Shown here: positions 1 through 64,000 of the stretch, in pieces
How the letters are laid out: each line of letters opens with the position of its first letter
Numbering within the stretch: position 1 is the stretch's first letter
Assembly (NCBI RefSeq): GCF_040530035.1
Contig: NZ_JBEWCD010000001.1
Location: 2,170,001 to 2,234,000, forward strand
Direction of reading: 5' to 3'
Origin: Roseibium sp. HPY-6
Lineage (GTDB): Bacteria > Pseudomonadota > Alphaproteobacteria > Rhizobiales > Stappiaceae
DNA: 64,000 bases
The notes under the pieces: model-generated
What the model saw: the letters and a program-made list of their open reading frames with translations, nothing else
Databases searched by the model: none
What the model was told of the DNA's origin: nothing
Translations under genes and position numbers: made by a program

Positions 1-316
1 CTGTTTCATTTCGCGTTCGAAACAGAATTGACTTCAGAGCTACTTGCCAATGCCGACACCTAAGCGGCTCGAATGCTGTAAACGGCGACCCGGCAGGTAC
101 CTCGGCCAATCGCAACTTCCTGAAGTAGCCCATCGTGCCGTCATTCAGATTAAAAGTCGTTTCCGGATGCAACTGGTTGACGGAATTCGTGAGTACGTGC
201 CGGGCACAGCTTGACCCGACAACGCGCCCGAATTAGCAGATGAAGGTCGCGCAACGGACGCTCGGCAAGTGATGACTGACGCCACAACAGCACAACGCGA
301 CCGATAACCAGCCTTT
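1..316. other. Region upstream of tex, no gene recognised
   Basis: One plus-strand frame is open from the window edge to a TAA at 61-63 and could be the C-terminal tail (about 20 residues) of a gene starting outside the window; this cannot be confirmed. A 7-bp inverted repeat (CTGTTTC / GAAACAG) lies at 1-25. From 64 to 316 I see no convincing coding frame, RNA or repeat. Confidence 0.4.
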
Positions 317-340
317 TTGACCCTGAGAGCTCAACTACCT

Positions 341-2788
341 ATGACCAGCCCTTCCGCCCCAGACTTGTCAACCATGACAACCAAGACTGCTCCGTCAGGG
401 GACATCGCGCTACGGATTGCGAGCAGGATCGCAGATGAAATCGGCTGCAAGGCAGCTCAGGTGAATGCAACCGTTCAGATGCTCGATGAAGGGTCGACGG
501 TACCGTTCATCGCCCGCTACCGGAAGGAAGCCACTGGAGGTCTCGATGACAGCCAGCTGCGCAAGCTGGAAGAACGCCTGATTTACCTGCGAGAGCTGGA
601 AGATCGCCGCGTAGCGATCACGAAGTCCATCGAGGAACAGGGCAAACTCACCGATCAGTTGAGCGCAGGCATACAGGCTGCCGAAACCAAATCGCAGCTG
701 GAAGACATCTACCTTCCGTTCAAGAAAAAACGGCGGACGAAGGCACAGATTGCGCGCGAAGCGGGCTTGGAACCACTTGCAGACCTCCTTCTGAACGACC
801 CGGCCAAGACACCGGAAACGGAGGCGGCCGCATTCGTGGACGAAGGCAAGGGCGTCGCCGACACCAAGGCGGCACTAGATGGTGCACGGCAGATTCTGAT
901 GGAGCGCTTTGCTGAAAATGCCCAACTTGTCGGCCGCCTGCGGCGCCATGTCGAAGAGCGCGGCGTGGTGCAGTCGAAACTGATCGACGGCATGGCTGAG
1001 AAAGGCGCGAAGTTTGCCGACTATTTCGACTATTCCGAAAAGTGGTCCAAGATCCCGAGCCACCGCGCATTGGCCCTTTTCCGAGGCCGGAATGAAGGTG
1101 TTCTTTCCGTCGATCTGACGGTGGACGCTGACGACGTTTCCCCCGTCCTGCCCGCGGTGAAGATGGTGGCCGACACCCACGCGATCACCGATCGCGGCCG
1201 TCCGGCAGATAAGTGGCTGATGGATGTGGCGCGCTTTGCCTGGAAGGTGAAGCTTGCGCTGCATCTGGAAATCGACCTGATGGGCGTCCTGCGGGACAAC
1301 GCCGAAGAAGAGGCGATCCAGGTCTTTGCGAAAAACCTGAAGGACCTGCTTCTGGCGGCGCCCGCGGGCTCCAAATCAACGCTTGGCCTTGACCCCGGCA
1401 TTCGCACCGGTGTGAAGGTCGCCGTGGTCGACGATACCGGCAAGCTTGTTGACACCGCGACCATCTACCCCTTTCAGCCGCGCAACGATATCTCCGGCAG
1501 CCGCGCATCTCTTTTGGCTCTGATCGCAAAACACAAGGTCGGCCTGATCGCCATCGGCAACGGCACGGCAAGCCGCGAAACGGACAAACTGGCAGGAGAC
1601 GTGCTTTCCGACATTCCGTCGGCGCAGCGCCCGGTCAAGGTGATCGTCAATGAAGCCGGCGCTTCGGTCTACTCCGCCTCGGAACTGGCTGCGAAGGAAA
1701 TGCCGGACGTGGATGTTTCCCTGCGCGGCGCTGCCTCCATCGCGCGCCGCCTGCAGGACCCGCTGGCCGAACTCGTCAAGATCGAACCGAAATCGATCGG
1801 CGTCGGCCAATATCAGCACGACGTCAATCAGACCAGGCTTGCCCGGGCGCTTGATGCCGTCGTGGAAGATGCGGTGAACGCCGTCGGCGTAGATCTCAAC
1901 ACAGCGTCCCCTGCCCTCCTTTCCAGGATTTCAGGCCTGTCCGACAGTCTGGCGAAGGCGGTTGTCGAACACCGCGACTCGATCGGCCGTTTCGAAAAGC
2001 GGACTCAGCTGAAGGACGTGCCAAGACTTGGGGCAAAGGCGTTCGAGCTTTGTGCTGGTTTCCTGCGTATCAATGACGGCAAGGAACCGCTCGATGCGTC
2101 TTCAGTGCACCCTGAAGCCTATCCGCTTGCCAAAAGGATCGTGAAAGCCTGCGGCCGCGATGTGCGTCAGCTGATGGGTGACGGATCGGTTCTGAAGGCC
2201 CTCGATCCGGCCGAATTCACCGACGAGAAATTCGGTCTGCCGACGGTCAGGGACATCCTTTCGGAACTCGAAAAGCCCGGCCGCGACCCTCGTCCGGAAT
2301 TCAAGACCGCGGCGCTTCAGGACGGTGTCGAAGAAATCTCCGACCTGAAACCGGGCATGAAACTGGAAGGCACTGTAACCAATGTCACCAACTTTGGCGC
2401 GTTCGTTGATGTTGGCGTGCACCAGGACGGTCTTGTCCACGTCTCCCAGCTCGCCGACCGTTTCGTCGACGATCCGCACCAGGTGGTGAAAGCGGGCGAC
2501 ATCGTCAAAGTCACCATTCTGGACGTTGACGTACCACGCAAACGCATCTCCATGACCATGAAGTCCCAGGCAGACTATCAGGGTCAGCGTGAGCGGTCCG
2601 ACAGAGACCGTCCTGGACCCGGTGGCCGGAACCAGGGCCAGCGTGGCCCGGGTGGTCGTGGACCAGGTGGCACTGGTCCGCGCGGAGGTGGGAAAGGCGG
2701 CGCACCGAAAGGATCAGGTGATGGTGGCGGTGGCAACAATGCCATGGCAGCGGCCCTTGCCGCCGCCATGAACAAGAAAAAGAAATAG
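341..2788 (+). CDS. tex: Tex family RNA-binding transcription accessory protein
   Basis: Tex is a cytoplasmic nucleic-acid-binding protein implicated in transcription and RNA metabolism. The order of domains is the family's. A Tex N-terminal helical region carries the motif [18 protein letters not shown] YqgF/RNase H-like domain begins near [10 protein letters not shown] in the middle of the protein. A helix-hairpin-helix segment includes [13 protein letters not shown], and a C-terminal S1 domain contains [19 protein letters not shown]. The last ~60 residues are a Gly/Arg/Pro-rich tail ending in poly-Lys, probably a disordered RNA-binding tail. The ATG at 341 (815 aa) is chosen; a TTG at 317 and an ATG at 374 are in frame and none has a strong ribosome-binding site. 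The gene converges with the membrane protein at 2792, with only 3 bases between their stop codons. Confidence 0.95.
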
Positions 2789-2791
2789 TCC

Positions 2792-3553
2792 TCAGGCGAA
2801 AACGTCAGCCTCGGCAACAGGCAGTTCGCCGCGCTCTTCGAGATCCTTGAGATAAGCGCGGCAAACGACAACCGAAAACACCGCAAAGCTGTAGCCGGCC
2901 ACCAGCTTAACGATCAGCAAGACGACCCCGCCAGGTATGTTGGGTGTTCCCTGAAGTGTAATCGGATCTGATCCGATACCGGTGTTCTCGAAAAAGATCA
3001 GCAGCGCAAACGCCAGTGTTGCGAAGGAACCGGCACCGAGCAGGATCCGGGGGAGCAAATATCCTGCCTGCCGGAATGATCTGCTGACGGCGGCTCCGAT
3101 GCCGGTACTAACGCCGATCAGGTGTGCGGGAAAAACAGTCCCGAAAAGAAACATGGCGGCAAATGCGACGACGCCACTGGAAAGCAGCGTAACGCCGAGG
3201 AATAAATCCTGATTCTGCGAACTGTTCGGTGCTGCCGACATGGCGCCGAATACAACGACCATCGCGATGATGAAGACCGGCAGGTAGAGCAACAGGATGT
3301 ATCGCAGCATGAAGCCGGTGTATTTCTTACCCGTATCTTTCGATTTAAGATCCAGTCCAAGCAAGGTCGCGCAAATGTAAAAGACGATAGCAGACTCCAC
3401 AAAAGCACGTGCAACCGTTAGTCCGCTCCCAAGATCATAAACAACGCTCACCGCTTCAAGAATGTAGATCACGGCAATCATTGCGAAAAAATACTTCCAG
3501 CAGGCGACAATTGCCGCAAACGCTTGTGAGAAAATGTTCAACTCGGAATTCAA
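2792..3553 (-). CDS. Polytopic membrane protein, paralogue of the gene at 3720
   Basis: Unknown function. The 253-residue protein is mostly hydrophobic with about six predicted membrane segments, for example near residues 15-40, 90-115, 120-145, 165-190 and 210-235. It resembles the next gene on the same strand in length (both 253 codons) and in its C-terminal half: both have FPAxLxG, then RxFRQxxYLLPR, and both end in (D/E)VFA. They are therefore tandem paralogues. The start is a TTG at 3553 preceded by a good Shine-Dalgarno sequence (AGAGGTG); no other Met lies near the N terminus. No catalytic or transport motif is visible. Confidence 0.75.
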   Translation of the reverse strand: MNSELNIFSQAFAAIVACWKYFFAMIAVIYILEAVSVVYDLGSGLTVARAFVESAIVFYICATLLGLDLKSKDTGKKYTGFMLRYILLLYLPVFIIAMVVVFGAMSAAPNSSQNQDLFLGVTLLSSGVVAFAAMFLFGTVFPAHLIGVSTGIGAAVSRSFRQAGYLLPRILLGAGSFATLAFALLIFFENTGIGSDPITLQGTPNIPGGVVLLIVKLVAGYSFAVFSVVVCRAYLKDLEERGELPVAEADVFA

Positions 3554-3719
3554 GACACACCTCTAAATTGCAGGACGAAACAGAGTTAGGCCACAGATCG
3601 CATTCATTTTCAACGCTTGCGCGAAGTGCTTGCCAAACGTCGAGCTCGATGGCTGGCTCGGTGCAATCTGATTCAGGACAGCGTTGCCCGCAGTCGGGAG
3701 ACACACTGGTTAAAGCGCC

Positions 3720-4481
3720 CTAAGCAAACACTTCAGCATCATGCTCGGGATGGTCTCCGTATTCCTGTACATCCCGCAGGTAGGCGTTTTTTGAAATCAC
3801 CATGAAAACCGCTTCGCCGAAAACATACAATGCGCCGGAAGTCAGCATCAGCAACATACTGAACGCGTCAGGCTCCCCGGAATAAGTGAGTTGCTGGAAA
3901 TCAGGCCCGGTCAATTGCGCTTCCACATACAACGAAGCCCCTAGAAACGAGATGGGAAAGAAAATTCCAACAAATCTGGGCAGCAGATATCGGGTCTGTC
4001 GAAATACCCTCTCCAAAGTCGTTCGAAGACTGTCGGATCTACCCAGAAGCATCGCTGGAAACAGGGTGGCGAAAAAATAATACGGAAAATACAAACAGAA
4101 CGTCGTCGAGACGTAGTAACCGATCCACCAGTACCCTCGATCCTGCGTTTCTGAAGATGCCGTCTCAAAGAGGATCGCAACAAGCTCTGACGCGCCCACC
4201 GGGATCAGATGGATCAACAAAAACACCCAGATCGCGAACCTGGCAAACTCTTTTAGCCCCCTATGCGGATTACGCACTTCCAACAGTTTGAAATAGAAAA
4301 AATACCAGAAGATCATGCCGCCGGGCGCGAAGAACAAACTAAAGTACCAGGTGTCTTCAAGCTGCATATCCAAAATCGAAAGGGCGTAATCCATCACAAG
4401 AAACGCCAGCACCAGCCACAGCAGCGAAAACAACGTTTCGTAGGTTTCTGAGAACAAATCTCTATTCTGCTTCTCGTCCAT
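3720..4481 (-). CDS. Polytopic membrane protein, paralogue of the gene at 2792
   Basis: Unknown function. The 253-residue protein has about six hydrophobic segments. It shares the FPAMLLG and RxFRQxxYLLPRF stretches and the C-terminal AEVFA with its downstream neighbour, so the pair looks like a tandem duplication that has diverged. The start is ATG at 4481 with GAGG upstream. About 165 bases separate it from the paralogue, and no terminator is obvious between them, so co-transcription is possible. No family could be named. Confidence 0.75.
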   Translation of the reverse strand: MDEKQNRDLFSETYETLFSLLWLVLAFLVMDYALSILDMQLEDTWYFSLFFAPGGMIFWYFFYFKLLEVRNPHRGLKEFARFAIWVFLLIHLIPVGASELVAILFETASSETQDRGYWWIGYYVSTTFCLYFPYYFFATLFPAMLLGRSDSLRTTLERVFRQTRYLLPRFVGIFFPISFLGASLYVEAQLTGPDFQQLTYSGEPDAFSMLLMLTSGALYVFGEAVFMVISKNAYLRDVQEYGDHPEHDAEVFA

Positions 4482-4586
4482 CGCCTCGCACCGTCGTCTT
4501 TACTGTTAATTGAAAATTTCAGCGGAATAACAACCTGAAACAAACCGGCGCAGATGCACATTGCATCAAGGCCCTGCATTTGAAGG

Positions 4587-5249
4587 TCAATTCGTTTTTG
4601 TAACCTCAAAGCCGTCCAGCAGATCCGCGACCTCGACCATGAAAGCCGAAATGTCGGACGGAAAACGCTCGGGGATCGTGCTCACCATGTAAACGAAGTC
4701 CCCGCGTTTCCATTCGCACGTGGTGTAAGTCTGGTGCTCCGTACAAGTCTCCTCGGGCGCGGCACCACCCTTGCCGCGGTTGAAATCAACGGCTTTCCCG
4801 ACTGTGATCAACTGGTCCCTGGTTTTGTATCGTGGCTCAAGATCCGGAAACGAAACGCTCACCCAAAAATACTTGCCACCGGGCTCGGAGCGGCCGTTGT
4901 AAGGCCCATAGTACCAGGGGATTTCGTGCCGGGTTTCGGCGAGCCAATACGTTTCTCGATAATTGCCCTCAATACGTGGAAGCAGCGGCAACAACGTTGC
5001 GAACGCAATCAAAACCAGACCAACGATATAAGGCCTGTTCTTGAGAGGTCTGCGCCACAGCCAAAATAGAAACATCATCAGCGCGATCGGGATCGGAGCG
5101 AGAAGCGCAGCCTCCTTGACCAGACGCAGCGCATCACCTTTTACGGACATGGGGAAATAGGCGGCTCTCACAAAATAACTAATGAGCATCCAGCCATTCC
5201 AGATGGCGGACAATAGGGCTGCAAACCAGAAAAGTTTGGAATAACGCAT
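4587..5249 (-). CDS. Membrane protein with C-terminal extracytoplasmic domain, unknown
   Basis: Not recognised. The 220-residue protein starts with three hydrophobic segments (about residues 5-28, 45-65 and 75-95). A soluble C-terminal part follows, rich in Trp, Tyr and charged residues, with two cysteines four residues before and after the TEHQTYTT stretch that could form a disulfide if the domain faces the periplasm. An ATG at 5249 is chosen; a TTG at 5261 is in frame. It lies in the same orientation as the two paralogous membrane proteins and may belong to the same transcription unit. Confidence 0.65.
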   Translation of the reverse strand: MRYSKLFWFAALLSAIWNGWMLISYFVRAAYFPMSVKGDALRLVKEAALLAPIPIALMMFLFWLWRRPLKNRPYIVGLVLIAFATLLPLLPRIEGNYRETYWLAETRHEIPWYYGPYNGRSEPGGKYFWVSVSFPDLEPRYKTRDQLITVGKAVDFNRGKGGAAPEETCTEHQTYTTCEWKRGDFVYMVSTIPERFPSDISAFMVEVADLLDGFEVTKTN

Positions 5250-5510
5250 AATGGTGCTCAATTAGTCAGGCCGCTGCCAAAGCGCAAGCGGGGCAATACC
5301 TGTAAAAACGCACTTGCCTGCTGCAAAAGAGCATGTTTCGCGAGCCGCCTGAAGCAAGACATCAAACCTGATGCGTTTTCCGTTCCCGATTTGGCTGGAA
5401 CTGTGAGGGCTTACAAGGTCCGCTGCAATGCCGGTAAGCCAGGGCTCTCGAACTCGACCGCTTGTCTTTTTCGCCCTAAGCTGAACTTGAGTGATAAAAA
5501 GGTCTGGCGC

Positions 5511-6197
5511 ATGACGGAGGAAAAGTCAGAGGAGGAGTGGCCCAAGCAGGACATTGAGTCCGGCACTATCGGCGCGCTCGCCCACCTCTATCGCGCCGAA
5601 GTCTTCCGCAGCACCCATTGGCGCACACGGCTTGACAACACGACCAATTGGGCGGTCGTCACAACGGGCATTGCCCTCTCGGCCACCTTCGCCAATCGCG
5701 AAGCCTCTCCCCTGCCGATGGTGCTTGTCGGCCTGCTGGTCACGGTGTTCCTGATTTTCGAGGCAAGGCGCTACCGCTACTACAACATGTTCCGGGCGCG
5801 CGCGCGTTTGATGGAGTCCGATTTCTACGCGCCGATCCTTTACGGGAAAAAGGTCCCATGGAACGGCAGATGGGCCAAAATGCTCGCAGACGATTACGAA
5901 ACGCCGCACTACCACATCAGCCTCGTGCGGGCGGCCGGGCGCAGGCTGCGCAGCAACTACTCCTGGATCCTGGCGATCCAGGCAGTTGCCTATTTCGGCA
6001 AGCTGGCCATTCACCCTGTTCCGCTTACAGAACTCTCAGAAGCGTTTGAACGGGCAGCCATCGGGCCGGTTCCCGGTTACTTTGTGTTTCTCGCCGGCGT
6101 TGTTTTTCACACCAGCTGGATTGTCTTCGCTGTGGTCACGCTGCGCCTCGATAAAAGCTACCGCAAGAAACGCAAGTCACCGATGCAGGCGATTTGA
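5511..6197 (+). CDS. DUF2270 family integral membrane protein
   Basis: The 228-residue protein matches the DUF2270 pattern as I remember it. An N-terminal segment with ALAHLYRAEVFRSTHWRTRLD leads into paired membrane segments near residues 45-85, then EARRYRYYNMFRARARLMESDFYAP, and two more hydrophobic segments follow near 150-215. The family's function is unknown. The ATG at 5511 is preferred to upstream in-frame starts back to 5391, because the conserved sequence begins just after it and the upstream stretch looks non-coding. It stands alone on the plus strand. Confidence 0.8.
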   Translation: MTEEKSEEEWPKQDIESGTIGALAHLYRAEVFRSTHWRTRLDNTTNWAVVTTGIALSATFANREASPLPMVLVGLLVTVFLIFEARRYRYYNMFRARARLMESDFYAPILYGKKVPWNGRWAKMLADDYETPHYHISLVRAAGRRLRSNYSWILAIQAVAYFGKLAIHPVPLTELSEAFERAAIGPVPGYFVFLAGVVFHTSWIVFAVVTLRLDKSYRKKRKSPMQAI

Positions 6198-6275
6198 GCG
6201 CTTTGTTTTCGATCGTCTCTTTTCGCGACAAAGTTACGCTAAGGTCTGCATTCAATCGCCAAACTGATATCCAAA

Positions 6276-6704
6276 TCAGCTGCAGCTTTGCTTAAGTTGG
6301 CTGAGCTGTCCCCGACCCTTATCAAGCACAAACGGGACATTCCCCCCCGCAAGCTTGAATGGATCACCTGCACAAGTGAATCGGACGCCGAGACTGTTCT
6401 TGTTTGCCGACTTGCAATCCCATTCACCCAGGTACCTGTTTGCAACAGGATTGTAGACGTTGGAGGCGTACTTGAAGCAAATCTCGGCTCCATCCTTTTC
6501 TGTTTTCCAGCGCCCTGGAACAGACCCGGAATTTCCTGGATACCAAAGATGAGAACGGCCGCTGGAAGCGTAATACTCAACCTGGATGCCGTGGCCACCG
6601 CCAACGTAGCCGACTGTTTGACCGGCGAAGGAAAGCGGTTCACTCGATGTTTGACAGGAACCAAGACAAATGGCGGCAAGCACACCCAAAGCGCGAGTTT
6701 TCAA
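6276..6704 (-). CDS. Putative small lipoprotein
   Basis: The 142-residue protein has an N-terminal signal with a lipobox-like LAAICLGSC (Cys near residue 17). The mature part of about 125 residues contains four further cysteines (around ICFKY, WDCKS, FTCAG and the C-terminal QSCS), compatible with two disulfides in the periplasm. The start is TTG at 6704 preceded by GTGGGG about 8 bases upstream. No family was recognised. A long plus-strand frame overlaps it in antisense; that frame is not supported as coding here, because only its 3' part (from 6960) resembles a known family. Confidence 0.6.
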   Translation of the reverse strand: MKTRALGVLAAICLGSCQTSSEPLSFAGQTVGYVGGGHGIQVEYYASSGRSHLWYPGNSGSVPGRWKTEKDGAEICFKYASNVYNPVANRYLGEWDCKSANKNSLGVRFTCAGDPFKLAGGNVPFVLDKGRGQLSQLKQSCS

Positions 6705-6841
6705 GTTTTACCCCACAACACGAAATTGAACGCGACCAGCTCTAATGCAATTGGATTACACTCACAAGATGCAATCTATGGTGTACTGAAAGCTCGTCGC
6801 GCTGATACTTTTATAAAGAGATTGAAAAAGCTGAAGTCTGC

Positions 6842-6869
6842 GCGGATAGGCGAAGATACGCCTATCCGC
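6842..6869. repeat. Perfect 11-bp inverted repeat between divergent genes
   Basis: The arms GCGGATAGGCG (6842-6852) and CGCCTATCCGC (6859-6869) are perfect complements around a 6-base loop. It lies between the divergent lipoprotein gene (start 6704) and the GNAT gene (start 6960). No T-tract follows on either strand, so it is not a clear terminator. Confidence 0.7.
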
Positions 6870-6959
6870 TTCGAAACGAGGCCTGTTCGTGGAACGCTCT
6901 TGACGCGGCTTTGCAGACCGGTTGATGCTGCAGCCATCCGGTTAGCATGCGGAAAAGAG

Positions 6960-7397
6960 ATGGCTTACGTTGAAATCTCGTTTGTCGAAGAGGCGGACAG
7001 CAAGGCTGTCACCGCAACCATCGAGGACCGTCTGCTTCAGTCTTTGGCGGAAGAAAACGAGCAGTCGAACAATGAAACCTTCGTGCTGAAGGCGACTGAC
7101 GAAACAGGTAAAATTCTGGGCGGGCTGAGCGCAAGCACGTCCTATGACTGGCTCTTGATCAAACTCTTGTGGGTGGACGACAAGGTGCGCGGCGCGGGTT
7201 TGGGGCGCAGACTGGTTGAACTGGCCGAACACGAAGCACGGCGGCTCGGATGCAACGCCGCCTGGCTGGATACCTCCAACGAAGCGGCACACAGGTTCTA
7301 CCTCGGTCTCGGCTACGAGGACTTCGGTGTCCTGGCCAACCCGCCGAACCGGCGCCTGTCTTCCCACCGGCGCTGGTTCATGAAGAAGGATCTGTGA
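6960..7397 (+). CDS. GNAT family N-acetyltransferase
   Basis: The 145-residue protein has the core of a Gcn5-related acetyltransferase, which moves an acetyl group from acetyl-CoA to an amine. The acetyl-CoA-binding motif A is seen as LLWVDDKVRGAGLGRRL (about residues 75-91; R/QxxGxG/A form), followed by the AAWLDTSNEAAHRFYLGLGY segment typical of motif B. The substrate cannot be told. The ATG at 6960 has GGAAAAGAG upstream; the frame is open much further 5', but that stretch overlaps the lipoprotein gene in antisense and resembles nothing. It converges with aqpS, 30 bases away. Confidence 0.85.
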   Translation: MAYVEISFVEEADSKAVTATIEDRLLQSLAEENEQSNNETFVLKATDETGKILGGLSASTSYDWLLIKLLWVDDKVRGAGLGRRLVELAEHEARRLGCNAAWLDTSNEAAHRFYLGLGYEDFGVLANPPNRRLSSHRRWFMKKDL

Positions 7398-7427
7398 CCA
7401 GCCTTTTGCGACACCTGTTGCCCGGGT

Positions 7428-8102
7428 TCAGTCCGTCGATTTTTCAGATGTCAGCAGCCAGGAAAACAGGGCGAGTGCCAGCGCAGCGCCGATAAATTCG
7501 GCAACGATAAAGCCGGGCAGATCAATCGGCCGAATACCGGCAAACGTGTCCGTAAAGGCGCGCGAAATCGCAACCGCGGGATTGGCGAAGGACGTCGATG
7601 CGGTAAACCAGTAGGCGGCCGTGATGTAAAGACCGACCAGCCAGGGAACCGCTGCTTCACGAAACCGGATACCGGCCAGGATGCTTGCAAGCAGTCCGAA
7701 CGTCGCAACCACTTCAGCCACCCATTGACCGCCGCCGGTGCGCACGGTTGTCGAGGCCTGCAGGATCGGCAATTCGAACATGACGTGGGCAATCAGTGAG
7801 CCGCAGATACCTCCGAGGATCTGAGCGACGATATAGCTGACCCCCTCGGACACGCTCAGCTGCCGTTTCAGCCAGAACACGAACGTCACCGCCGGATTGA
7901 AATGTGCGCCCGAGATAGGTCCCAAAATGGTGATCAGAACCACAAGGATCGCGCCGGTGGGGATCGTGTTTCCGAGCAATGAAACGGCAACATCATCTGA
8001 AAGTTTATCGGCCATGATACCGGAACCGACAACGGTTCCCACAAGCATGGCGGTTCCGAGCGCTTCGGCGGTCAAGCGCCTCGACAGGCTGAATTCTGAC
8101 AT
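7428..8102 (-). CDS. aqpS: MIP family aquaglyceroporin of the ars operon (AqpS-like)
   Basis: The 224-residue inner-membrane channel has both NPA signatures of the family (HFNPAV near residue 70, FANPAV near residue 178). It is the third gene of an arsR-arsC-aqpS run and starts 14 bases after the arsC stop. No ArsB, ACR3 or ArsH is seen beside it. In Sinorhizobium meliloti, AqpS is known to replace an arsenite pump: arsenate taken up by phosphate transporters is reduced by ArsC, and the arsenite leaves through the channel. Operon order and the missing efflux pump suggest the same detoxification route here. Substrate selectivity cannot be proved from sequence. Confidence 0.88.
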   Translation of the reverse strand: MSEFSLSRRLTAEALGTAMLVGTVVGSGIMADKLSDDVAVSLLGNTIPTGAILVVLITILGPISGAHFNPAVTFVFWLKRQLSVSEGVSYIVAQILGGICGSLIAHVMFELPILQASTTVRTGGGQWVAEVVATFGLLASILAGIRFREAAVPWLVGLYITAAYWFTASTSFANPAVAISRAFTDTFAGIRPIDLPGFIVAEFIGAALALALFSWLLTSEKSTD

Positions 8103-8116
8103 GAAAGGTTTCCAGT

Positions 8117-8605
8117 TTAGTCGGCGATGGCACCAATGGCAGCGAGCTGTGTTTTTCCGTTTTCGGCATCGAATACATCGTCACCGAGAGCGAGCATGTC
8201 GTTGATGCGCCGCTCCAGCCGCTTGTAGGCCAGATCGAACGCCGCTCCGCGGGCTGTGTCGTCACCTTCAACGGAGGCGGGATCCGGAATGCCCCAGTGG
8301 ACAACCATCGGATGCCCGGGCCAGACGGGGCAGGCCTCGCCGGCGGCGTTATCGCAAACCGTGATTATGAGATCCATTTTCGGGGCGTCGACGCCTGCAA
8401 ACTCTTCCCAACTCTTGGAACGGAAACCGCCGGACGGCAGCCCGTGACGTTCCAGACACGTCAGTGCGTCCGGATTGACGGTTCCCCGGGGTGTCGACCC
8501 GGCCGAAAAGGTGGCGAATTTTCCCTGTCCCAGATGACGAAGCAATGCTTCACCCAGAACCGAGCGCGCGGAGTTTGCGGTGCATAAAATCAAAGCGTTA
8601 CGCAT
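8117..8605 (-). CDS. arsC: Arsenate reductase, low-molecular-weight phosphatase type
   Basis: The 162-residue cytoplasmic protein has the CX5R active-site loop of the low-molecular-weight phosphatase fold, CTANSAR with Cys8 and Arg14, and the partner DPAS loop late in the protein (IPDPASVEG). Thioredoxin- or glutaredoxin-linked members reduce arsenate to arsenite. Other cysteines are present (LTCLERH, TVCDNAAGEACP) and could relay electrons. The start at 8605 (ATG, MRNALIL) is preferred to the longer frame up to 8695, which would run into the arsR coding region. It sits 29 bases after arsR and 14 before aqpS. Confidence 0.92.
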   Translation of the reverse strand: MRNALILCTANSARSVLGEALLRHLGQGKFATFSAGSTPRGTVNPDALTCLERHGLPSGGFRSKSWEEFAGVDAPKMDLIITVCDNAAGEACPVWPGHPMVVHWGIPDPASVEGDDTARGAAFDLAYKRLERRINDMLALGDDVFDAENGKTQLAAIGAIAD

Positions 8606-8634
8606 TATCGGATTGCCCCACCTAGATGGTGTGA

Positions 8635-8988
8635 TCAGAGCTTCTCGGGCTCTGAGCAGGTGTTTGAAACGGCGAGACTGGCGATCGGTGCGCAAAGCTC
8701 CGGGTTACCCCCACAACAGTCCTGCAAAAGGTAGGTGACCAGATATTGCATCGTCGTCAGGTCCGCTCGGTAATGAATGGAGCGCCCGTCACGTTCGGCC
8801 TGCACAAGTCCGGACCGCGACAGAGCGCCCAAGTGGGTCGACAGGGTGTTCGGGCGCACATTGAGAGCATCTGCGATGGCACCGGCAGTCATGCCTTCTT
8901 TTCCCGCTTTCACCAGCAAGCGAAAGACGTCGAGGCGTGTTTCCTGACCCAAGGCTGCCAATGCATTCAAGGCGTCTTCTTTTTCCAT
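8635..8988 (-). CDS. arsR: ArsR family arsenic-responsive repressor
   Basis: The 117-residue winged-helix repressor begins with ALAALGQETRLDVFRLL and has the recognition helix RPNTLSTHLGALSRSGLV. Cys91-Cys92 and Cys99 follow the last core helix, with one more Cys near residue 111. C-terminal cysteines of this kind bind As(III) in several ArsR subtypes that do not use the ELCVCDL motif. It would repress its own operon and release DNA on binding arsenite. The ATG at 8988 abuts a perfect palindrome, and no Shine-Dalgarno sequence lies in front of it. Confidence 0.93.
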   Translation of the reverse strand: MEKEDALNALAALGQETRLDVFRLLVKAGKEGMTAGAIADALNVRPNTLSTHLGALSRSGLVQAERDGRSIHYRADLTTMQYLVTYLLQDCCGGNPELCAPIASLAVSNTCSEPEKL

Positions 8989-9022
8989 AATTCGAGAATA
9001 CTCGAATTAACGAATAATGCAA
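8989..9022 (-). promoter_or_regulatory. ars promoter and ArsR operator
   Basis: The arms AATTCGAG (8989-8996) and CTCGAATT (9001-9008) form a perfect 8-bp palindrome with a 4-base spacer, directly before the arsR start codon. On the minus strand TTGCAT (9022-9017) and TATTCT (9000-8995) have sigma70-like form with a 16-base gap. The palindrome covers the -10 box, as expected for steric repression. From the -10 position the transcript should start at or within a few bases of the ATG. Confidence 0.75.
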
Positions 9023-9037
9023 GACTGAACCGACCCG

Positions 9038-10378
9038 CTATTTGCCGCGAAACGCAAAAAACGCGTGAACAAAAACCAGCGCGATGATCAGGGCTGTCAC
9101 GCCGAAAACGAGTTCGTACCCACCGACCGCGAAAGCAGCGCTGGACGCCGCCAGACCCAATGTACCGCCGATCATCTGTGACGACATGGCAATGCCGCCT
9201 CCCTGACCGTGTTTATGCTCTGGCAACGCCTCAGATATGGCAGCTCGTGTCGGCGTGAACAGAAATGGAAAGGACAGACCCACAAAGAGCAGCCCGGGTG
9301 CGATCCAGACAACGCTGTTCAGGGGCGCCGTCAGCACGAGCCAGACATATCCGATGAAGATGCTCGCCAGTCCGAACAGGACCATTTGCCGTTTTGGCGT
9401 CCTGTCCGCTAGGCGCCCGCATAAAGCCGCGGTCGCCGGCTGCACGGCAGGTCCGATCATGACGACCAGCCCTGCCAGAAACGCGCTCAGTTTAAGATCG
9501 GTTTGGGCATAGAGTGCAACAAAAACGAAGACCGGCATCTTGGCGTATTGGGCCAGGAATATCGTCAGCGCACTGCCGGCAAAAACCGGTTCCTTGAATA
9601 GATCGACTTCAATGAGCGGCGTCTCGACAGTTGTCTCGAACCAGCTGAACAGCGTGAGCAACAGCAATCCGAGCGAAATCAGCGCCCAGATCAACAGACT
9701 GTTCCAGCCCAGACTGTCGGCTTCCATCAGGGCGAAAATCGCACTGAACATGCCAGCCGCAAGAAGCGCAAGACCGATCCAGTCGATCTTGCCGGCCGGC
9801 GGCCGTTTTACGTCGCGCCATGTCATCGTCACGATGACGCCGACGGCAAGCGCAACGAAAGGGTTGATCCAGAAAATCCAGCGCCACGAAATGAAGTCGG
9901 TGAAAAGACCTCCGACAAGTGGCCCGAGCGCCAGGAATGTCGTCCCGACAGCGCCGCTGGTGGCAAGCGCAGCGCCGCGCACTTCCTTCGGAAAGGTCAT
10001 CGTGATCATGGCAAGAAACAGCGGAAAAATAATCGCCGCTCCCATGCCCTGCAGTGCTCGAAACAGGATCAGGGCGCTACCGCTCGGCGCAAAACCACAT
10101 GCAATGGAAAAAGCCGTGAAGACGGTCAACCCGACCAGAAACACACGCAAGGTGCCGAAGACATCCGCCAGCTTTCCGCCAACGGCAACAAAACAGGCGA
10201 AGGTCAACAGGTAGGCATTCACCACCCAATGCGCATCATTGTCGTCCAGACCGAAGTCCTTCTGGATGGTCGGCAGAGCGATCCCGACAACGGTTTCGTC
10301 CAGAAGAACAAGACCCAGAACGCAACTGACCGACCACAACAGCCACGTCTTTCGGTTAGATTCCGTGATGAAATGCAT
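9038..10378 (-). CDS. MFS drug:H+ antiporter, DHA2 (14-TM) family
   Basis: The 446-residue inner-membrane transporter has EmrB/QacA-type signatures: LDETVVGIALPTIQKDFG in the first helix (motif D1), GGKLADVFGTLRVF (motif A), and RALQGMGAAIIFP followed by SGAVGTTFLALGPLVGG (motif C-like). It probably exports hydrophobic or toxic compounds in exchange for protons; the substrate is unknown. The ATG at 10378 with GGGGAG just upstream is preferred; a GTG at 10396 is in frame. It ends 29 bases before the ars promoter, on the same strand, and read-through could reach the ars genes. Confidence 0.85.
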   Translation of the reverse strand: MHFITESNRKTWLLWSVSCVLGLVLLDETVVGIALPTIQKDFGLDDNDAHWVVNAYLLTFACFVAVGGKLADVFGTLRVFLVGLTVFTAFSIACGFAPSGSALILFRALQGMGAAIIFPLFLAMITMTFPKEVRGAALATSGAVGTTFLALGPLVGGLFTDFISWRWIFWINPFVALAVGVIVTMTWRDVKRPPAGKIDWIGLALLAAGMFSAIFALMEADSLGWNSLLIWALISLGLLLLTLFSWFETTVETPLIEVDLFKEPVFAGSALTIFLAQYAKMPVFVFVALYAQTDLKLSAFLAGLVVMIGPAVQPATAALCGRLADRTPKRQMVLFGLASIFIGYVWLVLTAPLNSVVWIAPGLLFVGLSFPFLFTPTRAAISEALPEHKHGQGGGIAMSSQMIGGTLGLAASSAAFAVGGYELVFGVTALIIALVFVHAFFAFRGK

Positions 10379-10379
10379 C

Positions 10380-10407
10380 AGGCTCCCCAAGTCCACAAGG
10401 GGAGCCT
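10380..10407 (-). promoter_or_regulatory. Hairpin covering the ribosome-binding site of the MFS gene
   Basis: The arms AGGCTCCCC (10380-10388) and GGGGAGCCT (10399-10407) form a perfect 9-bp inverted repeat with a 10-base loop. On the minus strand the 3' arm contains the GGGGAG that serves as Shine-Dalgarno for the ATG at 10378. It also lies 46 bases after the dppF stop and may act as the dpp operon terminator, though no T-tract follows. Confidence 0.55.
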
Positions 10408-10453
10408 ATCCGAGTTTGCCAGGACCGTGAATGCGTCGTCTCAGTTCGCTGCG

Positions 10454-11284
10454 TCAGGCAGCCTTGGCCGCGAGACGCTTGCGGATACTCTCGACATCGG
10501 CGCGCGGCGTCGCGGCAAACAGGGTCTTGGTGTAGTCGTGCTTCGGATCATTGAACACCTCGTCACGTGTCCCGTATTCCACGACCTCACCAAAATACAT
10601 CACCATGACCTTGTCCGCGATGTAGCGCACAACTGACAGGTCATGTGAGATAAACACATAGGTCAGCCCCATTTCGTCCTGCAGATCTGCCAGAAGATTG
10701 AGGATCTGCGCCTGGACGGACAGATCGAGCGCTGAAACCGGTTCGTCGAGCACAAGCAGCTTCGGCTTCATCATGATCGCGCGCGCAATCGCAATGCGCT
10801 GTCGCTGGCCACCGGAGAACATGTGCGGGTAGCGGCCATAGTGTTCCGGTTGCAGCCCGACTTTCTGAAGCATCTGCAACGCGAGATCCTGACGCTCAGC
10901 CGGTGGCATATCGGTGTTCAAGAGGAGCGGTTCTTCCAGAACGTGCCCGATCTTCTGCCTCGGATTCAGTGAGCCATAGGGGTTCTGGAAGACGATCTGA
11001 ACCTTCTGCCGCATTTCCTTGGAGATGCCGGTCTTCGAAATGTCGATCGGCAAGCCGTCGATTTCGATCGAGCCGGAGGTCTGCGCGTCGATCATGGTCA
11101 GCATGCGCGCAAGTGTCGACTTGCCGCAACCGCTCTCGCCCACCACGGCAAGCGTCGTCCCGCGTTCAACGTCGAGGCTTACGCCCTTGACAGCCGTCAG
11201 CGTCGAGGCCTTCTTGAAGAGGCCTCCCTTGATGTCATAGGTCCTATAGACATCACGTACCTTGAGGATCACATCTTCGGACAT
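10454..11284 (-). CDS. dppF: Dipeptide/oligopeptide ABC transporter ATP-binding protein
   Basis: This 276-residue cytoplasmic ATPase powers peptide import with DppD. Visible motifs: Walker A GESGCGKST (residues 49-57), Q-loop IVFQNPYGSLNP, signature MFSGGQRQRIAIARA, Walker B LLVLDEPVSALD, and the H-loop in YVFISHDLSVVRYI. It is the last gene of the dpp operon, starting one base after the dppD stop. The C-terminal region is shorter than in OppD/DppD types that carry an Fe-S cysteine tail. Confidence 0.93.
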   Translation of the reverse strand: MSEDVILKVRDVYRTYDIKGGLFKKASTLTAVKGVSLDVERGTTLAVVGESGCGKSTLARMLTMIDAQTSGSIEIDGLPIDISKTGISKEMRQKVQIVFQNPYGSLNPRQKIGHVLEEPLLLNTDMPPAERQDLALQMLQKVGLQPEHYGRYPHMFSGGQRQRIAIARAIMMKPKLLVLDEPVSALDLSVQAQILNLLADLQDEMGLTYVFISHDLSVVRYIADKVMVMYFGEVVEYGTRDEVFNDPKHDYTKTLFAATPRADVESIRKRLAAKAA

Positions 11285-11285
11285 A

Positions 11286-12122
11286 TCAGAACCCTCCTGC
11301 TTCGGCGAAATCGCTTACGGTCGGCAGGCGATCACCGGTCGCGTTTTCCGGCAAGGCTGACAGCAAAGCCTTCGTGTAGGGGTTTTGCGGGCTTTCAAAG
11401 AGGGAAAGCACGTCCGCTTCCTCCATTTTGCGCCCCTTGTATTGAACGATCACACGGTCGGCGGTTTCTGCGACCACACCCATGTCGTGGGTGATCATGA
11501 TAAGCCCCATCCCGCTGTCCTGCTGCAGCTTGACGAGCAGATCCAGGATCTGCTTCTGGATGGTCACGTCGAGCGCTGTCGTCGGCTCATCGGCGATCAG
11601 GAGCTTCGGCGCGCACGCAATCGCCATCGCGATCATAACGCGCTGGCATTGGCCGCCTGACATCTGATGCGGGAACGCATTGAGCCGGCCGGCGGGATCC
11701 GGAATACCAACAGAGGTCATCAAGTCGACCACGCGATCCTTGATTTGCCGTCCCTTCAGCTCCGTGTGCGCTTTCAGCGTTTCGCCGAGCTGGAAGCCAA
11801 TTGTGAAGCAGGGATTGAGGCTGGCGATCGGCTCCTGGAAGATCATGGAAATGTCTTTGCCGATGACCTTGCGCCTTTCTTTCTGAGACAGCGTCCTGAG
11901 GTCCAGCCCTTCAAAGTCCATTTTGTCGGCTGTGATTGTGGCACTTCCCGGCAACAGCCCCATCGTGGCCAGCATGGCAACGGACTTGCCCGATCCCGAC
12001 TCGCCGACAATCGCCAGCACCTCGCCCGGATCAACGGTGTAGTCGACCCCGTCGAGGGCCTTGAACGGACCCTTGGCCGTATCGAATTCCACCTTCAGGT
12101 TTCTGATTTCAAGAAGAGACAT
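11286..12122 (-). CDS. dppD: Dipeptide ABC transporter ATP-binding protein
   Basis: A 278-residue ATPase pairing with DppF. Walker A is GESGSGKS (residues 40-47), the Q-loop [13 protein letters not shown], the signature [15 protein letters not shown], Walker [13 protein letters not shown] and the H-loop [11 protein letters not shown]. The [11 protein letters not shown] form is characteristic of the DppD/OppD branch. Its start lies 3 bases after the dppC stop, indicating tight translational linkage. Confidence 0.93.
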
Positions 12123-12125
12123 GCA

Positions 12126-13055
12126 TCAGCTCCTCTTCAGTTTCGGATCGAGCGCATCGCGCAATCCGTCGCCGACCAGGTTGATGGCCAGAACGGTGAT
12201 CAGAATTGCCAGTCCCGGGAACGTGACAACCCACCAGGCCCGGAGGATGAATTCACGCGCTTCTGCGAGCATCGTGCCCCATTCAGGTGTTGGTGGCTGT
12301 GCCCCCATACCGAGAAAGCCGAGCGCCGCCGCATCCAGAATGGCATTGGAAAAGGAAAGCGTCGCCTGAACGATCAGCGGTGCGAGACAATTCGGCAGGA
12401 TCGTCTTGAACATCAGCCTGATGTGACCGGCACCTGCTACGCGCGCTGCAACGACATAGTCGCGCGAGCGTTCAGCGAGCACGGCAGCACGGGTCAGGCG
12501 CACGAAATGGGGTTGCAGGACGATGGCAATCGCGATCATGGCGTTGATCAGTCCCGGCCCCAGAATGGCGACAAGGACCAGCGCCAGCAGCAGCGAGGGG
12601 AAGGCAAGGATGATGTCCATCACGCGCATGATGAACGTGTCCACGGCACCGCGCATGTACCCGGCGACCAGCCCAATGGTGATGCCGCCGACAAGCGCGA
12701 TGCTGACGACAACGACGCCGATAAAGAGGGAAAACTGAGCTCCGTAGATCAGGCGGGAGAGGATGTCCCGGCCAACTGCATCCGTTCCCAGAAGAAACTC
12801 GGCCTTGCCACCTTCCTGCCAGACAGGCGGCACCAGAAAGCTGTCACGATATTGGAAGTCGGGGTTATGCGGTGCGATGAATGCGGCAAAAACCGCCATC
12901 AGCACAAGCAGAACAAAGACTACCAACCCCACGACGGCACCCTTGTTTTGAGAGAAATAATACCAGAATTCAGCAAGCTGGGCCTTGGTTGCGCTGCGGC
13001 TTTCAGCTTCCAGTTTGGCGGTATCGGCCTTGGTGGCCGGGGAGGTCTCTGACAT
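12126..13055 (-). CDS. dppC: Dipeptide ABC transporter permease
   Basis: A 309-residue inner-membrane permease with an N-terminal cytoplasmic segment of about 40 residues, a first helix, a periplasmic loop containing LLGTDAVGRDILSRLIYG (typical of the DppC/OppC group) and five further helices. The EAA loop that contacts the ATPase is seen as SRDYVVAARVAGAGHIRLMF. It is 17 bases downstream of dppB and forms the channel with it. Confidence 0.93.
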   Translation of the reverse strand: MSETSPATKADTAKLEAESRSATKAQLAEFWYYFSQNKGAVVGLVVFVLLVLMAVFAAFIAPHNPDFQYRDSFLVPPVWQEGGKAEFLLGTDAVGRDILSRLIYGAQFSLFIGVVVVSIALVGGITIGLVAGYMRGAVDTFIMRVMDIILAFPSLLLALVLVAILGPGLINAMIAIAIVLQPHFVRLTRAAVLAERSRDYVVAARVAGAGHIRLMFKTILPNCLAPLIVQATLSFSNAILDAAALGFLGMGAQPPTPEWGTMLAEAREFILRAWWVVTFPGLAILITVLAINLVGDGLRDALDPKLKRS

Positions 13056-13072
13056 GTTCCTGGTCCCTCGGC

Positions 13073-14080
13073 TCAGTTGTGTCGGATACGCGGATTGATC
13101 AGGCCGTAGAGCACGTCCACGATCAGGTTGACCAGCATGATAATCCCGGCAATCAGGAGAAGACCGCCCTGAACCACGAAATAGTCACGGCGTGCAATAC
13201 TGTCGACAAGCCATTTGCCGATGCCCGGCCACGAGAAGATGGTCTCTGTCAGGATCGCACCGGCAAGCAGCACACCGACCTGAAGACCGATCGTGGTGAC
13301 CACGGGAATGAGCGCGTTGCGTAAAGCGTGCAGACCAATGACCGAGCGCGGCGGAAGGCCCTTTGCCCGCGCCGTTCTGACGTAGTCTTCCCCCAGAACC
13401 TCCAGCATTGCCGACCGGGTCTGACGTGCGATCACTGCCAGCGGAATGGTTGCCAAAACGATGGATGGCAGGATCAGATGCCGGACCGCGGAAATGAAAG
13501 CGCCCTTTTCTCCGGAGAGCAGGCTGTCGATCAGCATGAAGCCTGTGACCTGCGGAAAGAAGTAGAGCAGTGAGATCCTTCCGGAGACAGGCGTCCACTG
13601 AAGGATGCCGGAGAAGAAGATGATGAGCAGCAGACCCCACCAGAAAATGGGCATGGAATAACCGACAAGCGCCGTTCCCATGATGGCCTGGTCCGCGATC
13701 GATCCGCGTTTGACCGCTGCGAAAATACCGGCCGGTATACCCAGGCAGACCGCGAGGATGATGGCACAGAGCGCAAGTTCCGCGGTTGCGGGAAAGAGCG
13801 TCAGGAATTCGTCGAGGACAGGTTTCTTCGAGGCAAACGATGTGCCGAGATCACCCTGAAAGATGCCGATGACGTAGTCAAAATATTGCTGCCAGAGCGG
13901 CTTGTCGAAGCCCATCTGGGCCATGAGCTCAGCCTTGCGTTCCGGATCGATGCCGCGCTCGCCGGCCAAAAGATCAAGCGGGTCGCCCGGCAGAAGGCGT
14001 ATGAAGGAAAACGCGACGAGGGTGACACCGAAGAACGTCGGGATCAACAGACCGAGACGGCCCAGAAGAAAGCGGAGCAT
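13073..14080 (-). CDS. dppB: Dipeptide ABC transporter permease
   Basis: A 335-residue inner-membrane permease that starts with the usual first helix (LGRLGLLIPTFFGVTLVAFSFIRLLPGDP) and has the EAA loop GEDYVRTARAKGLPPRSVIGLHALRNALIPV near residue 235. It follows dppA by about 117 bases that hold a strong hairpin, which probably lowers permease expression relative to the binding protein. Confidence 0.93.
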   Translation of the reverse strand: MLRFLLGRLGLLIPTFFGVTLVAFSFIRLLPGDPLDLLAGERGIDPERKAELMAQMGFDKPLWQQYFDYVIGIFQGDLGTSFASKKPVLDEFLTLFPATAELALCAIILAVCLGIPAGIFAAVKRGSIADQAIMGTALVGYSMPIFWWGLLLIIFFSGILQWTPVSGRISLLYFFPQVTGFMLIDSLLSGEKGAFISAVRHLILPSIVLATIPLAVIARQTRSAMLEVLGEDYVRTARAKGLPPRSVIGLHALRNALIPVVTTIGLQVGVLLAGAILTETIFSWPGIGKWLVDSIARRDYFVVQGGLLLIAGIIMLVNLIVDVLYGLINPRIRHN

Positions 14081-14152
14081 GTCAGGTTCCAGACAAAGAA
14101 GACCTGCGGAAATTGACGCAATTCATGCAGATATTCGCAGGTCACAATACCA

Positions 14153-14182
14153 GAAGGCGCCGGCATTCCTGCCGGCGCCTTC
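14153..14182 (-). terminator. Strong intercistronic hairpin between dppA and dppB
   Basis: GAAGGCGCCGGCA (14153-14165) and its perfect complement (14170-14182) form a 13-bp stem with a 4-base loop. Only scattered T residues follow on the minus strand. It is placed just after the binding-protein gene, where such hairpins commonly stabilise the upstream mRNA or cause partial termination so that more binding protein is made. Confidence 0.75.
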
Positions 14183-14197
14183 CGAACTCAAGCGGCT

Positions 14198-15802
14198 TTA
14201 CTCCGCAATGTCCACGCCTTTAAACCAGTGTCCACCTAGCGGGTCCATGACATAGCCGGTCACCTTGGAGGACATCGGCATATAGACCACGGAGTGCGCG
14301 ATCGTCGCCCACGGCGCTTCTTCTTTAAAGATCGCCTGCGCCTCTTCATAAAGTTTAGTCCGCTCCGCTTTGTCCGTCACGGTCTTGGCTTTTTGAACGA
14401 GTGCATCAAACTCTTCGTTACACCACTGAGCACGGTTGGAGCCGCCAACACCATCACAGCCGAGCAGAACGGCGAGGAAGTTGTCAGGATCACCATTGTC
14501 GCCTGTCCAGCCGAGCAGAACAGCACCGTCACGGTCGACGTCCTTGGAGCGGGAGAGGTACTCACCCCACTCGTAGGTAACAATCTCGACATTTACGCCG
14601 ACCTTGGCAAAGTCTGCCTGAATGACTTCCGCCATGCGGCGGGCATTCGGGTTGTAGGGTCGTGCAACTGGCATCGCCCAGACTTTCATGGACAGGTTCT
14701 CAACGCCGGCAGCGGCCAGCATTTCCTTGGCCAGATCCGGGTTGTAGTCGTCGTCCTCGATCGCCTCGTTATAGGACCACATGGTCGGCGGGATCGGGTT
14801 CTTGGCAGCCTGTCCGGAACCTTGGAAGACCGCGTCGAGGATTGCCTGCTTGTTGACCGCGTGGTTCAGCGCCTTGCGAACTTCCTTCTTGTCGAACGGA
14901 GCCACTTTGGTGTTGTAGGCAAGATAACCGACGTTCAGGCCTTGCTGTTCCAACATTGTCAGGTTGCTGTCGGCGCGAATATCTTCCAAGTCAGCCGGAG
15001 CAGGATGGATCATCACATGACATTCTTCAGCTTTCAGCTTCTGCAGGCGAACGGCAGCATCCGGCGTGATAGCGAAGATCAGGTTGTCGATCTTCTCCTT
15101 ACCTTCCCAGTATTCTGGGTGTGCCGCATAGCGGATCACGGCATCTTTTTGATAACCTACAAAGGAAAATGGACCGGTGCCGACCGGCTGCTGGTTCAGT
15201 TGTTCCTTGGTCCCGGCTTCCGCCAGCTTGTCCGCGTATTCAGCAGAGAGGATAGAAGCAAAATCCATCGCCATATTGGCAAGCATCGGTGCTTCCGGAC
15301 GATTCAAGACAAACTTGATCGTGTAATCATCTATTTTAACGATTTCCTTGATCAGGTCCGGCATGGACATGCCGTTGAAATATTCCCAGGCCGTGCCTGG
15401 GGTGTATTCATGCCATGGGTGATCCTTCTTCAGCTGACGCTCGAAGGAAAACAAAACGTCATCCGCATTGAAGTCACGGGAGGGAGTGAAGAAACTCGTG
15501 GTGTGGAACTTTACGCCTTTGCGAAGACTAAAAGTAAACTCCAGACCGTCTTCAGACACTTCCCAGCTTTCCGCCAACCCTGGTATAACTTCCGTCGTAC
15601 CAAGCTTGAACTCGACCAGCCTGTTGTAAAGTGGACGTGAAGAAGCGTCCATGGTCGTCCCGGCGGTATATAGCGCCGTATCGAAGCCTTCCGGAGACCC
15701 CTCGGAGCAATAAACCAGGGTCTTTGCGGATGCACCAGTCGCTGCGATCACGGCGAGGCTGGCGCCAAGAAGGGTTGCCTTCAAGGATTTTTGGAAATTC
15801 AT
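14198..15802 (-). CDS. dppA: Periplasmic dipeptide-binding protein (SBP family 5)
   Basis: A 534-residue periplasmic solute-binding protein that delivers peptides (or possibly heme/ALA-like ligands) to DppBC. It has a Sec signal peptide (about 28 residues ending ATGASA) and begins its mature part with KTLVYCSEGSPEGFD, as in the DppA group. Family-5 features include VIPGLAESWEVSEDGLEFTF, LRKGVKFH and FNADDVLFSFER. The ATG at 15802 is chosen, with GGGGAG about 11 bases upstream. It is the first gene of dppABCDF, with about 290 bases before glpK. Confidence 0.94.
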   Translation of the reverse strand: MNFQKSLKATLLGASLAVIAATGASAKTLVYCSEGSPEGFDTALYTAGTTMDASSRPLYNRLVEFKLGTTEVIPGLAESWEVSEDGLEFTFSLRKGVKFHTTSFFTPSRDFNADDVLFSFERQLKKDHPWHEYTPGTAWEYFNGMSMPDLIKEIVKIDDYTIKFVLNRPEAPMLANMAMDFASILSAEYADKLAEAGTKEQLNQQPVGTGPFSFVGYQKDAVIRYAAHPEYWEGKEKIDNLIFAITPDAAVRLQKLKAEECHVMIHPAPADLEDIRADSNLTMLEQQGLNVGYLAYNTKVAPFDKKEVRKALNHAVNKQAILDAVFQGSGQAAKNPIPPTMWSYNEAIEDDDYNPDLAKEMLAAAGVENLSMKVWAMPVARPYNPNARRMAEVIQADFAKVGVNVEIVTYEWGEYLSRSKDVDRDGAVLLGWTGDNGDPDNFLAVLLGCDGVGGSNRAQWCNEEFDALVQKAKTVTDKAERTKLYEEAQAIFKEEAPWATIAHSVVYMPMSSKVTGYVMDPLGGHWFKGVDIAE

Positions 15803-16049
15803 CAAACTGTTCTCCCCTTGATGAAGAGCATGGGCCTTGCATCATTGACGTGTGCAAAGGAGTTAAGCCCAAGCCAGGGCGAACTAAGGCTTTTTTTCGG
15901 CAGGAAATCAACTGCCAACATATTTCTAATTTTGCCCCTGTTTTGAAATTTTTTTGCTAGGTAAGCCATGCTGCCGTAACTTTTAACGCATCGACCCTCG
16001 CGCACGGAAATGTGATACCGCTGCGTAAGCACCAAAACAGTACTTAAGG

Positions 16050-16088
16050 AGGCACAAAAAGAAAGGCTCTCGAAAATGCGAGAGCCTT
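16050..16088 (-). terminator. Rho-independent terminator of glpK
   Basis: The arms AAGGCTCTCG (16063-16072) and CGAGAGCCTT (16079-16088) form a 10-bp stem. On the minus strand TCTTTTTG follows. It begins 9 bases after the glpK stop. Confidence 0.88.
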
Positions 16089-16096
16089 GGTAATGT

Positions 16097-17590
16097 TCAA
16101 TCCTGACGGGTGCGTGTTCGTTTGACCGCATCCTGCCAACCTGCAAGGAGGCGCGTTCTGTCGGTAGCGGCCAGTCGGGGTTCGAAACGTTTCTCCAGCT
16201 TCCATTCCGCAGAAAAAGCATCCTCGCCCGGCCAGATGCCCGCTTTCGATCCTGCCAGCCAGGCGGACCCCAGCGCGGTCGTTTCCGCAACAGTCGGCCG
16301 GTCGACCGGCGCGCCCAGAATGTCGGCAAGAAACTGCATCGTCCAATCGGACGCGGTCATGCCACCGTCGACCCGGAGGACCGGCTTTTCAGCTCCGGGC
16401 CAATCGGCGCGCATCGCCTCGACGAGATCGCTGGTCTGATATCCGACGCTTTGCAGCACTGCACGGGCAATTTCCCTCGGCCCGGTGTTCCGGGTCAGTC
16501 CGAACATCGCCCCGCGCGCATCCGCATCCCAATAGGGCGCGCCCAGTCCGACGAAAGCCGGCACCAGATAAACATCGTGGTTCGGATCCGCCTGCTCGGC
16601 GAGAGCCTGCGTCTCTCCGGCACTTTCGATCATTCCGAGACCGTCGCGCAGCCATTGCACAGCCGCCCCGGCGACAAAAATCGAGCCCTCGAGCGCATAG
16701 GTCGTCTTGCCGTTCAACCGATAGGCGATTGTGGTGAGCATCCGGTTATGCGATCGAACCGCTGTATCCCCCGTATTCATCAACGCAAAACACCCGGTGC
16801 CATAGGTGGATTTCACCATTCCCGGCTTGAAGCAGGCCTGTCCTACCGTCGCCGCCTGCTGGTCGCCGGCAACCCCGAGAATCGGTATCGACCTGCCGAA
16901 GAGTTCCGCGTCGGTCACACCAAACTCGTCGGCACTGTCCTTGACCTCCGGCAGCATGCTCATCGGGATATTCAGCACCTTGCAGAGATCTTCGTCCCAG
17001 CGGTTTTCATGAATATTGTAGATCAGTGTGCGCGCCGCGTTGGTCGCATCCGTCACATGAACGGTTCCGCCTGTCAGCTGCCAGATCAGCCAGGTGTCAA
17101 CAGTCCCGAAAACGAGTTCACCCCGTTCGGCTCGCTCCCGGACGCCATCGACATTGTCGAGAAGCCAGGCGATCTTCGTTCCGGAAAAATAGGGATCGAG
17201 CAACAGTCCGGTCTTTGCGGTAAAGGTTTCTTCCAGCCCCTGACCGCGCAGTGATGCGCAGAATTCGGAAGTGCGCCGATCCTGCCAGACAATGGCATTG
17301 TAAACGGGTTCCCCAGTCGAGCGGTCCCAGATCAACGTTGTCTCACGCTGGTTGGTAATCCCGATGGCCTCGACGCCGCTGCCGCCGTCGGGAGCCTTTT
17401 CCATCGCCTCCCGGCAGACACGAAGCGTGCTTGTCCAGATGTCCGACGGTGAGTGCTCAACCCACCCTGATTTCGGAAAATGTTGCGGGAACTCCTGCTG
17501 GCCCACGCTGATTGGACTGAAGCCACTGTCGAAAACGATTGCGCGACTTGACGTCGTGCCCTGGTCAATCGCCAAAACGCATCCGGCCAT
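16097..17590 (-). CDS. glpK: Glycerol kinase
   Basis: Phosphorylates glycerol to sn-glycerol-3-phosphate with ATP in the cytoplasm. The 497-residue protein has FGGY-family hallmarks: the N-terminal phosphate loop [29 protein letters not shown], the [14 protein letters not shown] segment, [15 protein letters not shown], and the C-terminal [22 protein letters not shown]. It is downstream of glpD in the same operon, 74 bases apart with a small hairpin between. No glpF is adjacent. Confidence 0.96.
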
Positions 17591-17626
17591 GGCGCACCTC
17601 CCGAAATTCTTGTTTGTTCATGGAAG

Positions 17627-17648
17627 CTGCCGGCGGTGATGCCGGCAG
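17627..17648 (-). repeat. Intercistronic hairpin between glpD and glpK
   Basis: CTGCCGGC (17627-17634) and GCCGGCAG (17641-17648) form a perfect 8-bp stem with a 6-base loop. No T-tract follows. It may protect the upstream mRNA or set relative expression of the two genes. Confidence 0.55.
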
Positions 17649-17664
17649 TTCGAATTCGCCCAGA

Positions 17665-19185
17665 CTATGCAGCAGCGCCGGTCTGGTCTGCAAGATGGCC
17701 GGACATGTAGCTGTCGAGTTCCGCCGCCTCTTGCTTGTCAAGCCGCAGGCCAAGTTTCGTTCGCCGCCACAAAACATCGTCTGCAGTGCGCGCCCATTCC
17801 CGGCTCATCAGCCACTTCACTTCATTTTCGTAGAGGTTGAAGCCGAACGACTTCCCCAGATCGCCAAGGGTCTTGGCATCGCCGAGGATCTTCCTGGCAT
17901 CCGTCCCGTAAAGACGGACGAGACGCGTTGCAAACGCCTTGTCAAGGAACGGATAGTCCCGTTCCAGCCCGGCGACTTCCTCATCAAAGGCATCGACCTT
18001 GAAATCACCGCCAGGCAGCGGCGCAGTTCCCGTCCAAAGCCCCGTCTTGAACGGCAGATGGTCTTCAAGCTTGGCAAGCACCTGTTCCGCGAGCTTGCGG
18101 TACGTCGTAATCTTTCCGCCGAAGACCGAAAGAACCGCGGCCCGGTCACCGCCTCCATCCAGCTCCAGGACATAGTCGCGGGTGGCTGCCTTTGCGTCCT
18201 TGGCACCGTCATCATAAAGCGGGCGGACACCTGAATACGTATGAACAACGTCTTCCGGCGTGATGTCCTTTTCCAGATATTCGCTCGCCGCCGCGCACAG
18301 ATATGTCACCTCATCCGGTGAAATCCGGACATCTTCCAGGTTATCCTGATAATCGACATCCGTCGTCCCGATCAGGGTAAAGTCCTGTTCATAGGGGATG
18401 GCAAACACAATCCGGCCGTCACCGTTCTGGAAAATAAAGCAGCGGTCATGGTCGAACTGGCGCGGCACGATTATATGGCTGCCCTTGACCAGCCGGATGC
18501 CTGAGGTTTCGTTTTCACCAACCACGCCGTGGAGGAATTCCGCGACCCAGGGGCCGGCGGCATTCACCAGCACACTTGCCGTGACGGTTCGATCTTCACC
18601 GGTGGCAAGATCCCGCAGGACCACCGACCAGATCTTGCCGTCCCGGCGCGCGCTGATGCATTTGGTCCGCGTCAGGACTTCCGCCCCGCGGTCAGCCGCG
18701 TCCCTTGCGTTGAGCACGACAAGACGCGCATCGTCCACCCAGCAATCCGAGTATTCAAATCCCTTTTGGAAGAGCTTTTTCAGCCCTTGCGAAAAAGGCG
18801 CCTCGTCCAGCCGAACGGTTTTCGTGGAAGGCAGCAACTTCCGGCCGCCAAGATGGTCATACATGAACAGGCCAAGGCGCAGAAACCAGGCCGGGCGCAG
18901 GTCCTTGTGGTGCGGCAGTATGAAACGCAGCGGCCAGGCGATATGCGGGGCGATGCCCCACAGAACTTCACGTTCCTTCAGCGCTTTTCTGACGAGGTCG
19001 AACTCGTAGTACTCCAGATAGCGCAACCCGCCATGGATCAGTTTGGTCGATGCCGAGGACGTCGCGCTCGCCAGGTCACCCATTTCAGCAAGCAGGACGC
19101 TCGCCCCGCGACCGACAGCGTCGCGGGCAATCCCCGTCCCGTTTATCCCGCCACCGATTACCAGAAGGTCATAGTCAGCCGTCAT
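17665..19185 (-). CDS. glpD: Aerobic glycerol-3-phosphate dehydrogenase
   Basis: Membrane-associated FAD enzyme oxidising sn-glycerol-3-phosphate to dihydroxyacetone phosphate and passing electrons to quinone. The 506-residue protein begins with the FAD-binding Rossmann motif DLLVIGGGINGTGIARDA, followed by SSASTKLIHGGLRYLEYYEF, typical of GlpD. It also has the conserved GVRPLYDD and SVFGGKITTYRKLAE stretches. It is the first gene of glpD-glpK. Its upstream region carries phased repeats likely bound by GlpR. Confidence 0.96.
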   Translation of the reverse strand: MTADYDLLVIGGGINGTGIARDAVGRGASVLLAEMGDLASATSSASTKLIHGGLRYLEYYEFDLVRKALKEREVLWGIAPHIAWPLRFILPHHKDLRPAWFLRLGLFMYDHLGGRKLLPSTKTVRLDEAPFSQGLKKLFQKGFEYSDCWVDDARLVVLNARDAADRGAEVLTRTKCISARRDGKIWSVVLRDLATGEDRTVTASVLVNAAGPWVAEFLHGVVGENETSGIRLVKGSHIIVPRQFDHDRCFIFQNGDGRIVFAIPYEQDFTLIGTTDVDYQDNLEDVRISPDEVTYLCAAASEYLEKDITPEDVVHTYSGVRPLYDDGAKDAKAATRDYVLELDGGGDRAAVLSVFGGKITTYRKLAEQVLAKLEDHLPFKTGLWTGTAPLPGGDFKVDAFDEEVAGLERDYPFLDKAFATRLVRLYGTDARKILGDAKTLGDLGKSFGFNLYENEVKWLMSREWARTADDVLWRRTKLGLRLDKQEAAELDSYMSGHLADQTGAAA

Positions 19186-19230
19186 TGGCCCATCTCCACC
19201 TAATGCGCATCTGCGCTTTGAAGGTCAAAA

Positions 19231-19256
19231 TGAAAATAAAGCGAAACTCAGCGAAA
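19231..19256 (-). promoter_or_regulatory. Candidate GlpR operator upstream of glpD
   Basis: Three repeats, TGAAAA (19231-19236), GCGAAA (19241-19246) and GCGAAA (19251-19256), recur with an exact 10-bp period; on the minus strand they read TTTCGC / TTTCGC / TTTTCA. DeoR-family regulators such as GlpR usually bind phased TTTCG-type direct repeats. The site lies 46-71 bases before the glpD start. The match to GlpR (gene at 42335) is an inference. Confidence 0.5.
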
Positions 19257-19448
19257 TTCAATCAATGATTCACGAGCACCGGTTTTCTTTGATTTAGCGT
19301 GACTAGAAGCACAGGGAAGACACGTTTCGCGCGAAGGTGTTTTTTCGATCTTGTTTTCGGTTGCGAGGCACAGATGCGGTATCTGAAACCAGCCAAAGAC
19401 TGAGAGAAGGCGCACCGATATCAGCAAAAAGGCCGACTTGCTGTTTGC

Positions 19449-19499
19449 GCAAAATGTAAAATGTCCTTTACATTTTGCTCGATTGCGATATGTAAAGGA
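19449..19499 (+). promoter_or_regulatory. Operator with three TGTAAA half-sites before the membrane protein/XRE pair
   Basis: GCAAAATGTAAA (19449-19460) and TTTACATTTTGC (19467-19478) form a perfect 12-bp inverted repeat with a 6-base spacer. The central half-site also pairs with a third one: TCCTTTACAT (19464-19473) with ATGTAAAGGA (19490-19499). The cluster ends 25 bases before the start of the membrane protein gene, so the XRE protein probably autoregulates here. Confidence 0.7.
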
Positions 19500-19524
19500 T
19501 ACTTTCCAATTTGGAGGTCGGAAC

Positions 19525-19923
19525 ATGACAGTCGAACAAGCAACTTTCCGGTTTTTCAAAACTTTTGTCCCTGCGATGGTCACCTATGTTGCAGCCACCG
19601 CCGGAATAGTGTGGCTCTCGGACGGTGGCGCTCTTCCACCCTTTGCCCTGTATGGTCTGACACTTGTTCCGATTGGTGCAATTTTCCTCGCCTTTTGGGC
19701 ACAATGGCGCTTTGCCATGGAACTTGACGAGTTTCTTCGGCTTATTCAGATCAAGGGGACTTTGATCGGCGTCGCCTGCATCATGATCATCGCGTCCGGA
19801 TGGGGTCAGCTCGAAAGACTTGCGGATGCACCGAGGCTGCCGGTGTTCTGGCTTTTACCGATTTTCTGGGCGATCCAGGGCCTTGCAACAACCTTCATCT
19901 CAAAACGAGAAGGCGTCTTTTGA
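19525..19923 (+). CDS. Four-helix membrane protein paired with an XRE regulator
   Basis: The 132-residue protein has four hydrophobic segments (about residues 15-35, 42-62, 78-97 and 105-122). No family could be named with certainty. The ATG at 19525 has GGAGG about 10 bases upstream. Its stop overlaps the start of the HTH gene (ATGA), so the two are translationally coupled. Pairs of a small membrane protein with a YozG-like XRE regulator occur in many bacteria; the membrane partner may sense an envelope signal and control the regulator, but this is unproven. Confidence 0.75.
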   Translation: MTVEQATFRFFKTFVPAMVTYVAATAGIVWLSDGGALPPFALYGLTLVPIGAIFLAFWAQWRFAMELDEFLRLIQIKGTLIGVACIMIIASGWGQLERLADAPRLPVFWLLPIFWAIQGLATTFISKREGVF

Positions 19924-20117
19924 TGAAGAACCGCCTTAGGGCGCTTCGTGCGGAAAAAAGCTGGTCCCAGGCCGCTCTCGGGGACCGCCTCAATGTCTCC
20001 CGGCAAACAATTAACGCCATCGAAGCCGGTCGATATGATCCCTCCCTGCCCCTGGCCTTCAAGATCGCGCGTTTGTTCGACCAAAAGATCGAAGACATTT
20101 TTGAAGATGAGAAGTGA
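19923..20117 (+). CDS. Small XRE (Cro/CI) helix-turn-helix regulator, YozG-like
   Basis: The 64-residue DNA-binding protein is almost all HTH. LRALRAEKSWSQAALGDRLNVSRQTINAIEAGRYDPSLPLAFKIA shows the SQ...L......VSRQTIN...G..P pattern, and the C-terminal FDQKIEDIFEDEK is typical of the YozG-like group. It likely represses its own operon through the TGTAAA half-sites at 19449-19499. Start ATG at 19923 overlaps the stop of the membrane protein gene. Confidence 0.88.
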   Translation: MKNRLRALRAEKSWSQAALGDRLNVSRQTINAIEAGRYDPSLPLAFKIARLFDQKIEDIFEDEK

Positions 20118-20526
20118 TCGGACACGCTTTCGTTTACGAATGGCGAAACTGCCGGACGAGAGCTGTACCGCTTCGATCGTCGTTCTTAAGTCTGCGGGAT
20201 TGAAAATTGAAATCAACCTGGGCCACCTCTCAAATATCAAAAGGTATGTCCTTGGGTCGAATGGCCTGCACGGATAGAGTTTTTAATAGCCTTCCATTCT
20301 GACGAGGGAGTTACCCGGGATGACCAACCGCATCGTGGAATACGGCTCGCTGGCTTTTAGTTTTCACCTGGACAAATGCCAAAGGCTCCCGGACAGAAAC
20401 AAACAGGCCGGTCAAGCAACCGCCCGTGTCAGATGCAACTTGGAATGTCTGGCTGCTCATATCGGATTTGACATTTCGCCCCCGGTAAAATTCTCCACCG
20501 GGGGCTTGAAGCTTCAATAAGAAAGC
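20118..20526. other. Gene-poor stretch between the XRE gene and the amidase gene
   Basis: About 400 bases without a supported gene. Two short overlapping frames (20320-20520 plus, 20311-20517 minus) resemble nothing and have no good ribosome-binding site. The only structure I see is the hairpin at 20478-20505. Confidence 0.5.
20478..20505 (-). terminator. Terminator-like hairpin after the amidase gene
   Basis: GCCCCCGGT (20478-20486) and ACCGGGGGC (20497-20505) form a perfect 9-bp stem with a 10-base loop, 21 bases after the minus-strand stop at 20527. The following minus-strand sequence is only weakly T-rich. Confidence 0.6.
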
Positions 20527-21588
20527 TCACGCGACAAGATCGAGTGCCGAGCGGTTCTGACCCGCGTAGCTGGCCAAAGCGGACAGATAGGCTTCGGCAA
20601 GTGCGGGTTTGCCAATTTGTGCCATCAAATTGCGGTCGTCTTTGTTCGAGCCGAAGAAAGGTTCGACCAGAATGGCTGGTGCTCGACCTGCATAGAGCGA
20701 GCGCCAACCGCGTTCGCCACCAGGCTGGCGGACTTTGACACCACGATCGGCGTTGCCAGTTCGACCAAACAAACCCACCAATTCGTCCTGTGCAAACTCT
20801 GCAAGGCTTTGTGATGCGGTGGATCGACTCGCGAGCACTTCGCTGCCGCGTACGCTGGAGTTACCAACACTGTTAAAGTGAAGCTCGATCGTCACTTCGG
20901 CACCCCAAGCATCTGTTTCGGCGTAAACAGTGTCAATTTCCTTGGAGTACGAGCCTGCATATCGGCGATAGAAAATCGCCGTTTCGATTTCGTACTCAGA
21001 TGCGTATTCAGCCATCAGCTCGGCAACAGCCGTATTGAAGGGGTATTCACTCTCGTCAATCGGCGAAGTCGCATAAGCGCCCTGACCGTGGCTGTTGTGA
21101 CCAACGACTATGCCAACACGCAAGCGCGCGCTTCTCCGGGGAGTAATTGGCACCACGGTATCGGTGGTGGTATCGGCCGCCTCCGCGAGCAGGTTGTTTG
21201 CTTCCTCGATCAGAGAGAGCACCTTTGCTCGGTAAGCGGGGTCGACGGCATACCCTCCCTCGACCAAAGTATCGAGATAAGTCTCGACCGAGTTGTCCGC
21301 CGGTTTTTTATACGGACCTGTCTCGATGAATGTCGCATACCCATCAACCGTGTCTTCCAGCGTAGCGAACAGGGCATAAGTGTCCTCACCGTCACTGGCA
21401 ACATACTGCACCGGTGTTGCATGCGCGGCGATACGGGGGCGGTACTTCATCCCAAACGGATTCCTGTGATCGATGTAGAGGCGTGACGTACCGCGGCCCG
21501 ATTCCAGCAATGCTTGGGCCATAGCAATGGTTTTAGCCGCGTCCGTGAGGCGAGTGGAGGCGACAATAGCTTTTGCTAAACTTTTCAT
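20527..21588 (-). CDS. Two-domain cell-wall hydrolase: glucosaminidase plus N-acetylmuramoyl-L-alanine amidase
   Basis: The 353-residue protein joins two peptidoglycan-cutting domains. Residues ~15-125 look like a FlgJ-type glucosaminidase: AMAQALLESGRGTS with the catalytic-type Glu, NPFGMKY, and YATFIETGPY. Residues ~160-345 look like Amidase_3: GIVVGHNSHGQGA with a zinc-type His, IELHFNSVGN with a second His, and ILVEPFFGSNKDD with the catalytic-type Glu. A Ser/Thr-rich linker separates them. No signal peptide or membrane segment is seen, so it would need a holin-like or other export route, or cell lysis, to reach the wall; this resembles phage endolysins. ATG at 21588 is preferred to a GTG at 21606. 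No phage structural genes are nearby. Confidence 0.8.
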   Translation of the reverse strand: MKSLAKAIVASTRLTDAAKTIAMAQALLESGRGTSRLYIDHRNPFGMKYRPRIAAHATPVQYVASDGEDTYALFATLEDTVDGYATFIETGPYKKPADNSVETYLDTLVEGGYAVDPAYRAKVLSLIEEANNLLAEAADTTTDTVVPITPRRSARLRVGIVVGHNSHGQGAYATSPIDESEYPFNTAVAELMAEYASEYEIETAIFYRRYAGSYSKEIDTVYAETDAWGAEVTIELHFNSVGNSSVRGSEVLASRSTASQSLAEFAQDELVGLFGRTGNADRGVKVRQPGGERGWRSLYAGRAPAILVEPFFGSNKDDRNLMAQIGKPALAEAYLSALASYAGQNRSALDLVA

Positions 21589-21903
21589 CTGACCAATCCC
21601 TTCCACGTTGTTGGTCGAAACCTCTCAATGCTTCGTGCATCGATCGGCAATTCATGAAAAACACATCGGCAGAACAATCCGTCTTCAGATGTGATGAGCC
21701 TCGGTTGGTTGCGTCAGCTCATGGCTCGAGATGTATGGATGAAGGATCAATCCGGGGAGGAGACGACCTGTGGGCGCTTCCGTCGAGAGGGGGCCCGATG
21801 GACCCCCAGTTTTCCCTGTTCAGGTTCTATTCACCTTCTTTGTCCCCATATCTGTCGAGTTGTCTACACGGTGTAGTGTCGAAAACAATGGTGAGGAAAA
21901 CGC

Positions 21904-22572
21904 ATGTTCGACGATGAGGGTCGTCCCGAGATTTCTGACACCCGCTGGGCGGGTGGAGATTATCTCCCTGGATTTGTGAAGGGGTCTGGTGACTACTTCA
22001 CGCGGTCGGATGTCATTGCGAAAATTGAAGAAGAGGCTGAAGCTACCTTGCTTTGGATGCAAGAAGGTACGCAAAGCTACTCTGGCTCAGGCGACCTGCG
22101 GTATGAGCCGTGGTGGCCGGATCTGCCCGTTACAAACTCCATTGTCTTCAAATGCGGACGCGAGCGCATGCTCTTGGACCGCGCATATGAGCATGGAATC
22201 CTGAACTTCCTAAGGCGTTTGGAAGCTTGTGGCGTCATTCAGAAACTCAATGATCGGATCATAGATCTGGTTGTCGAATCCATGACCCCGGTCGTTCTGA
22301 ACCAACTGGCCATGAGGCGCCATGCGGAAGGTGTTCCCGACGGGGTGTCCCTGAAGGAACTCAGCAAGCTCTTTGGAAATGGCAAGAACACAAAACCGGC
22401 GAAGGTGCGGGATCGCTTCTTGGGCGACCTTACGGCAGTAGGCCTATTCAAAGCCCGCGAGGCAGAAGGATGGGACATTGCAATCGGGCCTGTTGGCGAC
22501 GTTTTTTTCTCCAAAATTTATGCCCCGATCACAAACGAAATCGATATCAAGTACGCGGAGCCAAAAAAATGA
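21904..22572 (+). CDS. Unknown 222-residue protein
   Basis: Not recognised. The protein is soluble with no signal peptide. The N-terminal half is rich in aromatic and acidic residues. The C-terminal half (about 125-195) contains helix-rich sequence with SLKELSKLFGNGKNTKPAKVRDRFLGDLTAVGLF, which has the look of a winged-helix DNA-binding segment, but the resemblance is weak. The ATG at 21904 has GTGAGG upstream. Its stop overlaps the start of a 38-codon gene (ATGA), implying coupled expression. Confidence 0.65.
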   Translation: MFDDEGRPEISDTRWAGGDYLPGFVKGSGDYFTRSDVIAKIEEEAEATLLWMQEGTQSYSGSGDLRYEPWWPDLPVTNSIVFKCGRERMLLDRAYEHGILNFLRRLEACGVIQKLNDRIIDLVVESMTPVVLNQLAMRRHAEGVPDGVSLKELSKLFGNGKNTKPAKVRDRFLGDLTAVGLFKAREAEGWDIAIGPVGDVFFSKIYAPITNEIDIKYAEPKK

Positions 22573-22685
22573 ACAACCTGTTCGCTGTCGCTATTTTTGC
22601 AATTTGCCTCGTAGGCGTCTCAACACCATCTTTTGCCGGTCCAGGACAGGGAACAGTTTATGTTTTGACGAGTAGTCCTCAGTGA
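22569..22685 (+). CDS. Tiny secreted peptide, 38 codons
   Basis: The frame encodes a clear Sec signal peptide (hydrophobic FAVAIFAICLVGV, cleavage motif SFA near residue 23) followed by only about 15 residues (GPGQGTVYVLTSSPQ). Its ATG overlaps the stop of the upstream unknown gene as ATGA, a strong sign of real coupled translation. It could be an exported peptide, or the surviving start of a longer secreted protein cut short by the TGA at 22683. No family was recognised. Confidence 0.5.
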   Translation: MNNLFAVAIFAICLVGVSTPSFAGPGQGTVYVLTSSPQ

Positions 22686-22775
22686 TCGGACCTTGATGTA
22701 TGTCCCGTCTTACTGGCGGACACTTCTGACGGATACGACGAAACTGTTTTCTTTGGTCCGCTACCGCCCAGCTCC

Positions 22776-25058
22776 TCAGTGCTCTTCACTTTCCGGCGGA
22801 GCGTCGTCCTCAGGTTCCGCAGGTTTCGCCTTCTTCTTGCCGGCCTGCTTAGGATCTTTTGCTTCGTCGGCGAAAGGCGGCGTCGCGGCATGGTAGGTGA
22901 CTTGCGGGAACGGTATTTCAATCCCGCGCTCATCGAACACCTGTTTGATGTACTCATTGTAGGTGCGCCCGACGCTCCATTGATCGCCAGGTGTGGTCTT
23001 GATGCGCGCCCGGATATCGATTGAGCTGGCCCCGAAGGCGGTCACGCCGTGCATTTCCAGATCACCGAATATTTTCGATTTGAAATCCGTTTCCTGCAGG
23101 CGCCGGAAGGCTTCTTCCATGGCCTCCTTCGCATAGGCGATATCGGTATCGTAGGAAACACCGATAAGCGCGACATGATAGGAAAAGCCGCGCATGAAAT
23201 TCGAGACCATGTCGACGGAGGAAAACGGAATGATATGGGTCGTTCCATCCAGGTCCCGCATGCGCACGGAGCGGATCGTGATGCCTTCCACGGTGCCGGT
23301 AACACCGGCAACCGTTACGACATCCCCTTCGTTGATGGCGTTTTCGATCTGAATGAAGGCTCCGGTGATAATGTCTTTCACCAGTGTCTGGGCACCGAAG
23401 GAAATCGCCAGACCGACGACACCGGCACCGGCGATCAGGGGCCCGATATTGACCCCGATCTCAGAGAGCGCCAGGAGCGCCGCCATGACAATGATAACCA
23501 CCGTGAAGGCATTGCGGAACAGCTGGAAGAGGGTCCTCTCACGTGCACTTACAATGTACCCCGCGCGGGACTGAAGGCGCAGATCGACCCAGGACATGAC
23601 GGCCAGCCAAACGACAAAGGCGACCAGCAGGACCAGGATGGCAGCGCCATAGCTGCTCACGAGCGAGAAACCGGCCTCGCTGAAAATCCAGTCGACAACG
23701 CTCAAGAGCCCCCAGATATCCATGAGCAGGAGAATTGTTCCGATGAAAACGACAAAGCGGATAATCTTCAAAAGGCGGGGAACGAAGGCGTTGAGACGGT
23801 ATTGCAGTGCTGGCAGTTTCTGATGAATGTCATCAGGCAACCGGATACCGCCCTTGATGGCGCGGGTCATCACCAGTGAAATGAGCATGCCGGCCATGAT
23901 CGTGATGATCGAAAACCCGGTCGCCCGCAAAATGATTGTCGTGGCGTCGAAAGGGCGCGTCACCCAAACCAGAAAAACAGCGAGAATGTAGCCGTAAGCG
24001 CCGATGTGCCAGAGATTGCCGAGATTGGAGAGCGCTCTTTGCGCCAGAACGCTGTGCATCGTCTCGGCATAGGCTTTCGCGCCCTCGCGGACCTTGACGC
24101 GGTTCTGCTTGATGAGAACCATCAGATAGAGCATGCCCAAAAGCACGATGAGGAACCGAAGCGCATTTCCCAGAACGAAGGAAACCGCGAGGTTTGCCGC
24201 TGGAACCGCTAGAAAAACCCCGAAATTGTTCCAGTACATATAAATGCGCAGCCGCGCATACCAGTAGTCCGAAGCTTCATCGGAAAAGGGCAAAAGTCTG
24301 AGTTCGGGACGCTTCGGTGCGAACACAAACCGCAACGCGACATTGGCCATTCCCGTGATGAAAAAGGCATTGAGCGCAAGGCTTTCCTGAATGGTTACGC
24401 CCGTATCGAGGCCGCCGAAACCCGTCAGCGCAACGAAGTAGCCGACCCCCAGCCCAATTGCGACTGTAAGCGCGTCGATAAGCGTCGTCACAATCAGGAT
24501 CGTGGCCCGCATCAGGCCACCGCCATAGCGGGCGCGCACCGCCATCTTGGGATAAAGCCGCCGGGCAACAAACTGGGCGGCCCAAAACGCCGCATAAGCA
24601 GTTGCCAGGACGATAATCACCTGCAAGAGGACTTCGTTCACCCGGTCCCATTTGATCGGAATGTCGCCACGCAAAACAAGCAGCAGCCCCCTGAGCGAAT
24701 GCCGGGACCGGTCGAGGACGACTCCGATCTCATCAGCTATGGCGCGCGTGTATTCGCCGACGCGAATAACGAAACCCTGCCCTGCGGACACGGACTCCTC
24801 GGTGTCGGCTGTCGCTTCCGGCGATGCCTCGGCGCCGTTTTCGGGAGCGACCTGGTCTTCACCAGCGTTTTTCTTCAAAAGTTCAATGAGTTCTTTGCGG
24901 CTGTCAGGGTCGTTCAAAACCTTTATGAGCGCTTCGCTTGCCTGCTTCAGGTCAGCACTTTCGTCGTTGGCAGCGGCGTCTGTCTGCCCGGCTGCCGGAA
25001 CTGCAAACAAAAGAGCAAAGCCAATCAGGGCTGCGCGACAAAAATGCAGAGGTTTCAT
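22776..25058 (-). CDS. Mechanosensitive ion channel family protein (MscS superfamily, large form)
   Basis: The 760-residue inner-membrane protein has a signal peptide (about 25 residues ending PAAG), a periplasmic charged region to about residue 130, some ten membrane segments, then the MscS core. The pore helix is in GPLIAGAGVVGLAISFGAQTLVKDIITGAFIQIE, followed by the beta domain (EGDVVTVAGVTGTVEGITIRSVRMRD) and the C-terminal alpha/beta domain. The family opens under membrane tension and relieves hypo-osmotic shock; the extra N-terminal helices place it with YbdG/MscK-like large members. The C-terminal 35 residues are Lys/Glu/Pro-rich. It stands alone. Confidence 0.92.
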   Translation of the reverse strand: MKPLHFCRAALIGFALLFAVPAAGQTDAAANDESADLKQASEALIKVLNDPDSRKELIELLKKNAGEDQVAPENGAEASPEATADTEESVSAGQGFVIRVGEYTRAIADEIGVVLDRSRHSLRGLLLVLRGDIPIKWDRVNEVLLQVIIVLATAYAAFWAAQFVARRLYPKMAVRARYGGGLMRATILIVTTLIDALTVAIGLGVGYFVALTGFGGLDTGVTIQESLALNAFFITGMANVALRFVFAPKRPELRLLPFSDEASDYWYARLRIYMYWNNFGVFLAVPAANLAVSFVLGNALRFLIVLLGMLYLMVLIKQNRVKVREGAKAYAETMHSVLAQRALSNLGNLWHIGAYGYILAVFLVWVTRPFDATTIILRATGFSIITIMAGMLISLVMTRAIKGGIRLPDDIHQKLPALQYRLNAFVPRLLKIIRFVVFIGTILLLMDIWGLLSVVDWIFSEAGFSLVSSYGAAILVLLVAFVVWLAVMSWVDLRLQSRAGYIVSARERTLFQLFRNAFTVVIIVMAALLALSEIGVNIGPLIAGAGVVGLAISFGAQTLVKDIITGAFIQIENAINEGDVVTVAGVTGTVEGITIRSVRMRDLDGTTHIIPFSSVDMVSNFMRGFSYHVALIGVSYDTDIAYAKEAMEEAFRRLQETDFKSKIFGDLEMHGVTAFGASSIDIRARIKTTPGDQWSVGRTYNEYIKQVFDERGIEIPFPQVTYHAATPPFADEAKDPKQAGKKKAKPAEPEDDAPPESEEH

Positions 25059-25347
25059 GCCAAATCCGCTTCGGTTGAGGGGAGACCCGAACCTTTCATT
25101 TCACGACAATAGAAAATAACGGCGCGGTATGAAAAGCCACCTACGAAAATAGTCAACGGATTTAGTCACTTGGCAAGTAATGTGAACACCAGATCATGCC
25201 TATATTAAGGCTGCTTAAATAATCTTCAAACAATATAAACCCGGATCTCAACAGCACAAACTAACGTTAGGTGAATTAACCACCGCCCACTTTTCGGTAA
25301 CGTAAAAATAACAATATTGCCTCATTATTTCCCGCTACGGAGGAAAA

Positions 25348-26424
25348 ATGGCAAGTTCGCTCATCAGTCTTGCAAAAGATGAGACCCTGGAGGGCCGGCA
25401 AAAGCTTTTTGCCGCGGTCAGCAAACTTGTCGTGACGGACCTGAACGAGCGTTCCTCGAAGGAGCTTGATTTGTTCGCAGAGGTCATGCTGCTGCTCTAT
25501 GGCAACAGCGACCTGGATGACCGGCTCCATCTTGCCCAGAAACTCGCACCCAGCGCGCAAAGCCCGACCGATCTTGTGTTGCGGATCGCAAAGGACGACG
25601 TCAAGGTTGCCATGCCGGTGCTGGCCGAGTGCAAGTTGTTCACACTGGACAATTTGCTGGACCTCGTGGCGCAAGCCGGTGAAGACCATATGCTCGTTTT
25701 GGCAAACCGGAAGGATCTGCCGGCAGAAGTAACAGACGCACTTGCACAAAAGGGCGGCGCAGAAGTGCACCGCGCGCTTGCCGGCAACCAGACTGCAAAA
25801 CTTTCGCGCGAGACCATGCATAAACTTGGAAAGCTCGCGCTCGAGGACAGTGCGCTCTGCGACGATCTCGTGCTTCGCTCCGATCTGTCTCCCGCAGTAT
25901 GTCAGGAACTGCTTCCGCTTGTGAACGACGACATCAAGAAGCGTTTGCGCAATATTATCGAAGGCTCGTTTTCGCAGGAACAACGCGATCAGATCGCCCG
26001 GCTGAAGGCGCTGCGCAAAACCTTTGGCGAAGCCCTCAGCACACAGGATATCGGCTCTCTCTGGCGCGAGGCCGAACGCTCGACCGTGACGCTGGATGAA
26101 CTTATGATCCTGCTGTTGCAGGACGGCCGTTTCAACCATGCCATCGAATTGCTTAGCGCACGCGGCAGGATCGCACTGTCCGCTTTGAAGGATGCTGTGT
26201 TCAACGGGAAGCGGGATGTGGTTCTCAGAACTGCGGCCAAGGCCGGCCTGGACATGCCGGCATTCGCGCTCTTGGCCAAGGCCCGGTGCGCGCACCTGAA
26301 ACTCCCCGCAGCGCAAGGCGCGGAATGGACTTCCGCCTACGTCAAGCATGTCGCGGAAGCGGCAAAAGCCCGGCAGTCCCGGTGTGACGATTTTCAAGCG
26401 CGGCGCCGCGATAAATCCGCTTAG
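25348..26424 (+). CDS. DUF2336 domain-containing protein
   Basis: The 358-residue soluble, helix-rich protein matches the alphaproteobacterial DUF2336 pattern: opening LISLAKDETLEGRQKLFAAVSKLVV, and repeated helical pairs such as LAECKLFTLDNLLDLV and VTDALAQKGGAEVHRALAGN. Function is unknown; the repeats suggest a protein-binding scaffold. The start ATG at 25348 has a strong GGAGG ribosome-binding site. It converges with the PqiA-like gene. Confidence 0.88.
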   Translation: MASSLISLAKDETLEGRQKLFAAVSKLVVTDLNERSSKELDLFAEVMLLLYGNSDLDDRLHLAQKLAPSAQSPTDLVLRIAKDDVKVAMPVLAECKLFTLDNLLDLVAQAGEDHMLVLANRKDLPAEVTDALAQKGGAEVHRALAGNQTAKLSRETMHKLGKLALEDSALCDDLVLRSDLSPAVCQELLPLVNDDIKKRLRNIIEGSFSQEQRDQIARLKALRKTFGEALSTQDIGSLWREAERSTVTLDELMILLLQDGRFNHAIELLSARGRIALSALKDAVFNGKRDVVLRTAAKAGLDMPAFALLAKARCAHLKLPAAQGAEWTSAYVKHVAEAAKARQSRCDDFQARRRDKSA

Positions 26425-26475
26425 ACAAATCTACTTCACTGAAAACTCTGAAACGGCCTTCACAAGAAGGCGGGA

Positions 26476-26910
26476 TCAAGTGCGCTTGCACAAACTCGCG
26501 GCAACCGCAGTCGTAATTGTTGCCGCGGCATAAAACCAGAGACCCGGCAGGATAGCGGCGGCCGCGAGGCCGCTGGTCTTGGCAGCAAACAGAACGAGGG
26601 CCACCAGCATTACGTCAAGCATTGACCACTTGCTCACCGTCGACAAAAGTGCGAGCGATCGCGAGCTTCCGCCCGTCATTGCAGCAATATTGATGAGAAG
26701 TATTTTCACTGCAGGAAAGCCGATCGAAAACAGGCCGACGATCGACGCAAGTGCAATGTCGCCCTGCCGCCAAAGCTCCGTGATCATTTCGACGAGGTTC
26801 GGCCGTTCTTCCAGGAAATAGAGTTTCTCAAAACGCATGAGCGGTTGCGTAAGACCGAGTGCGAAGGAAAAAGCGGATAACGGCAAAAGCAATGCCAGAA
26901 ATGTTCGCAT
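26476..26910 (-). CDS. PqiA-like (paraquat-inducible protein A) membrane protein
   Basis: The 144-residue membrane protein has about four helices and the single-unit PqiA pattern: SIVGLFSIGFPAVKILLI in the middle, then LSTVSKWSMLDVMLVALVLFAAKTSG, the family's most conserved stretch. PqiA proteins work with MCE-type PqiB in envelope lipid transport. No pqiB is adjacent here, and the protein is short, without the N-terminal zinc-ribbon cysteines, so a different role is possible. Confidence 0.8.
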   Translation of the reverse strand: MRTFLALLLPLSAFSFALGLTQPLMRFEKLYFLEERPNLVEMITELWRQGDIALASIVGLFSIGFPAVKILLINIAAMTGGSSRSLALLSTVSKWSMLDVMLVALVLFAAKTSGLAAAAILPGLWFYAAATITTAVAASLCKRT

Positions 26911-27072
26911 TAAAAAATTGCTCCCCGCAGGTCAGGACAATTGAGTTTCAGACATCTGTCAAAAAGTGGGCCGCAGTGCAATAGCTCGACAACTCAAGAC
27001 CGTTTTCGGCGGGCACCAAACAATAAAACCTGCCCGTCTTGCCAGACGACCAGGCATCATTCTCGCCTCATT

Positions 27073-27097
27073 GCGGGTTCGCCCTGGCGAAACCCGC
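27073..27097 (-). terminator. Terminator-like hairpin after fliJ
   Basis: GCGGGTT-CGCC (27073-27083) pairs with GGCGAAACCCGC (27086-27097) with one bulged base. It starts 19 bases after the fliJ stop on the minus strand. No T-tract follows, so termination efficiency is uncertain. Confidence 0.5.
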
Positions 27098-27115
27098 GCC
27101 GTGCAATTTTCGCTT

Positions 27116-27523
27116 CTAACGCAGGCGCGCCCGTGCAGCAACTTCGTCAAGCTGCTCCTGTTCGGCAATTTCCTGAGCCGTTCTCTCGCGCTGGTGATCG
27201 CGTTCTTCAAGTTGTTCGAACTTCTTCAGCTCTTCAATGGCTGCACTGAGCTCATCCTGGGCGCGTTGCAACTGGTCATCCAGCTCATGCGCGGAATTGC
27301 GAAGATTGTCGCGCCGGTCAGCAGCAGCTTTGGCAAACGTCGGATAGGCAAAATGGGTGACGTCTGTAATGCCGACCCGCTCCTGTTCGGAACGAATCTG
27401 GTCATCCAGTTCATCGGCCATGCGATTGAACTCAGCAATCATGCTTTCAATCTGCGCGAGTTGCCTGCGCTTTTCATCGACCTGGAACCGCTTCAAACGG
27501 ATCAAACTGTCGCGGGTTTTCAT
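27116..27523 (-). CDS. fliJ: Flagellar export protein FliJ-like
   Basis: The 135-residue soluble protein is predicted to be almost entirely coiled coil: MKTRDSLIRLKRFQVDEKRRQLAQIESMI opens the first long helix, and a second follows from residue ~70. FliJ is the central stalk of the flagellar type III export ATPase, fitting inside the FliI ring like the gamma subunit of F1. The identification rests on the coiled-coil pattern, the length and the position 28 bases after fliI. Confidence 0.85.
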   Translation of the reverse strand: MKTRDSLIRLKRFQVDEKRRQLAQIESMIAEFNRMADELDDQIRSEQERVGITDVTHFAYPTFAKAAADRRDNLRNSAHELDDQLQRAQDELSAAIEELKKFEQLEERDHQRERTAQEIAEQEQLDEVAARARLR

Positions 27524-27551
27524 AACTCAATACTCCCCTAACATAGGCAGT

Positions 27552-28877
27552 CTACTCCGGAGTCATTTCCAAAAGGTTGGCGAGTTGAAAATATCCGTCA
27601 GAAAGTGATGTTGATTCGCCTTTTCCCTGATTCAGGAAGTCATCGATGGGGCCAAACCGGTGAATCGCTTCATCGACAGTGGGGTCTGAGCCCTTTCGGT
27701 ATGCACCCAGCCGGATGAGTTCTTCCATGTCCGTATAGGTCGACAATAATTGCCGAGCCTTTCTCAGAACGGGAAGCTGTTCAGGAGGGACGCAGCGCGG
27801 CATGGTTCGGGAAACGGACTTCAACACGTTGATGGCCGGGTACCTTCCACGCTCGGCAATCGCCCTTTCCATGACAACGTGGCCATCCAAAATACCGCGC
27901 ACGGCATCTGCGACCGGCTCATTGTGATTGTCGCCCTCCACTAGCACCGTGAAGAGACCGGTAATTGAGCCCGAGCCGACCTTGCCCGGACCGGCTCTTT
28001 CCAGAAGACGCGGCAACTCAGTAAAGACGGTCGGTGTATACCCTTTGGACGTCGGCGGCTCACCAATGGAAAGTCCGATTTCGCGTTGCGCCATCGCAAA
28101 CCGGGTGATGGAATCCATCATGCAAAGAACATTTTTGCCTTCGTCCCGAAAATGTTCGGCAACAGTCACCGACAGGTAGGCCGCTTGCCGACGCATCAGC
28201 ACGCTTTCATCCGATGTCGCAACCACGACGACTGACCGTGCAAGACCCTCCTCGCCAAGGTCGTCCTCGATGAATTCCTGGACCTCCCGGCCGCGTTCAC
28301 CGATCAGTCCGATGACGGCGACATCGCAGCTGGTGTTTCTTGCGAGCATGGACATCAGGACCGACTTGCCGACACCTGAGCCTGCGAAAATGCCCATGCG
28401 CTGCCCTTCGCAGCAGGTAACGAAGGTATTCAGGGCCCTGACCCCGAGGTCGAGCGGACCGCCGACACGCTTGCGCTCAGACGCCGGTGGCGGTGTGCTG
28501 CGAAGTTTGCGGGGTGTTCCCCCGTTTTGAATGGGCCCCTTCCCGTCGATGGGTTCACCGTGTGCATTTACCACCCGGCCCAACCACGCGTCGCCGGGAT
28601 GCACAACACTTTCGCGGGAACTGATGACCGCCTTGCATCCCATGCGGACCCCTTCAAGGCCCGAAAACGGCATGCACAACGCGTGACCTTCTCGAAAGCC
28701 GACCACTTCTGCCGGGACTTTCGGGTTATCCTCACCGTTTTCGATCAAAAGCCGCGACCCGACGCTCATCTCGTGAATCGGCCCAGCAATCTCGACGAGG
28801 AGCCCCTGAACCGCAGTGACACGCCCGTAGATTTCGGTTTGCATGAGCGAATCAATCTCGGCGAAAAGCGCCTTCAA
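27552..28877 (-). CDS. fliI: Flagellum-specific ATP synthase FliI
   Basis: Cytoplasmic ATPase that energises export of flagellar subunits. The 441-residue protein has Walker A AGSGVGKS (residues 165-172), Walker [14 protein letters not shown], and [27 protein letters not shown], characteristic of FliI/type III ATPases. The start is read as TTG at 28877 with AAGGA upstream; the ATG at 28841 (Met12) is the main alternative. It is divergent from ctrA across a 371-base shared control region. Confidence 0.93.
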
Positions 28878-29248
28878 GGAAAATTCCTTTCTCAGTTAAC
28901 GGATTTGGTAACCGATCGTTTACGACTCTGGTTAATCTTAACCTTTGGAAGGCTGACAAGCGAGGGCCATTTCGAAGTCAGAACGGTTTTGTTGAAAGGA
29001 ATCTGAACGGAGTCGGTTAGATCGATTTCTTAATGTTCAACATTAAGCTTTGTGAATTCGTGTTTTTTTTGGGGATTCAACAAGTTGCTCGTTGTTCACA
29101 GATTCATTTCTTCGGAGCTTGCCGCTGCGAATCATATTTTGTTAACCATTAACCGATAGCTTTGAGTCGGGGTTAACACAGTCCTTCGTAGCAGGCGCCG
29201 ACACAGCCGTTGCGACTTGCCCAGGAAAGGCAGAACAAGGGGATTGGC
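28878..29248. promoter_or_regulatory. Shared fliI/ctrA control region with GANTC cluster and CtrA-type sites
   Basis: Seven GANTC sites (the CcrM methylation target) start at 28924, 28999, 29010, 29074, 29101, 29129 and 29164. A near-perfect palindrome, CTTAATGTT-C-AACATTAAG, spans 29029-29047 and holds two TTAA motifs. The 8-mer TTAACCAT at 29142-29149 matches the known CtrA half-site. Together these suggest cell-cycle control of ctrA by methylation (GcrA/CcrM) and by CtrA itself. Confidence 0.75.
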
Positions 29249-29941
29249 ATGCGTGTATTGTTGATTGAGGATGATAGCGCCACAGCGCAGAGCATCGAGT
29301 TGATGCTGAAGTCCGAGAACTTCAACGTCTACACGACAGATCTTGGCGAGGAAGGCATCGACCTCGGCAAACTGTACGATTACGACATCATAATGTTGGA
29401 TTTGAACCTGCCGGACATGTCCGGTTACGAGGTTCTCAGGACGCTTCGCGTCTCCAAGGTCAAGACACCGATCCTGATCTTGTCCGGCAACGCGGGCATT
29501 GAGGACAAGGTTCGCGGTCTCGGCTTCGGCGCAGACGACTACATGACCAAGCCGTTCCACAAGGACGAGCTGGTTGCGCGGATCCACGCGATCGTCCGCC
29601 GCTCCAAGGGACATGCACAGTCGGTGATTGTCACCGGCGATCTGAAGGTGAACCTGGATACCAAGACGGTAGAGGTCGGCGGTCAGCGCGTGCACCTGAC
29701 CGGTAAGGAATACCAGATGCTCGAGCTGCTTTCACTGCGCAAGGGCACCACGCTCACCAAGGAAATGTTCCTGAACCACCTCTATGGCGGAATGGACGAG
29801 CCGGAGCTGAAGATCATCGACGTCTTCATCTGTAAGCTGCGCAAGAAACTCGCTTCTGCGACGTCGGGTAAGAACTACATCGAAACGGTCTGGGGCCGCG
29901 GATATGTTCTTCGCGAGCCGGATGTTGAAGCAGCTGCCTGA
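29249..29941 (+). CDS. ctrA: Cell-cycle response regulator CtrA
   Basis: OmpR-family response regulator controlling the cell cycle, flagellar and chemotaxis genes in Alphaproteobacteria. The 230-residue protein has a receiver domain with acidic pair D8-D9, phospho-acceptor D51 and a KPF Lys near residue 103. The C-terminal winged helix includes [33 protein letters not shown] and the [14 protein letters not shown] recognition region diagnostic for CtrA. It ends in Ala-Ala, as in CtrA proteins degraded by ClpXP. Start ATG 29249 with AAGGGG upstream. A terminator follows at 29963. Confidence 0.97.
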
Positions 29942-29962
29942 CCGGCGATATTGGATTATTTG

Positions 29963-29990
29963 AAAAGCCCCGGTTTTTCCGGGGCTTTTT
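29963..29990 (+). terminator. Rho-independent terminator of ctrA
   Basis: AAAAGCCCCGG (29963-29973) pairs with CCGGGGCTTTT (29979-29989) around TTTTT, ending in a T-run. It is 22 bases after the ctrA stop, and its symmetry lets it also serve the minus-strand VOC gene. Confidence 0.93.
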
Positions 29991-30036
29991 GTTTGGCCAC
30001 ATAAGACAGGCAGGACGTCTTTCGTTCGTACCGGCT

Positions 30037-30402
30037 TCAGCTGTTTTCCGGTTCCCACAATTCTACCGGATTGCCTTCCGGATCGTGGATCCTGGCAAAG
30101 CGGCCGATACCATCCATTGTTTCCTCGCGTGACACTGTAATGTCCTGCTCCCGCAAATATGCCAGGACTGCGTCCAGATCCATGACGCGGAAATTCAGCA
30201 TGAATTGCCGATCGCTTGGAAAATAGTCCGTGTCTTCGGCAAAGGGTGCGAAAACTGTAACGCCGCCCTCAGAGATCCAGGGCGCTTGTTCCATGTCCTT
30301 CGGCACCTTGTTGATGCCCAGATGTGTCTCATACCAAAGCGACAGCGCTTCGGGATCCTTTGAGCGGAAAAACACACCGCCAACACCCACAACATTTCTC
30401 AT
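30037..30402 (-). CDS. VOC family (glyoxalase/dioxygenase fold) protein
   Basis: The 121-residue protein has the paired beta-alpha-beta-beta-beta modules of the VOC superfamily: VGGVFFRSKDPEALSLWYETHLGI at the start and ARIHDPEGNPVELWEPEN at the end, the latter holding the metal-type Glu. Members bind a divalent metal and act on small molecules or give antibiotic resistance; the substrate is unknown. The ATG at 30402 is chosen; the frame is open upstream to 30828 but overlaps the 3' end of the metallo-hydrolase gene. Confidence 0.85.
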   Translation of the reverse strand: MRNVVGVGGVFFRSKDPEALSLWYETHLGINKVPKDMEQAPWISEGGVTVFAPFAEDTDYFPSDRQFMLNFRVMDLDAVLAYLREQDITVSREETMDGIGRFARIHDPEGNPVELWEPENS

Positions 30403-30565
30403 AGCGCACTCCCGTTGAAAGACTTCGCGTACAAAGCCATCTTGCCACGATGAAAGCTTCAGGTCTGCGGTTCGTGGCTTACGGGAAGCGTGCAGCAGGG
30501 ATGCATTGGGAATCCTGGCTGAATTGTCGGAAGAATCTGAAAAAATGGCCTGAACTGGAACAGAA

Positions 30566-30590
30566 AAAGGGCCGGCGTTGCCGGCCCTTT
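30566..30590 (-). terminator. Rho-independent terminator of the metallo-hydrolase gene
   Basis: AAAGGGCCGGC (30566-30576) and GCCGGCCCTTT (30580-30590) form a perfect 11-bp stem with a 3-base loop. Further T residues follow on the minus strand (CCCTTTTTC). It lies 26 bases after the stop at 30617. Confidence 0.85.
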
Positions 30591-30616
30591 GCATTGCCAC
30601 GTGCACTTTCGTTTTT

Positions 30617-31585
30617 TTAAAGATGCATCTGATAGGAAGCCGGAACGTAACGATAACCGCTCCCGTCGACCGCGACATAGCCGACAGCCGGGAATGGCAT
30701 GTGATAGCCGACAAAGGGCACCTTGTCGGCCGCCAGCATGGCAAGCAGAGATTTCCGGGTTGCGGCAGCTGCTTCCTTGTCCATGTCGAATCGAACCTCC
30801 CAATCCGGCCGCGCAAGCGACCAGACATAGTGATTGGCCGTGTCCGCCATCAGAAGAAGCTGCTGGCCGCCGTTTTCCAGCATGTAGACCGTGTGACCCG
30901 GCGTGTGACCGTGAGCAGCAACGGCGGTGACACCGGATGCCACTGACCCGCCATCGCCGAGGAACGTCATTTTATCAGCCAGTGGCTTCACATTCTTTGT
31001 CATCAGCTTGGTGACGCCATTCGCCTCAGGATCCATCGCAGCCCAGAAGTCATACTCTTTCTGGCCCGTGACATAACGGGCATTGGCAAATGCCGGCGCG
31101 CCGCCTTCCATCAGGCCACCGATATGGTCGGGATGCATATGGGTTATGACCACGATATCGACTTGTTCCGGCGTGTAGCCGGCACTCTCAAGCGCAGCAC
31201 GCATGTTACCGCGTGCAGGACGCCCACCTTCCCCCACGCCGGTGTCGAACAAGATGAGCTCGCTGCCGGTATTCACGAGAGTGGGTGTGAAATAGGCCTT
31301 GAACGAATCAGCGGGAATGAAATTTTCTTCCGAATGCGCAACGAAGGCATCCGGCTCCACATTCATTCCGAAGGTTTTTTGGGGTTCGCCAACGGTAACG
31401 GCCCCGTCAAGCAGCGTGTTCACTTCAAAATCGCCAACAGCGTAACGTGCGACAGGAGCGGTCATTGCACCCTGTTTTTCAGCCGCGGCGTGCGCCAGAT
31501 TGACAGTTCCAAGGCTCGCTCCCGCCACGGCGCCCCCTGCGCCAAGAAGAGCAGCTCTACGCGTCAGTTCAACATTAAGTCCCAT
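30617..31585 (-). CDS. Exported MBL-fold metallo-hydrolase
   Basis: The 322-residue protein has a Tat-type signal (TRRAALLGAGGAVAGASLG, residues 8-26, cleaved near AHA) and a metallo-beta-lactamase fold: ITHMHPDH (His149, His151, Asp153, His154), HGHTPGHTVYM and LMADTANHYV supply the other metal ligands. The arrangement resembles lactonase-type family members (quorum-quenching/AttM-like), but the substrate is not shown by sequence. The Tat signal implies export folded, with metal bound. Start ATG 31585 with GGAG upstream; a GTG at 31594 is in frame. Confidence 0.88.
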   Translation of the reverse strand: MGLNVELTRRAALLGAGGAVAGASLGTVNLAHAAAEKQGAMTAPVARYAVGDFEVNTLLDGAVTVGEPQKTFGMNVEPDAFVAHSEENFIPADSFKAYFTPTLVNTGSELILFDTGVGEGGRPARGNMRAALESAGYTPEQVDIVVITHMHPDHIGGLMEGGAPAFANARYVTGQKEYDFWAAMDPEANGVTKLMTKNVKPLADKMTFLGDGGSVASGVTAVAAHGHTPGHTVYMLENGGQQLLLMADTANHYVWSLARPDWEVRFDMDKEAAAATRKSLLAMLAADKVPFVGYHMPFPAVGYVAVDGSGYRYVPASYQMHL

Positions 31586-31890
31586 ATTCGTCACTCCGGC
31601 AGCTTCGTTAGTTCAAGAAAGGTTTGACACTTGATCGGGCTCATTGGGTTGGGAAAATCTCCAAACGCACTGCGCACCCGCTGCTTCACCCTTGCTGACA
31701 ACTTGGCGCATAGCCTTTGAAAGGAAACCCGCTTCTTCTTCAAAGACCTGTTATTTCGCCACTTCTTCAACTTTGGCTCCCAGGCAATTACTTGATTTTT
31801 TTCAGATAGTTAAGTTAAGAAAAATTCACGCTTCTTGAATGACACGCGCATTCGGCCATACTTGGACGGTGCCCAATCGCGACGTTTGAT
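31586..31890. other. Intergenic region, no gene seen
   Basis: Divergent promoter region between the metallo-hydrolase and the LytTR gene. It becomes AT-rich near 31795-31840, with a short direct repeat (AGTTAAGTTAAG). No RNA gene or strong hairpin is recognised. Confidence 0.4.
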
Positions 31891-32796
31891 ATGGTCCGCA
31901 ACCAAACGACACAGTTCTTCTTGCTTGCCCTGAGCGCCGCCTGGCTACTGGCGTCTACGCAGATACAGCGCCCTGAAGGATGGCCAATCGCGGGTCTCTA
32001 TGCCTATTGGAGCACGCGCATTCTGCTGGAGGCCGGACTGTTCGCAGCTTTCCTGGAATTGCTGGGGCGATTGCCCGGGCTCAAGGGGCGGCTCAGCGTG
32101 ATCGTGATTGTCGCCGCACTGGTCAGTCTGGTGCCGTTCGCGCTCGCCGTGACGGCACTGGATCTCATACTCGGTCTGCCGGAACTGGATGAGCTCGTAT
32201 CTGGCGCGCAAGCCCCGGCAGGATCCGGAAATGCCGCCACCGGACAAACGCATATCGGGTCTTTCCTGCTCGAACTGGTCTACCTATCCGACAATCACCT
32301 TGTGCTTTGTTTTCTTTTGTCGATCCCGCTGATTTTCAGGACTGGGGAAACACAGAGCGTCGAAGACAGCCATGAGGCGCAACCCGTGCGCGACCAAGCT
32401 GTCGAGACTGAAAATCCTGCGCCGGATGATTTAACGGAAGACGAGGCTTCTGTGGGCATAGGCTACCAGCGACACCTTGATCCGCCTCTTCAAGCACCTG
32501 TTCTGCGTGTCGAGGCGCAAGAACACTATGTGCGCCTGATAAACGCCACCGAGAACCGCATGGTTCTCTACCGTTTCAACGACATCGTTTCAGAACTCCC
32601 GCACGACAGGGGCATGCAGGTGCATCGCAGTCACTGGGTTGCCTACGAAATCATGGACCGGCTAGTCAGGGAAGAAGGACGATTGTGGCTCGATCTTACC
32701 GGCGGCGAGCGCGTCCCGGTGAGCCGGAAATACGCCGAAGATGTCCGCCAACAAATCCAGTCCGCCGACAGTTCAGCAAAAAAGGCGGCCACTTGA
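31891..32796 (+). CDS. Membrane-anchored LytTR transcriptional regulator
   Basis: The 301-residue protein has about four membrane helices in residues 5-150, an acidic Pro/Glu linker (about 150-195), and a C-terminal LytTR DNA-binding domain: LRVEAQEHYVRLINATENRMVLYRFNDIVSELP and MQVHRSHWVAYEIMDRL, with the V.RS..V pattern of the family. LytTR proteins normally follow a receiver domain; here the membrane part probably senses the signal directly. The target genes are unknown. It converges with cheR, 37 bases away, sharing a bidirectional terminator that overlaps its stop codon. Confidence 0.88.
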   Translation: MVRNQTTQFFLLALSAAWLLASTQIQRPEGWPIAGLYAYWSTRILLEAGLFAAFLELLGRLPGLKGRLSVIVIVAALVSLVPFALAVTALDLILGLPELDELVSGAQAPAGSGNAATGQTHIGSFLLELVYLSDNHLVLCFLLSIPLIFRTGETQSVEDSHEAQPVRDQAVETENPAPDDLTEDEASVGIGYQRHLDPPLQAPVLRVEAQEHYVRLINATENRMVLYRFNDIVSELPHDRGMQVHRSHWVAYEIMDRLVREEGRLWLDLTGGERVPVSRKYAEDVRQQIQSADSSAKKAAT

Positions 32797-32806
32797 CCGC
32801 CTTTTT
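32779..32806. terminator. Bidirectional terminator between the LytTR gene and cheR
   Basis: AAAAAGGCGG (32779-32788) and CCGCCTTTTT (32797-32806) form a 10-bp stem with an 8-base loop. T-runs end the hairpin on both strands. The plus-strand stop codon (32794-32796) lies in the loop. Confidence 0.85.
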
Positions 32807-32833
32807 CGGATAATTAATCGTCCCGGAAGACAG

Positions 32834-33718
32834 CTACCGGGCAAACCCGGACCCGCCGCCAACGGCAAGCCTTGGAGCTGTCGTTGAGCCGGTTCCAGCC
32901 TGTACAGCCTGTTTTTTCTGGAAGAGACCCCGTTTTCCGGGCACCGGTTTGAACGCATCCGTCAGACCGACAACTGTCTCAGCTGCGCCAAGAACCAGGA
33001 AGCCATCGTCCGGGAGCGTCTTTGAAAGCCGGCCCAGGATCTCTGATTTGGTCGCCTGGTCAAAATAGATGAGAACGTTTCGGCAGAAGACGATGTCGAA
33101 CTCACCAAGATGCGTGAAGCTGTCGAGCAGGTTGAGCTTTTTCCACTCGATCATCGCGCGCATGCCGGAATTGATCTGCCACATGTCACCCTTTTGATCG
33201 AAATACTTCAAAAGCATCTGGATCGGGAGACCGCGCTGAACCTCAAACTGGCTGTAAATGCCGGCTTTTGCCTTCTCGAGCACTTCTTGCGACAGATCGG
33301 TTCCAAGGACCCGTGTTCGCCACCCGGGCATTTTGGAAGCTTCTTCTTTCAGGCATATGCCGAGAGAATAGGGTTCCTGGCCCGTCGATGCAGCCGCGCA
33401 CCAGATCTTCAATTGCCTTCGGGACGCACGCGCTTCGAGCAACGCGGGCAGCATCGTATCCTTGAAATGATCGAAAGGCGTCTTGTCCCGAAAGAAAAAC
33501 GATTCGTTCGTCGTCATCGCCTCGATGACTTCGGTTTCAAGGGCGCGATTCGAACCACGCTGCAGCGTCTGGATGACTGCGCTCAGTGTCTCAAGCTTTG
33601 AGCTTCTCGCAATCGGAAGCAATCGGCTTTCAACCAGGTACTGCTTGTCGTTCGACAGAACCAGTCCGGAGCGCGTCTTAAGGAAAGTTTTGAGGAATTC
33701 GAACTCGCCTGGAGTCAT
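32834..33718 (-). CDS. cheR: Chemotaxis protein methyltransferase CheR
   Basis: Uses S-adenosylmethionine to methylate glutamates of chemoreceptors. The 294-residue protein has the N-terminal helical CheR domain and the SAM-binding fold: TTNESFFFRDKTPF, IWCAAASTGQEPYSLGICLKEE (SAM loop), and the FDIVFCRNVLIYFDQATK motif. The ATG at 33718 overlaps the cheB stop as ATGA, showing coupling; the longer frame to 33787 is inside cheB. It is the last gene of the che operon. Confidence 0.95.
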   Translation of the reverse strand: MTPGEFEFLKTFLKTRSGLVLSNDKQYLVESRLLPIARSSKLETLSAVIQTLQRGSNRALETEVIEAMTTNESFFFRDKTPFDHFKDTMLPALLEARASRRQLKIWCAAASTGQEPYSLGICLKEEASKMPGWRTRVLGTDLSQEVLEKAKAGIYSQFEVQRGLPIQMLLKYFDQKGDMWQINSGMRAMIEWKKLNLLDSFTHLGEFDIVFCRNVLIYFDQATKSEILGRLSKTLPDDGFLVLGAAETVVGLTDAFKPVPGKRGLFQKKQAVQAGTGSTTAPRLAVGGGSGFAR

Positions 33719-34932
33719 CGTGTGTTCCCCTTCAAGACGCGTGAAATTTTCGGGCCAATTTGGTTCAGCGGCAGAATTTCGCTGCAAACGCCGGTCGCGG
33801 CCGCAGCCCCAGGCATCCCCCAGACAACACTGGTGGCCTCATCCTGTGTGATGATACTGCCGCCACCGGAAGAGATCGTTTTGGCACCTTCTGCGCCGTC
33901 ATGCCCCATCCCCGTGAGAATGACAGCAAGGCTCGCCGATCCGTACGCTTTGGCGACGCTGTCGAAAAGCGGATCTACGGCAGGTTTACAGAAGTTGACC
34001 GGAGCGCCGTCAGTCAGCCGGATTTTGACAGCCCCGGCATCCTTCTCGACGATCATGTGTTTGCCACCGGGAGCCACGTAGATGTTGCCCGGTTTCAGGA
34101 TTTCACCGTCCTCGCCTTCCTTCGATGGGCGCAGGGCCGCCTTGCCGAGATGTTCGGCAAGGATCGAGGTAAAGGTCGGCGGCATGTGCTGCGTAATGAC
34201 GACAGGTACATCGTTCACCGCCGTACCGGCTTCCTTCATCACTTCCTGCAGAGCCTGCGGCCCGCCGGTAGAAGAGCCGATCGCCAGAATTCGCGGCCGG
34301 GCCGATGAATAAGGACGTGTCTGGAATTTTGGACCGGCAGCCGCAGCCGGTTGGGTTGCCCCCCGGAAGCTGGCACGCGTATCCGTCGCTGGCCGCGCTG
34401 ATACCGGTCTGACCGGCTGCGCGGTCTTTCCGGCGCGGGTCTCTGCCCGCATGGTTCTGGCCGGCCCGCGCATCCGGATGGCACGCGCTCCAAGAGCCTT
34501 CACCTTCTCGATCAGTTCGCGGCGAAAATCGACTGATGTAGTGACTTCCGAGCTCGATTCCGGCTTGGGAACATAGTCGGCAGCCCCCAGAGAAAGTGCT
34601 TTCAGACTGATTTCCGCATTCCGCCGGGTGAGGGTCGAAGCCATGATGACCACAAGGTCGCGCTTCTTGGCGAGCATCAGCGGCAACGCCGTCATGCCAT
34701 CCATTTCCGGCATCTCGATATCGAGAACAACGACATCCGGATTGCTTTTTTCTATGTCCTCGACAGCGAGTTTGCCGTTCCGCTGCGAGCTGACGACCTT
34801 CAGGCTTTTGTCTTCCCCGAGCCAGCGGGTCAAAAGGCCTCGTATCACGACGGCATCGTCAACGACCATGACTTTGATCGGATCGTTGCCGGGATTGGTG
34901 CCCGCGGCAACACTTCGTTGTGCTAGTGCCAT
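33715..34932 (-). CDS. cheB: Chemotaxis response regulator protein-glutamate methylesterase CheB
   Basis: Removes methyl groups from (and deamidates) chemoreceptors when phosphorylated by CheA. The 405-residue protein has an N-terminal receiver (VDD at 24-26, phospho-acceptor Asp71 in VVLDIEMPEMDG), a long Arg/Pro/Ala-rich linker (about 145-210), and the methylesterase domain with the catalytic triad in AIGSSTGGP (Ser), ITQHMPP (His) and GMGHDGAEG (Asp). The stop overlaps the cheR start. Confidence 0.96.
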   Translation of the reverse strand: MALAQRSVAAGTNPGNDPIKVMVVDDAVVIRGLLTRWLGEDKSLKVVSSQRNGKLAVEDIEKSNPDVVVLDIEMPEMDGMTALPLMLAKKRDLVVIMASTLTRRNAEISLKALSLGAADYVPKPESSSEVTTSVDFRRELIEKVKALGARAIRMRGPARTMRAETRAGKTAQPVRPVSARPATDTRASFRGATQPAAAAGPKFQTRPYSSARPRILAIGSSTGGPQALQEVMKEAGTAVNDVPVVITQHMPPTFTSILAEHLGKAALRPSKEGEDGEILKPGNIYVAPGGKHMIVEKDAGAVKIRLTDGAPVNFCKPAVDPLFDSVAKAYGSASLAVILTGMGHDGAEGAKTISSGGGSIITQDEATSVVWGMPGAAAATGVCSEILPLNQIGPKISRVLKGNTR

Positions 34933-34953
34933 TAAAGACTGTCCAACTCGAAA

Positions 34954-35319
34954 CTAGATAAGACCGACTTCTTGAAACTTGGCTTCGACGATTTCCCTAT
35001 CGAACGGTTTCATGATGTATTCGTTTGCGCCGGCGCGGATGGCCCGCGCAATATGGGCGACGTCATTTTCCGTCGTGCAGAACACCACGATCGGATTTTC
35101 ACCGCCTTCTTCTGCCCGGAGGCTGGTCAGAAATTCCAGACCATCCATGACCGGCATGTTCCAGTCGAGAAGGATCGCGTCCGGCATCGTCTTCCGGCAG
35201 GCATCAAGCGCCTGCTGCCCGTCCTCGGCTTCCGTGATTTCGAAGCTCATGTCCTCGAGGATACGGCGTGCCACCTTACGAATGACGCTTGAGTCATCGA
35301 CTACAAGGCACTGTTTCAT
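34954..35319 (-). CDS. cheY: Chemotaxis response regulator CheY
   Basis: A 121-residue single receiver domain carrying the signal from CheA to the flagellar motor. Acidic pair D8-D9, phospho-acceptor Asp52 in LLDWNMPVMDG, Thr and Lys switch residues in FCTTEND and IMKPFD. The ATG at 35319 is chosen over a GTG at 35322; GGAG lies upstream. It lies between cheW and cheB in the operon. Confidence 0.93.
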   Translation of the reverse strand: MKQCLVVDDSSVIRKVARRILEDMSFEITEAEDGQQALDACRKTMPDAILLDWNMPVMDGLEFLTSLRAEEGGENPIVVFCTTENDVAHIARAIRAGANEYIMKPFDREIVEAKFQEVGLI

Positions 35320-35352
35320 CACCTGTTACTCCACTCGTTGGCCATGTGGCCG

Positions 35353-35846
35353 TTACGCTGCTGCCATCGGTTCGGTGAACAAAGATCCGAGGAGGCGGTC
35401 GACATCGAGAATGACCATCAACTGGCCGTCAAGGCGGTGGACACCACCGGAGATTTCAGCCCAGCGACGATCCAGGTTCGACGGGTTCGTTTCTGCCGAA
35501 GCTGCGGGCAGCGTCAGCACTTCGCCCACCGTGTCGATGACCAGCCCATAGCTCTCCTGCTTGTATTCGATCCCGACAGCCATCATCTGCTCGTCTTCGA
35601 GCGGCGGCAGGTGCAGCCGCCGGCGCATGTTGATCGCCGTTACGATACGGCCGCGCAGGTTCAAGACACCCTGCACTTCCGGAGCGGACATGGGCACCCG
35701 GGTGACGCTCTCCGGAACGAAAACGTCGTGCACTTGCGAGATCGGTAGCCCGAAAAGCTGACCTCCGATCACGACAGTCACGTACTGGATCATGTCGCTG
35801 GCGGAATTCGCATCCGCATCCGCATTGAGGTTGTGTTCCAACACAC

Positions 35847-35850
<4 letters not shown>
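35353..35850 (-). CDS. cheW: Chemotaxis coupling protein CheW
   Basis: A 165-residue adaptor that links chemoreceptors to CheA. It shows the CheW fold: VTVVIGGQLFGLPISQVHDVFVPESVTRVP, GVLNLRGRIVTAINMRRRL (the conserved NLRG...D-type loop) and YGLVIDTVGEVLTLP. Its ATG overlaps the cheA stop as ATGA. About 20 N-terminal residues precede the domain. Confidence 0.95.
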
Positions 35851-38645
<2,795 letters not shown>

Positions 38646-38777
38646 GGCCTGCTCTCACCCGACTTGTTACTGGTTCCGCATCCTGAAACGGATGTCTGGA
38701 CCGAAAGTCCATGAGAGTAGGTTGACCTCAAAGAGTTAAGATACGCTGAAACGGAGAGAGACTTTTATTTTGCCGGA

Positions 38778-39422
38778 TTAGACCTTGGGAAGGGCCGTGA
38801 TTTTTACCAATTCATCTTGTTTATCTATTGTTAATACCATGTTGGATTCACGCGCCAAAAGCAACGTGTAGATAGGCTGAACCGAGTGCGCATCGACCCT
38901 TTCAGGCTCTTCTCCGTCCAGAGTTTCCTTCATTCCCAAGGGGATGCGCGGATTGAGACCGCTTGCAGCGAGAGTGAAGGACGGAGACTGCGGATCTCCT
39001 TCCATCTCGACCTTGATTTCGCCGCCGCGCGGAACGCACTGATTTGCGATAAGAATAAGATTAAGAAGAAGCTTCACATAGTTTTTCGGCATCAGATGCC
39101 GGGAAACTTGCCAAATTAAATCGGATTTTTCGTTTTCCATAAACCCGGCGGCAACGATATGCGCATCGCCCAGATCGATCTCGGCTCCGGCAGACCCGGC
39201 AGCGCCGAAAGCCAGCCGCGCGAACTGAAGCTTGGCAGAAGCCTGCCGCGCGCTTTTCCGGATGAGATCCATCGCGAAGTCGCGCATGTCCTCAGAACCT
39301 TCTTCATCAAGGACCTCAAGACCGTTCGTGATTGCTCCAACCGGACTGATGATGTCATGACAGACACGGCTGGCAACCAAGGCGGCGAGGTCCAGAGAGG
39401 AAAGCTCTTTAAGTGCGGACAT
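38778..39422 (-). CDS. chpT: Histidine phosphotransferase ChpT
   Basis: ChpT moves phosphate from the hybrid kinase CckA to CtrA and CpdR. The 214-residue protein shows the H-box SRVCHDIISPVGAITNGLEVL (His near residue 22) in a DHp-like helix pair and a degenerate ATPase-like domain without nucleotide-binding motifs, as in ChpT. It lies upstream of cheA in the same orientation with 132 bases between, and about 9 kb from ctrA. The start ATG at 39422 is preferred to a longer frame to 39455. Confidence 0.9.
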   Translation of the reverse strand: MSALKELSSLDLAALVASRVCHDIISPVGAITNGLEVLDEEGSEDMRDFAMDLIRKSARQASAKLQFARLAFGAAGSAGAEIDLGDAHIVAAGFMENEKSDLIWQVSRHLMPKNYVKLLLNLILIANQCVPRGGEIKVEMEGDPQSPSFTLAASGLNPRIPLGMKETLDGEEPERVDAHSVQPIYTLLLARESNMVLTIDKQDELVKITALPKV

Positions 39423-39603
39423 GGTGGTGCAGGGCTCTTCTATGGGTCTAAGCAAGGTTCTGATTCGCAGAAATTTGTAAAACCGTTACACATCCGCAAT
39501 GGCGCTGCCAAGATCGCGCCGCGGCGCAATCCAAATCATCCAGATGAAAGTTGCCGTTTTGGCGAAAATTGGCGGAACCGGGCGTGTTTCAGGCGTAGAA
39601 AGG

Positions 39604-40089
39604 CTAGGATTCCGGGATGCAGCCGACCCTCGAAGCATTGGCTTCAGCATCCTTGACAAGCTGAGGCCCGTTCACAACGAACAAAAACCGGTTCACAACG
39701 GAGTGGAAAAACACCAGCCTTCCCTCCACCATTGCATAGATGAACGGACTGCCGGCCGTGGCAAATCCTTCCGACAACGCAAAACCGCCGCAGCCCGCGA
39801 ACAGCGGGGCATAGGTTTCCGGATTGCGCTCGAATGCGGCCCTGTTGCCTTCATTCACGAAGACCCACTCCGCACCACCCCACGTGAGTTCGTGGCGCCT
39901 GTCGCCTTTTCGCGGCCGCCGGTCGACGAAATAGCTGACCGGGTCATTGCCTCCGATCGCGTAACCCGTGATCGGATCCGGGACAAAAAGCTGGGGACGC
40001 GCATGTCCAATACCTGCAAAAACACATAGAAGTGCGGACAACGTTACGGAAAGACACATCCAGGTCTTTTTTTCGGGCCAGCTTTTCAT
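39604..40089 (-). CDS. Exported YHS-domain protein
   Basis: The 161-residue protein has a signal peptide (hydrophobic LSVTLSALLCVFAGIGHA) and a YHS-type domain: DPITGYAIGGNDPVSYFVDRRPRKG, then GAEWVFVNEGNRAAFERNPETYAPLFAGCGGFALSEG. YHS domains occur in metal-handling and redox proteins; function here is unknown. Two cysteines (CGG and the near-C-terminal Cys) could form a disulfide. It is divergent from eipA. Confidence 0.85.
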   Translation of the reverse strand: MKSWPEKKTWMCLSVTLSALLCVFAGIGHARPQLFVPDPITGYAIGGNDPVSYFVDRRPRKGDRRHELTWGGAEWVFVNEGNRAAFERNPETYAPLFAGCGGFALSEGFATAGSPFIYAMVEGRLVFFHSVVNRFLFVVNGPQLVKDAEANASRVGCIPES

Positions 40090-40214
40090 CGATTCGGCTA
40101 TGTAGAGTACCGAGGCTTGCGCGAATCAGTTTGATTCTATTGCGTTCCAGCGTACGGGCTGAGGCACTTGAAGACAATGCGCCTCATCCGGCAGATGATG
40201 AGGAGTCCCAATTA

Positions 40215-40820
40215 ATGGCAAAAAGAGACTGGCGGGCAGCATCCCTTTTGAAAGCTGCGTTTTTGTGCTTTTGCCTGATTGCCGTACCAAATTTCGCCGC
40301 CGCTCAAACATCCGGTGCGGCACCGATCGATAGCGCCCAGACTTACGATGAAGATGAGATCCTGAAAACCGGACACGAGTTTTTCGGTTCTGTATCCGGT
40401 GGACTGGCCTCTGTTATCGAACGCGCCTTTTCCAGATACGGGGAGCCCAACGGCTACATACTCGGCGAAGAGGGATCAGGCGCATTCGTTGCCGGAGCGC
40501 GCTACGGTGAAGGTCATCTCTACACGCGTAACGCGGGCAATCACAAGGTTTTCTGGCAGGGTCCCTCGCTTGGATGGGACTTTGGTGCAGATGGCGCGCG
40601 GGTGATGATGCTGGTCTACAGCCTGCCCACAGTTGACTCCATTTACGATCGCTTTGCGGGTGTCAACGGGTCTGCCTATCTGGTCGGCGGAGCAGGAATG
40701 ACGGTCCTGCTCAGGAACGAAACGGTCCTCGTTCCGGTGAAAGCGGGCGTCGGCGCGCGCCTCGGGCTGAACATGGGTTACCTGAAGTTCACACCCAAAC
40801 CTACATGGAATCCGTTCTGA
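40215..40820 (+). CDS. eipA: EipA family (DUF1134) envelope protein
   Basis: Periplasmic protein conserved in Alphaproteobacteria; in Brucella EipA supports envelope integrity. The 201-residue protein has a signal peptide (residues ~10-32, ending AAAQ) and the DUF1134 core: FGSVSGGLASVIERAFSRYGEPNGYILGEEGSGAFVAGARYGEG, HKVFWQGPSLGWDFGADGARVMMLVY and RLGLNMGYLKFTPKPTWNPF. The ATG at 40215 has GAGGAG upstream; the longer in-frame extension to 40032 would overlap the YHS gene. Confidence 0.92.
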   Translation: MAKRDWRAASLLKAAFLCFCLIAVPNFAAAQTSGAAPIDSAQTYDEDEILKTGHEFFGSVSGGLASVIERAFSRYGEPNGYILGEEGSGAFVAGARYGEGHLYTRNAGNHKVFWQGPSLGWDFGADGARVMMLVYSLPTVDSIYDRFAGVNGSAYLVGGAGMTVLLRNETVLVPVKAGVGARLGLNMGYLKFTPKPTWNPF

Positions 40821-40947
40821 TTCGGGTCAATGAACGCAGCCTGCAACACGTTGTTCTGAAGATCGCATGCGCTGACCGCTCTTGGCGGCAGGCCCTGTGT
40901 CGTCTAATGATTATGTATGGACTTGGGAGAACGACCGGGAACATGAT

Positions 40948-42273
40948 GTGATTGAAGCGGTAATGTATATTGCACTGGGGTTTTGTACGGCCGGTCTGAT
41001 CGGCCTCGCAATACTGCCTGCCTTTTACCGCAGAGCCGCCCGATTGACTGAAGAAGCCCTGCGTGCGGTGAACCCGTCGAGTTACGCCGAAGTGAGGGCC
41101 GCACAGGATCAGGCAAGGGCACGGCACGCGATCGAACTCCGGCGCGTGGAACGTCAGCTCGATGATGAGCGAACCAAAGCCGCCAAGCACCACCTTGAAG
41201 CATCACGGTTGCGCACGGAAATCGACGTGATCACCCGCACGCACAAATCCCAGGTTTCGGATCTTGAATCCAAACTGGGCTCCCTGCATGGCGATCAGAA
41301 GGCCGTCGACCTCCTCACGGCCGAAGTGAAAGTCCTGAAGGAAAAACTCGCGGAAACCGAAAAGGCGCTCGCCGAGAGCTGGAAAACGCCAGCCGACGCC
41401 AACGCGGAAGTCAAACCAGACGCCAAAACCGATGACAACAACGACTGGCTGCCGGCGGCCGACACGATGGCGCTCGCAACCATCACCGGTCTGGAAGCGG
41501 AAGTCGCGACATTGAAAGCACGGCTTGCGAAATACGATCCTACCGTCGCAAGCGAAATCGAAGCTGACCAGAAAGATGGCAGGAAAACGCGTCTTTCCGA
41601 GCTCGAAGCTCAGCTTGTCGATACAGAATCGAAATACGTCACCGCGCAGGCAGAGGTAACGCGCCTGTCGCTGCTCCTTGAAAATGATGGGCTGAAATCG
41701 GACCGTCAGGATGAGGCCCTCACCGAGGAACTTGAAGAGCTCAAGAGAGTAAGTGTTCAGCAGAAAGCCGAGCTGACAAGCAAGGACCGCGCCCTGGACA
41801 GGTTGTCCGGGCAGATCGAAAAACTTCAAAAAGATCTCACCGGAACTCCTGCGCTTGTTCAGTTGCGGCAGGAATTCCGCGCACTCGCCGACAAGCTTGC
41901 GGGACCGGCAGCGGCGCCTGTTAACAAGGAGAAAACGACCAAGCCCGTGGAGACTTCTGCACCCGAGAGCGAGAAGACCAAGAAGCGGACCCAACGCGTG
42001 ACGGTTCAAACGGATAAGTCCAGGAAACCGGCCTCAATCAGGGTGAAGGCAACCAAAATCAGGACAGCACCGAAAGAAGAGGCCGCACCGAAATCTGCGG
42101 ACATCGCTTCAGCGGCTGAAGCTCTCGTCAGCAGAATTGTTGCCTCAAATCGCAAGAACGTGGCTGAAGAAGAACCGTCGACACCCAATTCGGCGGATGC
42201 AGAGACCGGATCCGGCCCGGATACCGGCGCGAAAAGTAAGTCCAGCAAACACAAAAAGAAAGATGTGGCTTGA
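40948..42273 (+). CDS. Membrane-anchored coiled-coil protein, unknown
   Basis: The 441-residue protein has one N-terminal membrane helix (YIALGFCTAGLIGLAILPAFY), then FYRRAARLTEEALRAVNPSSYAEVRAAQDQ, a long coiled coil (about residues 50-330), and a disordered, highly charged Lys/Glu/Pro/Ala C-terminal tail. Function is unknown; such architecture suits an envelope or cytoskeletal tether with the coil in the cytoplasm. The start is uncertain: GTG at 40948 is chosen, with TTG 40882, GTG 40897 and ATG 40963 as alternatives. It follows eipA by about 130 bases. Confidence 0.75.
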   Translation: MIEAVMYIALGFCTAGLIGLAILPAFYRRAARLTEEALRAVNPSSYAEVRAAQDQARARHAIELRRVERQLDDERTKAAKHHLEASRLRTEIDVITRTHKSQVSDLESKLGSLHGDQKAVDLLTAEVKVLKEKLAETEKALAESWKTPADANAEVKPDAKTDDNNDWLPAADTMALATITGLEAEVATLKARLAKYDPTVASEIEADQKDGRKTRLSELEAQLVDTESKYVTAQAEVTRLSLLLENDGLKSDRQDEALTEELEELKRVSVQQKAELTSKDRALDRLSGQIEKLQKDLTGTPALVQLRQEFRALADKLAGPAAAPVNKEKTTKPVETSAPESEKTKKRTQRVTVQTDKSRKPASIRVKATKIRTAPKEEAAPKSADIASAAEALVSRIVASNRKNVAEEEPSTPNSADAETGSGPDTGAKSKSSKHKKKDVA

Positions 42274-42334
42274 TCTTAACGGGTTGGATCGGTCACTAAG
42301 GTGAATGAAACGACACCTGATGAGCTTGCTTTAG

Positions 42335-43117
42335 ATGCTGATTGAACGTCACAATTCCATTCTGGAACTTGCCCGGCAGATGGGACGTGTAAGCGTCGAT
42401 GACCTTGCTAAACGGTTCGATGTCAGTCCGCAAACGATCCGAAAAGACCTGAACGAGCTGTGTGATCGGCGTCTTCTGGCCAGAACGCATGGCGGCGCGC
42501 TCCTGTCATCGGGAATCGAGAATGTCGGCTATGAGGCACGCAGGATTATCTCCAGCAAGGAAAAGGCCGATATCGGCACACGCGTTGCCTCGCTCATCCC
42601 GGACAACACCTCCATTTTCATAAACATTGGTACGACCACGGAAGCCGTTGCCCAGGCGCTGCTGCAGCATCGCGGACTGATGGTGATCACGAACAATATC
42701 AATGTCGCCAGCCTAATGCGTGGCTACACACAGATAGAAGTGGTCATAGCGGGCGGTGTGCTGCGCCACTCCGACGGCGGTATTGTCGGCGAAGCTGCTG
42801 TCGACTTTATGCGTCAGTTCAAGGTTGATTTCGCGGTCGTCGGTGCTTCGGCCGTTGATGCTGACGGCTCACTTCTCGACTACGACTATCGGGAAGTGAA
42901 GGTCACCAAAACTATCATGGACAATGCCCGCCATGTCATTCTTGCGGCCGACAGCACAAAATTCGAGCGTACAGCACCGGTACGGGTCGGCCATTTGTCT
43001 CAAGTGACGACATTCGTGACCGATCACTGTCCTGATCCCGGCTTTGCACAGATTGCAAGAGAAGCAGAAGTCGACTTGATCGAGACGGGACTTCAGTCCG
43101 ACGAAACCTCCCTTTGA
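42335..43117 (+). CDS. glpR: Glycerol-3-phosphate regulon repressor, DeoR family
   Basis: The 260-residue DNA-binding repressor is released by glycerol-3-phosphate in characterised GlpR. The DeoR HTH is in RHNSILELARQMGRVSVDDLAKRFDVSPQTIRKDLNELCDRRLLARTHGGA. The sugar-phosphate-binding part has IFINIGTTTEAVAQALL, ITNNINVASLM, GGIVGEAAVDFMRQFKVDFAVVGASAVDADGSLLDYDYREV and ILAADSTKFER, close to E. coli GlpR by memory. The likely target glpD-glpK lies 23 kb away with phased TTTCGC repeats upstream. Confidence 0.92.
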   Translation: MLIERHNSILELARQMGRVSVDDLAKRFDVSPQTIRKDLNELCDRRLLARTHGGALLSSGIENVGYEARRIISSKEKADIGTRVASLIPDNTSIFINIGTTTEAVAQALLQHRGLMVITNNINVASLMRGYTQIEVVIAGGVLRHSDGGIVGEAAVDFMRQFKVDFAVVGASAVDADGSLLDYDYREVKVTKTIMDNARHVILAADSTKFERTAPVRVGHLSQVTTFVTDHCPDPGFAQIAREAEVDLIETGLQSDETSL

Positions 43118-43179
43118 ACAACCGGACGTGACAAACGCTGCAAGGCGTTAAACCGGAAGTATTTTCGAAGGGAAGGAAT

Positions 43180-43255
43180 TGGCACGCCCAACGGGACTCG
43201 AACCCGTGTTTCCGCCGTGAAAGGGCGGCGTCCTAGACCGCTAGACGATGGGCGC
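43180..43255 (-). tRNA. tRNA-Glu (UUC)
   Basis: The minus strand folds as a 76-nt tRNA with encoded CCA. The acceptor 5' strand GCGCCCA pairs with TGGGCGT, with one G:U at the first position. The anticodon stem CCGCC/GGCGG flanks loop CTTTCAC (anticodon TTC), and the T arm CGGG-TTCGAGT-CCCG is intact. Confidence 0.95.
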
Positions 43256-43419
43256 GCACCGCTTGGAAGCTCATTGCTCCAAGCCAAGGATCGTGCGTAT
43301 AAGGCCGCAGACCTGAAGACGCAAGCCTTTTTTTCGTGATTTGGTGCACCTGCCGCTCACACCAACAAAAATGGAACTGCAAGCCGCAACACGCATGGGC
43401 AAGCCGGTAACGGCCCCCC

Positions 43420-43776
43420 TCACCTGGCGACAAAATCCGTTCGACCGATCTCGACCCCGGTTGAAGGATCAATGCGCAAAAGGGCGGTTTTGCTGCCCTC
43501 CCGCACCAGAACATAAACGATTCCGTCCGAAACCGTTGCCTGAAGCACCTCTGCCTCGGGGCCGACAACGATCGTCGATGCGAAATCATCTGCGGATACG
43601 TCTGTGGAACCGGAGTTGATCTTGTAGAGAATTGCTGCAAAGACAGCGATCAAACCCGCAAACATGATCAGAAACGATCCGAGCAGCAAACGGCGCAGTT
43701 TTGACTGAAGACGCTCTGCCATCGGATCGAGCGGCGGTTCATTCTGGTCCTCATCCCGAAAATTAGGGTGTGACAT
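43420..43776 (-). CDS. Single-pass membrane protein, DUF6476-like
   Basis: The 118-residue protein has one membrane helix (LLLGSFLIMFAGLIAVFAAILY, about 30-52) and a C-terminal domain of ~60 residues likely in the periplasm. In this class a DUF6476 protein commonly lies divergent from the RluA-type gene, which fits. If it starts at the ATG at 43776 its start codon overlaps that of the divergent rluD-like gene; Met19 (43722) is an alternative start that would avoid this. Confidence 0.7.
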   Translation of the reverse strand: MSHPNFRDEDQNEPPLDPMAERLQSKLRRLLLGSFLIMFAGLIAVFAAILYKINSGSTDVSADDFASTIVVGPEAEVLQATVSDGIVYVLVREGSKTALLRIDPSTGVEIGRTDFVAR

Positions 43777-44800
43777 GACAAACAGTTCCCACGAAGATCC
43801 GGCCGACCTGGACGCGGATTTCAGATTGACAATTGACGCAAGCGATTCCGGAAAGCGGCTCGATGCAGTGTTGGCGGCGCATGTTGATGCGCTTAGCCGC
43901 AACAGGATCCAGTCCCTCATCAAATCCGGAGACGTCACCGTCGGCGGCGCGAAAATAGTGGAACCGAAATACCGGGTCAATGAAGGGAATGCCGTCGTCC
44001 TGATTCTTCCTGAGCCTGAAGACCCGGAGCCTGTGGGCGAAAACATTCCCATTGCGGTGGTCTACGAGGACGAACACCTGATTGTCATCGACAAGCCAGC
44101 CGGGCTGGTGGTTCATCCCGGCGCTGGCAATTGGACGGGCACTCTCGTGAACGCCCTTATCTATCACTGCGGCGACAGCCTCTCAGGAATTGGCGGCGTC
44201 AGACGTCCCGGGATCGTGCACAGGATCGACAAGGATACGTCCGGTCTGCTGGTTGTCGCAAAGACCGACCTCGCGCATCAGGGACTCGCCGCGCAATTCG
44301 CCGATCACGGCCGGACGGGGCCATTGGAACGCGCGTATGCCGCGCTGGTCTGGGGTGCCCCGTCCAATTTGAAAGGCACAATTGACGCAAACCTCGCGCG
44401 ATCCCAGTCGAACAGGCAGAAAATGGCGGTTATCAAGACAAGCGGCCGGCATGCGGTGACGCATTGGCAGGTCAAGGAACGGTTCGGGCCGGCGGAAGAA
44501 CCCGCCCTCGCCTCTCTGATGGAGTGCCGTCTGGAAACAGGTCGGACGCATCAAATCAGGGTCCATATGGCCCATATCGGGCATCCGCTGATCGGTGACG
44601 GAGACTACGGGTCCGGCTTCAAAACCAAGATAAATCGCCTTGAGGAACCTTTGAAAAGCGTCGTCAGCGGCTTCGAGCGACAGGCACTTCACGCCGGATT
44701 GCTCGCTTTCGAGCACCCCGTAAATGGCAAAACTTTGCGCTTTGAAAGCCCATATCCGTCTGATTTCGCAAATCTTTTGTCTGCATTACAAAATTTTTAG
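43775..44800 (+). CDS. rluD: RluA/RluD family 23S rRNA pseudouridine synthase
   Basis: Converts specific uridines of large-subunit rRNA to pseudouridine. The 341-residue protein has an S4 RNA-binding domain (RLDAVLAAHVDALSRNRIQSLIKSGDVTVGG, about 22-55) and the catalytic domain with GIVHRIDKDTSGLLVVAKT (active-site Asp in HRIDKDTSG), then CRLETGRTHQIRVHMAHIGHPLIGD. RluD-like rather than RluC is favoured by overall shape; exact sites are unproven. The ATG at 43775 overlaps the start of the minus-strand neighbour. Confidence 0.92.
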   Translation: MTNSSHEDPADLDADFRLTIDASDSGKRLDAVLAAHVDALSRNRIQSLIKSGDVTVGGAKIVEPKYRVNEGNAVVLILPEPEDPEPVGENIPIAVVYEDEHLIVIDKPAGLVVHPGAGNWTGTLVNALIYHCGDSLSGIGGVRRPGIVHRIDKDTSGLLVVAKTDLAHQGLAAQFADHGRTGPLERAYAALVWGAPSNLKGTIDANLARSQSNRQKMAVIKTSGRHAVTHWQVKERFGPAEEPALASLMECRLETGRTHQIRVHMAHIGHPLIGDGDYGSGFKTKINRLEEPLKSVVSGFERQALHAGLLAFEHPVNGKTLRFESPYPSDFANLLSALQNF

Positions 44801-44979
44801 GATGGTTTTCCGATTTCTTGTCATGCAATCGGCTATTTCCAACCTATATTAGAATCTCTTGTGTGCCTTAACGGACACGATTCCGCGTCCGCCTCTTCTC
44901 TGAAACGGCTTGCTTGCGTAAATTTTCGGAGCAACGGGAGAATGAGGGGATGTGAACATTACGAAAGGGGGTGCATGCT

Positions 44980-45870
44980 ATGGCCCAAAACGTACCTACT
45001 CTCACAGCCGGGGAAGGCGGTCTTAGCCGATACCTGGACGAGATTCGTAAGTTTCCCATGCTGCAGCCGCAGGAAGAGTACATGCTCGCCAAGCGCTACA
45101 AGGAGCATGAAGACCCTGAAGCTGCCGAACGCCTCGTAAATTCTCACCTTCGTCTCGTCGCGAAAATCGCGATGGGTTATCGCGGCTACGGCCTGCCGAT
45201 CGGCGAAGTCGTATCGGAAGGAAATGTCGGCCTCATGCAGGCCGTGAAACGCTTCGAGCCCGACAAGGGCTTCCGGCTTGCCACTTACGCCATGTGGTGG
45301 ATCAAGGCGGCTATTCAGGAATACATCCTGCGCTCCTGGTCCCTCGTGAAAATGGGAACGACGGCGAACCAGAAACGTCTGTTCTTCAACCTGCGCCGCC
45401 TGAAAGGCAAGATCCAGGCGTTGGACGAGGGCGATCTGAAGCCTGATCAGGTCAAGGAAATCGCAACGCGTCTCGGCGTTTCCGAGGAGGAAGTGATATC
45501 CATGAACCGTCGTCTCGGCGGCGATGCCAGCCTGAACGCACCTGTGCGTGCTGAAGCCGATGCAGGTGAATGGCAGGACTGGCTCGTCGATGAAAGCGAC
45601 AGCCAGGAAACGCTTCTGGCCAACCAGGAAGAGCTGGACATGCGCCGCAAGCTGTTGAGCGACGCCATGGGTGTCCTGAACGACCGCGAGCGCCGTATCT
45701 TCGAAGCACGCCGGTTGGCGGAGGACCCGATGACACTGGAAGATCTGTCCGGTGAATTCGGTGTGAGCCGCGAGCGCGTCCGTCAGATCGAAGTGCGCGC
45801 CTTTGAAAAGGTTCAAAAGGCCGTGCGCAACAATGCGCGTGCCCAGGAGCACCAGCAACCGGTTGCCTGA
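44980..45870 (+). CDS. rpoH: RNA polymerase sigma factor RpoH (sigma-32)
   Basis: Heat-shock sigma factor. The 296-residue protein has region 2 (LRLVAKIAMGYRGYGLPIGEVVSEGNVGLMQAVKRFEPDKGFRLATYAMWWIKAAIQEYIL), the RpoH box (NQKRLFFNLRRLKGK) and region 4 (LNDRERRIFEARRL, EFGVSRERVRQIEVRAFEKVQKAV). The ATG at 44980 has AGGGGG 8 bases upstream. It follows the rluD-like gene by 180 bases; the upstream region contains TATATT at 44845, but no clear promoter pair. A strong terminator follows. Confidence 0.96.
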   Translation: MAQNVPTLTAGEGGLSRYLDEIRKFPMLQPQEEYMLAKRYKEHEDPEAAERLVNSHLRLVAKIAMGYRGYGLPIGEVVSEGNVGLMQAVKRFEPDKGFRLATYAMWWIKAAIQEYILRSWSLVKMGTTANQKRLFFNLRRLKGKIQALDEGDLKPDQVKEIATRLGVSEEEVISMNRRLGGDASLNAPVRAEADAGEWQDWLVDESDSQETLLANQEELDMRRKLLSDAMGVLNDRERRIFEARRLAEDPMTLEDLSGEFGVSRERVRQIEVRAFEKVQKAVRNNARAQEHQQPVA

Positions 45871-45896
45871 GAACAGTGACGCGAAAGCTTGAAACA

Positions 45897-45926
45897 AAAA
45901 ACGCCGGAGACTTCTCCGGCGTTTTT
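45897..45926. terminator. Bidirectional terminator between rpoH and thiY
   Basis: AAAAACGCCGGAG (45897-45909) pairs with CTCCGGCGTTTTT (45914-45926) around a 4-base loop. T-runs flank both arms, so it can stop transcription from either side. Confidence 0.93.
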
Positions 45927-45988
45927 GATTTAGCGGCGCAACGATGGGCTCAAGGCGCTGAGCACCCTTGCGGATCCAAACCGAGCGT

Positions 45989-46930
45989 TCAGCGAATCTC
46001 GACCGCATAGGTCTCGACAGGCACAACTTTGCTGATCAGTCCCGCTTCTGCCATGAACTCTGCAAACCGCTGATAACGTCCTTCGTCCAGAGCACCCGGG
46101 CGCTTTGCAAAACGAGGCAACGTGTCCGCCCAGGCCCGTTTGTTGAGCTCGTCATTCAGGTGCGGATATGCCTCGATAAATGCAATCCAGGCTTCGTCCG
46201 GGTGATTGGTCAGGTAGATCGTTGCCGCCTCGACGGCTGCCAGAAATTTGGCGAACCGCGGATCGCCGGTCTGGTCCTTGTTCACCACGTAGATCAGTTC
46301 ATCGAAAATCGGCACACCGTTTTCTTCAGGGAAAAATGCAGTCCCTTCCTTGCCTTCAATCTCGATCTGCGTGAGTTCGAAGTTACGGTAGGCTCCGATA
46401 ACCGCATCCACCTGGCCCGACATGAGTGCTGGCGACAAGGCGAAATTGACGTTGATCAGTTCCACGTCATCAATCGAAAGGTCGACAGACCGCAGCATCT
46501 GGCCCAGCATCGCATCTTCAAAACCGGAAACGGAAAAGCCGATTGTCTTGCCTTTAAGGTCCTTCAGGTCTTTGATCGGCCCGTCTTTCAGAACGATCAG
46601 GGAGTTCAGCGGGGTTTCGACGAGTGTTCCGATCCAGGAAACGGGCAGCCCCTCTTCGATATGCGCATGAAGTGTCGGTTGATAGGAAATCGCAATGTCA
46701 CCCTGACCGGCGGCAACCAGCTTTGGCGGCATCGCAGGATCAGCCGGCTCGATCAGTTCCACTTCCAGGCCTTCCGCTTCAAAGAACCCTTTGGTTTGAG
46801 CGGTTATTACCGGAGCATGGTCGGGGTTTGTGAACCAATCCAGCAGGACAGTAAGTTTCTCCGCGGCATGTGCCGGTGTCCCGGCGAGCAGTGCAGCCGC
46901 CATGGACAGGGACAGCAAGGTCTTCTTCAT
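45989..46930 (-). CDS. thiY: Thiamine-precursor (HMP) ABC transporter substrate-binding protein
   Basis: Periplasmic binding protein of the NMT1/THI5-like family, which binds formyl-aminopyrimidine (HMP) thiamine precursors. The 313-residue protein has a signal peptide (22 residues, ending AHA) and the characteristic LTVLLDWFTNPDHAPVITAQTKGFFEAEGLEVELIEPADP start, with GQGDIAISYQPTLH. It follows thiX by 22 bases. The TPP riboswitch upstream of thiX supports a role in thiamine supply. Confidence 0.93.
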   Translation of the reverse strand: MKKTLLSLSMAAALLAGTPAHAAEKLTVLLDWFTNPDHAPVITAQTKGFFEAEGLEVELIEPADPAMPPKLVAAGQGDIAISYQPTLHAHIEEGLPVSWIGTLVETPLNSLIVLKDGPIKDLKDLKGKTIGFSVSGFEDAMLGQMLRSVDLSIDDVELINVNFALSPALMSGQVDAVIGAYRNFELTQIEIEGKEGTAFFPEENGVPIFDELIYVVNKDQTGDPRFAKFLAAVEAATIYLTNHPDEAWIAFIEAYPHLNDELNKRAWADTLPRFAKRPGALDEGRYQRFAEFMAEAGLISKVVPVETYAVEIR

Positions 46931-46952
46931 TCAATCCTCCAGAGTTCGGCGG

Positions 46953-47708
46953 TCAGTCTTCGACCTGCCAGGGAACAAGAATTCGGGTGAGATGTTCGAC
47001 GGCGTAGCGCATGGCCAGAACCATCAGCGCCAGCAGGATCACAGCAGCAAACAGGACATCGGCATTGCCGCGGGCATTGGCCTGCAACATGATGAATGCG
47101 AGCCCTCCCTTAGCACCGGCCCACTCGCCCACAACGGCTCCGATCGGCGCAAAAACAGCAGCGACGCGGATCCCGGAAGCGAACGCAGGCAGCGCAGCGG
47201 GAAGACGAAAGACAACAAGCTCCTGAAAGCGCGAGACCCGATAGAGCCTTGCAAGATCGGACAGGCCGGGATCGAGGCGTCGCAACCCGTCATAAACGGT
47301 CGACGTAACGGTGAAAAAGATGACCAGAATTGCCATGACGATTTTGGAAGACATTCCAAAGCCGAGCCACAGAACCAGAACAGGTGCGATGGCAAAGACA
47401 GGCAGTGCCTGCGTCACCAGAATTGTCGGCATCACGACGCGTCCGGCAAGCGGGAACAGCCAGACCGCAACGGCTAGCATCGAGCCGCACAAGACGCCAA
47501 GTACAAAGCCGATAATCGTTTCTGAGGCAGTTATCCCGGCATGATGCAGCAAAAACGGTGCGTTTTCAGGGAAGGTCTTCAGGACTTCCAAAGGACCCGG
47601 CAACATGAAGGATGGCGGTTGAAAAACCGCGACCAGAAGGCCCCATATACCAAAGACGACAAATGCTGAAAAAAGGAACTTGGACGTAACGGATACAAGC
47701 GCTTTCAT
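46953..47708 (-). CDS. thiX: Thiamine-precursor ABC transporter permease
   Basis: A 251-residue inner-membrane permease with about six helices and the family EAA loop (LARLYRVSRFQELVVFRLPAALPAFASGIRVA). It starts at ATG 47708 with GGGAGG upstream; the longer frame to 47882 is the riboswitch leader, not coding. The partner ATPase (ThiZ) is not encoded next to it. The gene lies about 237 bases after the TPP riboswitch on the same strand. Confidence 0.88.
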   Translation of the reverse strand: MKALVSVTSKFLFSAFVVFGIWGLLVAVFQPPSFMLPGPLEVLKTFPENAPFLLHHAGITASETIIGFVLGVLCGSMLAVAVWLFPLAGRVVMPTILVTQALPVFAIAPVLVLWLGFGMSSKIVMAILVIFFTVTSTVYDGLRRLDPGLSDLARLYRVSRFQELVVFRLPAALPAFASGIRVAAVFAPIGAVVGEWAGAKGGLAFIMLQANARGNADVLFAAVILLALMVLAMRYAVEHLTRILVPWQVED

Positions 47709-47944
47709 GCACGCCTCCCGGCTGCATTCGGCACAATTTGACCCATTTTCAAGGCAGCTTGTCGTTGTAGACAAACAGACAGCCGCCGCTGCAGACCAGA
47801 ACGCATAGGATCTCCCGTCCCGGGACCGGAGCATCGCGTGCAGGTTAACGAACACACTTATGCGCCGGCACCTTTGGCGCAATCAACGTTCAACGGTTGA
47901 TCTTGCCGAAAATGACAATGGAGATCCGGGAATAGGCTAAGGAT

Positions 47945-48032
47945 TCCGTCCCTTCGCCGGCATGACCCGGATCAGGTTCTAAGGGTTCGGCTGATCGCCA
48001 TCTCAGTTCCGAAATTCGGAACACCCCTCGGA
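47945..48032 (-). ncRNA. TPP riboswitch (THI element)
   Basis: The minus strand shows the conserved TPP-riboswitch elements in order: GGGGTG, the CTGAGA box (48006-48001), ACCCTTAGAACCTGATC and TCATGCCGGCGAAGGGA. Outer bases TCCG (48032-48029) pair with CGGA (47948-47945) to close P1. It senses thiamine pyrophosphate. The downstream genes are thiX-thiY. The ~235-base leader after it has two weak hairpins but no obvious terminator, so translation or Rho control is possible. Confidence 0.95.
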
Positions 48033-48068
48033 CCAAGGCGGAAGATGCCTTGGTTGATCAGAAAAGGC

Positions 48069-48092
48069 AAGTTGTACGACGACAACTTTTTT
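48069..48092 (-). terminator. Terminator-like hairpin after the Pro/Ala-rich protein gene
   Basis: AAGTTGT (48069-48075) and ACAACTT (48082-48088) form a 7-bp stem with a 6-base loop; a T-run follows on the plus strand (48087-48092), and GCCTTTTC follows on the minus strand. It lies 30 bases after the minus-strand stop at 48118. Confidence 0.65.
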
Positions 48093-48117
48093 GGTCAAAC
48101 ACGACACAGGCCTGAAT

Positions 48118-49947
48118 TTAGCCGGCTTGCCAAGCAGAAACCGCCTTTTCAACAGCGTCAGCGCCGACTGCGCCTTTTTCCAACGTGAGAATACCGCGTT
48201 TGCCATTCTCATAGAGCATTGGAATGTCGATCCAGCCCCGCTCGCGCAAGAGGGCAAGATTGCGCTGCTGCTCGTTCGGCAGGCTTGAAAGGGCAATCCA
48301 GAAAAACCCTGGCTGTACTTTCACCGACGCACCGATCAGGGCGTCGCCCCGTGCCTCTTCCGTCGGTTTCATGACCAGGCCGGGAACATTGACGACGTCG
48401 CCTGCAGCAAAACTGTCCGGGAAATCGTATTTGATTTCGACGAGATGGCTGGCAGGCAGAGACGTGTCGTCATTCGGCTTGATGCGGATATCAACCTTGA
48501 CGTCCCGCTCGGGAATATCGATCGACGCTGTCAAAATGGATTGTTGCCGTCCATCCAGATTGGTTTCTTCGGCAACACCCCAGACAACGGCTCCCTGGGA
48601 AGCGGTGCCCGCCCCTCCTGCATCTTCGCCTTCTTCGTAAAGGATTGAACGCTGTGCGGCTCCGTCGGCTCCTGTCAGTCCCGCCGGCGGGTCTTCCGGA
48701 GCAGCTGTTTCTGGCTCGATTGCAGCCAGGTTGTCTTGCGGCACCGCGGCCGGTTCGGTGGTTTCCGCACCCGTAGGCGCGGTGACACCGGATTGTGAGG
48801 CCTGAGGCTGAATGAGCGTCGGAACGGCCTGAGTATCGGACGTAATCGGCGGTTGAGCAGGCGCTGTTACAGGCTCATTTGTTTCAGGATTGATTGTCGT
48901 CGTGGTAACGGTTCGCGCATCCGGTGCGATGACTTCGTTTTCTCCCCCGTCCAGAAGCCTATCGGTATTCTTTGAACCGGGATCCTCATCTGTAACCTGG
49001 CCGGTGTCGGGTGCAGTAACTGGAGCGTTGGATGGGGCTGTATTTTCGGCTTGTGTGGTTCCTGGCTCGGTGTCCTGACGATTTACGGAGACAAGATCGC
49101 CCAAGGGCAGGAAATAGTAAGCTCCTGCTCCAAGAAGAGCGAGGACGAGTATGAGCGCAAGCGCGATCGGAACAACCCGACTCGAAGAAGAAGAGCTGCG
49201 CAAAGCGTCAGAAGCCGACGGACGCTCGCGTTTCGCCCGCACTTTCGCCGGAGCACCCGTGGCGATGTCCTGATCGGGGCCAACTATCTCCTCAGTCGCA
49301 TCCGTCTTTTTTTCGTCTTCGAACAATCCATCGTCGGAAGGTGCGGTCTGATCGAAAACCGGTTCCTGGCGTTGTGGCTCTGCCGTCACCGGCTCCGTAC
49401 CAGAGACAGGTACGACTGCTTCTTTGGCCTGTTGGACGGCCTGATTTGCCGCAGTTCCGAGTGCTTCCGCCTCCGTCAGCGTGTCCTGCAACGGTGAGGG
49501 AATGTCTTCCGGATACTCGCTGACGGCCTCAGCCGCCGGTTCCGGTATCACCTTGTCCGCTGGCGGCAAATCGCTGCTTTCTGGCGCAACGGAATGATCC
49601 GGAATCGGGTCTGCAACGACTGGTACGGCAGCGACCGGATCCTCAGCAACAGGTGTCTCATCCGGTTGCGGAGCTGGTGATGGCGGCTCAACTGCCGGTG
49701 CCGCAGCAACAGCAGCAGGTGTCAGTCCGAGGCTTTCGCGTGCGGCCTCGGCTTCGACCTTCCGAATAGCTTCTTCAAGGCGGAGTTGCTCCGCAGTGAT
49801 CTCCGACGGAGAAAGCGGAGGTTCATAAGCTTTGAGCTGATTGACGATCGCGTTGCGCGCCCGGCTGTAAACACTTCGACGGGCAGCACCATTGCTTTCG
49901 GGCAAAGACGCGATCGTTTTCTTCAAGATTGAATAGTAATCAGCCAT
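48118..49947 (-). CDS. Large Pro/Ala/Glu-rich membrane protein, unknown
   Basis: The 609-residue protein has a short N-terminal folded part (MADYYSILKKTIASLPESNGAARRSVYSRARNAIVNQLKAYEP), a long disordered Pro/Ala/Glu stretch to about residue 250, one membrane helix (VVPIALALILVLALLGAGAYYFL, about 262-285), and a periplasmic part of low complexity followed by a folded domain from about residue 450. The N-terminal pattern is conserved in related Hyphomicrobiales next to purA, as I recall. Function is unknown. Same strand as purA, 254 bases downstream of it. Confidence 0.8.
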   Translation of the reverse strand: MADYYSILKKTIASLPESNGAARRSVYSRARNAIVNQLKAYEPPLSPSEITAEQLRLEEAIRKVEAEAARESLGLTPAAVAAAPAVEPPSPAPQPDETPVAEDPVAAVPVVADPIPDHSVAPESSDLPPADKVIPEPAAEAVSEYPEDIPSPLQDTLTEAEALGTAANQAVQQAKEAVVPVSGTEPVTAEPQRQEPVFDQTAPSDDGLFEDEKKTDATEEIVGPDQDIATGAPAKVRAKRERPSASDALRSSSSSSRVVPIALALILVLALLGAGAYYFLPLGDLVSVNRQDTEPGTTQAENTAPSNAPVTAPDTGQVTDEDPGSKNTDRLLDGGENEVIAPDARTVTTTTINPETNEPVTAPAQPPITSDTQAVPTLIQPQASQSGVTAPTGAETTEPAAVPQDNLAAIEPETAAPEDPPAGLTGADGAAQRSILYEEGEDAGGAGTASQGAVVWGVAEETNLDGRQQSILTASIDIPERDVKVDIRIKPNDDTSLPASHLVEIKYDFPDSFAAGDVVNVPGLVMKPTEEARGDALIGASVKVQPGFFWIALSSLPNEQQRNLALLRERGWIDIPMLYENGKRGILTLEKGAVGADAVEKAVSAWQAG

Positions 49948-50201
49948 CTTCCTGCCTACCGGCCAATTGCATGGGATCTGTCTGCAGGCCTGAGGTTTGT
50001 AATCACATCAGGCTTATAGCAAGTTTTTGAAGAAGGATGCCAATTCTTCATGCTTGCCCAAACAGAAATCCCTGCACAGCTTATGTTTACCACAGTCAAT
50101 CGGACGAACTGCAAAGTTGCGTCCAAGAACACGCATATGGCGAATCGTGATTCGCGAACCGCCCCTTCCCCCGTAATATTGAGCTTTTTCAGCTGCAGAT
50201 C

Positions 50202-51494
50202 TCAATCCTGGAAAGGATTCTGCACAAGAATTGTGTCATCACGTTCCGGGCTCGTCGACAACAACGCTACCGGTGCGCCGATGAGTTCTTCAACGTGACG
50301 CACATATTTGATTGCCTGCGCCGGCAACTCACCCCAGGTGCGAGCACCTTCAGTGGATTCTTTCCAGCCCGGCAGCGACTCATATATCGGCACGACCCGC
50401 TCTTGTGCCCCCTGCGACGCCGGAAGGTAGTCGATCCGCTCGCCATCGAGCTCGTAGCCGATGCAGATCTTGATTTCATCCATCCCGTCAAGAACATCAA
50501 GCTTGGTCAGTGCGATGCCGTTGATGCCCGATGTGCAGACAGTCTGTCGAACCAGAACAGCATCAAACCAGCCGCACCGCCGGCGGCGTCCGGTCACCGT
50601 CCCGAATTCGTGGCCGCGTGTTCCCAGAAATTCCCCGACTTCGTTTTCCTGTTCCGTCGGAAACGGCCCTTCGCCGACACGGGTCGTATAAGCCTTTGTA
50701 ATACCGAGAACAAAATCGACCGATCCCGGCCCCAGTCCGCAACCGGTCGCTGCCTGGCCCGCAACGGTGTTCGAAGAGGTGACGAACGGATAGGTGCCGT
50801 GGTCGATGTCCAGCAACGCGCCTTGCGCGCCCTCGAACAGGATGCGTTTTCCCTGACGCCGCAAATCGTCAAGCAGATACCAGACCTTGTCCATATAGGG
50901 CAGAACCTTGTCCGCAACGCTGGCAAGCTCGTCATAGATCGCCTGGGCGGAAATCTCGTCCTGCCCGAGCCCGCGGCGGAGCGCATTGTGATGGGTCAGG
51001 AGCCGATCGATTTTCGCGGGCAGCGTGGTCAGGTTCTTCAAGTCCATAAGACGAATCGCACGGCGACCCACCTTGTCCTCGTAGGCCGGTCCAATGCCTC
51101 GCTTCGTAGTGCCGATCCGGGTCCCGCTGTTGGAGTTTTCGCGCAAAGCATCCAGCTCGCGGTGAAGAGACAGAATAAGCGTTGCGTTTTCGGCAACGCG
51201 CAGGGTCTCCGGTGTCACCACGACACCTTGTCCACCAAGCCGTTCCACCTCCTCGGCCAATGCATGCGGGTCGAGGACAACACCGTTGCCGATCACCGAC
51301 AGTTTGCCCGGGCGCGCAACACCGGACGGCAAGAGAGAAAGTTTGTAACTCACACCGTCAATGACGAGCGTGTGTCCAGCGTTGTGACCGCCCTGGAACC
51401 TTACGATGACATCGGCCTGTTCCGACAACCAGTCGACGATCTTGCCTTTGCCTTCGTCACCCCATTGCGAACCGACAACAACCACATTCGCCAT
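50202..51494 (-). CDS. purA: Adenylosuccinate synthetase
   Basis: Joins IMP and aspartate with GTP in the first committed step of AMP synthesis. The 430-residue protein has the N-terminal GTP-binding [20 protein letters not shown], catalytic HNAGHTLV and the [20 protein letters not shown] signature. A full-length match to the family. It is read alone, with the MFS gene next on the same strand upstream. Confidence 0.97.
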
Positions 51495-51690
51495 CTAATC
51501 TTTGCTCTCCTGAAAGCAGATTCTGTAGCACCGGTATGTATCCGGTGTGCAAACACGACAAGCCCCGGCAAGTCGACCGGGGCAAACGGCGCGGACTATA
51601 GACAGGTTTCCCCGCGCACGCGAGTCTCCGCGAACAGTTTATGACGTGCCGGTGTATATTTAAGCACCGCTTATAGGCCCGTCTTTGACC

Positions 51691-52962
51691 TTATTTGGGC
51701 GCAGGTGTGTTCTCGTCGGATTTTTCCCCGCGCGCCAGCTTGTAAATCATCGGCGATGTCCGTAGCAACCAGACGAACCGGCGGCGATTTTCGACAGGGA
51801 CGGCTTCACGGCGGAACATCCGGACGATAATGAAAAAGACCAGCATCAGGTGCAGCGTCGCGGTATAAACGAAGAATGATGCAGGACCGAAGGTTTCCAT
51901 CAACAGAGACGCTACAAATGGTCCGATCATCGCGCCGGTGCCAAATGCAAGCATGATCCCGGCAGCAACGTCGATAAACTGTCCGGGTTGTGCGTGATCG
52001 TTGCCGTGGGCCGCGGAGAGCGAATAGAGCGGCAGCGCAAAACCGCCAAAGAAAAAGACTCCCAGAAAAAGGTCTGTCTGCGTCATGGAGCGCGCAATGA
52101 AAAGGCAGGCAGCGCCCGCTCCCACCGTGAACGCGATCAGAATAATCCTCCGGTCGAGCCGGTCCGATAGCCAGCCGGCGGGATACTGAAAGATTGCGCC
52201 CGCAAAGACCCAGATCGCAATGAATGCCGCGACTGTCTCCAGACCCAGTCCGATGCTTTCTGCATAGATCGGTCCGATCATCCGGAACGCGCCGTTTGTG
52301 AGCCCAATCGTGAATATCCCGACAATCGCTACCGGCGACACGTGCCAGAGCATCAGCGGATTGACGAGACGTGCTGGAGGTGCGGGCGGGTTGCCGCCCC
52401 GCGCGAGTGAAATCGGAACAACCGCGAAACAGAAGAGCACCGCAAGCACCATAAGAATATCGGAGCCCGACGCACCGAAGACCGGCAACATAAACTGCCC
52501 GCCCATGACGGCGCCGAGATCCACAATGCGATAGATCGAGAGAATGCGGCCGCGAGACGTGTTGGAGGCAATGGAATTCAGCCAGCTTTCAAGCACCATG
52601 GCCGTGCCGCAAAACGCGGCTCCGCTGACGAACCTGGCCAGCATCCAGGGCCAGCCCGCCGGGGCGAACGAGATCGACAGAACGGCAATCGCACTAATGG
52701 AGGCGAGCGCTGCAAAGACGCGAATGTGACCTGCCCGCGCAATCAGGTAAGGCGCTAGCAGAACGCCTGAAATCAGACCGGCGAAATAGAGTGAACCGAG
52801 CAGGCCGATGCTCGTGTCGGGTAGTCCCTCCACCCGTGCACGCACCGCAATCATCGTCATGGAAAGGCCATTCGCCCCCAATAGGCAGGCGGCCGCGACC
52901 AGAAGTGGGAAAAGTCGCCCGGTTTGAGCGGGGCTTTCAGATGACTGTTCTGTCTGTGTCAT
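51691..52962 (-). CDS. MFS transporter, YcaD-like
   Basis: The 423-residue inner-membrane protein has twelve probable helices. The first repeat has ARVEGLPDTSIGLLGSLYFAGLISGVLLAPYLIARAGHIRVFAAL (motif A region) and the second FAGAIFQYPAGWLSDRLDRRIILI. The pattern resembles the YcaD/UMF1-like branch; substrate unknown. The ATG at 52962 (MTQTEQSSE) is preferred to the frame reaching 52998. Confidence 0.82.
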   Translation of the reverse strand: MTQTEQSSESPAQTGRLFPLLVAAACLLGANGLSMTMIAVRARVEGLPDTSIGLLGSLYFAGLISGVLLAPYLIARAGHIRVFAALASISAIAVLSISFAPAGWPWMLARFVSGAAFCGTAMVLESWLNSIASNTSRGRILSIYRIVDLGAVMGGQFMLPVFGASGSDILMVLAVLFCFAVVPISLARGGNPPAPPARLVNPLMLWHVSPVAIVGIFTIGLTNGAFRMIGPIYAESIGLGLETVAAFIAIWVFAGAIFQYPAGWLSDRLDRRIILIAFTVGAGAACLFIARSMTQTDLFLGVFFFGGFALPLYSLSAAHGNDHAQPGQFIDVAAGIMLAFGTGAMIGPFVASLLMETFGPASFFVYTATLHLMLVFFIIVRMFRREAVPVENRRRFVWLLRTSPMIYKLARGEKSDENTPAPK

Positions 52963-53133
52963 GGGAAACGCGGGTCCTGGATCCGCAAGGGCAAGCAAAG
53001 ATTGTCTTCCCAGTTTGCCGAACTGAAGATCAAGCGCAAGGGACTAATCCTGTTGCTGCTCGTTTTTCGGGTGTTTAGCCAGGATGGAGCGTGATAACCG
53101 GTGTTTCAGTCGTTCTAAACGCTGGACAAGGCC

Positions 53134-54030
53134 ATGCCTCTTCGAAACTGGATCATGTTGATTGTATTGGGCGCAATCTGGGGCGGATCCTTCCTGTTCG
53201 CCAAGGTTGCCGTCGCAGAGATACCGCCCTTTGTGCTGGTCTTTTTACGGGTATCAAGTGCCTGCGCCGCGCTTTTCATCGTGCTCTGGCACCAGAAACT
53301 GCTCCATAGGCTTGAACTATCTCTAGCAATTCCATTCCTCATTATGGGCCTCTTGAACAATGCAATTCCCTTTTCGCTGCTGTTTCTCGGCCAGACCGAA
53401 ATCGGCGCCGGACTGGCCTCCATCCTGAATGCGACGACGCCTGTATTCACCGTGATCGTTGCCGGATTGCTGGCAAAACAGGAGGCGTTGAGCGCCAACA
53501 AGATCGCCGGCGTTCTGTTGGGTGTGGCCGGCGTGGCGATCATGTTGTCGAGTTCTCTGTCCGGGCTCGCCAGCGATCCTTTGTGGGCACAGTTGAGTTG
53601 CCTCGGTGCCGCCGTGGCTTACGCCTGTGCCGCGACCTATGCCAAACGTTTCAAAGCCGTTCAGCCCCAGGTTGCCGCGACAGGTCAGCTTTTGGGCTCA
53701 AGCCTGATTATGCTGCCGATCGCGATCTACACGGGAACCACATGGTCGTTTTCCGAAACGAGTATGACGGCCTGGATTAATGTTGCTGCACTCGGGATCG
53801 TCGCCACGGCGCTTGCCTATCTGATCTACTTCCAGCTCTTGGGAGAAGCAGGCGCGACCAACGCGTCCCTGGTAACGCTGATCGTGCCGGCAAGCGCGCT
53901 TCTGTTCGGCTCGCTGATTCTGGGTGAGAATCTCAGCGCGCTGCAGCTCGCCGGATTTGGGGTTCTTCTTGTGGGTCTGGTGGTGCTGGACGGAAGGGTT
54001 TTACGGCGCAAGGGCGCCCGTGCGATCTAG
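53134..54030 (+). CDS. EamA/DMT family transporter
   Basis: A 298-residue membrane protein with ten helices in two EamA repeats: the first includes LGAIWGGSFLFAKVAVAEIPPFVLVFLR, the second starts near LGAAVAYACAATYAKRF and ends with GENLSALQLAGFGVLLVGLVVL. The family exports metabolites or amino acids, but the substrate is unknown. The start ATG at 53134 has only a weak ribosome-binding site. Confidence 0.88.
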   Translation: MPLRNWIMLIVLGAIWGGSFLFAKVAVAEIPPFVLVFLRVSSACAALFIVLWHQKLLHRLELSLAIPFLIMGLLNNAIPFSLLFLGQTEIGAGLASILNATTPVFTVIVAGLLAKQEALSANKIAGVLLGVAGVAIMLSSSLSGLASDPLWAQLSCLGAAVAYACAATYAKRFKAVQPQVAATGQLLGSSLIMLPIAIYTGTTWSFSETSMTAWINVAALGIVATALAYLIYFQLLGEAGATNASLVTLIVPASALLFGSLILGENLSALQLAGFGVLLVGLVVLDGRVLRRKGARAI

Positions 54031-54039
54031 GCCAGCTGA

Positions 54040-54063
54040 ACGGGTTGGTGTTTCTCAACCCGT
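54040..54063. terminator. Terminator-like hairpin between the EamA gene and serA
   Basis: ACGGGTTG (54040-54047) and CAACCCGT (54056-54063) form an 8-bp stem with an 8-base loop between convergent genes. No T-tract follows on either strand, so it is only terminator-like. Confidence 0.5.
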
Positions 54064-54106
54064 CCAACTGGTCTGAGTGACGTGACCAAGCGGGATGCGT
54101 CCGGCG

Positions 54107-55693
54107 CTAAAACTTCAGTGCCTTCACCTGTTTGACATGCGATACAGCTTCAAGGCGCTGCATTGTGTCTGCCCCGACTTCACCATCGACTTCGACGAGA
54201 CAGATTGCATCTGCTCCCGGAGCCAGACGGCCGAGGTTAAACGTTGCGATGTTCACCCCTCTGTCACCGAGTTCCATTCCCAGATGCCCGATGAAACCGG
54301 GTTTATCCTCGTTGGTGATGTAAAGCATGTGTTCTCCAAGCTCGGCTTCCATGTTGATGCCCTTCACCTGGATGATGCGCGGTTTTCCGTCGGCAAAGAC
54401 GGTCCCGGCTACAGAACGCTCCTGCCGCTCGGTGATGACTGTCAGGCGAATGTAGGTCTCGTAAGCGCCCTGTTTGTCCCGTCGGATTTCTTCAACCTTG
54501 ATGCCCCGATCCTTTGCCAGGATCGGCGCTGAAACCATGTTGACCGTCTGCAGCAGCGGCGTCAAAAGACCGGTGATTGCAGCGGCCGTCAGGGCCTGAA
54601 CATTCATTTCGCCGACGGCACCGGCGTATTCGATCTTGACGCCCTCGATGCCGGTTTCGGTCAGCTGACCGGCAAAGGAACCGAGCTGTTCGGCAAGACG
54701 CACGAAAGGCGCGAGCTTGGGTGCTTCCTCAGCGGTGATCGACGGCATGTTGAGTGCGTTGCGGACCGCGCCGTCAAGCAGATAGTCACACATTTGCTCC
54801 GCCACTTGCAGCGCAACGTTCTCCTGTGCTTCGGAGGTCGACGCACCCAGATGCGGCGTGGAGACGAAATTCGGAGCACCGAACAGAACGTTGTCCTTTG
54901 CGGGCTCCTCGACAAATACGTCAAATGCGGCACCGGCGAGTTTTCCTGAATCAAGCGCGGCACGAACGGCGGCCTCATCAGCCAGTCCGCCCCTGGCGCA
55001 GTTGATCAGATAGGCACCGGTTCTCATCTTCGCGATTGAACCGGCATTGATGATATTGCGGGTCTTGTCGGTGAGCGGTGTATGGAGCGTGATGAAATCC
55101 GAGCGGCAAAAAAGATCGTCCAACTCAACTTTTTCAACGCCAAGACTGAGCGCGCGTTCTGGTGTCAGAAAAGGATCATAGGCAAGAACCCGCATCTTCA
55201 GGCCGATTGCCCGGTCCGCAACGATGGAACCGATATTGCCGCACCCCACCAGGCCCAGTGTCTTGCCGGTCAGTTCCCGGCCCATGAAACGGGACTTTTC
55301 CCATTTGCCGGATTGTGTGGAGGCATCGGCAGCAGGAATCTGGCGCGCAACGGCCATCATCATCGAGATGGCATGTTCTGCAGTTGTGATTGCGTTGCCG
55401 AAAGGCGTGTTCATGACAATGATGCCACGCGCCGTCGCCTTCGGAATATCCACATTGTCGACGCCTATGCCGGCCCTGCCGACGACTTTCAGATTGTCCG
55501 CTGCTGCAATGATCTTTTCCGTGACCTTCGTCGCGGAACGGATTGCGAGGCCATCATACTGGCCGATGATTTCCAGCAGTTTGTCCTTGTCCTTGCCGAC
55601 TTCGGGCAGAAAATCCGCATCGATGCCGCGATCCTTGAAGATCTGGACGGCGGCGGGCGACAGCTTATCGGAAATGAGTACCTTGGGAGCCAT
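54107..55693 (-). CDS. serA: D-3-phosphoglycerate dehydrogenase
   Basis: First step of serine synthesis, oxidising 3-phosphoglycerate with NAD+. The 528-residue protein is the long form: N-terminal substrate domain, NAD-binding GLVGCGNIGSIVADRA, catalytic NCARGG and TPHLGASTSEAQ, then an intervening ASB domain and a C-terminal ACT domain (HMLYITNEDKPGFIGHLGMELGDRGVNIATFNLGR), the serine-binding regulatory part. It follows serC by 74 bases in the same operon. Confidence 0.97.
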   Translation of the reverse strand: MAPKVLISDKLSPAAVQIFKDRGIDADFLPEVGKDKDKLLEIIGQYDGLAIRSATKVTEKIIAAADNLKVVGRAGIGVDNVDIPKATARGIIVMNTPFGNAITTAEHAISMMMAVARQIPAADASTQSGKWEKSRFMGRELTGKTLGLVGCGNIGSIVADRAIGLKMRVLAYDPFLTPERALSLGVEKVELDDLFCRSDFITLHTPLTDKTRNIINAGSIAKMRTGAYLINCARGGLADEAAVRAALDSGKLAGAAFDVFVEEPAKDNVLFGAPNFVSTPHLGASTSEAQENVALQVAEQMCDYLLDGAVRNALNMPSITAEEAPKLAPFVRLAEQLGSFAGQLTETGIEGVKIEYAGAVGEMNVQALTAAAITGLLTPLLQTVNMVSAPILAKDRGIKVEEIRRDKQGAYETYIRLTVITERQERSVAGTVFADGKPRIIQVKGINMEAELGEHMLYITNEDKPGFIGHLGMELGDRGVNIATFNLGRLAPGADAICLVEVDGEVGADTMQRLEAVSHVKQVKALKF

Positions 55694-55767
55694 GTCAGCT
55701 TCTCCTTGAAAGCAAATGAGGTCCAGGCGTACGCCGCCCGGGAAATTGTCACGGGAGGAGAAACTGC

Positions 55768-56946
55768 TCAGGCGGCCTGAGCGAGGTTCGCTTTTTCGGT
55801 GGCGTAGGCCCAGTCCAGCCAGGCGGTCAACGCGCCGAGGTCGGATGTTTCGACCGTTGCGCCAGCCCAGATACGCAGCCCCGAAGGAGCGTCCCTGTAA
55901 GCACCGATATCAAAGGCGACACCTTCCTGATCGAGGCGCGCCGCGACAGCTTTGGCGAATGCAGCCTGTGCCTTGTCGTCAAGTGCCAGAACATCAGGGT
56001 CTGTGACTTTCAGACAGACGGAGGTGTTGGAACGGGTCTGCGGGTCGACAGCCAGAAATTCTGTCCAACTGCTGCGGCCGACCCAGTCGGCAAGTACTTG
56101 GAGATTGGCATCGGCGCGGGCCCGAAGACCGGCAAGGCCTCCGATACGATCTGCCCATTTCAACGCATCGATGTAGTCTTCAACGCACAACATTGATGGC
56201 GTATTGATTGTTTCGCCCCTGAAAATTCCTTCAATCAGCTTTCCGTCCTTTGTGAGCCGGAAGATTTTGGGAAGCGGCCAGGAAGGCCTGTAACTCTCAA
56301 GACGCTCGACCGCACGCGGGCTCAGGATCAGGACACCGTGAGCAGCCTCGCCACCCAGAACTTTCTGCCAGGAGAAGGTCACGACATCGAGCTTGTCGAA
56401 CGGCAGGTCCTGAGCAAAGGCGGCCGACGTTGCATCACAGATTGTCAGACCTTCCCGGTCTGCTGGGATCCAGTCACCATTGGGAACACGCACGCCGGAC
56501 GTTGTCCCGTTCCAGGTGAAGACGACATCGCTTGTAAAGTCGACCGCCGACAAATCCGGGAGTGCACCGTATGGCGCATCGAGAACCCGCGCATTGTCCA
56601 GTTTGAGCTGTTTCACGACGTCGGTGACCCAGCCTTTGCCGAAGCTTTCCCATGCAAGCATATCGACGCCACGTGCGCCAAGGAGCGACCACATGGCCAT
56701 TTCCACAGCACCCGTGTCTGATGCGGGTACGATACCAATTCGATAATCTTCGGGAACGTCCAGAACCTTGCGGGTCAGGTCTATGGCCTCGGCAAGCTTC
56801 GCCTTGCCCGGTTTGGCACGATGCGATCGGCCGAGCGGTGCATCAGCCAAGCCTTCCAGCGACCAGCCCGGGCGCTTGGAACAGGGTCCGGATGAAAAAT
56901 TGGGATTTGCCGGACGCACGTCCGGCGTGGCAGTGAGACTTGTCAT
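55768..56946 (-). CDS. serC: Phosphoserine aminotransferase
   Basis: Transfers an amino group to 3-phosphohydroxypyruvate, the second step of serine synthesis; PLP enzyme. The 392-residue protein has [30 protein letters not shown] at the start and the PLP-binding Lys in [21 protein letters not shown], of the alphaproteobacterial SerC type. It is the first gene of serC-serA. The ATG at 56946 sits inside a structured leader. Confidence 0.96.
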
Positions 56947-57012
56947 ATCTGTCTACCCTCGCAGATAGTTGCCCCTCGTTGGGGAGGGGTGGCCCACCTA
57001 CGGGGATATGAC
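56942..57012 (-). promoter_or_regulatory. serC leader RNA that can sequester the serC start codon
   Basis: On the minus strand, GTCATATC (57012-57005) pairs perfectly with GATATGAC (56949-56942), which contains the serC ATG. Inside lie a hairpin CCCCTC/GAGGGG (56989-56984, 56977-56972) and a smaller GGTG/CACC hairpin (about 56998-56988). A competing hairpin, TATCTG (56967-56962) with CAGATA (56951-56946), places the AGGG Shine-Dalgarno in its loop. A serC RNA motif is known upstream of serC in Alphaproteobacteria, and this is probably a member. Confidence 0.75.
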
Positions 57013-57051
57013 GTTACACTGCTCCGGTCAATTCAAATCCACTTCTAATGC

Positions 57052-57082
57052 AAAAAGGCCGGTCTCACGGACCGGCCTTTTT
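57052..57082 (-). terminator. Rho-independent terminator of the outer-membrane protein gene
   Basis: AAAAAGGCCGGT (57052-57063) and ACCGGCCTTTTT (57071-57082) form a 12-bp stem with a 7-base loop, flanked by T-runs on both strands. It lies 19 bases after the stop at 57102 and also insulates the serC leader. Confidence 0.93.
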
Positions 57083-57101
57083 TCGTCATGCGCTGATCAC
57101 A

Positions 57102-57917
57102 TCAGAAGTTGCTGCTGATCGGTCCTTGCGGCTGGTAGACAACCGGTGCCGGAGAGGCAAATCCGGAGTTGAAGGTATACCGCGCGCCCAGGCGGAACTC
57201 ATGAGCGGTGAGATCTTCCCAGTGAACCCGGCCCTGTCCGGTGCGAACGTTGTCGTAAAGCACGGTTTTCGCGTCACCGAGGTCCTTGTAGCGGTAACCC
57301 GCATCAATGGAGAAGTTGTTGTTGACCGCATATTCGGCACCGGCCATCAGCGCCCACGCAAAGTTCCATTCCCCGTTCGTGCCGCGATAGACACCGTCCG
57401 CCTGGCCCGGGTTGATGGATGCGGCGTTATCGGTCCGCACGTAGGCTGCACCGATACCGGCGCCCACATATGGCGTGATCCGGTTCCAGGTTCCGATATC
57501 GATGTAGGCGTTCACCATGGTGGTCCAGACATCGATGTCGGCGAATTCTTCAGACTGCAGGTTCGTACAGGTTCCGCAATCCGCATAACCGATGGCTTCG
57601 GCCGGCGTTTCATAGTCCAGCGTGATATCAGCGCGCAGATACTGATTGAACTGGTAACCAACACCGACACCGATCATCCAGGCGTTGTCCATGCTTTCGC
57701 CATCGAACCGCAAGTCGGTAGCACCTGGCTCCTGGAAGGACCCGGTCGGGTCACCATAGATCTTGTAGCCAATGTCACCGCGAAGATAAAAACCGCCGAC
57801 GGCCGGGACCTCGGGGATGTGCTCAATGACCGGAGCCGGCAGATCCGCTGCAAAACCAGCAGATGAAAGCGCGACTGCAAAGCCGGTCAAAGACAAACGC
57901 TTGAAAAATGTGTTCAT
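57102..57917 (-). CDS. Outer-membrane beta-barrel protein (Omp25/31-like)
   Basis: The 271-residue protein has a signal peptide (about 24 residues ending GFA, then ADLPAP) and an eight-strand-type barrel pattern: GFYLRGDIGYKIYG, WMIGVGVGYQFNQYLRADITLDYE, ITPYVGAGIGAAYVRTD, WALMAGAEYAVNNNFSIDAGYRYKDLGD and HEFRLGARYTF. The AADLP opening and the barrel suit the Omp25/Omp31-like surface proteins of Hyphomicrobiales. Function is probably structural or in surface properties. The start at 57917 is preferred to the frame reaching 57998. Confidence 0.88.
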   Translation of the reverse strand: MNTFFKRLSLTGFAVALSSAGFAADLPAPVIEHIPEVPAVGGFYLRGDIGYKIYGDPTGSFQEPGATDLRFDGESMDNAWMIGVGVGYQFNQYLRADITLDYETPAEAIGYADCGTCTNLQSEEFADIDVWTTMVNAYIDIGTWNRITPYVGAGIGAAYVRTDNAASINPGQADGVYRGTNGEWNFAWALMAGAEYAVNNNFSIDAGYRYKDLGDAKTVLYDNVRTGQGRVHWEDLTAHEFRLGARYTFNSGFASPAPVVYQPQGPISSNF

Positions 57918-58137
57918 GTCCTCGTCCTCTTCCAGTGAGCGTCCGCGTTTTCGGGTGCCGGACACATCAAACTTGAAAGCATATTGACGGGAATTCATTA
58001 AAGGTCGCTTAACTGTGTTCTTTAACCGAACTTTTTTACCTTAAGAGATCCTTAACAGGAGAAGAACACATCAAGCTGACGCCAAATCGCACCTTACGGA
58101 ACGATATCAGCGCCACATGTCATTTGGAAAAGTCTGA

Positions 58138-59481
58138 TCAGGCCGCGACCGAAGCGACTACACCGGCAATGTCATTCACGACTTGTTTAACAAGGTCCGC
58201 GTCGTCCCCTTCGGCCATAACGCGAATGAGCGGCTCCGTACCCGAGGCGCGAATAACCAGGCGCCCGGAATTGCCCAGACGTGCTTCTCCATCCTCGATC
58301 GCGGATTTGACCTGGTCCTGCTTCAACGGCTCACCGCCGCTGTATCGGACGTTCTTGAGGATCTGCGGGACGGGCTCGAACCGGCGGCAGACTTCGGATA
58401 CAGGCCTGTCCTGATCCTTAACGCAGGCAAGAACCTGCAGCGCCGCAATCAGGCCGTCGCCTGTCGTTGCGAAATCGGAAAGAACGATATGACCAGACTG
58501 TTCGCCCCCGACATTGAAACCGTTGGCACGCATGTGTTCAACCACATATCTGTCGCCGACCTTGGTGCGGGCAAGGTCAAGACCGATGCTTCCAAGATAG
58601 CGCTCAAGTCCAAGGTTCGACATGACAGTCGCGACGATGCCAGATCCCGAAAGGCGGTCGCTCGAGTGCCATGACTGCGCAACGACGGCCATCAGCTGAT
58701 CGCCGTCGACTTCCATGCCGTTTTCGTCAACGATGATTACCCGGTCCGCGTCACCGTCGAGCGCGATGCCGATATCCGCGCGGACTTCGTGTACCTTTCT
58801 GGACAGGGCATCCGTCGATGTCGAACCGCATTCCTTGTTGATGTTGTAGCCGTCCGGTGTCACGCCCATGGATATGACATCGGCGCCCAGTTCCCACAAT
58901 GCTTCGGGTGCCACCTTGTAGGCAGCGCCATTGGCGCAGTCGATCACGACGCGAAGCCCTTCGAGGCTCATTTCGCGCGGCAATGTGCGTTTCGCAAATT
59001 CGATATATCGCTGCTGCGCCCCATCGATGCGTTTCGCCCTGCCAAGGTCGCCGGCACTGGCAAGCTTCGAGGTCAGGTCTCCCTCAATCAGGTCTTCAAT
59101 GCGTCGTTCGATCTCATCGCTGAGCTTGAACCCGTCCGGGCCGAAGAACTTGATACCATTGTCGTGATAGGGATTGTGGGACGCTGAGATCATCACTCCG
59201 AGATCGGTCCTGAGCGACCTGGTCAACATGGCCACCGCCGGTGTCGGCATCGGTCCAAGCAGAAAGACATCCATTCCCACGGAAGTAAAGCCGGCCACAA
59301 GGGCGGTTTCAATCATGTAACCAGACAGGCGCGTATCCTTCCCGATCACGACCCGATGGCGATGGCGTCCGTTTTTGAACACGAGTCCGGCCGCCATGCC
59401 CACTTTCAGAGCCATCTCCGCAGTCATGGGATAGAGATTGGCCTTGCCGCGAATGCCGTCGGTGCCGAAAAACTTACGCAT
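58138..59481 (-). CDS. glmM: Phosphoglucosamine mutase
   Basis: Converts glucosamine-6-phosphate to glucosamine-1-phosphate for UDP-GlcNAc and so for peptidoglycan and LPS. The 447-residue protein has FGTDGIRG at the start, the phosphoserine loop [17 protein letters not shown] (Ser101), the metal loop ALDGDADRV and the C-terminal [15 protein letters not shown]. It follows ftsH on the same strand after 171 bases with a terminator between, so it has its own promoter or relies on read-through. Confidence 0.97.
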
Positions 59482-59600
59482 CTAAAGTGCCTGTCTAAAC
59501 TGTTGTGCTGCGCTCTTTTAGCGCAAACGACATGAAGTGACGTTCAAAATATGTGAGCAAATATTACTATTCACTGACGATCCACAGCCGTCGTTGCAAC

Positions 59601-59627
59601 AAAAAAGCCCGGCATGGCCGGGCTTTT
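59601..59627 (-). terminator. Rho-independent terminator of ftsH
   Basis: AAAAGCCCGGC (59603-59613) and GCCGGGCTTTT (59617-59627) form an 11-bp stem with a 3-base loop, followed on the minus strand by a run of T. It is 25 bases after the ftsH stop. Confidence 0.93.
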
Positions 59628-59652
59628 CATTTTTTGACTGAACCAGAACCTA

Positions 59653-61572
59653 TCAGGACTGCGGTTGAGGCTCCATACCGCCAGTCGGCTCATCGCCGCC
59701 GCGCTTTGCGCCCGCGGTCGGAACCGCCGAAGAGCGTCCGATCGGCTGATCGTCATCGGTATCGCGAACCGGCGGCTTGCCGTCCAGCAGATCCTTGATC
59801 TCGTCTCCTGACAGCGTTTCGTACTCCAGGAGGCCCTTGGCAATCGTGTGAAGCTGGTCTTCATGATCGCGCAGGATCTTGTTCGCGGTCTCATAGCCCT
59901 GATTGACGAAGGACTTGATTTCCGCGTCCACGATCTTCTGGGTTTCGTCAGACACATTCTGGTTCTTGGCAACGGAGTGACCGAGGAAGACTTCTTCCTG
60001 GTTCTCGCCGTAGAGCAGCGGCCCAAGCTTGTCGGACATGCCGAACTGGGTCGCCATCGCCCTGGCAAGTTTTGTCGCCATCTGGATATCGCCGGAAGCA
60101 CCGGACGTCACCTTTTCGTAGCCGAAGATCATTTCTTCAGCGACACGCCCACCCATTGCAACGGCAAGATCGGCCTTGCACTTGGCGCGCGTGAGCGACA
60201 CCTGGTCTTTTTCCGGGAGACGCATCACCATGCCGAGCGCACGTCCGCGCGGAATGATCGTCGCCTTGTGGATCGGGTCCGAGGCTTCCTGATGCAATGC
60301 CACCAGTGCGTGACCGGCCTCGTGATACGCAGTGAGTTTCTTTTCCTCTTCCGTCATCACAAGCGTACGGCGCTCGGCGCCCATCATCACCTTGTCCTTG
60401 GCGTCTTCGAATTCGGCCATGGTGACGAGGCGCTTGGACCGGCGGGCTGCCAGAAGAGCGGCTTCGTTGACAAGGTTCATCAGATCAGCGCCCGAGAAAC
60501 CGGGTGTGCCGCGCGCCAGCGTCTTGACGTCGACATCCGGCGCCAACGGAACCTTGCGCATATGCACCTTGAGGATCTTCTCGCGTCCGGTGATGTCCGG
60601 GTTGGGTACGACAATCTGACGGTCGAAACGGCCTGGACGAAGCAGTGCCGGATCAAGCACGTCGGGGCGGTTGGTCGCCGCGATGATGATGATGCCTTCG
60701 TTCGGCTCAAAGCCGTCCATCTCGACGAGCAGTTGGTTCAAGGTCTGCTCGCGTTCATCGTTTCCGCCGCCGAGGCCGGCACCACGATGGCGGCCAACCG
60801 CGTCGATTTCATCGATGAAGATGATGCACGGCGCATTTTTCTTGGCCTGCTCGAACATGTCACGGACACGGGAGGCACCGACACCTACGAACATCTCGAC
60901 AAAGTCTGAGCCCGAAATCGTGAAGAACGGAACGTTCGCTTCACCGGCAACCGCACGCGCAGTCAGCGTCTTACCCGTTCCCGGAGGACCAACGAGCAGC
61001 ACGCCACGCGGGATTCGTCCGCCAAGCCGCTGGAACTTCTGCGGGTCGCGCAGGAATTCAACGATCTCCTGAAGATCTTCCTTGGCTTCGTCGATGCCGG
61101 CGACGTCTTCAAACGTGACGCGGCCATGCGCCTCGGTCAGCAGCTTTGCCTTGGATTTGCCGAAGCCCATCGCCTTGCCGCCGGACCCCTGCATCTGACG
61201 CATCACGAAGATCCAGATACCAAGAATGATCAGCATCGGCAGCCAGGAGAACAGCGCGCCCAGAAGCGGTGAGTTCTCAGCCGGTGGATTGGCTTTGATC
61301 AGCACGTCCTTGCTGCGGAGCTCGTCGACGTATTGCGCTCCGTCGGGTGCATATGTCTGGAATGCACCACCACTGTTGTAAAGACCGGTGATCTTCTGTT
61401 CCTGAATGGTCACAGACCTGACTTCGCCACTGTCCACCTGCCTCATGAAATCGGAGTAGGCAATGTCGTTGGTCGCACCCTGTTGTGCAGGGCTTTGAAA
61501 CAGCTGAAACAATGCGATCAGAAGAAGGGCGATGATCACCCAAAGAGCAAAGTTGCGAAAATGTGCGTTCAT
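59653..61572 (-). CDS. ftsH: ATP-dependent zinc metalloprotease FtsH
   Basis: Membrane-bound AAA+ protease that degrades regulatory and misfolded membrane proteins; in E. coli it degrades RpoH. The 639-residue protein has two N-terminal membrane helices (about 5-25 and 103-125), AAA domain with Walker A GPPGTGKT (195-202), Walker [13 protein letters not shown], the SRH region [20 protein letters not shown], and the zinc site HEAGH near residue 418. Length and order match the family. Confidence 0.98.
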
Positions 61573-61741
61573 TTCGTTCCCTTAACCGCCCTACGCGACT
61601 TAACTGCACGCGGTTACATTTCCTTAGAGCGTAGATAGGTCGCCCGAGGCCCGCTGCCAAGGCGGTGCGCCATATTGCGCATATGCGCTAACTATTTTGT
61701 TAAGCCGGGACCTCTATCAGAAGATTGAGACGAGGAAAACT

Positions 61742-63130
61742 CTAGATTTCGCCGCAACCGTCCCCATCGCACTCCCAACTGCCTGACAATCTACCCCGGA
61801 TAGGCAATCTCTCCAAATTGAAGCTTGATCTATGGTTATTTTTGTCGAGTTTCGTTTTAACAGTGACCGGCAGATCGTAAATCTGCCCGTCGTCCGACCA
61901 CACAAGGGGTGAACTATCAAATGCAGCTTTCGGCCAACCGTCGGGCCAGTCGATGTCCCTCGCGTTTACCGGGGCATTCATAAGCGGTCCGAGGTTCAAC
62001 CTGTCGGCATCCGGCACCCTTTCTCCCATGGTAACAGGTTCGAACCGATAGCGATTGTCCCAGACAACGGCGTGCCTGATACCTGTGAGTGTGGCGGGTG
62101 GAACACGGCCCGGCTCGCGCCAGCACCACAAATAGGTGTTGTCCGCTTCATAGACCGCACCGGACAGCGATTGGTGGACCGGTTCTCGTTGCCCAAGGAC
62201 CGCGTCCACAGCCTGCAGCTTCAAAAGTCTGGGCCGCGGGCGTTTGCCGGTCACCATGCCCGCAAGTTCTTTCAGGAGCCGCAACCGCAGATCTTCCGGC
62301 AGTTTGACAAAAGCTGCCCGGCTCAGTCTCACCGGCCCGGCGGGATGGTGTTCAAGATGCCTGGACACGAATTCACTGACCGTTTCATCCAGGGCCATGC
62401 GCGACCGCCTGAGGTGCCCGGCTGTCACTGCCAGCTTTTCTGCCGAAAGGCCCTCCTGTTCGAGGAGGTTCAAGATCCGCCGCAGGCGGCTTCGTTTGTA
62501 TTTGGCGTCATGGTTTGAAGGGTCTTCACACCAGGTAAGTTGCCGGTCTCGCAAACTGGCTTCCAGTCGCTTCTTGCGCATGGCCAACAACGGCCGCAAC
62601 AAACGCAGTTCAGCAGCACCGTTGGCCTCATCAGCCGACATGGCGCTCAAACCCGAAACACCACTGCCGCGAGTGAGCCTGTCCAGAAACGTTTCGGCCT
62701 GATCGTCCAGATGATGCCCCAAAACCAGCGCCTGTGCACCGGAGCCATTCATGTGCTCCGCAATCAGGCGGTAACGTGCGCTGCGGGCTGTTTCCTGAAT
62801 ATTGCTCAGGGGTTTTTCGCCGTGCCAGGTCAAAAGGTGCGCGGAAAGTCCGTGTGCACTTGCTGTGTCGAGCACGAACTGTGCTTCCTTGGTGCTCTCG
62901 GTTCTCAAGCCGTGATCAACGACGAGAACCTCCGCGTTTCCGGGCCATGACGTTCTGAGGCGCCATTCACTGAAAAGAACCATGAGACAAAGGGAATCCG
63001 CGCCGCCGGAAACACCAAGCGCGAGATTTGAAAACGGCTTAAGGCAAGAAAGGAGCGTATCGACTTCGTCGGCGGAAAGCCCTTGAGGCTCAGCCGGTTT
63101 GTCAGGAACACTGTGCACGCAGACGTTCAT
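61742..63130 (-). CDS. tilS: tRNA(Ile)-lysidine synthase
   Basis: Adds lysine to C34 of the tRNA-Ile CAU anticodon so that it reads AUA; essential in most bacteria. The 462-residue protein has the PP-loop ALGVSGGADSLCLM (SGGADS at 41-46), LVVDHGLR and HHLDDQAETFLDRLTRGSGVSGLSAM. The ATG at 63130 overlaps the 3' end of cpoB by 29 bases; the frame to 63163 gives a longer but less likely start. Confidence 0.94.
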   Translation of the reverse strand: MNVCVHSVPDKPAEPQGLSADEVDTLLSCLKPFSNLALGVSGGADSLCLMVLFSEWRLRTSWPGNAEVLVVDHGLRTESTKEAQFVLDTASAHGLSAHLLTWHGEKPLSNIQETARSARYRLIAEHMNGSGAQALVLGHHLDDQAETFLDRLTRGSGVSGLSAMSADEANGAAELRLLRPLLAMRKKRLEASLRDRQLTWCEDPSNHDAKYKRSRLRRILNLLEQEGLSAEKLAVTAGHLRRSRMALDETVSEFVSRHLEHHPAGPVRLSRAAFVKLPEDLRLRLLKELAGMVTGKRPRPRLLKLQAVDAVLGQREPVHQSLSGAVYEADNTYLWCWREPGRVPPATLTGIRHAVVWDNRYRFEPVTMGERVPDADRLNLGPLMNAPVNARDIDWPDGWPKAAFDSSPLVWSDDGQIYDLPVTVKTKLDKNNHRSSFNLERLPIRGRLSGSWECDGDGCGEI

Positions 63131-64000
63131 CCCGCGCTTGCGACAATACCGCCGGAGCGGCATTGGGAAATTTGTTCAAAAGTTCTGAGAAGGTCGCACA
63201 GGCGGCGTCGGCTTCACCAAGGCCCCGCAGCGAGACACCTAGTTTGAGAAGGCTGTCGGGACTTTTCGAGTTGCCCGGATGGTCCGTATAGGTCTTCAAA
63301 AACGCATCGGCCGCGCCGCGATAGTCCTGTTGTGCGAGCAGGCTTTCACCGAGCCAGTACTGGGCGTTCGCGGTCAGATCGCTATCGGGATAGGATTCGA
63401 TGAAGGTGCGAAACCCGCGCTCCGCCCCGGCATAGTCTCCATTGACGGCGAGCGAATAGGCCTGGTCGTAATCGGTTCGCGGGTCGCCGCTGCCAATGAT
63501 GCCTGCAATGGCATCATCATCGATTGCCAACCCCGGGTCAGGCGCAATGTCCTGACCGGTTCCAGGAAGAGTTTGCAGTCCTCTGGCCAAGTCCCCCAGG
63601 TTGATCGGACCGTCGGACGGAAGCCCGGCAGGCGCGTTGTCTTCTTCATATCCACCCGATTGCGACCAAGTACCGTCGCCGGAACCGTCCGCAGGGATCG
63701 TTGCCGTGCCACCGTTTGGAAGAGAAAGCGTCCCGCCGCGCGGTGTTCCGTCTGATTCAAGCCCGGGCGCCGTGCTGCCCGGCACGCCCCGCGGCGTCAG
63801 CTCGGATCTTTGCCCGGGCGTGCCACCTTCAAGCTGCTGGAAACGATATTCATTGTCTTCCTGCATACGGCGCATCTGGTCTTGCATCTCACGCAATTGA
63901 AACGACAATTGCTCGATCTGCCCGGTGAGCGTCCGGATCCGTTCCTCCAGTTGACCGATTCTGACAGACGAATCGTCCTTTTTCCGCCCGAACAGCTGAG
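63102..64000 (-). CDS. cpoB: Cell division coordinator CpoB/YbgF, N terminus outside the window
   Basis: Periplasmic Tol-Pal accessory protein that coordinates outer-membrane constriction with peptidoglycan synthesis. The visible ~299 residues start inside a coiled-coil segment (QLEERIRTLTGQIEQLSFQLREMQDQMRRMQEDNEYRFQQLE), then a disordered Gly/Pro linker, then TPR repeats (YDQAYSLAVNGDYAGAERGFRTFIESYPDSDLTANAQYWLGESLLAQQDYRGAADAFLKTYTDHPGNSKSPDSLLKLGVSLR), as in CpoB. The gene is cut by the window end; the signal peptide is not seen. It overlaps tilS by 29 bases. Confidence 0.92.
   Translation of the reverse strand, partial: QLFGRKKDDSSVRIGQLEERIRTLTGQIEQLSFQLREMQDQMRRMQEDNEYRFQQLEGGTPGQRSELTPRGVPGSTAPGLESDGTPRGGTLSLPNGGTATIPADGSGDGTWSQSGGYEEDNAPAGLPSDGPINLGDLARGLQTLPGTGQDIAPDPGLAIDDDAIAGIIGSGDPRTDYDQAYSLAVNGDYAGAERGFRTFIESYPDSDLTANAQYWLGESLLAQQDYRGAADAFLKTYTDHPGNSKSPDSLLKLGVSLRGLGEADAACATFSELLNKFPNAAPAVLSQARDERLRAQCS

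Follow-up and report, generated by a model that had tools for sequence, protein, structure and literature searches.

A serC leader of the RF00517 family in Roseibium sp. HPY-6, with a candidate 5' pseudoknot next to the hairpin that holds the ribosome-binding site

Introduction

The serC RNA motif (Rfam RF00517) is a short leader known upstream of serC in Alphaproteobacteria. In the consulted sections of its original description, in-line probing backs a two-stem structure, the second stem (P2) is proposed to sequester the ribosome-binding site (RBS), the start codon is placed at most 11 nt after the last hairpin, and near-consensus promoters with putative start sites are placed directly before all examples (Corbino et al., 2005; PMC1273637). 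The RNA probed in that study came from A. tumefaciens and covered -46 to +11 relative to the serC start (788249-788193). Seven compounds, including L-serine and pyridoxal phosphate (PLP), produced no in-line change (Corbino et al., 2005; PMC1273637). According to the consulted part of Sherlock and Breaker (2020), Greenlee et al. (2018) extended the serC family; that review also notes, in general terms, that orphan aptamers can escape detection if part of them is lacking. In the consulted portions of the literature on serC leaders and riboswitches, no ligand for the serC RNA was found.

Here, we compare these published features with the serC leader in a stretch of 64,000 nucleotides from Roseibium sp. 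HPY-6 (contig NZ_JBEWCD010000001.1, positions 2,170,001 to 2,234,000), hereafter the window, and with homologous leaders from other genomes. Several claims of a preliminary description of this DNA are taken up where the relevant results are given.

Materials and methods

The first sets of leaders comprise 251 loci (L001-L251), of which 208 were found by nhmmer and 37 were restored from Rfam coordinates; six of the 80 loci located through their SerC protein were excluded from the counts and read by eye. L171, whose 25.3 bits fall short of the Rfam cut-off, was discarded as a false match; three others (L168, L169 and L170) were kept though they also score below the cut-off, and L122, L142 and L161 were excluded for having no ATG. 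Another 59 loci (L253-L311) were passed through a filter (paired P1, C or T as third loop base, and CTG..AGG in P2) that retained 49 of them and could hide other loop letters; the first sets are free of that filter. The resulting 290 leaders reduce to 280 unique ones, and 30 Agrobacterium-like leaders stand outside these 280. The genus of the window is represented by 35 leaders, or by 36 with L176 added, as in the GGUGG/CUAUC and mean-pairing counts. A pattern search covered 101 genomes, 57 of which had a match; matches able to form P1 were chosen by eye and the rest were taken as chance.

We infer that genus g441, here called Agrobacterium-like, is Agrobacterium from telomere-resolvase hits in three g441 genomes together with a coordinate match to the leader of 2005. 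Such hits were obtained in 6 of 199 genomes, with two further genera above the cut-off and one below. The Agrobacterium-like leader lies at 788262-788211 on the second contig; the 8-base shift relative to the published coordinates was taken as a difference in record version, and the numbering of the paper (-46 to +11) was used.

Results

The preliminary description had pointed to the alphaproteobacterial serC RNA motif, and the Rfam search confirms it before serC: RF00517 is matched with 67.8 bits against a gathering score of 35 (Table 1). The window leader has the features of the family, namely two stems, a GNRA loop on P2, and the RBS on the loop and 3' side of that hairpin. The serC ATG (56946-56944) follows P2 after 6 nt, within the published distance, and the leader adjoins serC-serA on the upstream side, as RF00517 members do. 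Downstream on the minus strand, serA follows serC after a gap of 74 bases and is its probable operon partner. Among the 80 loci kept, the nearest named relative by SerC protein is Roseibium album (87% identity). The motif was found in 57 of 61 genomes in the search of relatives and, across the class, in 115 of the 385 genomes sampled at E 0.001, 111 of them above the cut-off. The window leader is an ordinary member of an already known family, to which the window contributes this one further example.

Table 1. Positions in the window of the serC leader, its predicted elements and the flanking genes.
Feature	Positions	Strand	Remarks
serA, phosphoglycerate dehydrogenase, 528 aa	54107..55693	minus	TIGR01327, 666 bits
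serC, phosphoserine transaminase, 392 aa	55768..56946	minus	NF002841, 713 bits; TIGR01365, 697 bits
3' arm GATATGAC	56942..56949	minus	contains serC ATG; exact complement of GTCATATC
serC leader, RF00517	56948..56999	minus	E 8.2e-13; full model, 1-52
Alternative hairpin UCUGC-GAGG-GUAGA	56952..56965	minus	Shine-Dalgarno (SD) in loop; complete in 49/280 leaders, 28/35 in genus
P2 hairpin CUAUCU-GCGA-GGGUAG	56953..56968	minus	GNRA loop; contains RBS; pairs 1-4 vary on both sides
SD sequence GAGGG	56956..56960	minus	in P2 loop and 3' side
P1 hairpin CCCCUC-CCCAAC-GAGGGG	56972..56989	minus	pairs 1-5 vary on both sides; 4/1680 cells unpaired
Candidate pseudoknot 3' strand, P1 loop CCC	56981-56983	minus	predicted to pair with 5' GGG
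Candidate pseudoknot 5' strand GGG	56993..56995	minus	GGG/CCC or AGG/CCU among 280, none mixed
Predicted transcription start	56996..56999	minus	from distance to -10 box
Putative promoter -10 element ATATCC	57004..57009	minus	TA here in 267/280 leaders; overlaps 5' arm GTCATATC
5' arm GTCATATC	57005..57012	minus	inside promoter; probably not transcribed; full pairing in 1/280
Putative promoter -35 element TTGAC	57027..57031	minus	constant distance from P1 in homologues

The motif is missing from 2 of the 37 genomes of the window's genus. In G015 and G016, both of this genus, RF00517 is absent upstream of serC (L284, minus strand, 2697-2677; L285, 1455-1476). At these two loci a promoter-like TTGAC, seen by eye, is directly followed by a 9-bp terminator-like hairpin, a T-rich tail and serC; L182, titled Roseibium limicola, resembles L284 in the same region. 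A terminator scan returned one site in each of L284 and L285 (0.2 and 0.5 expected), and a promoter scan with the general consensus found none in either. Judged from this arrangement, a transcription attenuator may have replaced the serC RNA in G015 and G016. In G037 (L311) the serC gene is diverged (57% identity), with no visible motif, and an Rfam search of the locus up to E 1 gave no match. Elsewhere in the window, a TPP riboswitch (RF00059, 78.1 bits) is found at 47932-48038 on the minus strand.

Both stems are supported by comparison of the 280 unique leaders, in which pairing of P1 and P2 is kept despite changes on both sides. The outermost pair of P2 is absent in 32 leaders and every other pair in none or one; the P2 loop is of GNRA type in 278. 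That the RBS lies in a leader hairpin, as had been suggested, agrees with P2, which holds RAGG in place in 278 of the 280. Translational control of serC, put forward at the same time, matches the proposal already published (Corbino et al., 2005; PMC1273637).

By sequence, the window leader is directly preceded by a promoter. In the homologues, counting from P1, TTGAC occupies positions -42 to -38 and TAT positions -19 to -17, and at least four of the five TTGAC letters together with TA in place are present in 229 of the 280 unique leaders; when the same letters are sought 30 bases further upstream, a single leader of the 280 has them. The letters fit the S. meliloti sigma-70 consensus, CTTGAC-N17-CTATAT, as given in the part of PMC2873474 consulted. 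A general promoter scan requiring TATAAT did not report the serC promoter site. Transcription would thus probably start about 8 bases upstream of P1, with the mRNA 5' end at GGUGGG or nearby. Table 4 of one paper, seen in part, gives the S. meliloti transcript SmelC653 a length of 143 nt and an 'Ov.' of 34 for RF00517; if read as a percentage of the transcript, this value would put the 5' end of SmelC653 a few bases into the motif, which agrees with the promoter, and we attach little weight to it.

At the start of the predicted transcript, the elements follow one another in the order GGG, NCA, P1 5' side, CCC, AMC, P1 3' side, which is the order of an H-type pseudoknot. A three-base linker spanning a six-base-pair stem is sound geometry for such a fold. 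The linkers are ACA, CCA or UCA in 266 of the 280 leaders and AAC or ACC in 278. The two strands read GGG/CCC in 246 unique leaders and AGG/CCU in the other 34, and no leader is mixed. Broken down by origin, all 165 unique leaders of the Rfam-found set are GGG/CCC, and those found via their SerC protein, 67 unique leaders, divide into 63 GGG/CCC and 4 AGG/CCU. The six SerC-located loci that nhmmer missed were, by eye, two AGG/CCU (both titled Devosia), one GGG/CCC, two without the motif and one cut short. The Agrobacterium-like leaders were AGG/CCU in 30 of the 30 read, out of 39 matched, and all P1-forming matches of the 101-genome search were in one state or the other. A search for the AGG..CCU pattern in 397 genomes found it in two, one of which (L252) is by eye not a serC leader. 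With the exception of the dropped false match L171, a one-sided change was found in none of the leaders read.

Both states are found within one family. On a 100-row SerC tree, made quickly and leaving 42 of its 97 inner forks unresolved, six changes of state are needed, at least four of them forced by starred branches; an earlier tree of 82 rows needed four. This pattern of paired substitutions supports a predicted small pseudoknot at the 5' end of the leader, formed between the 5' GGG strand and the loop CCC of P1. The conserved linkers and the covarying strands stand next to P2 and its RBS. The pseudoknot may already be published, the serC model having been updated in Greenlee et al. (2018); a description of it was not found in the consulted parts of the literature on serC leaders and riboswitches.

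Family f6 (L254-L309), which is probably that of Devosia, contains both states, distributed by genus, and has P2 loops of GGGA type; L235 and L247, titled Devosia, read like the leaders of this family. Its leaders would serve well for tests of compensatory pairs.

A further claim of the preliminary description was a long-range stem that hides the serC AUG, built on an 8-bp perfect inverted repeat with the ATG in its 3' arm. The repeat itself is there: GTCATATC (57012-57005) and GATATGAC (56949-56942) are exactly complementary. A repeat of this kind is not clearly above chance: when the 111-base stretch was shuffled by dinucleotides 2000 times, 116 of the shuffles contained one (about 6%), as did 55 of 576 window tiles of the same size (about 10%). 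The window is alone among the 280 unique leaders in having all eight pairs. Seven or eight pairs form in 16 leaders, 10 of them among the 35 of the window's genus and 6 outside it; 1000 shuffles of the partners over all leaders gave a mean of 6.2 such leaders and a highest value of 13. Mean pairing over the 280 leaders is 3.83 of 8, a value reached by none of 1000 shuffles; with shuffled partners it is 3.69. Because the means outside the genus (3.62 against 3.54, reached by 79 of 1000) and within it (5.25 against 5.13, reached by 109 of 1000) are both near the shuffled ones, the overall excess comes mostly from related rows, and the comparison of homologues yields no covariation for the outer stem, an outcome that the preliminary description had itself named as refuting its proposal. 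Furthermore, the 5' arm occupies -23 to -16 relative to P1, some 7-14 bases ahead of where transcription is predicted to start; it overlaps the conserved -10 box and is therefore probably not transcribed. We rejected the long-range stem as an RNA structure on account of this overlap, the single case of full pairing and the chance rate of such repeats. Most likely, promoter letters here match those around the start codon by coincidence, and the case is a caution that a long-range stem picked by eye can combine promoter DNA with RNA.

The same description proposed a competing local hairpin. TATCTG (56967-56962) and CAGATA (56951-56946) are indeed complementary in the window, but all six pairs, with G-U allowed, form in only 16 of the 280 leaders, and since 15 of these belong to the window's own genus the hairpin was rejected as a family feature. 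A register-shifted hairpin, UCUGC/GUAGA (Table 1), has a predicted energy of -4.9 kcal/mol in the window, against -4.8 for P2, and beats P2 in 11 of the 280 leaders, all of the window's genus. ViennaRNA, which does not model pseudoknots, gives from the predicted start a best fold without P2, the 5' GGUGG being paired with the P2 5' side. This GGUGG/CUAUC pairing is complete in 34 of the 280 leaders and in 24 of the 36 of the genus; its mean is 3.21 of 5 pairs against 3.17 for shuffled partners (reached by 3 of 500 shuffles), barely above them, so that it makes a weak case for a family-wide switch. Pairing of the P1 strand CCCCUC with the RBS was dropped by eye; the P1 letters vary in other leaders. 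Of the claimed SD-exposing state, what stands is that it is possible in Roseibium; as a feature of the whole family it does not hold.

Discussion

We read the window leader as a member of RF00517 in which a 5' pseudoknot reads a signal and P2 gates the serC RBS, with the promoter just upstream; we assign this reading a probability of about 0.78. According to this model, the mRNA would begin at or near GGUGGG, and its first 27 or so bases would fold into the small H-type pseudoknot, GGG pairing with the P1-loop CCC across the NCA and AMC linkers. P2, which starts three bases after P1 and ends 6 bases before the ATG, would repress by enclosing the RBS, the role given to it in the published proposal. 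A signal read by the pseudoknot, either a small molecule or a protein, would shift P2 between closed and open, and the state of P2 would set the translation of serC and probably that of serA too.

Two other explanations concern the signal. A metabolite-sensing regulatory protein might bind the element in the manner of PyrR, with no direct binding of a metabolite by the RNA; Corbino et al. (2005; PMC1273637) proposed this after their negative ligand tests, and the small size of the element suits it. We consider it possible though doubtful: the consulted literature on serC leaders yielded no such protein, a riboswitch, too, would be in keeping with a compact pseudoknot whose loop letters are conserved, and the RNA probed in 2005 may have missed part of the pseudoknot. 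P2 could also be a fixed hairpin that gives a constant translation rate and answers to no signal, in keeping with the lack of a reported ligand in that literature, yet a plain hairpin would need far less conservation of linker and loop letters than is seen, as the few linker types kept in 266 and 278 of 280 leaders illustrate, and we find such a static element quite improbable.

The two remaining alternatives invoke other pairings. Roseibium might have a two-state switch of its own between P2 and an SD-open state, formed by UCUGC/GUAGA or by GGUGG on the P2 5' side. The first of these pairings is complete in most leaders of the genus and equals P2 in energy in the window, and the second is frequent in the genus and part of the best ViennaRNA fold when the RNA begins at the predicted start. 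Both, however, largely use letters that are fixed anyway by P2, the pseudoknot and the SD, and the shifted hairpin wins over P2 in few leaders, which leaves this switch unlikely. We give hardly any credence to GTCATATC being present in the RNA and pairing with GATATGAC, so as to hide the serC AUG in alternation with a local SD-exposing hairpin. An RNA that includes the arm, if it were transcribed, would fold with -35.3 kcal/mol (z -3.26), a value matched by none of 200 shuffles, the complementarity is exact over 8 bp, and leaders with seven or eight pairs exceed the shuffled expectation; against this stand the overlap with the conserved -10 box, the single leader with full pairing, the near-shuffled means inside and outside the genus, and the ease with which comparable repeats arise in shuffles and tiles.

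Returning to the pseudoknot that we favor as the signal reader, its position bears on the ligand question of the serC RNA, which has long been open. In the Agrobacterium-like leader the 5' pseudoknot strand is AGG, and a manual count puts -46 at its second letter. Provided that this sequence matches the one probed in 2005, the RNA of that study appears to begin one nucleotide into the strand, missing the A of the A-U pair together with all bases before it, and the compounds without effect may have been tried on a truncated fold. We put forward as a tentative idea, one that we would not bet on, that the serC RNA is a tiny 5'-terminal H-type pseudoknot riboswitch dependent on the 5'-most bases of the mRNA, that the fold of 2005 was shortened, and that the ligand was possibly among the compounds already tried. 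This explanation of the 2005 tests may itself be known already. The pseudoknot pairing in any case argues for including the first mRNA bases in binding tests.

Compared with RF00517 as described, the window leader is alike in score, P1, P2, the GNRA loop with the RBS, the serC-serA context and the upstream promoter; nothing essential differs, and the pseudoknot is absent from the Rfam model. With PyrR-bound leaders, as portrayed in the accounts consulted, the serC leader may share control of a biosynthetic operon through a metabolite-sensing protein, although the protein partner is on the PyrR side only, none being known for serC. The likeness in fold is to the preQ1-I and SAM-II riboswitches: all three are short RNAs whose pseudoknot joins a hairpin to a strand beside it, and in serC this strand lies 5' of the hairpin.
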